From NCBI GenBank assembly GCA_003017855.1, contig PYER01000040.1, positions 1 through 32,327 on the forward strand: a stretch of DNA of 32,327 nucleotides, given 5' to 3'. The DNA is from a filamentous cyanobacterium CCT1. GTDB lineage: Bacteria > Cyanobacteriota > Cyanobacteriia > Phormidesmidales > Phormidesmidaceae. Shown here piece by piece: positions 1 through 32,327 of the stretch. The notes under the pieces were generated by a model. That model was not told where the DNA came from and did no database searches. It worked only from the letters and a program-made list of their open reading frames with translations. A program made the position numbers and the translations under genes. How positions within the stretch are numbered: position 1 is the first letter of the stretch; each line of letters opens with the position of its first letter.

Positions 1-527
1 GGCGATCGGGGGTCAGGGGGCCAGAAAACGTCTGGGGGTCGGCATTGGCCGCAGCCGTCTGCGCGATCGCGATCGCAATTCTAGGAGCCGTTGCCACCCC
101 AGCCAGCCAGCAGCTGTGGCTACCGCTGCTGGCCCTTGCCTACGTCAGCAGCCTCAGCACCAAACTTTCCGACACCACTGCCAGCGAAGTGGGCAAAGCC
201 TACGGGCGGCACACCTTTCTCCTTACCTCCCTCAAACCAGTGCCTGCCGGTACCGAAGGGGCTGTTAGCCTTGAGGGCACCCTGGCTGGCGTGGGCGGGT
301 CAGCGGTTATAGCGCTGGTTGGCTGGGGCGTTGGGCTAATTAGTCCCTGGGCAATCGGCCTTTGCCTGGTGGCTGCTTTTCTCGCCACCACCCTAGAAAG
401 CCTGATTGGCGCTACTCTTCAGCCCAAATTCACCTGGCTGACTAACGAGATTGTTAACGGTATTAACACGTCAATCGGCGCTGCCCTGGGGCTGTTACTG
501 GGTCTAGCCTTTGGTCAGTTCAGCTGA
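1..527 (+). CDS. DUF92/TIGR00297 family membrane protein (VTE6-like phytyl-phosphate kinase family), 3' part
   Basis: The reading frame is open from base 3, so the gene begins upstream of the window; about 174 C-terminal residues are visible. The sequence is hydrophobic with several membrane segments. It carries the family's conserved stretches RGPENVWGSA near the visible start, KLSDTTASEVGKAYG, and GTEGAVSLEGTLAG. Plant VTE6, a member of this family, phosphorylates phytyl phosphate to phytyl diphosphate in chlorophyll-phytol salvage for tocopherol and phylloquinone. A similar role here is inferred from homology. menF and menD lie 20 kb away, so no operon link is implied. A GCGATCGCGATCGC double HIP1 site lies inside the gene. 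The TGA stop is at 525-527 and no strong terminator follows. The family call is confident and the substrate is not. Confidence 0.85.
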   Translation, partial: RSGVRGPENVWGSALAAAVCAIAIAILGAVATPASQQLWLPLLALAYVSSLSTKLSDTTASEVGKAYGRHTFLLTSLKPVPAGTEGAVSLEGTLAGVGGSAVIALVGWGVGLISPWAIGLCLVAAFLATTLESLIGATLQPKFTWLTNEIVNGINTSIGAALGLLLGLAFGQFS

Positions 528-904
528 TGCCAGGCCACTAAGCTCCAAAATCCGTAGATTTACGGATGATTCGGCTCAGGGTTTACCTAGAGCATTGAGT
601 CAATCAGCGGTGGTTGTGGCTGCGTTCGCCAACGTCCGGAAAGTTTCGGCAAAATTCACAAAATCATTACAGTTCCTCTCCGAATGTAACTGGAGGTTCC
701 GTAAATTCCCGTAACACAAAGTTCCGTGGGTCCCCTGTCGATGGTCTTGATCAGCTTCAGCCTTAATGGATATAGGCTTCTCTGGTTAAACCCTTGGTCA
801 GCACCTCAGCTAAGGTCAGAGAATGCCTGAACATAACTGTTGTTTAGGGAGCGTCTACCCTCAGGCTTGACTCATTCAATCTTGAGGCCACAACGATACA
901 TCTT
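528..904. other. Gene-poor intergenic stretch with one small hairpin
   Basis: I find no convincing gene in these 377 bases; the short open frame at 511-714 has no recognisable features and overlaps the previous gene. A 7-bp perfect stem with a 4-base loop lies at 550-567 (ATCCGTA-GATT-TACGGAT), 22 bases after the preceding stop, but no T-run follows, so it is not a standard terminator. The rest presumably holds the promoter of the small gene starting at 905. I could not identify convincing -35/-10 boxes. Confidence 0.4.
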
Positions 905-1105
905 ATGCAAACTCCGCTGGGGCATACTGCTCGTTCCTACTCTTTGGTTTTCGCCATTGGAACGCTATCGCTAACGGTAATGATAATTTTTCAAGCGTTT
1001 GGTATAGAATCTGCTGCCAGCGCCAAGAGCCGAGACGAGTTTCCAGGCCGCCGCCAAGGCGGCGGTACGCACTGGGTGATGCCCAACCCGGCGACGGCAC
1101 AGTAG
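905..1105 (+). CDS. Putative small secreted protein with a GRRQGGGTHW motif (DUF928-like fragment?)
   Basis: This 66-codon ORF reads like a real small exported protein. Residues about 9-40 form a hydrophobic signal-peptide-like segment ending in SAASA, a plausible AxA cleavage site. The mature part would be only about 26 residues and contains PGRRQGGGTHW. That motif resembles the Arg/Gly-rich GxRxGGGTR motif near the N-terminus of cyanobacterial DUF928 proteins, which I recall being encoded near CHASE2 genes. A CHASE2 gene follows here. No DUF928 body follows, so this is either a genuinely short protein or a remnant. A strong terminator sits about 70 bases after the stop, which supports an independent transcript. 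There is no clear Shine-Dalgarno sequence. The DUF928 link is from memory of the motif and needs a profile search. Confidence 0.5.
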   Translation: MQTPLGHTARSYSLVFAIGTLSLTVMIIFQAFGIESAASAKSRDEFPGRRQGGGTHWVMPNPATAQ

Positions 1106-1172
1106 CGGTATTGCCCCTCTCCTAGTTTAGAAAATAGGGGTGAATGACTGATCAGAACAATCAAAACTCAGC

Positions 1173-1217
1173 ACAGTGGCGGCAGATTCGGGTCTAGAGT
1201 CTGCCGCCACTGTTTTT
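1173..1217 (+). terminator. Strong Rho-independent-type terminator
   Basis: A perfect 14-bp inverted repeat (ACAGTGGCGGCAGA at 1173-1186 and its complement at 1200-1213) flanks a 13-base loop. It is followed at once by TTTT (the T-run spans 1213-1217). The position fits termination of the small gene at 905-1105, insulating it from the CHASE2 gene downstream. On the minus strand no comparable T-run follows the stem, so the direction is plus. Confidence 0.85.
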
Positions 1218-1428
1218 AAGCAGTACTAGTTGTGGAAATGACCTGAGCCCAATAAGAAAGCTATCACCCTGGCAAACGGATCGTTCATCTGGGCATGCTT
1301 AACAGCAGTCCTCATCCTTAGCATTCCTAAAGTGCTGTAGGGATAGAGGATACTGGGTGTGCTACCTGAGACATTCTCCGTCGTTTAATTTTCTGTCTTT
1401 CAAAGGCCCAGCAATCGTGAAAGCGGCG

Positions 1429-3966
1429 ATGATTAGCAGAGTAAGCCACCGACTGCGCCGTGGTGTAATCCCTCAGGTGCTCCACTGGTGGGGGGCTACT
1501 CCCCTCAACACTGGCGGCAAGATTGTGTTACTGGCAAGTTTGCTAGCTAGCACCATGGTTACGGGTGTGAAGCTACTGAATGTTCTGGAGCCAGCAGAAC
1601 TGTTTTTATTTGATCAGCTGGTGCGATCGCGCCCCAGTCAGGGCCTTGACCCCCGGATGACCATTGTGGGCATTACCGAGGCCGATATTCGTCAGTACGG
1701 GTGGCCCCTTACCGACGAACTGCTGGCCGAGGTGATTCAAACTCTCCAGGCCCAAAACCCCGAGGTAGTTGGCCTGGACATCTATCGCAGCACGCTGCGT
1801 CCACCGGGTTCGACCGACTTGATTGAGGCCCTTGCCGCGCCAAACCTGGTCGCCATTATGAACGTGGGCAGCACCCAGGGCCAGGGCGAGGTGCCTGCTC
1901 CCCCTACGGTTGAACCAGAGCGAGTAGGGTTCAACGATTTTCCGACCGATTCCGATGGCGTGATTCGGCGCAACTTACTCTTTGTGCGCAGCCCTGAGGG
2001 GGGCTACTACTCCTTTGCCCTGCGAGTAGTCATGGCCTACCAGGACTATCTATCTAGTGCCCTAAGAGCAGAGGATAATCACTTATTTCTGGGCGATCGC
2101 GCCATTCGGGTACTTTCGGCCCGCGATGGTGGCTATCAGAAGGTTGACAGCCGCGGTTATCAAATTTTGCTGCGCTACCACACCGATCAAATGCCCGCCC
2201 GCCATCTCTCCATCAGCCAGGTGCTAAGTCGTCAATTCGACCCCGCCTGGGTCAATGGCAAAATTGTCCTGATCGGCACCACCGCGGCCAGTCTTAAAGA
2301 CCGCTTTTACACGCCCTTCAGCTTCAACCAGGACGACGAGCTAACCATGCCTGGGGTCGTCATTCACGGGCAAATGATTCGACAGCTGCTAGATATCGTC
2401 ACCGGGCAGCCTGCTTACTACAGGTTTTTGCCTCCCTGGGCCGAGGGGCTCTGGCTCTGGGGCTGGTGTCTGGCGGCTAGTAGCCTGGTCTGGACCGTCA
2501 AAGGCCCCAGCGGCCTGCTGCTGTCCAGCGGCCTGCTGCTGGGGGGGCTGGGGGCAGGCGGTTGGCTGGCCGTCAATGGGCTGGTGTGGTTACCCCTGGC
2601 TGAGCCTGCCACCGGCATTGTGGCCGCGATGGCGGTAGTGCTGGCCTACAAGCTGCTTTACCGCACCACCCACGATTCCCTGACTGGCCTGCCCAACCGC
2701 GAAGCGTTCATTGGCACGATTCAGCAGGCCCTCTACCATCGCCAGAGCACTGAGCGGTCTGTGATTGTGGCGTTCATGGGCATCGATCGCTTTAAGGTGA
2801 TCAACGAAAGTCTGGGTCACCAGGTGGGCGACGAAGTGCTACAGCTGATGGCCCGGCGGCTGGTCCATCACATGCCGCCCGACGCTCAGGTGGCAAGAGT
2901 TGGGGGCGACGAGTTTGCCCTCCTGCTGCCCCATCTCGACAGTACCGCCGCCGGAGAGCTGATGGATCGGCTGCAGTATGCCCTCTCAGAACCGCTCACC
3001 CTGCACGGCCAAAAGCTGCCCAGCACCCTCAGCATTGGCATGGCTATTAGCCAACCTGGCCTAGAGCACAAGCCCGCCGACCTGTTGCGCGATGCCCATA
3101 CGGCTATGTACCGGGCAAAAGCCTTGGGCAAAACCCGCTTTGAAGTATTTGCTGCCGGCATGCTTACCGAGGCCGTCAATCGGCTGCAGCTCGAAAGCGA
3201 CTTAATCAATGCCCTCGACAACCAGGAATTTTTGCTGTACTACCAGCCCATTATTAACCTCAAAACCGGAGAACTGGCTGGATTTGAGGCCCTGGTGCGC
3301 TGGCACCAGAAAGACCGGGGGTTCGTGCTACCCAGCGCCTTTATTCCGGCGGCGGAAGAAACTGGGCTGATCATGGCTTTGGGACAGTGGATTTTTCGCG
3401 AGGCCTGTCGGCAGCTGCAGCACTGGCACAATCAGTTTCCCCACTACCGCCACCTGACCATGAGCATTAACCTGTCTAACCGACAGTTTGGGCAAACCGA
3501 CTTGATCCACCAGATCGAGGCGGCCCTGCGAGAAACCCAAGTAGACGGTCACTGTGTGCGGCTGGAAATCACCGAGAGCATGGTGATGGGCGATGTCGAT
3601 GCCGCTATCGATTTGATGCTGAAGCTAAAGTCTCTTGACCTGAAGCTGGCCATCGATGACTTTGGTACCGGCTACTCCTCTCTTAGCTACTTGCACCGCT
3701 TTCCAATGGATACGCTGAAGGTGGACAAATCCTTTGTGGGCCGCCTGGAGAAAAGCAATGAAGACCGGGCCATCATCAACACCATTTTGACCCTGGGGCA
3801 AAAGCTGGGGATGGAAGTGGTGGCAGAGGGGGTAGAAACCGCCACCCAAGTGTCTATTCTGCGGCAGGAGGGGTGCGACTATGGCCAGGGCTATTTCTTC
3901 GCCAAACCGCTGCCTGCCGCTAGTGCTCTAGAACTACTCCAGCAGCATCAGCCGTTGGGATGTTGA
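1429..3966 (+). CDS. CHASE2-GGDEF-EAL membrane protein (c-di-GMP cyclase/phosphodiesterase)
   Basis: Membrane-bound sensor predicted to make and/or degrade c-di-GMP. From the ATG at 1429 (845 aa) the order is: one membrane segment (about 29-50), an extracytoplasmic CHASE2 domain (about 52-330), a cluster of C-terminal membrane helices (about 337-407), GGDEF, then EAL. The cyclase motif GGDEF is intact at 492-496, preceded by HDSLTGLPNRE. The phosphodiesterase domain has EAL (620-622, in GFEALVRW), ITESMVMGD, the DDFGTGYSSL loop and VVAEGVET, so it also looks competent. No RxxD inhibitory site is evident just before GGDEF. The frame stays open upstream to GTG at 1357, with another GTG at 1417 that has AAAGG about 10 bases ahead, so the start is uncertain by up to 24 codons. 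The gene stands alone, with a terminator upstream. Confidence 0.93.
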   Translation: MISRVSHRLRRGVIPQVLHWWGATPLNTGGKIVLLASLLASTMVTGVKLLNVLEPAELFLFDQLVRSRPSQGLDPRMTIVGITEADIRQYGWPLTDELLAEVIQTLQAQNPEVVGLDIYRSTLRPPGSTDLIEALAAPNLVAIMNVGSTQGQGEVPAPPTVEPERVGFNDFPTDSDGVIRRNLLFVRSPEGGYYSFALRVVMAYQDYLSSALRAEDNHLFLGDRAIRVLSARDGGYQKVDSRGYQILLRYHTDQMPARHLSISQVLSRQFDPAWVNGKIVLIGTTAASLKDRFYTPFSFNQDDELTMPGVVIHGQMIRQLLDIVTGQPAYYRFLPPWAEGLWLWGWCLAASSLVWTVKGPSGLLLSSGLLLGGLGAGGWLAVNGLVWLPLAEPATGIVAAMAVVLAYKLLYRTTHDSLTGLPNREAFIGTIQQALYHRQSTERSVIVAFMGIDRFKVINESLGHQVGDEVLQLMARRLVHHMPPDAQVARVGGDEFALLLPHLDSTAAGELMDRLQYALSEPLTLHGQKLPSTLSIGMAISQPGLEHKPADLLRDAHTAMYRAKALGKTRFEVFAAGMLTEAVNRLQLESDLINALDNQEFLLYYQPIINLKTGELAGFEALVRWHQKDRGFVLPSAFIPAAEETGLIMALGQWIFREACRQLQHWHNQFPHYRHLTMSINLSNRQFGQTDLIHQIEAALRETQVDGHCVRLEITESMVMGDVDAAIDLMLKLKSLDLKLAIDDFGTGYSSLSYLHRFPMDTLKVDKSFVGRLEKSNEDRAIINTILTLGQKLGMEVVAEGVETATQVSILRQEGCDYGQGYFFAKPLPAASALELLQQHQPLGC

Positions 3967-4213
3967 GTCTGGGCGGGCGATCGCTGAGGGGCGTATCCCA
4001 TAGCTAACCGCTGCTGTGAGCCTGCCTTACCAGAGGCCGTGTTAGGGATCTGGCACAATCCTTGATCCTGCCCATTAACTTCCATTCTCACCTGGTCTAC
4101 AATGATCCCAATAGCAACCACGAATATTTTCGAACTCCCTTCAAACGTTAAAGTTATCTGGAGTGTCCCCAAAACAATCCAGATGGTTAGTTAAACTCTT
4201 TTTGATATAGTCA

Positions 4214-4582
4214 ATGTCAATGTCTGTTGGCGAAGCTACCTTTAGAGCAGCTGTACTTGAGTCTGAACTGCCTGTGCTAGTTCATTTTTGGGCTCCTTGG
4301 TGTGGGCTCTGCAAAATGATCACTCCGGTTCTACAGAGCTTTCAAAGCGAATGGAAAGATCACGTGCGGCTGATCGATATCAATGCCGATGAAAACCTGC
4401 GGTTGGCCAATACCTACCGCCTCTCCAACCTGCCCACCCTGCTGCTGTTTGACCAGGGTGAGGTTTATCAGCGAATCGAGTCCTTTCGCGGTAAAGATGA
4501 CCTGCGGCTGGCGCTAGACGCCTTCATGCGAAACCGAGAGCTTATTTACGATATCCCTCGACTAGTGCGCATTTACCCCTAG
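4214..4582 (+). CDS. Thioredoxin-fold protein with CGLC active site (TrxC-like)
   Basis: A 122-residue single-domain thioredoxin. The active site reads WAPWCGLCKM, so the usual CGPC is CGLC. The cis-proline loop is present as NLPT, and the fold's other strands (VLVHFWAP, LLLFDQGEVYQRIESFRG) are recognisable. Cyanobacteria have an atypical thioredoxin class, TrxC (Synechocystis), that I recall as carrying WCGLC; this protein probably belongs there, but I could not align it. The Pro-to-Leu change in the redox loop usually shifts the redox potential, so weak general disulfide reductase activity is possible. Two in-frame ATGs lie at 4214 and 4220 with no strong ribosome binding site. The neighbours are unrelated in function. 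Confidence 0.85.
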   Translation: MSMSVGEATFRAAVLESELPVLVHFWAPWCGLCKMITPVLQSFQSEWKDHVRLIDINADENLRLANTYRLSNLPTLLLFDQGEVYQRIESFRGKDDLRLALDAFMRNRELIYDIPRLVRIYP

Positions 4583-4791
4583 AGGTTTATATAACGGTGG
4601 TCAGTTCACTTAGAGCATCGGTTAATCGCCATTGCCGAAAACTCGGGCGGCGAACTAGCGTATAGCCATCGTCCGAGAAACTCAGGAACGTCCTAACTCT
4701 CCTGGCGATGGCATACACCCACCCTGGTCAAACAGCTGTCATGGCGAAGACGGCAGCTAAGCGGCGACGACATCTTCCCTGCAATAGAGCG

Positions 4792-5982
4792 CTAGAGCGA
4801 GACTGGAGGACACAGGTAGGCTTCTAGCAGCAGGTCATTCCCTAGGGTCCGCCAGGTAGTACGCTCAAGGGTCAGAGCCTGGTCCATACGCTCAATGCCC
4901 AGGTCGCCAACCGGGCCGGGAGCATTGGTGCCACCGACGAGCTTGGGCGCTACAAATGCCCATAGCTTGTCAATAACGCCATCCTTGATGGCCTCAGCCG
5001 CCAGCAGTCCTCCGCACTCCCACAGCACGGCGGCGCAACCCCGTTGATAAAGCTGTTCGGTGACGAGTCTGGGAGTCAACGCAGGCAGCACGACCACGTC
5101 TACCCCTTGAGCTGACAGCAGCTGCTGTCGCTCTGGGTCAGCCTCAGAGGTGGTAAAAACTACGGTTGTGGCATCTTTGGTCTGCCACAGGTTGGCTGAG
5201 GATGGAAGATCGAGGCGGCGACTCATCACGACCCGCAGCGGATTATGGGAACTGTACCCGTGGCTAGTCAGCCGGGGGTTGTCACGACGAACGGTGTTGC
5301 CGCCAACGACTACAGCATCGCAGGTGGCTCGCAGTTGGTGTACAGCAGCCCGAGCCGTCGGACCCGTGACCCAGGCACTATGGCCGCTGGTAGCCGCGAT
5401 TTTGCCGTCTAGGGTCATAGCGTATTTCAGCAGCCCGAGGGGGCGTTGGTGGGTAACTCGCTGCACAAACGCTTCATTCAGGCGCTGGCAGGCGGATTCT
5501 TCTACCCCAACCTCTACCTCAATACCAGCCTGGCGCAGGCGCTCAATGCCCGATCCTGAAACCCTGGGGTCAGGATCAACCATGCCCACTACCACTTGGC
5601 TGACGCCAGCCCGAATTACCGCTTCGGTACAGGGAGGGGTGCGTCCGGTGTGGTTACAGGGTTCTAGGTTGACGTAGAGGGTTGCCCCGCTGGCGCGATC
5701 GCCCGCCTGGGCCAGGGCAAATACCTCGGCATGGGGCTGCCCAGCCCCTGGGTGAAAGCCTTCGCCAACCACAATGCCTGCCTTTAGTACCACGCAGCCA
5801 ACCATCGGGTTTGGAGCCGTTTGACCAGCCGCCAGGCCAGCCAGTTCTAAACAGCGATGCATCCAGCGGGTATGGTCGTTTGGGGAGAAAACGTCTGGGG
5901 AGGGCGAGGCTTGGGGAGCACCCAGGGGGCTAGGAAAACCGGGCAGATGAGTCAAGGAAGTCTCCTGGGCCAGCGAGGCCAT
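4792..5982 (-). CDS. ribD: Riboflavin biosynthesis deaminase/reductase RibD
   Basis: Bifunctional enzyme for two successive steps of riboflavin synthesis: deamination of diaminohydroxyphosphoribosylaminopyrimidine, then NADPH reduction of the ribosyl side chain. The N-terminal cytidine-deaminase-like domain shows the zinc site: HAE at 84-86 and Cys109/Cys118 in LEPCNHTGRTPPC. The C-terminal reductase domain starts near residue 180 with LLKYAMTLDGKIA and continues through VVGGNTVRRDNPRLT. The 396-aa length includes about 40 Pro/Ser-rich residues before MHRCLELAGLAAGQTAPNP, where most homologs start, so an internal start at Met41 (about base 5862) is possible. No FMN riboswitch-like sequence is visible in the 84 bases between this start and the divergent aminotransferase gene. 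No other rib genes are nearby. Confidence 0.96.
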   Translation of the reverse strand: MASLAQETSLTHLPGFPSPLGAPQASPSPDVFSPNDHTRWMHRCLELAGLAAGQTAPNPMVGCVVLKAGIVVGEGFHPGAGQPHAEVFALAQAGDRASGATLYVNLEPCNHTGRTPPCTEAVIRAGVSQVVVGMVDPDPRVSGSGIERLRQAGIEVEVGVEESACQRLNEAFVQRVTHQRPLGLLKYAMTLDGKIAATSGHSAWVTGPTARAAVHQLRATCDAVVVGGNTVRRDNPRLTSHGYSSHNPLRVVMSRRLDLPSSANLWQTKDATTVVFTTSEADPERQQLLSAQGVDVVVLPALTPRLVTEQLYQRGCAAVLWECGGLLAAEAIKDGVIDKLWAFVAPKLVGGTNAPGPVGDLGIERMDQALTLERTTWRTLGNDLLLEAYLCPPVSL

Positions 5983-6066
5983 GGTTAGAGGCAGGGGGCA
6001 GCGATGACCCTGATGCCATCCTGGGGTAGGCTAAACTAGGCCTATCCACTAGGTGAGTGTGAGCGA

Positions 6067-7224
6067 GTGAGTGTAATTCCTCCTGTTGATCTTACGGAGC
6101 AATTTCGAACAATTCAATCCGATGTCAATGCTGCCGTGGCCGAGGTGCTGGCCTCGGGCAAATACATCAATGGGCCAATTGTCGAAACCTTTGCCCAGGC
6201 TTTTGGCAACTATGTGGGCTCAGAGCAGTGCGTTGTGTGTAATTCTGGCACCGATGCGCTTTATCTAGCCCTGCGGGCTTTAAATATTGGCTCTGGCGAT
6301 GAGGTTATTACCTCACCCTTTACGTTCATTGCGACGGCAGAGGCGATTAGCGCGGTGGGGGCCACGCCGGTTTTTGTCGATATTGACTCCAGCACGTTTA
6401 ACCTGGACGTGACCAAGATTGAAGCGGCCATTGGCGATCGCACCCGAGCGATTATGCCCGTGCACCTGTTTGGTCGGCCCGTCGATATGGGGCCAGTCAT
6501 GGATCTGGCCGCCCGCTACGACCTGGCAGTCATCGAAGACTGCGCCCAGGCGACTGGGGCCGAGTGGATGGGGCAGCAGGTAGGCAGCATTGGGCACGTC
6601 GGCTGCTTCAGCTTTTTCCCCACTAAAAACCTGGGGGGCTGCGGCGATGGGGGAGCGCTAACCACCAACGACGAAACCCTTGCCGCCACCGCCCGCATGC
6701 TGTCAGAGCACGGCAGTCGGGTCAAGTATCACCACGAAGCGATCGGTGTCAACAGCCGCCTAGATTCGGTACAGGCCGCCATTTTAGCGATTAAGCTTCG
6801 CCACCTCGACACCTGGAACCAGCAGCGTCAACAGGTTGCCGATCGCTATCACACCCTTCTGGCTCCGGTAGCCGAGGTCGTGCGTCCGCTGCCGGTGACC
6901 TTTGGGCGCTCAGTCTGGAACCAGTACACGCTGCGCCTGCCTCAGGCCACCGCCGAGGGGCAGGAGCGCAACCAGATACAGCAGCTGATGCGCGAAGCAG
7001 GTGTGATCTGCATGGTCTACTACCCCCTGCCCCTGCATCTGCAGCCGGTCTACAGCCATCTGGGCTATCAGCCTGGGGATCTACCTCAAGCTGATGCCAC
7101 AGCCCACCAGGTCCTGTCGCTGCCGATGTTTCCAGAACTGGGAGAAGCCGCCCAGGTTCAGGTCGTACAAACGCTGAAGGATTGCCTGGCTCAGGTGGGG
7201 CTCAAAATGACGCAGTATTGCTAA
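6067..7224 (+). CDS. DegT/DnrJ/EryC1/StrS-family sugar aminotransferase
   Basis: PLP-dependent aminotransferase of the type that aminates keto-sugar nucleotides for surface polysaccharides (385 aa). The PLP-binding lysine is Lys187 in SFFPTKNLGGCGDGG. The cofactor-ring aspartate is Asp158 in IEDCAQATGA. The N-terminal VDLTEQF and the CNSGTDALYLAL and SPFTFIATAEA stretches are typical of the family. The start is GTG at 6067; the protein begins at the position normal for homologs (IPPVDL), so this start is favoured despite no ATG. It diverges from ribD with 84 bases between them. No sugar dehydratase or acetyltransferase gene is adjacent, so the exact sugar cannot be told. A WecG-family glycosyltransferase lies 18 kb downstream and could be functionally related. 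Confidence 0.93.
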   Translation: MSVIPPVDLTEQFRTIQSDVNAAVAEVLASGKYINGPIVETFAQAFGNYVGSEQCVVCNSGTDALYLALRALNIGSGDEVITSPFTFIATAEAISAVGATPVFVDIDSSTFNLDVTKIEAAIGDRTRAIMPVHLFGRPVDMGPVMDLAARYDLAVIEDCAQATGAEWMGQQVGSIGHVGCFSFFPTKNLGGCGDGGALTTNDETLAATARMLSEHGSRVKYHHEAIGVNSRLDSVQAAILAIKLRHLDTWNQQRQQVADRYHTLLAPVAEVVRPLPVTFGRSVWNQYTLRLPQATAEGQERNQIQQLMREAGVICMVYYPLPLHLQPVYSHLGYQPGDLPQADATAHQVLSLPMFPELGEAAQVQVVQTLKDCLAQVGLKMTQYC

Positions 7225-7238
7225 CTTTCTTGCAGCAG

Positions 7239-7286
7239 GCTGAGTCGGAGGCCAGGCGAAACCTCCACTGGAAAACCTGGCTCAGC
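7239..7286. repeat. Imperfect inverted repeat after the aminotransferase gene
   Basis: GCTGAG (7239-7244) pairs with CTCAGC (7281-7286), and inside it CCAGG (7252-7256) pairs with CCTGG (7276-7280) with an unpaired segment on one side. It lies just past the aminotransferase stop and has no T-run, so it may be an RNA 3' structure rather than an intrinsic terminator. The rest of the 275-base gap before 7500 shows no gene. Confidence 0.35.
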
Positions 7287-7499
7287 GGCGCCCAAAATTA
7301 CGTCAGCATTGTTTGTAGTTTTCTATACTATATTTAAGGTAGATTAACCCGATGTAGGGGTTTTCGATCGCCGCTTGCCGTCACGCCCTCCTGACCTGTT
7401 GCTGGGCCTGTTGCCGGTAGCTGTTGGCCAGCGATAGCCCCACCGATTAGGGCAGCACCGCACAGTGACGTAACCGTGACGTAAGGGGCAATTGGCGCA

Positions 7500-9218
7500 G
7501 TGGCAGCGATAGATCCAGCTTTATTGGGCACCTACGACGCAGCAGCGATCGCCCGCTATTTCCGCTGGCGGCTAGGCAGCTTAGGTTGGCGAGTTTTGCA
7601 GATTTTGTGGTGGTTAGGCACCTTTGTGCTGGGCCTGCAGAGCGATCGCTGGTTGGGTAAAGAAGCCCAAAACCGCCCCCATCGGGCCACCCAGCTGCGT
7701 CAGGTGCTGACCAATTTGGGGCCAACCTTTATCAAAGTGGGCCAGGCCCTTTCAACCCGGCCTGACCTGGTGCGGCAAGATTTTCTCGATGAGCTGACCA
7801 AGCTGCAGGACCAGCTGCCGCCCTTTCCCACCGCCGAGGCGATGGCGATTATCGAGGCAGAGCTAGACTATAGCCCTCAAGAGATTTTTAGCAATTTGTC
7901 GCCTTTGCCAGTAGCGGCGGCGAGCCTGGGGCAGGTGTACCGGGGACGGCTGTTTACCGGTGAAGAGGTGGCCGTTAAGGTGCAGCGGCCTAACCTGCGC
8001 CCGGTGCTGTGCCGCGACCTGTATCTGATGCGCTGGGCGGCGGGCTGGCTGGGCCGGTTTTTGCCCCTCAACCTGGGACATGACCTCACCCTGATTGTGG
8101 ATGAGTTTGGCACCAAGCTGTTTGAGGAAATTGACTACCTCAACGAGGGCCGCAATGCCGAGCGCTTTGCCGCTAACTTCAAAGACGATAGCACCGTCAA
8201 GGTACCCGTAATCTACTGGCCCTACTGTAGCCAGCGGGTGCTCACCCTCGAGTGGATTGACGGCTGCAAGCTCACCGACACGGCGTCGCTGCAGAGAGAC
8301 AATCTTGACCCCGATCAGCTGATTGAGATTGGCGTCACTGCCGGGCTGCGACAGCTGCTAGAGTTCGGTTTCTTCCACGCTGACCCCCACCCTGGCAACC
8401 TGTTTGCCCTGGCCGATGGTCGAATGGCTTACATCGACTTTGGCATGATGGATCAGCTCGATCAGGTGACTAAAGAAACCCTGGTCGATGCCGTAGTACA
8501 TCTGATTAACCAGGATTTTGACAATCTGGGACGAGACTTCGTCAAGCTGGGCTTTTTGACCCCTGACACCGATCTCGGCCCGATTGTGCCCGCCCTGAAC
8601 CGGGTGCTGGGCGATGCCCTGGGGTCAAAAGTTAGTGACTTCAACTTTAAAACCGTTACCGACCAGTTTTCGGAGTTGATGTATGAGTACCCGTTTCGGG
8701 TACCGGCTAAGTTTGCCCTGATCATTCGCTCCCTTGTGACCCAGGAGGGTCTGGCCCTGAGCCTCAACCCCAACTTCAAGATCATTAATGTAGCCTACCC
8801 CTACGTCGCCCGTCGGCTGCTGCTGGGCGAAACCCCGGCCCTCAGACAGCGGCTGCTTGAGGTGCTGTTTCAGGACGGGCAGCTGCAGTGGGATCGGCTG
8901 GAGAACATGCTGGCGATCGCCCGTGGTGATGCCGGATTCGACCTGTTGCCAACGGCTGGCTTGGGTATCCGCTATCTGATGTCTGAGGAGGGTGCTCACC
9001 TCCGCGAGATGATAGTGCTGGCCCTGACCGAGGACGACCGCCTGCACACCCAGGAGGTGCAGCGCCTGTGGGCCCTGGTTAAAGACGAGATCACGTTTGA
9101 GCGGATGTTGGGGGTAGCCTGGGGCGCCCTGACCAACTATTCCCTGGAGCGGGCCGAACAGCTTGTCCCAGTGGTTGGCGACTTGCGCCAGGTTCTGCAA
9201 TCTCAGGCGTCCGGTTGA
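7500..9218 (+). CDS. ABC1/UbiB (AarF)-family protein kinase-like protein
   Basis: A 572-residue member of the ABC1/UbiB atypical kinase family, which in bacteria, mitochondria and plastids supports prenylquinone synthesis or homeostasis. The family-defining KxGQ motif is KVGQ at 79-82, within LGPTFIKVGQALSTRPDL. The ATP-binding lysine is Lys160 in VAVKVQRP. The catalytic and metal-binding segments are FHADPHPGNLF (about 291-301) and YIDFGMM, in place of HRD and DFG. A hydrophobic segment near the N-terminus (about 33-47) and further ones at the C-terminus suggest membrane association. The start is GTG at 7500 with GGGGCAATT just upstream. It stands alone and is followed 88 bases later by a small membrane protein gene. 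Cyanobacteria carry several paralogs and I cannot assign which one this is. Confidence 0.94.
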   Translation: MAAIDPALLGTYDAAAIARYFRWRLGSLGWRVLQILWWLGTFVLGLQSDRWLGKEAQNRPHRATQLRQVLTNLGPTFIKVGQALSTRPDLVRQDFLDELTKLQDQLPPFPTAEAMAIIEAELDYSPQEIFSNLSPLPVAAASLGQVYRGRLFTGEEVAVKVQRPNLRPVLCRDLYLMRWAAGWLGRFLPLNLGHDLTLIVDEFGTKLFEEIDYLNEGRNAERFAANFKDDSTVKVPVIYWPYCSQRVLTLEWIDGCKLTDTASLQRDNLDPDQLIEIGVTAGLRQLLEFGFFHADPHPGNLFALADGRMAYIDFGMMDQLDQVTKETLVDAVVHLINQDFDNLGRDFVKLGFLTPDTDLGPIVPALNRVLGDALGSKVSDFNFKTVTDQFSELMYEYPFRVPAKFALIIRSLVTQEGLALSLNPNFKIINVAYPYVARRLLLGETPALRQRLLEVLFQDGQLQWDRLENMLAIARGDAGFDLLPTAGLGIRYLMSEEGAHLREMIVLALTEDDRLHTQEVQRLWALVKDEITFERMLGVAWGALTNYSLERAEQLVPVVGDLRQVLQSQASG

Positions 9219-9306
9219 TTCGGGTTTAGGCTGGGGACCTGTCGGTTTGGGGGCAGCTCTCCCCTATAATCAGGGGAAGTAAATTATTGTTTCGTTTTTT
9301 AAGCCT

Positions 9307-9669
9307 GTGTACCCACAACCGCCCTACGTTTTGTTTTTAGCTGGATTTTTGGCTGCGGTGACGTCGGGCTATGCCTTTAGCACCGCTCTACAGCAGTCCG
9401 TCGCTGAATGGAACAGCAAGCGCTCTACCCGTATTCTGGCTACTATGCGGGGGCCACAGCTACAGATTCCCTTTTTGGGCATCTGTGCTGGCGTCTGTGT
9501 GTTTTTGGCCTCTGGCATTCAGCTGTTCGGTTTTTCGGGCAAAGCCGCCTACGCCATGGGAGTGCCGATGACCCTGCTCAGCGGCCTGCTGATCTGGTCA
9601 CAGCTGGGCAAGATTTTGCTGCTGATTGAAGAAGGTGGCTCTAAAGCACTCGACTTGGACGCTTTTTAG
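9307..9669 (+). CDS. Conserved small membrane protein of unknown function
   Basis: I do not recognise a named family. The 120-residue protein has hydrophobic segments at about 7-28, 53-74 and 80-107, with a charged loop between the first two (EWNSKRSTRILATMRG) and a short acidic C-terminal tail (EEGGSKALDLDAF). It resembles small hypothetical membrane proteins found across cyanobacteria. The start is GTG at 9307; PPYVLFLAGFLAA at the N-terminus makes a later start unlikely because it would remove the first helix. It follows the ABC1 kinase by 88 bases on the same strand, so co-transcription is possible. It converges on the histidine kinase gene, with 86 bases between. Confidence 0.75.
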   Translation: MYPQPPYVLFLAGFLAAVTSGYAFSTALQQSVAEWNSKRSTRILATMRGPQLQIPFLGICAGVCVFLASGIQLFGFSGKAAYAMGVPMTLLSGLLIWSQLGKILLLIEEGGSKALDLDAF

Positions 9670-9755
9670 TTCTTTTAAGTGTGGCCTTTGAGCCCATTTG
9701 AGGCTGTGGCTAGTCCTACGCGTCTAGCTTGCTACTGCTGGCGGGCCTAGTCGCG

Positions 9756-11549
9756 CTAGGACGCGCTGGCCAGGGGCAAGGTTACCGTGACCTCGGTGCC
9801 ACTGGCGTTGGAAGTAATCACCAGCTGCCCCTGGTGCGCTTCTACAATGCGTTTCGTGATAGCCAGCCCCAGACCGTTGCCTGATGCTCTGGTGGTAAAA
9901 AAAGGCTGGGTCAGCTTGGGCAGCAGCTCGGGCGCGATCGGTTCACCGTCGTTGTGAATGCTAATCGACACCTGTCCAGCGACGGGGGGCTGCACAGCCC
10001 AGGTGATGGTGCCGGTGGCAGGACAGGCGTCGCGGGCGTTGGTCAGCAGGTTGATAAAGACCTGCTTGAGCTTGTCGCGATCGCCCCTGACGTTGACAGC
10101 GTAGGGCAGAGTTCGTAAGGCCAAAGGTGGCGACTGAGCGATCGCCTCGGGCTCTAGCGTCGTGACCAAATGCTGCACCAGGGCATTGATCTCAATCTGT
10201 TCTGGCACCAGGGCAGGGTCACGAGAGTACAGGAGAATGCTGTTGAGCAGCTTCTGCAGTCGCTCGGACTCTTCTAGGGCTAGCTCAAGGCGGGTTTGAA
10301 AGCGCTCGGGAAGCTCGAGCGATCGAAACGAGTTGAGCCCCAGTAATACCGTAGTCAGCGGGCTGCGCACCTCGTGGACAATCATGGCGGCCAGTTCGCC
10401 AATCTCGGCCAGGCGGGCCTGGGCCGCTTCGGAGGCCCTGCGATCGCGAATGTCGCGGGCCAGGGCCAGCCCGTAGCGATCGCCGCCCAAATCCAGCAGT
10501 CCCAGGCGCACCTCGACCGGAAAGCCGCTGCCGTCTTTGCGCTGGTGCCAGACTTCAATCGTCTGGGGCACGCCCGGCTTGAGCTGCTGCCAGATGGCTT
10601 CAAAGTCGGCCTGGCTATGGGTGGTTTGAATGTCGGTGACCGATAGAGTCAGCAGCTCATCGCGGCTGTAGCCCAGGCTGTCGCAGGCATTTTGGTTGAC
10701 ATCGCGCACCTGGCCAGCGGCATCTACGACAAAAAAAGCATCCACAGCCTGCTCGACTAGGGTGCGAAATCGAGTTTCGCTCTGCTTGCGGGTTGCCACT
10801 GCGGCGGTAATCTGGCAAAACATCTGCTCAAAGGCCGCAATCACATCCCCTAGTTCGTCGGCGCGGGCATAGGGCAGCGAGGCAAAGGCCAGGGTTTGAG
10901 TATCGCAGTCGTCGCCGATGGCCTGACCGGCAGTAATTAAATCCTGCCGCAGCAGCATAATCGGCTGAATCAGCAGTCGCCGCAGCACCACTAGGGTAGC
11001 CCCGGTCACAAACACCGAAATAATCACGATCAGACCAGCAATGCGACCGATGAACGCGAAGAACTCTCGCTGCACGCCGCTGGCATCGTGGCGCACAATC
11101 AGCACGTAGCGATCGCGCAGCGGTGGCATGTCCCAGGGGGCGTCGTAACGCCGCTGGCGACGGTAGTAGCGATCGGGCGTCCAGCCCTGCTGGCTTTCGG
11201 CCAGAGTAAGCTGAGGCGCTTCGCCAAAGCGGCCTACCTGATTGCCGCTCTGGTCATAGATGGCCCCGCCTAAAATTACCTGGTTGGTCTGTAGCCCCTG
11301 GAGATAGTCGATCAGCATCTCGTCCTGGAGATTGGCCAGGATAGAGGCATCGAGCCGACCCAGGGCCTGAGCAGTAGACAGCGATCGCAGGTAGTTCAGC
11401 AGCTCCCGTTCGCGCCGCATCACCGAGGGTACTAAGATGACAATCTCGATCACGACAATGCTCAAAAATACCCAGTAGGCAATGCGCTTGGAGAGCCTGG
11501 CCGTTAAAAATTCACTTATGGATTGCAGCTTCAACCTTGGCCTGACCAT
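9756..11549 (-). CDS. Membrane sensor histidine kinase with HAMP and PAS domains
   Basis: About 597 aa from the ATG at 11549. Order: membrane helix (about 19-42), extracytoplasmic sensor region of about 115 residues, second membrane helix ending at VTGATLVVLRRLL, HAMP, PAS (FRTLVEQAVDAFFVVDAAG through HQRKDGSGFPVEVRLGLLD), HisKA and HATPase_c. The phospho-accepting His392 lies in IVHEVRSPLTT. The ATP lid shows the N-box INLLTNARDA and the G2 motif SGNGLGLAITKR. It is predicted to autophosphorylate and pass phosphate to a response regulator, but none is encoded in the window, so it is an orphan kinase. The frame stays open upstream to 11690, but that would overlap the divergent EamA gene. The 11549 start leaves a 123-base divergent promoter region and fits the membrane-helix position. 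Confidence 0.92.
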   Translation of the reverse strand: MVRPRLKLQSISEFLTARLSKRIAYWVFLSIVVIEIVILVPSVMRRERELLNYLRSLSTAQALGRLDASILANLQDEMLIDYLQGLQTNQVILGGAIYDQSGNQVGRFGEAPQLTLAESQQGWTPDRYYRRQRRYDAPWDMPPLRDRYVLIVRHDASGVQREFFAFIGRIAGLIVIISVFVTGATLVVLRRLLIQPIMLLRQDLITAGQAIGDDCDTQTLAFASLPYARADELGDVIAAFEQMFCQITAAVATRKQSETRFRTLVEQAVDAFFVVDAAGQVRDVNQNACDSLGYSRDELLTLSVTDIQTTHSQADFEAIWQQLKPGVPQTIEVWHQRKDGSGFPVEVRLGLLDLGGDRYGLALARDIRDRRASEAAQARLAEIGELAAMIVHEVRSPLTTVLLGLNSFRSLELPERFQTRLELALEESERLQKLLNSILLYSRDPALVPEQIEINALVQHLVTTLEPEAIAQSPPLALRTLPYAVNVRGDRDKLKQVFINLLTNARDACPATGTITWAVQPPVAGQVSISIHNDGEPIAPELLPKLTQPFFTTRASGNGLGLAITKRIVEAHQGQLVITSNASGTEVTVTLPLASAS

Positions 11550-11672
11550 CCTAAATGTGGCTCTACTAGAGATCTTTTTGGATTTTTTGAGCACAATACT
11601 AGCATTCACGACGGCGCGGCCCTGCCGCCACCCACCGTCGGAGTCGATGATGCATCTGAGAGACAGACACCC

Positions 11673-13580
11673 ATGGGGCCCTCTGACCATCTACCTGATT
11701 CCTCTGCTCCCCAGCCCGCTCCACCCTCAGCGGAGGATGTCTTGCGGGTTCTGAGCCACGACCTGGAGGCCCTGCGTCATCAAGTGACCGGCTATCTATC
11801 GGACGACATCACCCATCTTCAGGCCAAAAAGCAGCGGTTGATGGCCGATATTGAGGCCCTTGAGGGCGACTATGAAGCCCTCCGAAGCCAGCACCAGCAG
11901 CTTCAAACCACCTATGCAGAAGGTCTTTCCCAGCAGCAGATTGCCCAGCAGCAGGCCTGGGCCAAGCGCCTGGCGGTAGCCCTAGCTACCCACCTGCAGG
12001 GACGTCTAGAGGCCGCTCTAGCCAACGCCCATTCCCATGCCCTGCTGGCTGAGGCTCCTCGAACAGATGCGATCGCCCCCTCCACAACAGCCATCCAGGG
12101 GTTGGCCGCACTGGATGCGTCGCTTCAGAACACCCTGATGTCGCTACAGCAAGATTTGACCAGCTACCACAGCAGCCTCTCCCAGCAAATTAACCGCATG
12201 CAGAGCGTTGAACAGCAGGGAGAAGCCATTCTAGAAGCCCTCGTGGCCCGCCTCAGCCAGCAGCTGCAGGGCCAGATGGTTGCCCCGCCGCCGCGTAACA
12301 GCACCGAGGCTTCACCCTCTGCCAGTAGCCCTGGATTGGGACCAACCCTGCCGCCGAGTGCTTACCGCGGCCCTCAGTCTGGCCAGGGGGCAGAGGCCTC
12401 TGAGGCTTACCCCAATCCATCGCTGCCGCCCGCCGCTAGTCTCCGCCCGCCTCGGACTCACGCACCCAGTCAGCCCCAGGCTCGGCCCTCAACAACCAGT
12501 TCTACCCGGGCTGTCATCCCTGAAACAGGCAGTTTCCCTACTCAGGCCCAGCTGCAGATCGGTCTGCTGATGGTAGTGCTCTCGACTCTGGCCCTATCGC
12601 TACACAACGTCATCGTCGGCATTATTGGCTACGGCGGCCAAATCTTGGGGCGCTTTCCCATTGGTGAGGTGCTGCCGCTAACGATTCCTAACTCGCTGCT
12701 GCTGCTGTGGTTGCGAATGGTAGTGGTCGTGCCCCTGCTGGCTCTGGTGGCACCGCGTCTCTACCCTCGCGTAGGCCATGATCTGCAGCAGCTCTTTCAA
12801 AGCGCTGACCGCCGACCGCTGGCGCAGGTGTTGGCCAGCGGTGGCTTTTTGTTTTTATCGCAGGTGTTGATTTACAAAGCTATTGCCGATGTTGGCCCTG
12901 GGGTCGCGGTAACGCTGCTGTTTATGTACCCGCTGATTACGGTCCCCCTGGCCTGGTTTTTGTTCGGCGATCGCCCTACCCCTCTGCGGCTGGTGGTGAT
13001 GTTTGCCATTAGCATGGGCATCGTGTTTACGGCCCTTCCCCGGATCTACAGCGACATTACCGGCAGCGGTGTTTCGCTGTGGGGAGTTGGGGCCGCGCTG
13101 CTGGCTAGCGTTGCCTTTGCGCTGTTCTTAATCGCTATGCAGCTGAGCTTTAAGCGGCTGCATCCGGTTTCGGTGAGCCTGCTGCAGTTTTCGACCATTT
13201 TCATTCTCACCAGCCTGATTTTGATTGTGGGCTCATTCTTTGGACTTGACCCCGGTGAAACCAGCCAGCCAGCCAGGCTTTACATTGGGGCCGGGCTGCT
13301 CGGGCTGCTGACTCTGCTGGGGTACCTGTTTAATAACTACGGCGTCAAGCTGCTGGGAGCCTCCCAGGCTTCGATTGTGGCGGCCAGCGGGCCAGTGGTT
13401 ACGGCGCTCTTAGCCTATTTCATTACCCCAGGCGAAAAATCGACTCTGCTGTTTATTCAGTGGATGGGGGTGATTTTGGTCACCCTGGGGGTAATTTCGC
13501 TCAGCCTGGAGCGCTTGGCCAATAAGCGCCGCCAGGCTCGACGCAGCGCAGTACCTGCCAACACCGGCCAGTGGCACTAG
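11673..13580 (+). CDS. EamA/DMT-family transporter with N-terminal coiled coil and disordered linker
   Basis: 635 aa from the ATG at 11673. Residues about 15-199 are rich in Gln, Leu, Ala and Glu with heptad-like spacing (HLQAKKQRLMADIEALEGDY; INRMQSVEQQGEAILEALVA) and probably form coiled coils. Residues about 200-290 are a Pro/Ser/Thr-rich linker. From about 294 to 620 there are roughly ten membrane helices of the EamA (drug/metabolite transporter) type, in two repeats; FGDRPTPLRLVVMFAISMGI, ending the first repeat, is typical. Members usually export small metabolites or amino acids; the substrate here is unknown. Bacterial EamA proteins are normally about 300 aa, so the first half is an addition. 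The open frame extends upstream to 11523 with no conserved features and would overlap the histidine kinase, so 11673 is preferred. Confidence 0.9.
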   Translation: MGPSDHLPDSSAPQPAPPSAEDVLRVLSHDLEALRHQVTGYLSDDITHLQAKKQRLMADIEALEGDYEALRSQHQQLQTTYAEGLSQQQIAQQQAWAKRLAVALATHLQGRLEAALANAHSHALLAEAPRTDAIAPSTTAIQGLAALDASLQNTLMSLQQDLTSYHSSLSQQINRMQSVEQQGEAILEALVARLSQQLQGQMVAPPPRNSTEASPSASSPGLGPTLPPSAYRGPQSGQGAEASEAYPNPSLPPAASLRPPRTHAPSQPQARPSTTSSTRAVIPETGSFPTQAQLQIGLLMVVLSTLALSLHNVIVGIIGYGGQILGRFPIGEVLPLTIPNSLLLLWLRMVVVVPLLALVAPRLYPRVGHDLQQLFQSADRRPLAQVLASGGFLFLSQVLIYKAIADVGPGVAVTLLFMYPLITVPLAWFLFGDRPTPLRLVVMFAISMGIVFTALPRIYSDITGSGVSLWGVGAALLASVAFALFLIAMQLSFKRLHPVSVSLLQFSTIFILTSLILIVGSFFGLDPGETSQPARLYIGAGLLGLLTLLGYLFNNYGVKLLGASQASIVAASGPVVTALLAYFITPGEKSTLLFIQWMGVILVTLGVISLSLERLANKRRQARRSAVPANTGQWH

Positions 13581-13639
13581 CCCAAGACCAGGGCTAGACT
13601 GCAGGTTCTAGTCTGCGCAGCCTGCTAAAGAATCGGGAA

Positions 13640-13726
13640 CGGAGAGAGAGGGATTCGAACCCTCGTTAGAGTCACCCCTAAACAGCATTTCCAGTGCTGC
13701 GCCTTCAACCGCTCGGCCATCTCTCC
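13640..13726 (-). tRNA. trnS: tRNA-Ser (anticodon GGA)
   Basis: Read on the minus strand, the 87-nt sequence folds as a serine tRNA. The acceptor GGAGAGA pairs with TCTCTCC over all 7 bp and the discriminator is G. The D-loop region is GGCCGAGCGGTTGAAGGC. The anticodon stem-loop CAGCA-CTGGAAA-TGCTG gives anticodon GGA. A long variable arm is present, as expected for class II tRNAs. The T arm AGGGTTCGAATCCCT is intact. The CCA end is not encoded, as is usual in cyanobacteria. It sits between the EamA gene and the ferredoxin gene. Confidence 0.97.
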
Positions 13727-13931
13727 AGGGGGCGGTTCATCACCGCTGAGAGGCTATCGTAGCAAACAATGGGGCGCGATGACAGAGGCAGGGCCGGATT
13801 CTCGGATTTGGCTGGACACATTTGCCCAGGGGCATTTTTTCATGCGAGCATGGAAAAGCAGGTTGAGGGGCGATCGCCCCTTAACCTCTGTCGTTCCCAC
13901 ACCGGTTCCCACACCGCCACTGCTAACTCCT

Positions 13932-14300
13932 ATGGCTCGCACCCACACCGTCACCGTTCACCACCGCCAGACCGGTCGTATCTACACCGTGGAGGTGCCC
14001 GAAGATCGCTACATTCTCCAATCGGCTGAGAGCCAGGGGGTAGAGCTGCCCTTCGCTTGCCGTAACGGGGCCTGCACCACCTGCGCTGTGCGACTGCTGG
14101 AAGGCGAGGTCGATCAACCCGAGGCCATGGGGCTGTCTCCCGACTTGCGCCGTCAGGGCTATGCCCTACTGTGCGTTAGCTATCCCCGCAGCGCCATTCA
14201 GGCCGAAACCCAGGACGAAGACGAAGTGTACGAACTGCAGTTTGGCCGCTATTTTGGCAAGGGCAAAGTACGCATGGGTCTCCCCCTGGAAGACGACTAG
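13932..14300 (+). CDS. Plant-type 2Fe-2S ferredoxin with C-terminal extension (FdC-like)
   Basis: A 122-residue ferredoxin with the plant-type cluster ligands Cys43, Cys48, Cys51 and Cys81 (CRNGACTTC and LLCVSYP), the canonical spacing C-x4-C-x2-C-x29-C. It carries one [2Fe-2S] cluster and acts as a soluble electron carrier. The last 30 or so residues (from the EDEVYELQFGRYFGKGKVR part on) extend beyond the usual end of photosynthetic ferredoxin (about 97 aa). This suggests the minor FdC class, whose partners differ from PSI/FNR; that sub-assignment is inference. The open frame begins at 13779 but the extra 51 codons have no ferredoxin features, so the ATG at 13932 is chosen. The phosphatase gene starts 58 bases after the stop. 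Confidence 0.92.
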   Translation: MARTHTVTVHHRQTGRIYTVEVPEDRYILQSAESQGVELPFACRNGACTTCAVRLLEGEVDQPEAMGLSPDLRRQGYALLCVSYPRSAIQAETQDEDEVYELQFGRYFGKGKVRMGLPLEDD

Positions 14301-14358
14301 TTCTCTGCCCGATCGCGCCTAATATTGGTATTGGCTAAAACCTCTTCATCATTCTGCT

Positions 14359-15192
14359 ATGCCCCTGCCCTCTGAGTCTGATTTACAGCGGTGGCTCGAC
14401 AGCGCCACCGAAGCCGCCCTGGCCGCCGGAGCCGTGCTCCAGCACTACTGGGGCAACCTGAGCCGCATCGATGAAAAGGGGCGATCGGGCGACCTGGTCA
14501 CCGAGGCCGATCGTGGGGCCGAGGCGGCCGTCATGGCCGTACTGGAGCGTCACCTGCCCGCCAGCCACGGCGTCTTAGCCGAAGAATCTGGGGTGATCAG
14601 GGAGCGCGAGGCCAGTCTGCTGTGGGCGATCGACCCTCTCGATGGCACCACCAACTATACTCACCAGTACCCCTTCTGCGCGGTTTCTATTGGTCTACTG
14701 GCCGAGGGAGAGCCCGTGCTGGGCGTTGTCTATGACCCCATCCACAACGATTTATTTCGGGCGGCAACGGGGCTCGGGGCTAGCCTTAACCGTCGCCCCA
14801 TTCATGTCTCAAAGACCGATCGCCTGGCCCAGAGCCTGCTGGTGACGGGGTTTGCCTACGATCGCCGGGAGACCCCCGACAATAACTATGCTGAATTTTG
14901 CCACTTCACCCACCTGACCCAGGGCGTACGCCGCGGCGGGGCCGCGGCCATTGACCTCGCCTACGTGGCCTGTGGGCGGCTCGATGGCTATTGGGAGCGA
15001 GGGCTGGCCCCGTGGGATATTGCGGCAGGGATTGTGCTGGTTCGAGAAGCTGGCGGCAGAGTGACGGCCTACGATGGTAGCCCGATGGATGTCATGGCCG
15101 GGCGGCTGCTGGCCACCAACGGTCACCTGCACCAGGCCATGAGTCACACCCTGGGGCAAATTAAACCCCTGGGGCTGCCGCCGCTGGCCTAG
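14359..15192 (+). CDS. Inositol-monophosphatase-family phosphatase (possible histidinol-phosphatase)
   Basis: A 277-residue Mg-dependent, Li-sensitive-type phosphatase of the IMPase superfamily. Metal and substrate motifs are visible: VTEADRGAE (about 47-55), LAEESG, DPLDGTTN at 92-99, and WDIAAG starting at Trp219. Family members hydrolyse inositol phosphates, and some bacterial and plant members (HisN type) act on histidinol phosphate. Its closeness to hisZ (about 1.1 kb downstream, same strand, one gene between) makes a histidinol-phosphatase role worth considering, but motifs alone do not decide it. An FBPase/PAP phosphatase role is less likely from the length and motif set. No strong Shine-Dalgarno precedes the ATG. 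The next gene starts 138 bases after the stop. Confidence 0.93.
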   Translation: MPLPSESDLQRWLDSATEAALAAGAVLQHYWGNLSRIDEKGRSGDLVTEADRGAEAAVMAVLERHLPASHGVLAEESGVIREREASLLWAIDPLDGTTNYTHQYPFCAVSIGLLAEGEPVLGVVYDPIHNDLFRAATGLGASLNRRPIHVSKTDRLAQSLLVTGFAYDRRETPDNNYAEFCHFTHLTQGVRRGGAAAIDLAYVACGRLDGYWERGLAPWDIAAGIVLVREAGGRVTAYDGSPMDVMAGRLLATNGHLHQAMSHTLGQIKPLGLPPLA

Positions 15193-15330
15193 GTGAGGCT
15201 GTCTTGATCCACAGTTTGGCCAGACCTCTGCCAATAAAAACCGCCGGGGCTGGTTAAACTTAGGTTGGCTGGGTAGAGTGAAGAGTATTTCACCCGTGAG
15301 CACACAGTTCCTAAGCCGTCCCTCCAGTAG

Positions 15331-16290
15331 ATGACCATGAAACCAGATCAAGGGCTGTTTCAATCTGACTTTGACGACCATCACGCGGTGCTGGGGGTGC
15401 CTATTAGCGCCGATGCTAAAGCCGTGCGCAAACGCTACTTAGCCATTGCTCGCAAGCTCCACCCAGACAGTGTGTCAGGGGCTTCTGTCGCTGAGGCCCA
15501 GCGGGCCAGCGAGATTCTCTCCAAGCTGGTTAATCCCGCCTACGAAACGCTGAGCCAGGAGAAGTCAAGCACCGAGCACGGGCTCATTCTCAAGCTCAAA
15601 GGCCAGACCCTGCGCCGTACAGGAACGGCGCCAGCGGTGACCTCAACGGCAGCCCAAGACTTGCTTAAGGCACCGCACCTGGATGCCGCCTATCGCCAGG
15701 CAGTCAACGCTCTGGCTGCGGAGCAGTTTGACCAGCTAGAGGCCATTTCTGAGGTGATCGGGGCCCTCAGCGAGCTGAATCTGGTTTATCTCTACCGCAG
15801 CACCACTAGCGATCGCACCTCCACCAGTGCTCCTGCTACCTCAGCTCGCACCGCCCCCCGGTCTCAGCCGAACTCGACGCAACCGGCTCCCCCTCCCTCG
15901 CCTCGCCAGAACCAGGCTGCTATCTTAGGTAGCTACGTCAATCGGGCTCAGGAGTACGAGATCAACAAAGACTACAGCCGCGCCATTTTAGAACTGCGAG
16001 AGGCCCTCAAGACCTACCCCAATGACGGCACCTGCCACAGCTATCTGTCGCTGCTGTACCTGAAGGCTGGTCAGGGCACCATGGCCCGTATCCATGCCAA
16101 ACGGGCCCTTGAGATTGACCCCAACGACGAACGGGCAAAGGCGGTTCAGGCCCGAGTCGATAGAACCTCTGGGGCGACGGCCAGCGGCGCTAACACCGCC
16201 AATGCAAAAGCTAACCCCAAGTCGGCTGACAAGGGGGCCTCTGACAAAGGGGGCGGTTTCTTTGGTCTGTTTGGAGGCAAGAAAAAGTGA
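15331..16290 (+). CDS. J-domain protein with C-terminal TPR repeats
   Basis: A 319-residue protein. The N-terminal J domain (about 15-80) has the essential HPD at 44-46 in ARKLHPDSV, so it should stimulate an Hsp70 (DnaK) ATPase. A Ser/Thr/Pro/Ala-rich linker spans about 165-200. At least two TPR units follow (about 205-275: AQEYEINKDYSRAILELREA and LSLLYLKAGQ...AKRALEIDPNDE), giving a protein-binding platform. The C-terminus is Gly/Lys-rich (GGGFFGLFGGKKK). There is no Gly/Phe region or zinc-finger domain, so it is not DnaJ itself; it is more likely a specialised co-chaperone. A second ATG at 15337 could be the start. Its TGA stop overlaps the GTG start of hisZ by four bases (GTGA at 16287-16290), which implies translational coupling. 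Confidence 0.9.
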   Translation: MTMKPDQGLFQSDFDDHHAVLGVPISADAKAVRKRYLAIARKLHPDSVSGASVAEAQRASEILSKLVNPAYETLSQEKSSTEHGLILKLKGQTLRRTGTAPAVTSTAAQDLLKAPHLDAAYRQAVNALAAEQFDQLEAISEVIGALSELNLVYLYRSTTSDRTSTSAPATSARTAPRSQPNSTQPAPPPSPRQNQAAILGSYVNRAQEYEINKDYSRAILELREALKTYPNDGTCHSYLSLLYLKAGQGTMARIHAKRALEIDPNDERAKAVQARVDRTSGATASGANTANAKANPKSADKGASDKGGGFFGLFGGKKK

Positions 16291-17552
16291 TCACCTACCA
16301 ACCCCCAGCCGGGGCGCGAGACCTGCTGCCCCTGGATGTCGCCCAAAAGCACTGGATTGAAAATCGTCTGGAGCAGGTCTTTCAGCGCTGGGGCTACCAC
16401 CGCATCATTACCTCTACCGTAGAGCAGATGGATACGCTGATGGCCGGCGGCGCCATTGATCAAGCTGCCGTGATTGAGCTGCAGCCCTTAGCCGGCAAGC
16501 GTTTAGGACTACGGCCTGAGCTTACCGCATCGATCGCTCGTACCGCCGTTACCCGACTGGCCAGGGTGACCTATCCCCAGCGGTTGTACTACAACGCCAA
16601 CGTCTTTCGCCAGGCTACCCAGTCCAGCCACGGCGGTCAGCAAGAATTCTACCAGGCGGGTGTAGAATTGCTGGGAGCCGGGGCTACGGTGGCCGATGCC
16701 GAGATCGTGCTGCTGCTGCTAGACTGTCTCCGCAACCTGCATCTCGACTCCTGGTGCTTAATTTTGGGCGACGCGCAGCTGACCCAGGCGCTGCTGGCTC
16801 CCTTTGCCCCCGAGCAGCGCCAGGCCGTACGTCAGGCCCTCGCTGCCCTCGACCGGGTGGCCCTGGAGGCGCTAGATCTGCCTCCAGAGCTGCACCAGCA
16901 TGCGCTCAATCTACTAGACCTGCGGGGCCACCCCGAAGACGTCCTGCAGGCGCTTGGGCAGCTTGACCTAGGCCTTGATACTCAAACCGCAGTGGAGCGA
17001 CTCAAGTCGCTGGTAGCCCTGGTGCGCGAGGTCACGCAGGCCGAGGAAGATAGCCAACGATTAGCCCCAGGCGGCCAGCGCTCCGCTCCTGCCCTGACCC
17101 TGGATTTGAGCCTGATTCAACCCTTCGACTACTACACAGGCCTGGTGTTTGAAGTTGTTACTGGTCCTGAGCAAGGGTGCCAGGTGTTGGGGCAGGGGGG
17201 CCGCTACGACAATCTATTAGGGGTGTTTCACGGCCAGGGCCAGGGGTTTCCGGGCATTGGTTTTGTGCTCAACATTGAGGCTCTGCACCAGACGCTGCTG
17301 CCCACAGGGCATTTACCTCAAGATACGCCCCCCAGCGACTGGCTAGTGGTGCCCACAGTGCCCCAGGCGGCAGCAGCGGCCTTTACCTACGCCCAAACCC
17401 TGCGTGCCTCGGCCAGCCTGGTGCGAGCTGAGGTACACCTGGCCGTTGACGAAGCGCCCGCCGCCACCCGCAACCTGGCCCGCCAGCGCCGGATTAGCCG
17501 CATCGCCTGGATTGGCCCCAGCGGGTTGCCAGATATTGAAGCCCTGAACTAA
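16287..17552 (+). CDS. hisZ: ATP phosphoribosyltransferase regulatory subunit HisZ
   Basis: A 421-residue HisRS-like protein without aminoacylation function. In organisms with short-form HisG, such as cyanobacteria, HisZ forms a complex with HisG that catalyses and is feedback-regulated in the first step of histidine synthesis. Diagnostic features are the N-terminal YQPPAGARDLLPLDV, the class II synthetase-like core with PELTASIARTAV and YYNANVFRQ, and IQPFDYYTGLVFEV with GGRYDNLLG. The protein lacks the full HisRS anticodon-binding domain; the C-terminal part is short. The start is GTG at 16287, overlapping the stop of the J-domain gene, so its translation is probably coupled to that gene. 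No other his gene is in the window apart from the candidate phosphatase upstream. Confidence 0.94.
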   Translation: MITYQPPAGARDLLPLDVAQKHWIENRLEQVFQRWGYHRIITSTVEQMDTLMAGGAIDQAAVIELQPLAGKRLGLRPELTASIARTAVTRLARVTYPQRLYYNANVFRQATQSSHGGQQEFYQAGVELLGAGATVADAEIVLLLLDCLRNLHLDSWCLILGDAQLTQALLAPFAPEQRQAVRQALAALDRVALEALDLPPELHQHALNLLDLRGHPEDVLQALGQLDLGLDTQTAVERLKSLVALVREVTQAEEDSQRLAPGGQRSAPALTLDLSLIQPFDYYTGLVFEVVTGPEQGCQVLGQGGRYDNLLGVFHGQGQGFPGIGFVLNIEALHQTLLPTGHLPQDTPPSDWLVVPTVPQAAAAAFTYAQTLRASASLVRAEVHLAVDEAPAATRNLARQRRISRIAWIGPSGLPDIEALN

Positions 17553-17695
17553 CGTAGGGGATGGCTGCCACCCTCACCCAATTCCTGACGGGAAAAGGGT
17601 TACAGGCTGTGGTGGTCAAATCGTCCGCCTGGGAAAAGCGTCAATTCCCGGTGCGCTGTTTTGTGTCCGTTATTTTGTGCCCGTAAGGAGAAGCT

Positions 17696-17923
17696 GTGGC
17701 TCACACCATTGTGACTAATGTCTGTGAAGGGGTAGCCGACTGTGTCGATGCTTGCCCAGTCGCCTGTATTCACGAGGGGCCGGGCAAAAATGCTAAGGGC
17801 ACCGACTGGTACTGGATTGACTTCTCTACCTGCATCGACTGCGGCATTTGCCTTCAGGTCTGTCCGGTAGAGGGGGCGATTTTGCCCGAGGAACAGCCCG
17901 ATTTGCAGAACACGCCTGCCTGA
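17696..17923 (+). CDS. Small bacterial-type ferredoxin with two Cys clusters (3Fe-4S/4Fe-4S type)
   Basis: A 75-residue ferredoxin. Cysteines are at 10, 16, 20 and 24 (CEGVADCVDACPVAC) and at 46, 49, 52 and 56 (CIDCGICLQVCP). The second set is a standard 4Fe-4S motif. The first has C-x3-C-P-x2-C, with the leading cysteine six residues earlier, the arrangement of 7Fe/8Fe ferredoxins; which cluster binds there is not decided by sequence. It is a soluble electron carrier, and automatic annotation sometimes labels this family an indolepyruvate oxidoreductase subunit, which is not supported here because no partner subunit is nearby. The start is GTG at 17696 with a good ribosome binding site AAGGAG about 7 bases ahead. 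It follows hisZ by 143 bases. Confidence 0.92.
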   Translation: MAHTIVTNVCEGVADCVDACPVACIHEGPGKNAKGTDWYWIDFSTCIDCGICLQVCPVEGAILPEEQPDLQNTPA

Positions 17924-18085
17924 GAGGATTTTCTGCGAAAACCGTTCTGGTCAAGGGTACAGCCTCAACCCGGTATATCGGTCGCGGTGAGACTCTGGAC
18001 GGGTATTTGGTCGGAACACGCCAACCTGGTCTAGCCTGTAGGTCTGATCGACCCATGTCCTAGACTCAGCCCTGAGTTTTTTGTT

Positions 18086-19186
18086 ATGGCCAAAGTTAGC
18101 CTGCGCAGTCGCCTGTTTCTCTCGCACCTGGTGGTGATGGGAATTGGCATTTTAACTCTGGCCGTCATTGGCCGCCTCTACACGCCCCGGCTGTTTGTCA
18201 TTTCGCTAGAGCGCTACGAGAATGGGGTGCTGAGCGTACAGCGGCGGACCCAGCTGGTCAAAGGGTTTGAGGCAGCCTGGAGTCGAGGAATGCTGTGGGC
18301 TATTTTAGTCGGCGGCGGCACGGCGGGGGGGTTGAGCTACTGGGTGTCACGGCGAATTATTCGACCACTTGACCAAATGACTGAGGTGACGCGATCGTTC
18401 GCATCGGGCCGTTTAGACTCCCGCGTGCCGCCGTCAGAAATTTTAGAAATTCAGCGTTTGGCCAGCAGCTTTAACCGTATGGCCGCCGATCTGGAAGGGG
18501 TCGAAGAACACCGCCGCGAGCTGATCGGCGACCTGACCCATGAGCTGCGCACGCCCCTAACTATTATCCACGGCTATCTGGAAGGACTGGCCGACGGCAC
18601 CGTCACCCCTGAGCCCGAGCTTTACCAGCGATTGGCGGGAGAAACAACGCGCCTTCAGCGCCTGGTGAATGACCTCCAGGAGCTTTCTAAACTAGAGGCG
18701 GGCTATCTACCCATTCAGGCCCAGACCGTGGCCCTGTGCCCGCTGCTGAAGGCGGTGGTGCATCCCTTTAGCGATCAGTTTGTCAGTACCGACCGGGTCG
18801 CCATTACCCTCCAGTGCCCGCCCGACCTGCCGCTGGTTTACGCCGACCCCAGCCGCATTGAGCAAATCGTGATCAATCTGCTGGGCAATGCGGTGCGCTA
18901 TACCGAGAAGGGGTCGGTAACCGTAAATGCCTGGGCCCAGCCAGGGCGCGTTTATGTAAGCGTCGCCGACACCGGCATTGGCATTGCTGAGGAAGATGTG
19001 CCCTACGTGTTTGAGCGGTTTTGGCGAGCCGATCGCTCCCGCAATCGCAGCTCTGGGGGAACTGGTCTAGGTTTGACCATCTGTCGCCGCCTAGTGGAGG
19101 TGCAGGGGGGCAAGATTGAGGTGAAGAGCGAGCTGGGTCAGGGGAGTGAGTTTACGTTTTGGCTGCCTCAGGCGAAGGGGAGTTGA
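18086..19186 (+). CDS. HAMP-domain sensor histidine kinase
   Basis: A 366-residue membrane kinase of the BaeS-like class. It has two membrane segments (about 11-31 and 69-88) with only about 35 residues between them, so the extracytoplasmic sensor is minimal. HAMP follows (IIRPLDQMTEVTRSF), then HisKA with His152 in LTHELRTPLTI, the N-box INLLGNAVRY, ADTGIGIAEED, and the G2 box SSGGTGLGLTICRR. All catalytic motifs are intact. No response regulator gene lies nearby, so the partner is unknown. The ATG at 18086 is well placed before the first membrane helix. The gene converges on menD with 63 bases between, a gap filled largely by an 8-bp tandem repeat. Confidence 0.92.
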   Translation: MAKVSLRSRLFLSHLVVMGIGILTLAVIGRLYTPRLFVISLERYENGVLSVQRRTQLVKGFEAAWSRGMLWAILVGGGTAGGLSYWVSRRIIRPLDQMTEVTRSFASGRLDSRVPPSEILEIQRLASSFNRMAADLEGVEEHRRELIGDLTHELRTPLTIIHGYLEGLADGTVTPEPELYQRLAGETTRLQRLVNDLQELSKLEAGYLPIQAQTVALCPLLKAVVHPFSDQFVSTDRVAITLQCPPDLPLVYADPSRIEQIVINLLGNAVRYTEKGSVTVNAWAQPGRVYVSVADTGIGIAEEDVPYVFERFWRADRSRNRSSGGTGLGLTICRRLVEVQGGKIEVKSELGQGSEFTFWLPQAKGS

Positions 19187-19187
19187 G

Positions 19188-19235
19188 GGGTGGATGGGTA
19201 GGCGGGTGGATGGGTGGATGGGTGGATGGGTAGGT
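19188..19235. repeat. Six-unit 8-bp tandem repeat (GGGTGGAT)
   Basis: Six adjacent 8-mers: GGGTGGAT, GGGTAGGC, GGGTGGAT three times, then GGGTAGGT. Four are identical and two are variants. The tract begins two bases after the histidine kinase stop codon and ends 14 bases before the end of the convergent menD gene. It is purine-biased and strongly G-rich on the plus strand, so it could form secondary structure or vary in copy number by slippage. Confidence 0.9.
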
Positions 19236-19249
19236 AGGGGCTGGAGGCT

Positions 19250-21061
19250 TCAGGGTTCAAAGTCTAGAGTCAGCAGGGTTTTGGGGGGAGTGAGGAGCTG
19301 TTGGCGCAGGGCGTGGGACTGCTTGCGATCGCACTCTACCTCCAGCAGGCGCACCCCTCGTTCGGGCAGGTAGCTAAGGCTGGTCTCTAGCTGACTCCAG
19401 GTGGTGAACCGCTCATAGTTGATGCCGTAGGCGGCGCAGAGATGGTTAATGTCAACGGTTTGGGGGGTAGCGAAAAAATCTTCAAACCATGTTTCGGCGG
19501 CGGTGGGTACGGTGGCAATGGGCAACCGTTCAAAAATGCCGCCGCCCCGATTGTTAATGACTACTACAGTTAGGTGACCGCGCAGGCGGGGCAGGCTGAG
19601 CCAGCCGTTGGTGTCGTGCAGCAGCGCCAAATCGCCGGTTAGCAGCACCGTGGGCGGGCCGCCGTGGGCAATGCCCAGGGCCGTGGACAGGGTGCCGTCG
19701 ATGCCGTTGGCTCCTCGGTTGCAGTAGGGGCGCAGGCCGCGATCGCCGGGCGGCCAAAACCATTCCACATCGCGAATGGGCATGCTGTTGGCGATCACTA
19801 GGGGGGTCTCCGGTGGCAAACAGCGGGCCAGCAGCCAGGGTACTTTGCCCTCAAAGCTGTCCTTCAAATCTGCCAACGCGGTATCTAGGTGGTGGCGCAG
19901 CCTGCGCTCCAGGGTCAGCCACTGCTCCAAGTAGGGCGGGTGATTTCTAGGGCTCTGCCCAGGAGGAATCGCCAGCGCCAGCGTTTCCGGGGTCATGGGC
20001 ACCGCCGTAGCCGGACCGTGAAGTGGATCCAGGTTGGTCCCCAGGGGGTTGATCATCCAGCGGCGAGGCTGAGTTGTTTGCAGCCACTCGCGCAGGCGTT
20101 TGCTGGTTGGCAATGGACCTATCTGGATGACCTGGTCGGGGACCAGCGCTGCGCTCACCGCGTCCGATTCCTCGTCAGACTGCCCTAGGGCTAGATCATA
20201 GGTGCTCACTAGATGGGGATTGAGGGCGGCGGCATTGCGCAAGGGCGACAGTCCTTCGGCGAGCACCGGCCAGCCTAAGTAGGAGGCCAGAGCCGCGATC
20301 GCTTTACAGTAGGCCAGCGGGTCTGTGGGCTGGGCAGGACCAGCGACAATCAGGCCACGATTGCACCGTTGCCAAATTTCTAGCAGCGGCGCAGCGGCGG
20401 TGGCCGCGGTCGGGTGTAGCCCCTCTAGCGCGATCGCTGCCTCCGGTGCTGCAACGGCGGCTAAAAAATGCTCATCTAGCACCTCCTTCAGGCCAACCAC
20501 CGAATCGTCAGCCACCGGAGCCAGGGGATCGCGAAAGGGACAGTTGAGATGCACGGGCCCTGCCACGGGGTAGAGCGATCGCCCCCAGGCCTGCCCCAGG
20601 GTTTGCCGCAGGTAGCGCAGCATATCCACTGTTGCTGCCGGCACCGCCAGCTCGGCATACCAGTTGGGAAACGCCCCAAACAGCCGCTGCTGATCGATGG
20701 TTTGGCCTGAAGCACAGTCGCGCAGCTCCGGCGGGCGATCGGCGGTCAGCACCAGCAGGGGAATGCGGCTTTCTTTGGCCTCGATCACAGCGGGGTAGTA
20801 GTTGGCCCCAGCCGTACCCGAGGTACATAGCAGCGCCACCGGCAGCCCCGTACGCCGGGCAACTCCCAGGGCAAAAAAGGCCGCCGAGCGCTCATCCAGC
20901 ACTGGCACTGCTTCGATCTCAGGCTGGCAGGCCAGCGCCACAGCCAGGGGGGCTGAGCGCGAACCGGGAGAAATCACCGCCGTTTTTAACCCCAGCCGGG
21001 CCAGGGTTGCCGCCAGCACCGAGGCCCACAGCGTGTTGGTGTTGCGAAAGTCAAAGGTCAT
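19250..21061 (-). CDS. menD: 2-succinyl-5-enolpyruvyl-6-hydroxy-3-cyclohexene-1-carboxylate synthase MenD
   Basis: A thiamine-diphosphate enzyme (603 aa) that joins isochorismate and 2-oxoglutarate to form SEPHCHC, the second committed step to phylloquinone (menaquinone in other bacteria). Diagnostic features are SPGSRSAPLAVAL (about 32-44), the ThDP-activating glutamate region VLDERSAAFFALG, TSGTAGANYYPAVIEA, ADRPPELRDCASGQTIDQ, and the ThDP/Mg motif GDLALLHDTNGWL with VVINNRGGGIFERL near the C-terminus. The ATG at 21061 begins exactly where homologs do. It lies 17 bases downstream of menF on the same strand, which indicates one operon. In cyanobacteria the product serves as the A1 electron acceptor of photosystem I. 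Confidence 0.97.
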   Translation of the reverse strand: MTFDFRNTNTLWASVLAATLARLGLKTAVISPGSRSAPLAVALACQPEIEAVPVLDERSAAFFALGVARRTGLPVALLCTSGTAGANYYPAVIEAKESRIPLLVLTADRPPELRDCASGQTIDQQRLFGAFPNWYAELAVPAATVDMLRYLRQTLGQAWGRSLYPVAGPVHLNCPFRDPLAPVADDSVVGLKEVLDEHFLAAVAAPEAAIALEGLHPTAATAAAPLLEIWQRCNRGLIVAGPAQPTDPLAYCKAIAALASYLGWPVLAEGLSPLRNAAALNPHLVSTYDLALGQSDEESDAVSAALVPDQVIQIGPLPTSKRLREWLQTTQPRRWMINPLGTNLDPLHGPATAVPMTPETLALAIPPGQSPRNHPPYLEQWLTLERRLRHHLDTALADLKDSFEGKVPWLLARCLPPETPLVIANSMPIRDVEWFWPPGDRGLRPYCNRGANGIDGTLSTALGIAHGGPPTVLLTGDLALLHDTNGWLSLPRLRGHLTVVVINNRGGGIFERLPIATVPTAAETWFEDFFATPQTVDINHLCAAYGINYERFTTWSQLETSLSYLPERGVRLLEVECDRKQSHALRQQLLTPPKTLLTLDFEP

Positions 21062-21078
21062 GGATCAGGATCAAACGG

Positions 21079-22515
21079 CTACACCAGCGACTCGCCCAGG
21101 GCGCGCAGCTTGAGCTTAATCTCGGCCCACTCGCGATCGGCGTCAGACCCTGCCACAATACCAGCCCCAGCGTACAGCCGTACCCAGGTATCGGCTACCA
21201 GCGCCGAGCGAATACCCACAATAAACTCGCTGTCGCCATTCGCCCCTACCCATCCCAAGGGAGCGGCATACAGGCTGCGGTCAAAGTCCTCAAACCGCAA
21301 AATTTGGTCGCAGGCCTCACGGGTGGGAACTCCGGCCACCGCAGGGGTAGGGTGCAGCGCCGCCACAATTTGCAGCGGGTGAATATGACGAGGCACTCTG
21401 GCCCGCATCGGCGTATGCAGATGCTGAATGTTGGAGAGCCGCCGCACCCCAGGCCAGGGCTGGTACTGAGGGCACAGCCCCACCCCCTGCAATTGCCGCG
21501 CTAAAAACTCCACCACCAGGCGGTGCTCGCCCCGCTCTTTTGGATTGTGCAGCAGCCCCTGGGCCAGGCAATCATCCTGCGGCGCGGCCGCGCCCCGAGG
21601 CGCCGATCCGGCCAGCGCATCGGTGACCAGCTGCCCCTGAGCCAGACTCAGTAGCCGTTCGGGGCTGGCCCCTATGAAGGTTGGACCATCGCCCTGACCC
21701 ACCGAAAAGATATGGCAGTCGGGGTAGCGCTGCCGCAGGCGGCCTAGCGCATCCAGAGGCTGAATGGGTTCAGCACTGACCCAGTCAAGGGCGTGGGCCA
21801 GCACAATTTTCTGCACCGGATGCTGGGCCATATAGCCCAGGGCGCGGTTGACCGCCGCCTTGAACCGCTGTCCGGCGTCAGAGGTGGGCTGTACGGGTAG
21901 TCTGGCTGGGGGCCGCAGGTCTCGCCAGCGACTGGTGCCCAGGCGATCCACCGCCCGTAGCTGGTCGGCTAGGCTGTCTAGAAGAGTCCCCACATTGGTC
22001 GTTGCGGTCATCAGGTAGTTGAGAGTCAACACCCCCTGATGGCCCTGGCGTACTAGCTGCAACTGGGGCAGCATCACCATAGCGGCCGGAAACGTGGCCT
22101 CAGCGCCGCCCGGAGCGGAAAAGAAGGTAAATGCGCAAAAAAATCGGGCCCAGTCGGCCCCGCTGACGGAAGCAGATAGGCCTGCTTCGCTGTAGCGGTG
22201 AATTTTGCCCCGCCATTGATCGATAAACTGGCGCGCCTGGGCAAACCGATGAACCCCAGCCGTTTCGTACACCAGTGCCGTACCAAAGCCCACCAAGGAG
22301 GTCTGGGCTACGGGATTTTCCAGGTACAGGTGGCGATCGCCGCTGGGGGCGAACCGGGCCAGCACCAGCAGCGGGTCTACCGGGGGAATATCAAAACTCA
22401 GGGTCACCAGCTGGGGCTGATGGCTCTGCCTCGCCTGAGCGAGCCGACGATCTAAAAATCGGTAGACCGACTGCAGCGTCTGGCCGCGATCGGAGCAGTG
22501 AGAAACAACGGGCAT
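21079..22515 (-). CDS. menF: Isochorismate synthase MenF
   Basis: A 478-residue chorismate-binding enzyme converting chorismate to isochorismate, the entry to phylloquinone synthesis. The C-terminal catalytic domain contains QKIVLAHALDW with the general-base lysine, FIGASPERLLS, the LAGSAPRG turn, HRLVVEFL, and RVPRHIHPLQIVAALHPTPAVAGVP near the active site. The family's glutamates for Mg and acid catalysis are in the ERLLS and HRLVVEF segments. The N-terminal third is less conserved, as is normal. The gene is directly upstream of menD with a 17-base gap, so the two first steps are made together. It could be confused with salicylate or anthranilate synthases, but the menD partner settles the role. 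Confidence 0.95.
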   Translation of the reverse strand: MPVVSHCSDRGQTLQSVYRFLDRRLAQARQSHQPQLVTLSFDIPPVDPLLVLARFAPSGDRHLYLENPVAQTSLVGFGTALVYETAGVHRFAQARQFIDQWRGKIHRYSEAGLSASVSGADWARFFCAFTFFSAPGGAEATFPAAMVMLPQLQLVRQGHQGVLTLNYLMTATTNVGTLLDSLADQLRAVDRLGTSRWRDLRPPARLPVQPTSDAGQRFKAAVNRALGYMAQHPVQKIVLAHALDWVSAEPIQPLDALGRLRQRYPDCHIFSVGQGDGPTFIGASPERLLSLAQGQLVTDALAGSAPRGAAAPQDDCLAQGLLHNPKERGEHRLVVEFLARQLQGVGLCPQYQPWPGVRRLSNIQHLHTPMRARVPRHIHPLQIVAALHPTPAVAGVPTREACDQILRFEDFDRSLYAAPLGWVGANGDSEFIVGIRSALVADTWVRLYAGAGIVAGSDADREWAEIKLKLRALGESLV

Positions 22516-22530
22516 ACACTTTGGAACTTT

Positions 22531-22556
22531 AAAGCGGTTTGCTAAAGCGGTTTGCT
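22531..22556. repeat. Two tandem copies of a 13-bp repeat upstream of menF
   Basis: AAAGCGGTTTGCT occurs twice in direct succession (22531-22543 and 22544-22556), starting 16 bases upstream of the menF start codon, and the next three bases continue the pattern. On the minus strand it lies in the menF leader. It could be a duplicated binding site or simple slippage. The remaining 240 bases to the flavodiiron gene contain no convincing gene. Confidence 0.75.
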
Positions 22557-22795
22557 AAACGTCGCAGTCGGCGGTATGGCCAAATCGTGCCAAACCACCG
22601 TGGTGCTCCAGGCTTAAAAAGCCCAAACCACCAGCGCCACGACCACGCCTACCCTGACCCACCGGACCTGCGATCGAGACCCCATAGCAGGCTGAAACCT
22701 GCTCCAGCTAAGCCGCTCAGCCCTTCGGCCAGTATTCTTACTCGTAGCATATTCAGTTATGGCGTAGTCAATTCAGCGCCAGTCGTTCACGCAGC

Positions 22796-24514
22796 TTAAT
22801 AGTGCGTGCCGGTATTGCGGTAGTGAACGGCAGTTTTACCCTCGCCGTCTAACACGCGACCGGCCTGTACGGTGGCATAGACCAGCCAGTGGTCGCCGCA
22901 CTCCATGCGCTGGTCTACAGTGCACTCCAGGTAGGCGATCGCATCGGTTAAAATTGGCGCACCGTTATCAGCAACGTCGGTGTCTATATTTGCAAACCGG
23001 TCTTCGCCAGGGGCAAAGGGCTTGAGAAAATGCTTCATTGGCCCCAGGTGCCGCCCCTCGGCCAGAATATTGAGCACAAAGGAGCTGCCAGGGTACAGCA
23101 GCGACTCGATTGCCCGATCTTTGGCCACCGCCACGGTAAACCCCGGTGGGGCAAAGGACGCCTGCGATACCCAGGAGGCCAGCATGGCGCTCGATACCTC
23201 TCCCTGGCGCGCCGTCACAATGCACAGCGACCCGACAATGCGTCCCACCGCCTGCTCTACTGCCGAGGCGGGGGGACGGGGCTGCTTGGCCCGCTTAGCT
23301 TTTTTGAGCGACTGAGCAAAGTCAGTCCCTACCTCTTCACAGTACTTAAGGGTGACATCGGTAGGCTTAAACTTGACTCGAATCGGGTCAAAGGCCAGGC
23401 TGTAGCCGCCGTCTTTGAGCTTGCCCTCCAGCAGATCGATCGCCTCACCACTCCAGCCAAAGGACCCGAACACCCCAGCCGGTTGCGCCTTCGAGGCCGT
23501 AGACAGCACGATGCCCAGGGCGGTCTGCATCGGGGTAGGGGCATGGCCGCCCAGGGTGGGCGACCCCATCAAAAATCCGGCCGAGGTTTCGACGGCGGCC
23601 TTAATATCGTCGGGGCTGGCCTGCTCGGCGTTAATCGACTCGACCGACACCCCCGCCTTGGTGATGCCCCGCGCCAGCGCCTGAGCAATGGTCGCGGTAT
23701 TGCCGTAGGCCGAGGCGTAGATCAGCGCCACCGAGAGCTCCTGGCTGGTTTGGGCCTGGGCCCAGTCGCGGTAGCTCTGCACCAGCTCTCGAGGCCCGTA
23801 GCGCACTACCGGCCCGTGGCCTGGAGCCAAAATTTGGTAAGGCAGCGAGGTCATTCGGCCCAGGGCCGACAGCACCTGGCGGGCGCTAGCGGCAAACAGA
23901 CAGTCAAAATAGTAGCGTCGGTCTTCTAGCAAATCCTGCCAGCTGAGGTCAAAGACGGCATCGTCGCAGCGGTGTGCCCCAAAAAACTTGTCTGAGTAAA
24001 GCACCCCAGAGTAAGGGTCGAAGGTCGCCAGACCGCCAGGATACCGTGGAGTGGGTATGAGCTCAAACTGGAGATGATGCCCCTGGCCCAGATCGAGGCG
24101 ATCGTCACCGCTGCGAATGATTCGCAGTCGGGGCGATATATCGGGCAGCAGATCCTTGAGGGCGAGCGCTGCAGGGTTTGAGCACACTACCGTCACATCT
24201 GGCAACCGCTTCAGCAGAATCTTTAAAGTTTCGGCGCGGTTTGGGTTGATGTGCCCTAAGACAATGTAATTAAGCTGGTAGAGGTCAATATGCCGCTCTA
24301 GCGCCGCCAGAAATATTTCGCTAAACGACTCACCGGGGGGGTCAATCAGCGCCACGCGATCGGCCTGGATGAGGTAACTATTCGCCGTGGTTCCTCGCTC
24401 TAAAGCGTACTCAATCTCAAATCGCAGGCGGTTCCAACTGCGGCAGCGCAGGACCGTAGTGCCGGCTGCCATAGCGTAAAGCTGAACATCGCGAGGAGGA
24501 GAAGTCATGGGCAA
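22796..24514 (-). CDS. flv1: Flavodiiron protein, Flv1-type, with C-terminal flavin reductase domain
   Basis: A 572-residue cyanobacterial (class C) flavodiiron protein: metallo-beta-lactamase-like domain (about 30-245), flavodoxin domain (about 261-400; FMN loop IYASAYGNTATIA) and NAD(P)H:flavin reductase domain (about 418-572). Such proteins reduce oxygen to water downstream of photosystem I, protecting it under fluctuating light. The diiron-site positions are altered. GHINPNR gives His88, Asn90 and Asn92 instead of H-x-E-x-D, and the next ligands are Arg157 (for His) and Lys176 (for Asp), with His233 kept. This basic pattern is that of Flv1/Flv2, which pair with a canonical Flv3/Flv4. No flv4 or sll0218-like gene is adjacent, so Flv1 is favoured over Flv2. 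It follows no operon here; menF lies 280 bases downstream. Confidence 0.9.
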   Translation of the reverse strand: MPMTSPPRDVQLYAMAAGTTVLRCRSWNRLRFEIEYALERGTTANSYLIQADRVALIDPPGESFSEIFLAALERHIDLYQLNYIVLGHINPNRAETLKILLKRLPDVTVVCSNPAALALKDLLPDISPRLRIIRSGDDRLDLGQGHHLQFELIPTPRYPGGLATFDPYSGVLYSDKFFGAHRCDDAVFDLSWQDLLEDRRYYFDCLFAASARQVLSALGRMTSLPYQILAPGHGPVVRYGPRELVQSYRDWAQAQTSQELSVALIYASAYGNTATIAQALARGITKAGVSVESINAEQASPDDIKAAVETSAGFLMGSPTLGGHAPTPMQTALGIVLSTASKAQPAGVFGSFGWSGEAIDLLEGKLKDGGYSLAFDPIRVKFKPTDVTLKYCEEVGTDFAQSLKKAKRAKQPRPPASAVEQAVGRIVGSLCIVTARQGEVSSAMLASWVSQASFAPPGFTVAVAKDRAIESLLYPGSSFVLNILAEGRHLGPMKHFLKPFAPGEDRFANIDTDVADNGAPILTDAIAYLECTVDQRMECGDHWLVYATVQAGRVLDGEGKTAVHYRNTGTHY

Positions 24515-25090
24515 CAGGTAATGGCAGGTTTAGCGGTCACTGTGGGTAAGCTGTTCTTGGCATGACATCACCAGGCCGCTGACCCATAGAATATGAACTG
24601 CTACAACTTTAAAGGATTTGGGAGCTGCATCCCGAATCTATGGGATGTATGCTCCTTGGATCTGAGTTGGGGCGAGTTCAAGAATTGTTTACGAAAGGTG
24701 TTTGAGTTTACAGAAATATTCAGCCTTCATAAACCGACTATGAACTGAGCTGAGAACAGCCACACTTGCTTCCCCCCCAACCCTAGTATGAATAAGCCAT
24801 CTGCAACCGCTCACAATTTACTTAAACAAAGTCGACGGAGGTTTTCCCTAAAAATACCCCCTAGCTCAGTGAGCATACTTTATGAACACCTCAATTCTGC
24901 TGAGATGACTGGTTGTTCTTATAACATTCTTATGTCACCGAGTTAGCGTGCAGCAATGGTCGCATCTGCCCACGATGAATGGACCATGGATGGTAGGTTA
25001 TGGGAGAAGTCAACTTGAAATGGAGCTGACATGGATCCCAGCACTATGGTTGATGATTATCCCTGTGGTCCCTAAACGTTGGATAATTTT
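24515..25090. other. Long divergent intergenic region between flv1 and the WecG-family gene
   Basis: These 576 bases hold no convincing gene; the only small ATG frame tested (24953 region) is about 20 codons. The region is less GC-rich than its neighbours, with AT-rich tracts such as CTTATAACATTCTTATG, and presumably holds the promoters of both divergent genes. I could not assign -35/-10 boxes with confidence. One hairpin is listed separately. Confidence 0.5.
24621..24655. other. Imperfect hairpin in the flv1 upstream region
   Basis: GGAGC (24621-24625) pairs with GCTCC (24651-24655), and GCATCCC (24627-24633) pairs with GGGATGT (24642-24648) including one G-T pair, around a short loop. The site is about 110 bases upstream of the flv1 start codon and has no T-run. 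It could be an operator-like element or an RNA structure in the leader. Confidence 0.35.
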
Positions 25091-26125
25091 ATGGAGTTAA
25101 AGCGTAATAAGCTTGTTTCTACGTCAACTTCAGCTGTTGATGTCGCCGCGCTCAATAACGATGTCGAAAATGCCATCGAGCAGGAGTTAGAGATCAAGGA
25201 GTTGCCGTTAACTGCCGCCGATTCCTCCACAACCATAGCCGCAGCAGTACAGGATAAGAAGCCTGTTCCAGCCTCCGATGTCAAGCAGCTTTACCGTCAG
25301 TTTCGGAAGGCAGCCCTGGAGTCTACGGCTCGAGAACTGCGCAAGCAGCAGTACGACCACCTCCAGACTCAGGTCGAGATTCTGAGCATTCCCATTGACA
25401 ACATCTCGGTCAACGACTTTTTGAGTCAGCTCAAACGGGGTGTGGTATTTACGCCAAACGTCGACCACCTGATGAAGCTGCAAAAAGACATCGATTTTGT
25501 CAAGGCCTACAGAACGGCCGACTATCGCGTTTGCGATAGCCAGGTGCTGATGTTCGCCTTGAAGTTTTTGGGTACGCCCCTGAAGGCAAAAATTTCGGGT
25601 TCCGATCTGTTCCCGATGTTTTGTGAGCACCACCGCCACAACGAAGCGATTAAGATCTTCTTAATGGGAGGCGCCGAGGGCATTGCAGCCAAGGCTATGG
25701 AGCGCATCAACGCCCGCATTGGCCGGCAGATTGTTGTGCAGGCTCACTCACCGACGTTTGGGTTTGAAAAAGACGAGGCTGAATGCGATCGCATTCTAGA
25801 CATGATTCGTCAATCGTCCGCCAACGTGTTGGTCGTAGGGGTAGGGGCGCCTAAACAGGAAAAATGGATTGCCAAGTACCGTGACCAGCTGCCCAACATT
25901 GATATCTTTCTAGCCGTAGGGGCCGCCATTGACTTTGAGGCTGGCAATAAGCCTCGCGCCCCAGAACTGCTGAGCAGGCTGGGTTTAGAGTGGCTCTACC
26001 GCCTTAGCACTGAGCCAGGCCGGCTATGGAAGCGCTACCTGATCGACGATTTTCCGTTTCTATGGCTGGTGATTAAGGAGCGCTTTGCCCGCCTCCGCCG
26101 TAAGCCTGCGTCTAAAGATACCTGA
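25091..26125 (+). CDS. WecG/TagA/CpsF-family (GT26) glycosyltransferase with N-terminal extension
   Basis: A 344-residue protein whose last 250 residues are a GT26 glycosyltransferase, the family that adds an N-acetylmannosaminuronic acid or ManNAc-type sugar to a lipid carrier in polysaccharide or teichoic acid synthesis. Visible motifs are IPIDNISVNDFL (about 100-111), FTPNVDHLMKL with the conserved Thr/Asn/Asp, the CDSQ aspartate near 149, KISGSDLFP, FLMGGAEGIA, VGVGAPKQEKW and VGAAIDFEAG. The basic C-terminus may bind the membrane. The first 95 or so residues are an unusual Ser/Thr/Ala- and charge-rich extension not found in typical members. ATG at 25091 is preferred to the TTG at 25079. 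No polymerase, flippase or other sugar gene is adjacent, so the polymer is unknown. Confidence 0.92.
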   Translation: MELKRNKLVSTSTSAVDVAALNNDVENAIEQELEIKELPLTAADSSTTIAAAVQDKKPVPASDVKQLYRQFRKAALESTARELRKQQYDHLQTQVEILSIPIDNISVNDFLSQLKRGVVFTPNVDHLMKLQKDIDFVKAYRTADYRVCDSQVLMFALKFLGTPLKAKISGSDLFPMFCEHHRHNEAIKIFLMGGAEGIAAKAMERINARIGRQIVVQAHSPTFGFEKDEAECDRILDMIRQSSANVLVVGVGAPKQEKWIAKYRDQLPNIDIFLAVGAAIDFEAGNKPRAPELLSRLGLEWLYRLSTEPGRLWKRYLIDDFPFLWLVIKERFARLRRKPASKDT

Positions 26126-26298
26126 CCCTGCGGACCGGGCCAGGTTAGGGGCGGCTACAGCACCGCCAACGAAAAGTCAGAGGCGGTGACGGCTTTCACG
26201 TCCAACCCAGGCAGGGATCTATGGCATTTTGCGGCCTGAGAGGGTTGGTTGTGAGCAAAATGTGGCACCTTAGGAGGGTTCCCTGCGGTAGTTGCACT

Positions 26299-27126
26299 AT
26301 GGTTCCTGTATCGGTGGGCAGCATTGCGCAGACTGCGCTCTTTACGGACCAGCTGTTGGCCTACTACCGCCAGTTGCCCAAGGCCATGCTCACGGTGGTA
26401 GATGTCGAAACTACGGGGTCACGCCCCCCGGAGGCCAGGGTAATTGAAATTGCGGTAGTGCAGGGGTCGCTGGAGGACGGAATTACCCACGAAGCGACTT
26501 TTTTAGTCAATGCCCAGGTGCGAGTGCCGGCCACCATTACCCGACTGACGGGCATTACTACGGCCATGGTCGAGCAGGGTACGGCCACCGATACCGTGTG
26601 GCAGGCGCTGCGAACGCCCCTCGACCGAGGGGTGCTTACCGGCCACAACCTGGCCTTTGACTACAGCTTTATTCAGGCCGAGTACCAGCGGCTGGGACAG
26701 AGGTTTAAGCGCCCCGAGGCTCAGCAGTTTTGCACCGTGATTTTATCGCGGCTGCTGCTGGCTGACCTGCCCTCCCGCAGTTTGCCTCAGCTGGTGCAGC
26801 ATTTTGGCTTTGACGTGGGGCGATCGCACCGGGCTATGGCCGATACCAAGGCCTGCTGGCTGCTGGCCAACCTGCTGCTTGAGCGCCTGGACAACACCTC
26901 GGACGAGGCCCTGCGGCAGCAGTTTGATGCCCAGTGGGTGCCACTGCGGGAGGCCGCCAAAGCCTTTGGCCACCCTCGCGTTGAGCTGCAGCAAAGGCTG
27001 GATGCCCAGGGCTGTGAGCGGCGCACGTCGCGGCGGGGCAACCGCCACCTGTATCGCCGCCGCGATCTGGAGGCGCTCTACCATGAGCTTCACCCGCCGC
27101 AGCTGTCGTTAAACCTGGGCGATTAA
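26299..27126 (+). CDS. DEDDh 3'-5' exonuclease (DnaQ-like) with basic C-terminal extension
   Basis: A 275-residue exonuclease from ATG 26299. The DEDDh catalytic residues are visible: Asp35 and Glu37 in VDVETTG, Asp121 in GHNLAFDYSFI, and His177 with Asp182 in HRAMADTKA. The fold resembles the epsilon proofreading subunit and RNase T families. After the exonuclease domain (about 28-195) comes an 80-residue tail rich in Arg (RRTSRRGNRHLYRRRDLEAL), which may bind nucleic acid. There is no polymerase or helicase domain, so it is a stand-alone enzyme rather than DNA polymerase III alpha or DinG. The frame is open up to ATG 26221, which has an AGGGA close ahead, so a start 26 codons earlier is possible; that stretch has no exonuclease features. 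Confidence 0.88.
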   Translation: MVPVSVGSIAQTALFTDQLLAYYRQLPKAMLTVVDVETTGSRPPEARVIEIAVVQGSLEDGITHEATFLVNAQVRVPATITRLTGITTAMVEQGTATDTVWQALRTPLDRGVLTGHNLAFDYSFIQAEYQRLGQRFKRPEAQQFCTVILSRLLLADLPSRSLPQLVQHFGFDVGRSHRAMADTKACWLLANLLLERLDNTSDEALRQQFDAQWVPLREAAKAFGHPRVELQQRLDAQGCERRTSRRGNRHLYRRRDLEALYHELHPPQLSLNLGD

Positions 27127-27135
27127 CCGAGCCGA

Positions 27136-27159
27136 AGCGCAGGCCGGTGCGCTCTGTTT
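27136..27159 (+). terminator. Possible weak terminator after the exonuclease gene
   Basis: AGCGCA (27136-27141) and TGCGCT (27148-27153) form a 6-bp stem with a 6-base loop, followed by CTGTTTTCC. It is 10 bases after the exonuclease stop. The stem is short and the T-run broken, so this is a modest call. Confidence 0.4.
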
Positions 27160-27309
27160 TCCTCGTCTGTGGATAGATTTTGACGCCCTAACCTGAGCTT
27201 TTCTTAAAATTTCTCCACGATGGCAAAAAGATCCGTCATGGTAGCAACAGGGGAAGCAGCCTGGCAGGGCTGCTCTGCTTGAAGAGTTTGGCTAGGGCAA
27301 AGGGGAGCT

Positions 27310-28443
27310 GTGGCGCGATCGCACGGGGCCTGGCGCTGGCAGCGCAGGAGTTGGGCCGGGCTAGGGCTACTGGCCCTGGCCGCCTGTGCCCCTTTGTCTG
27401 AAGGGTTCGATCGCCCGTCGCAGCAGGCCACGACAATGCTACAGTTCATAAATCCTCAGCCCGTTGCCCTGGCCAGCGCCATGACTAGCCCCCTGCTCTT
27501 TGACACGGTGTCAGATTTTGCCGAAGGGGTGGCCCTGGTCCGTTCGAAATCACGCCTGGGCTACATCGATCGCGAGGGCAGGCTCAATATTCAAATTGCC
27601 GATGATAACGTCACTGTGGCCGCTGACTACGCCGAGGGGCTGGCGGTAGCCCAGGTGGGAGCCTTCTTTGGCTACCTTGACCGACAGGGAGAGTGGGCTA
27701 TACCGGTGCAGTTTCGCCAGGCTAAGTCCTTTTCAGAAGGGCTGGCAGCAGTGCAGGGGGGCACCAAATACGGCTACATCAACCCCCAGGGCGATTGGGT
27801 TATTGAGCCCCAGTTTGACCTGGCCGAGCGGTTTGTCAGCGGTCGCGCCCTGGTCAAACTGGGAGATGCCTACGGCTATATCGACACTGACGGTCGCCCC
27901 GCCATCCCGCCGACGCTTAAGGATGCCTGGAGTTTTTCTGAGTCGCTGGCAGTGGCCAGGCTAGATCGGCTCTACGGCTATATTGACCCGAACGGCACTA
28001 TGGCTATTGCCCCCAGCTACGATGGCGCCTTTAGCTTTTCTGAGGGGCTGGCTCGGGTGCGCCAGGGCCGCAACTTTGGCTTTGTCGACGCCACTGGAGC
28101 CACGGTAATTGAGCCAAGGTTTCCCTTTGCCTCTGATTTTGCTGAGGGGCTGGCTGCCGTGCTGATCGACAGCCAGTGGGGATACGTGGACCGCACAGGT
28201 GAGGTGGCTATTGCGCCTCAATTTGCCTACGCGGCTGACTTTTCAGAGGGTTTGGCTGCTGTGCAGCAAGCCGGGCGCTACGGCTACATTAACCCCGAGG
28301 GAGACTGGGTCGTAGAACCTCAATACAGCAACGCCGGGCCATTTTCTGAGGGGCGGGCACGGGTGCAGGTTGACAACGGCTGGGGGTTTATTGATACCGA
28401 GGGCAACCTGCTCACCGGGGCGGGGTTTCAGCCTGTGGAGTAA
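27310..28443 (+). CDS. WG-repeat lipoprotein
   Basis: A 377-residue protein with a lipoprotein signal peptide: basic N-terminus, hydrophobic core, and lipobox LAAC with lipidated Cys26. The mature part is built from nine WG-type repeats of about 38 residues. Each repeat has an FSEGLAxV-like segment, then GYI/GFV, then a G-x-W/x-x-I-x-P strand end (examples GYINPQGDWVIEP, GFVDATGATVIEP, GYINPEGDWVVEP). WG repeats form a beta-rich scaffold in diverse bacteria; no enzyme role is known to me. It is probably anchored at the outer face of a membrane. Start GTG at 27310 is chosen because it gives a proper signal peptide. It converges on the hydrolase gene with 21 bases between. Confidence 0.92.
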   Translation: MARSHGAWRWQRRSWAGLGLLALAACAPLSEGFDRPSQQATTMLQFINPQPVALASAMTSPLLFDTVSDFAEGVALVRSKSRLGYIDREGRLNIQIADDNVTVAADYAEGLAVAQVGAFFGYLDRQGEWAIPVQFRQAKSFSEGLAAVQGGTKYGYINPQGDWVIEPQFDLAERFVSGRALVKLGDAYGYIDTDGRPAIPPTLKDAWSFSESLAVARLDRLYGYIDPNGTMAIAPSYDGAFSFSEGLARVRQGRNFGFVDATGATVIEPRFPFASDFAEGLAAVLIDSQWGYVDRTGEVAIAPQFAYAADFSEGLAAVQQAGRYGYINPEGDWVVEPQYSNAGPFSEGRARVQVDNGWGFIDTEGNLLTGAGFQPVE

Positions 28444-28464
28444 TCCTTCTCAAGCAGCCAGGCC

Positions 28465-29355
28465 CTATGCGGTCAGGTCGCTCAGATACTGCTGAATTAA
28501 ACCAATCGTGACCCCAGGCTGCTCAAGCTGAGGGGTGAGCCCGACTCCAGGCAGTACCTCAAAGCGACGAATGGCGGCGGGGTTGAGAGCAGCCAGACGA
28601 CGGCCAGTTTCCACAGGGGTGAGCTGGGCCATTTCGCCCCAGATCAGGGCGGTGGGAGTTGTGAGCCGAGACAGATAGGGGGCCAGATCAAAGCTCAGAT
28701 CGCCCCGCACAAAGGCCAGGGCGGCGACATCGGCATTAGGCTGCTGAGCCGAGGCCAGGTAGGCCGCCACTATCTCGTCGGCAATTTTGCTGGGATCGGC
28801 AAACTGGCGCTGGACCAAAAACAACCGAATGCCCTCGCTGGTGGCGATCGCCCCCCGGTAGAGCAACTGATCAACTACGGGCAGCTTGACGATCTGGTTG
28901 ACGACCGAGCCGCTGGGGTCCTGACCAAAGTCGGCCAGCCCCGCCGGAGCCACCAAGACTAGCCCTCGCAGGCGATCGGGGTAGTCAACGGCGACCCGCA
29001 CCACCATGGCGGCACTGAGGGAAGAGGCAATTACAACAGGCGGAGCCGGGCAGAGCCTGTCGATCAGCTGACTCAGCAGGGCGAGGTAGTCGGCGGTGGT
29101 GCAGGGACGATCGGGGTGGTCAGAGTAACCCCAGCCAATGAGATCTGGGGCCAGTATCGGGTGCTCGGTCGCAAAGGCTGGGTACACCTTCGACCATTCG
29201 TAGCTGGATGACCCGCCGCCAAACCCATGAATAAACAGCAGCGGCACCGAGTTGGGCGGTGGCCCAGGCCAAAAGTCAGGATCGGCCTCAACATAGGCCA
29301 CTGTGCCCTGGTCGAGAACCAGCGATCGCTGTAAAAAACCGGGAGGAATGAGCAT
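28465..29355 (-). CDS. Alpha/beta-hydrolase-fold protein with altered catalytic triad
   Basis: A 296-residue alpha/beta-hydrolase fold. The oxyanion-hole segment FIHGFGGGSSSYEW (about 41-54), APDLIGWGYSD (69-79) and the nucleophile elbow ASSLS with Ser112 (110-114) are in place. But the acid position in the usual WGxxD segment reads WGEMAQLTP, so Ala243 replaces Asp. The His position reads GVGLTPQLEQP, so Leu273 replaces His in the common GxGHxPxxE motif. It may therefore be a non-catalytic member or use other residues. The start is ATG at 29355. It is transcribed away from a membrane protein gene across about 296 bases and converges on the WG-repeat gene. The fold is certain and the activity doubtful. 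Confidence 0.9.
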   Translation of the reverse strand: MLIPPGFLQRSLVLDQGTVAYVEADPDFWPGPPPNSVPLLFIHGFGGGSSSYEWSKVYPAFATEHPILAPDLIGWGYSDHPDRPCTTADYLALLSQLIDRLCPAPPVVIASSLSAAMVVRVAVDYPDRLRGLVLVAPAGLADFGQDPSGSVVNQIVKLPVVDQLLYRGAIATSEGIRLFLVQRQFADPSKIADEIVAAYLASAQQPNADVAALAFVRGDLSFDLAPYLSRLTTPTALIWGEMAQLTPVETGRRLAALNPAAIRRFEVLPGVGLTPQLEQPGVTIGLIQQYLSDLTA

Positions 29356-29651
29356 AACACCACGCCGTTACTGCCTTTTGATTACCACGAAGCCCTGTCG
29401 CTTGCCCACTCGATCAGGGCCGATGGTGCCAGTTTGGAAGGGCGATTTGCACCGCGCCCCTTGCGCAAATTGCGGCAACCATTACAAAGCCCTAGCGTCT
29501 TACATTCTGTTTGAGTGTTACCTACAGCGATGGGAATTGGGCACCTCATTTGGGAAAACGGCGGCCTGCCCTAGCCCATTGGGGAATCTCAATCCCAGAT
29601 CGTGTCGGTTCGGCTGGGTGAGGCTTTAGCGCAAGTTTGAGGTTAATGGTT

Positions 29652-30272
29652 ATGGGGCAACGTCTTCAGCGGCTTTCTTGGATCAGCTTTGGGGGGTTGG
29701 TACTGGTTTCGGCGGGGCTGGCCGTGCTTATTCACTGGGCGTCGCCCCTGCGAGACCCTAGCTTCGAAGTCAACAGCGCTAACGCGGGTACTCTGGTGCC
29801 CTGGCTGCAATGGGTATCGGAAACCGCCTGGCTCCGGGCCAGCTTTACCCTGGCCGTGCTGCTGGCGGTGAGTTTGACCTGGGTACTGACCCAGTGGGAC
29901 CAATCGCCGCAGCGGTCTGGCCATGGAGAAGCAGGGCGGTGGGTTGCCACTGCCGCCGTTTTTGCTCTAGCAGTGGGGTTCAGCGGTTTTGTGATAGCCT
30001 CCATGAGGGTTGGCTACGGCATGATTAGCCCGCTCACAGCAGCTGTTTTAGCCCTGCTAGTAGGGTTGCTGACGGCTAATTTTGTCGGCATGATGAGGTT
30101 TTTGCAGGGTACAAAAACGGCGCTAGCCCAGATACCTGAGCCAGCGCCGTTTTTGCTGTGGTGGGGCCGCCTATACACCGCCCTTTACTGGACTGGGTTT
30201 GCGGCCTGCCTGTTCACGGCCCTGCAAATTTTATTTTTGAGCTACCTATTTAGCCAGCACATGGTGGATTAG
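29652..30272 (+). CDS. Multi-pass membrane protein of unknown function
   Basis: I do not firmly recognise it. The 206-residue protein has about five hydrophobic helices (about 10-33, 58-80, 95-117, 123-148 and 173-201) and starts RLQRLSWISFGGLVLVSAG, which resembles the N-terminus of cyanobacterial DUF3611 proteins, although the rest does not clearly match. A short cytoplasmic loop contains WDQSPQRSGHGEAGR. Start: ATG at 29652 has GAGG nine bases ahead; ATG 29646 and TTG 29637 are also in frame but too close to that site. It converges on the COP23 gene with only 14 bases between. The divergent gap to the hydrolase gene holds no convincing gene. Confidence 0.75.
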   Translation: MGQRLQRLSWISFGGLVLVSAGLAVLIHWASPLRDPSFEVNSANAGTLVPWLQWVSETAWLRASFTLAVLLAVSLTWVLTQWDQSPQRSGHGEAGRWVATAAVFALAVGFSGFVIASMRVGYGMISPLTAAVLALLVGLLTANFVGMMRFLQGTKTALAQIPEPAPFLLWWGRLYTALYWTGFAACLFTALQILFLSYLFSQHMVD

Positions 30273-30286
30273 ATGGCCCGTTCTGG

Positions 30287-31000
30287 CTAACGAAAGGCGT
30301 CGGGGTCGAGGGACCGACCGGCGGGGCTGCCGCCGTTGAGACGAGCGCCAGTGCCACCATCGGCAGGGTCGAGAAAAGGTTTGAGGTTGATGCCGTTGGT
30401 GGGGCTGCTAGAGGAAGCTGCGCCGGGCAGCCCCAGGACGCTGCCGATTTGGCCCAGTATGTCGCTGTTGCCACCCGCAAAGGTGGTTACCCCCTGGGTT
30501 TGGTCGCCCCGATCGGCAATGGTCAGGTTGTCAAACACGCGATCGCGGGTGACGGCCGCATCCTGCCCAGGCGGGACGGTGAAGACGATGCGGCAGCCCG
30601 GCACGTTTTCGGTGGTGACACAAACGGTGTTGTAACCATTTTCAACGGCGGTCTCCAGGGCCAGCAGGCCGTCTGGGCGGTACTGCTCTAAGCGATCGCT
30701 AATAGTGGCACAGCGGCGCTCGGCTGGCCAGGTGCTACCCATGTCCTCGGGCACGGCCCAGGGGTAGGCCTGCCCCGGCTGACTGGTGGGCGAATACATG
30801 ACGGTGTACCGTCCATCCTGGATCTGACAGGTAAAGCGAGGCGCAGTATCGGCCTCGGCAGGTTCGGCTGGAGCGTTCTCAGGCGTTCCCTCAGTTTCTG
30901 TCTGAGCCTCGCTTGGTGCCCCCAGCGGCCCCAGAAATAGCGTGGTGGCTAACCCACCCATAAGTAACGTTGCGAACGTGCCGGTCGTAGAACGGGCCAT
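30287..31000 (-). CDS. COP23-domain secreted protein
   Basis: A 237-residue exported protein of the cyanobacterial COP23 family, named after a circadian-oscillating 23-kDa membrane-associated protein of Cyanothece; the biochemical function is unknown. It has a signal peptide (about 1-32, ending SEA), an acidic Pro/Glu-rich stretch, then the conserved domain: RFTCQIQDGRYTVMY with Cys58, WPAERRCATIS with Cys97, NGYNTVCVT with Cys127 and VPGCRIVFTVPPG with Cys136. Four cysteines suggest two disulfides in the periplasm. A Ser/Gly/Asp-rich tail follows. ATG 31000 lies just before the signal peptide. It is transcribed divergently from the AMIN-domain gene. Whether this copy is clock-controlled cannot be read from the sequence. 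Confidence 0.88.
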   Translation of the reverse strand: MARSTTGTFATLLMGGLATTLFLGPLGAPSEAQTETEGTPENAPAEPAEADTAPRFTCQIQDGRYTVMYSPTSQPGQAYPWAVPEDMGSTWPAERRCATISDRLEQYRPDGLLALETAVENGYNTVCVTTENVPGCRIVFTVPPGQDAAVTRDRVFDNLTIADRGDQTQGVTTFAGGNSDILGQIGSVLGLPGAASSSSPTNGINLKPFLDPADGGTGARLNGGSPAGRSLDPDAFR

Positions 31001-31376
31001 GGTGTGCTGCCTCCAGTCGATAGCGTGTGTGAGTACGTCTTTGCCCAGGGTGCCCTATCGGCTGGCCAGTAGACCAGACCTCAACGGTGCTTAGCCCAGA
31101 GCGAGCGATTCTCTAGTCTCCCGCGACGCGATCGCTAACTCGCAAGTTCCCAGCCCATACCTCTGCACATTCTCGAAGATCTGATATTCCCGTGCCTCTT
31201 GCAATTTTCAAGATTGTGCGTATCCTTAGTTAGGCTTTGGGTTCACGCTGTATTTAGGCGGTTTAGGGACGCTCGTTACGCTGCATCTAGCGTTAGCTGT
31301 CCGTAAAGTTATCGCCAGGTTCACTTCACCTTCGCAAACTCCAACTCACACACGGCATCAGAGGGAGACACAACCC
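31001..31376. other. Divergent intergenic region between the COP23 and AMIN genes
   Basis: No gene is visible in these 376 bases. A HIP1 site lies near 31128. A candidate plus-strand sigma-70-like promoter (TTGCAA at 31199-31204, 16-base spacer, TATCCT at 31221-31226) would give a leader of about 145 bases for the AMIN gene. Both divergent genes encode envelope proteins, so shared control is possible. Confidence 0.45.
31199..31226 (+). promoter_or_regulatory. Candidate promoter for the AMIN-domain gene
   Basis: TTGCAA and TATCCT separated by 16 bases match the sigma-70 consensus at four of six positions in each box. It lies upstream of the AMIN gene on the same strand. This is read by eye only, and such matches arise by chance. 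Confidence 0.25.
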
Positions 31377-32327
31377 ATGGAACATTTAACCCAACTGTTT
31401 GCGTTCTCGCGCCCGGGGGCGATCGGCCATCGCCTGGGGGGCTGGGCCGGAAGCGGTCTGATCATGTCTACTCTGCTGATGATCAGCCCTGCTGCGCGGG
31501 CAGATACCCTGACGACCTGGCAGTTTGACCCATCTACCCAACAGCTGACCCTGACGCTGCCCAGCGGCATTACGCCTCAGTACAGGGTCGAGAACAATCC
31601 GGCCCGCATTGTTCTCACGCTGCCCCAGACCCAGCTGGGGGAGGTGGCGACTCAGCAAACCTACAGCGGCGCCGTCAGCCAGGTGAGCCTCAGTCAGGTC
31701 AACGACGCCACGGTGGTCGTACTCGATCTGGCCGCCGGTACGGCGCTGGCGGCAGACGGGGCCAGCCTGGTATCGATCGCGGCTAGCGAGCAAACCCGCT
31801 GGGTGCTCACCGCCCTCGCCACTCCAGGTGCCCCGACGGTGGCGGTACCCAGCCAGGCTCCGGCTTCCGGCAGCGGTCAAATGATTGTAGAACTGCCGGT
31901 GATTCCAGGAAATAGCCCTCAGCTGGGCTTTCCAGCGGCCGGGACAGGGCGGCTCAGCACCTCGGCCGCTAACCTGATGCTGCCCAGCGATATCGACAGT
32001 TTGACGAACCTGCCCGAGACCCTGCCTGTCGATCCGTTTAATCTGGGGCAGCCAGGGGAGCAGGTCTCGGTACCCAGCCTGGCCGAACTCGATGCCGCCG
32101 TTGGCCCGGTGGCGGTTGCGCCCCAGGCAACGAACTCCCCCTCGCTAGAACCCCCTACCGCTGAGACTGCCCAATCGGGTGCGATCGCCACGGCACCCGC
32201 CATCCCCAGCGCTGCGGGAGCCAGCCCGGTGCTGACTCAAGAGCCACCCGCTGCCCCCGGTACGGCGACAACCCCTGCGCCCGCCGCTACCCCGCCACAA
32301 CCTGAGGCGGTAGCCACTGTACCCGCC
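31377..32327 (+). CDS. AMIN-domain envelope protein, 5' part (possible N-acetylmuramoyl-L-alanine amidase)
   Basis: The frame is open from ATG 31377 to the end of the window (317 codons visible, no stop), so the gene continues beyond it. A good ribosome binding site AGGGAG lies nine bases ahead of the ATG. Residues 1-42 are a signal peptide ending SPAARA. Residues about 45-150 form an AMIN domain of beta strands (TWQFDPSTQQLTLTLPSG, RIVLTLPQTQLG, QVSLSQVNDATVVVLDLA), which binds peptidoglycan and targets proteins to septum or envelope. A long Pro/Ala/Thr-rich linker follows. In cyanobacteria this layout precedes either an Amidase_3 domain (AmiC, septal junctions and division) or a secretin (PilQ); the part needed to decide is outside the window. 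Confidence 0.88.
   Translation, partial: MEHLTQLFAFSRPGAIGHRLGGWAGSGLIMSTLLMISPAARADTLTTWQFDPSTQQLTLTLPSGITPQYRVENNPARIVLTLPQTQLGEVATQQTYSGAVSQVSLSQVNDATVVVLDLAAGTALAADGASLVSIAASEQTRWVLTALATPGAPTVAVPSQAPASGSGQMIVELPVIPGNSPQLGFPAAGTGRLSTSAANLMLPSDIDSLTNLPETLPVDPFNLGQPGEQVSVPSLAELDAAVGPVAVAPQATNSPSLEPPTAETAQSGAIATAPAIPSAAGASPVLTQEPPAAPGTATTPAPAATPPQPEAVATVPA

Follow-up and report, generated by a model that had tools for sequence, protein, structure and literature searches.

Conversion of the catalytic residues in a hydrolase-like gene

Which function is left to a protein of the alpha/beta-hydrolase fold once the acid and the histidine of its catalytic triad are gone? The question is raised by a gene in the window, a stretch of 32,327 nucleotides that constitutes contig C386 of the Nodosilinea-like genome (6.85 Mb) of the filamentous cyanobacterium CCT1. 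Its open reading frame starts with ATG, runs from position 29355 to 28465 on the minus strand and encodes 296 amino acids (28465..29355). The product matched the Pfam families Abhydrolase_1 (PF00561, E 9.3e-19) and Abhydrolase_6 (PF12697, E 1.9e-18); 18 NCBIfam models also matched it, none of them above its own cut-off. The nearest named relatives are from Nodosilinea sp. LEGE 06152 and from an unclassified filamentous cyanobacterium, with 89% identity each.

An earlier note on this DNA had described a retained Ser112, an alanine (Ala243) where the triad acid is expected and a leucine (Leu273) where the histidine is expected. Alignment with intact relatives and the strands of the predicted structure bore out all three residues; what the note did not give is the strand, which is the minus strand for the gene and for every codon named here. 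Ser112, in the nucleophile elbow (ASSLS), is encoded by TCC at 29020..29022, Ala243 by GCC at 28627..28629, and Leu273 by CTC at 28537..28539. The yardstick was a set of 15 more distant matches (26–34% identity), drawn from the same genomes or related ones; in 14 of them, the expected columns hold Ser, Asp, and His. In the alignment with the intact relatives, residue 243 corresponds to the Asp of WGxxDPW, and residue 273 to the His of GHCPQDE. The exception, L152, had been picked as an intact relative and contains Asn243 and no His.

Of what makes a competent serine hydrolase, the window protein retains the elbow serine and lacks the acid after strand 7 and the histidine after strand 8. Loss of both acid and base removes the classical acyl-enzyme mechanism of the fold, and, judging from its sequence, the window protein presumably does not split esters in this way.

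The predicted fold is complete

The input to the AlphaFold2 prediction was the window protein aligned with 70 related loci (out of 80; 10 near-duplicates were dropped by hand), and the resulting model had a mean pLDDT of 89.9 and a pTM of 0.90. Its least sure stretch comprises residues 141–170, with block means from 54 to 72. Ser112 follows strand 107–111 and opens helix 112–124, residue 243 follows strand 235–240, and residue 273 follows strand 262–268. According to the model, the three residues occupy the canonical triad positions of the fold, which rules out misalignment as the origin of the apparent loss.

When the model was compared with solved structures using VIA-align (Foldseek was also run), the best match was CarC (Z 31.4, rmsd 2.0 over 252 residues), followed by DxnB2 (Z 31.3) and haloalkane dehalogenases (Z 28 to 31); all 1000 of the 1000 chains compared scored Z >= 8. 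CarC and DxnB2, both meta-cleavage-product hydrolases, and the haloalkane dehalogenase DhaA share the whole fold including the cap and are among the best structure or sequence matches. All three are active enzymes with complete triads. An Asp nucleophile of the haloalkane dehalogenase/epoxide hydrolase type does not occur in the family, in which all 192 rows have either Ser or Ala at position 112. Among the best 60 of 315 sequence matches to solved structures, no close relative was seen, the best one reaching E 3.9e-17 over 108 of 299 profile positions. By its model, the window protein is a member of the superfamily with the whole alpha/beta-hydrolase fold; fold matches alone, however, do not indicate a function.

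Loss of the acid and the histidine is family-wide

The first set of homologues comprised 149 of 150 matches, all at E < 1e-40, which were aligned with the window protein; the remaining match, L113, lay beyond the cut-off and served as an intact relative. Addition of 42 homologues from the phylum search and from later loci resulted in 192 family rows. These hold duplicates (the window gene occurs twice, and some genomes are present as two records), leaving 171 distinct rows. Neither Asp243 nor His273 was present in any of the 192 rows, or of the 171 distinct ones. Position 243 was Ser in 132 rows, Ala in 55, Thr in two, Asn in two, and Cys in one; position 273 was Leu in 149, Val in 26, Phe in 11, Ile in two, Gly, Met, and Ala in one each, with one gap. 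The nucleophile position was more constant, with Ser in 174 and Ala in 18 rows (154 and 17, respectively, of the distinct ones). Among the 32 rows at least 75% identical to the window protein (duplicates included), Ser112 and Leu273 were present in all 32 and Ala243 in 31. The window copy is therefore not a lone mutant, a possibility that the earlier note had left to a survey of orthologs.

Across the phylum sample, a threshold of E 1e-30 gave matches in 95 of 386 genomes, two of the matches being of the distant type represented by L195 and L196. In the genus designated g47, which we term Nostoc-like because a Nostoc punctiforme primer matches in its genomes (see below), the family was recovered at E 1e-60 from all 53 genomes, albeit from two as fragments only. 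As far as the sampled sequences go, the family is widespread in cyanobacteria and the loss of the triad is family-wide.

The host genome itself contains three paralogues, the window gene on C386 and one each on C417 and C408, and in addition an intact relative on C459. The C417 paralogue (L111) carries Ala instead of the nucleophile Ser, and Phe273; among the same-genus copies of its clade, Ala112 is present in 11 of 11 and Phe273 in 10 of 11. Of 26 same-genus genomes, 18 (the host among them) contain the clade of the window gene; the other eight, several of which are incomplete, yielded no copy of it. The window copy is therefore apparently not indispensable.

A single loss on the tree followed by purifying selection

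A quick tree without bootstrap, in which long branches were flagged, was calculated from 115 rows (114 of the 207 aligned rows plus L218) and rooted on the intact relatives. The 98 family rows formed one clade (support 99), next to a small sister group of L152, L195, and L196 (support 83), whereas the 14 intact relatives fell on the other side (support 98). The members of the sister group, one of them from another class of the phylum, are ∼31–32% identical, contain Asn243 and lack His273. On this tree, a single loss each of Asp243 and His273, in the stem shared by the family and its sister group, was sufficient, whereas residue 112 changed three times. As the sister group also lacks both residues, their loss may be older than the family.

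Selection was quantified for 18 same-genus orthologues (153 pairs). Median dN was 0.137 and median dS 0.846; dN/dS had a median of 0.156 and a maximum of 0.24. Leu273 was encoded by five different codons in these orthologues and Ala243 by three, with Ser at this position in one orthologue. The low dN/dS and the exchange of synonymous codons at Leu273 speak against decay and support the notion, put forward in the earlier note, that selection maintains the protein; a pseudogene was ruled out on the basis of the median ratio. None of the 18 same-genus copies contained an internal stop codon within the match.

Residues fixed in the family

Several residues are conserved throughout the family and rare or absent in the 14 intact relatives (counted over 190 rows, that is, the 192 without L195 and L196). 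Residue 142 was acidic in 190 of 190 rows (Asp in 178, Glu in 12) compared with 0 of 14 intact relatives; in the window protein, it is Asp142 (28930..28932). Asp223 (28687..28689) was present in all 190 rows and absent from the 14 intact relatives, and Glu53 (29197..29199) was present in all 190 and in only one of the 14. Ser55 (189 of 190) and His80 (183 of 190) also belong to this group.

The window protein contains three histidines, at positions 43, 65, and 80, of which His43 and His80 are conserved; all 15 yardstick relatives likewise have His43, and His80 lies, in the model, in the loop after strand 67–70. The family alignment contained no new conserved histidine at the expected places. 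As for the earlier note's concern that another residue could complete the site, no replacement His was thus apparent at the level of sequence. The HGF oxyanion motif is retained in most family members.

The putative lipase of Nostoc very probably belongs to the family

One protein of interest in this context is Npun_F5141 (written Npun_R5141 in one place), a 310-amino-acid alpha/beta hydrolase from lipid droplets of N. punctiforme, whose orthologues all begin at its Met13 (available sections of PMC4500132, which also print the PCR primers for the gene). Extra copies of the gene alone left the proportions of fatty acids and alkanes as in the wild type under normal light; an effect was seen when they were combined with alkane-synthesis genes and, to a slight extent, in high light. 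In the combination, the fatty acids C16:0 and C18:0 and total alkane increased, and heptadecane was raised further. A lipase role was postulated, the rise of saturated fatty acids being read as support, and a CFP fusion of the protein localized to the cell periphery (PMC4500132). No enzyme assay of Npun_F5141 appears in the available sections of that paper. The word "catalytic" is absent from the main text of PMC4500132 and PMC7660261, as is "catalytic triad" from the available text of further papers naming the protein, and papers and reviews label it lipase, putative lipase, or lipase candidate in the parts available.

The printed primers were used to link Npun_F5141 to the family. When up to one mismatch was allowed, the upstream primer had a match in 42 of 53 g47 genomes, whereas a control with the reversed pattern matched in 0 of 53. 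In 42 of 42 matching genomes, the primer site shares its contig and strand with a family gene, which it precedes by 394–781 bases (distances were determined for 47 family places in g47, best-scoring clade only). The downstream primer matched with at most two mismatches in one of the 53 genomes, G466, and with at most five mismatches in none of the 17 loci containing the upstream primer, many of which are short. In G466, the two primer sites (zero and two mismatches, respectively) enclose 1449 bases, in which the only ORF of more than 100 amino acids is a family member. It comprises 308 residues from the likely upstream Met; the family start corresponds to its Met11, leaving a core of 298 residues, which equals the 310 residues of Npun_F5141 minus 12. 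The translated G466 counterpart contains Ser112, Ser243, and Leu273. Npun_F5141 is therefore very probably a member of the family, judged by primers and translations, and very probably lacks a classical triad as well. With a core of about 298 amino acids, it belongs by the primer test to the same family as the window protein, but on the tree it falls into the clade of the host's C417 paralogue, from which that of the window copy is separate. The location and role of the window protein are therefore inferred across paralogues.

Another cyanobacterial protein, alr1709/sll0553, is named as a cyanoglobule protein in the available part of PMC12923008; it could belong with the intact relatives.

A candidate lipid-binding role and its rivals

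Retention of the fold under purifying selection points to a binding role, and, together with the finding of Npun_F5141 in lipid droplets, most likely to that of a lipid-binding scaffold or regulator. We consider it somewhat probable that an ancestor shared by all members lost the catalytic Asp and His a single time, that selection then retained the family, and that it represents conserved, non-hydrolytic proteins of the alpha/beta-hydrolase fold, most likely lipid-binding regulators or scaffolds at membranes or droplets. The non-hydrolytic role proposed in the earlier note is, from the family-wide loss of the triad and the purifying selection, probably right. The pocket under the cap would bind a hydrophobic molecule, such as a fatty acid, an acyl chain, an alkane, or a pigment, and the protein would serve, at membranes or on lipid droplets, as a partner that binds, scaffolds, or regulates. 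Its mode would resemble that of ABHD5/CGI-58, which lacks the serine and regulates a lipase without hydrolyzing anything itself. ABHD5 has the same fold and is a non-hydrolytic, droplet-linked, ligand-binding regulator of lipolysis (PMC5314347, available part); it is, however, an animal protein that lost the Ser, whereas the window family lost Asp and His, and by this analogy it can be taken as a functional precedent only, not as a relative. That the proteins are ancient cyanobacterial regulators of lipid droplets or membranes built on a dead hydrolase, a counterpart of ABHD5 in principle, with at most three paralogues per genome, and that the Nostoc "lipase" binds and channels lipids without splitting them, is a more tentative idea, which we rather doubt. 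Counted against a regulator of lipid droplets were the failure to find the window clade in eight of 26 same-genus genomes, the peripheral localization of the CFP fusion, and the published reading as a lipase.

Against any non-hydrolytic reading stands the fact that Ser112 and the HGF motif are mostly kept, as if chemistry remained. The active site could have been rewired, with Ser112 still active, the acid supplied by Asp/Glu142 (or by Asp223 or Glu53), and another base, resulting in slow hydrolysis, acyl transfer, or a lyase reaction. The strict acidity of residue 142, which is confined to the family and includes an exchange of Asp for Glu as in real catalytic acids, would fit such a site, as would the 174 of 192 rows with Ser112; furthermore, many alpha/beta-hydrolase clusters have the acid shifted to strand 6 (PMC11878206, available part). 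Asp142, however, does not directly follow strand 131–135 but lies in the loop seven residues past its end, where the model is least sure. The sequences offer no His as a substitute: the conserved ones are limited to His80 and His43, and the latter is shared with all yardstick relatives. Moreover, the replacement of Ser112 by Ala in 18 rows, with three changes on the tree, speaks against Ser still being used as the nucleophile, and we regard a rewired site as unlikely. A true, unconventional lipase, with which Npun_F5141 and its relatives would free fatty acids in the living cell, in line with the proposal of its discoverers, appears quite improbable. The increase of C16:0, C18:0, and total alkane in the presence of extra alkane-synthesis genes would agree with it, but fits a regulator or carrier equally well, extra copies of the gene alone had no such effect under normal light, and Asp and His are gone from all 192 rows. 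Least credible of all, and hardly to be entertained, is a relaxed, functionless paralogue heading for loss. The missing catalytic residues, the same-genus clade that also lacks Ser112 in 11 of 11 copies, and the patchy occurrence of the window clade would suit such a state; it is contradicted by a dN/dS of ∼0.16 and the synonymous codon turnover at Leu273, as well as by 18 copies free of stops within the match and by the presence of the family in every g47 genome, be it in two as fragments only.

Conserved alpha/beta-hydrolase families without catalytic residues have been described before, namely DUF687, DUF3530, and Arb2 (PMC11878206, available part), which are other Pfam families than Abhydrolase_1/6 matched by the window protein. 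Among the literature matches listed (titles and beginnings of abstracts), no printed report of a triad-less cyanobacterial family was present. The window family, whose link to lipid droplets and alkane production can be tested, is a further, well-conserved cyanobacterial case. It is also a clear one, in that a hydrolase fold lost its catalytic pair once, is conserved in many cyanobacteria, and has fixed new residues. A gene used to increase alkane output in cyanobacteria goes by lipase or putative lipase in reviews, whereas the catalytic acid and His are very probably missing from its family. Should the protein be a carrier or regulator, engineering by the principle "more lipase, more free fatty acid" would build on a mistaken mechanism.

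Gene neighborhood

A WG-repeat gene (27310-28443, plus strand) is convergent with the hydrolase-like gene and ends close to its 3′ end; upstream, on the same strand, lies a gene for the circadian oscillating protein COP23 (30287-31000, minus strand). Both neighbors recur in 31 loci of the window clade (duplicates included), in seven of which the WG-repeat ORF abuts or overlaps the end of the hydrolase-like gene. Other clades of the family have different neighbors. No operon partner was found. In another clade (L021, L023, L048-L110), a convergent DUF4330 gene (29 of 149 loci) and a divergent gene of 200 amino acids without a Pfam match (46 of 149) were often observed. Elsewhere in the window (22796-24514, minus strand), a protein of the flavodiiron type is encoded, which combines an ODP beta-lactamase-like domain, a flavodoxin domain, and a C-terminal flavin-reductase domain; flavodiiron proteins are common in cyanobacteria.
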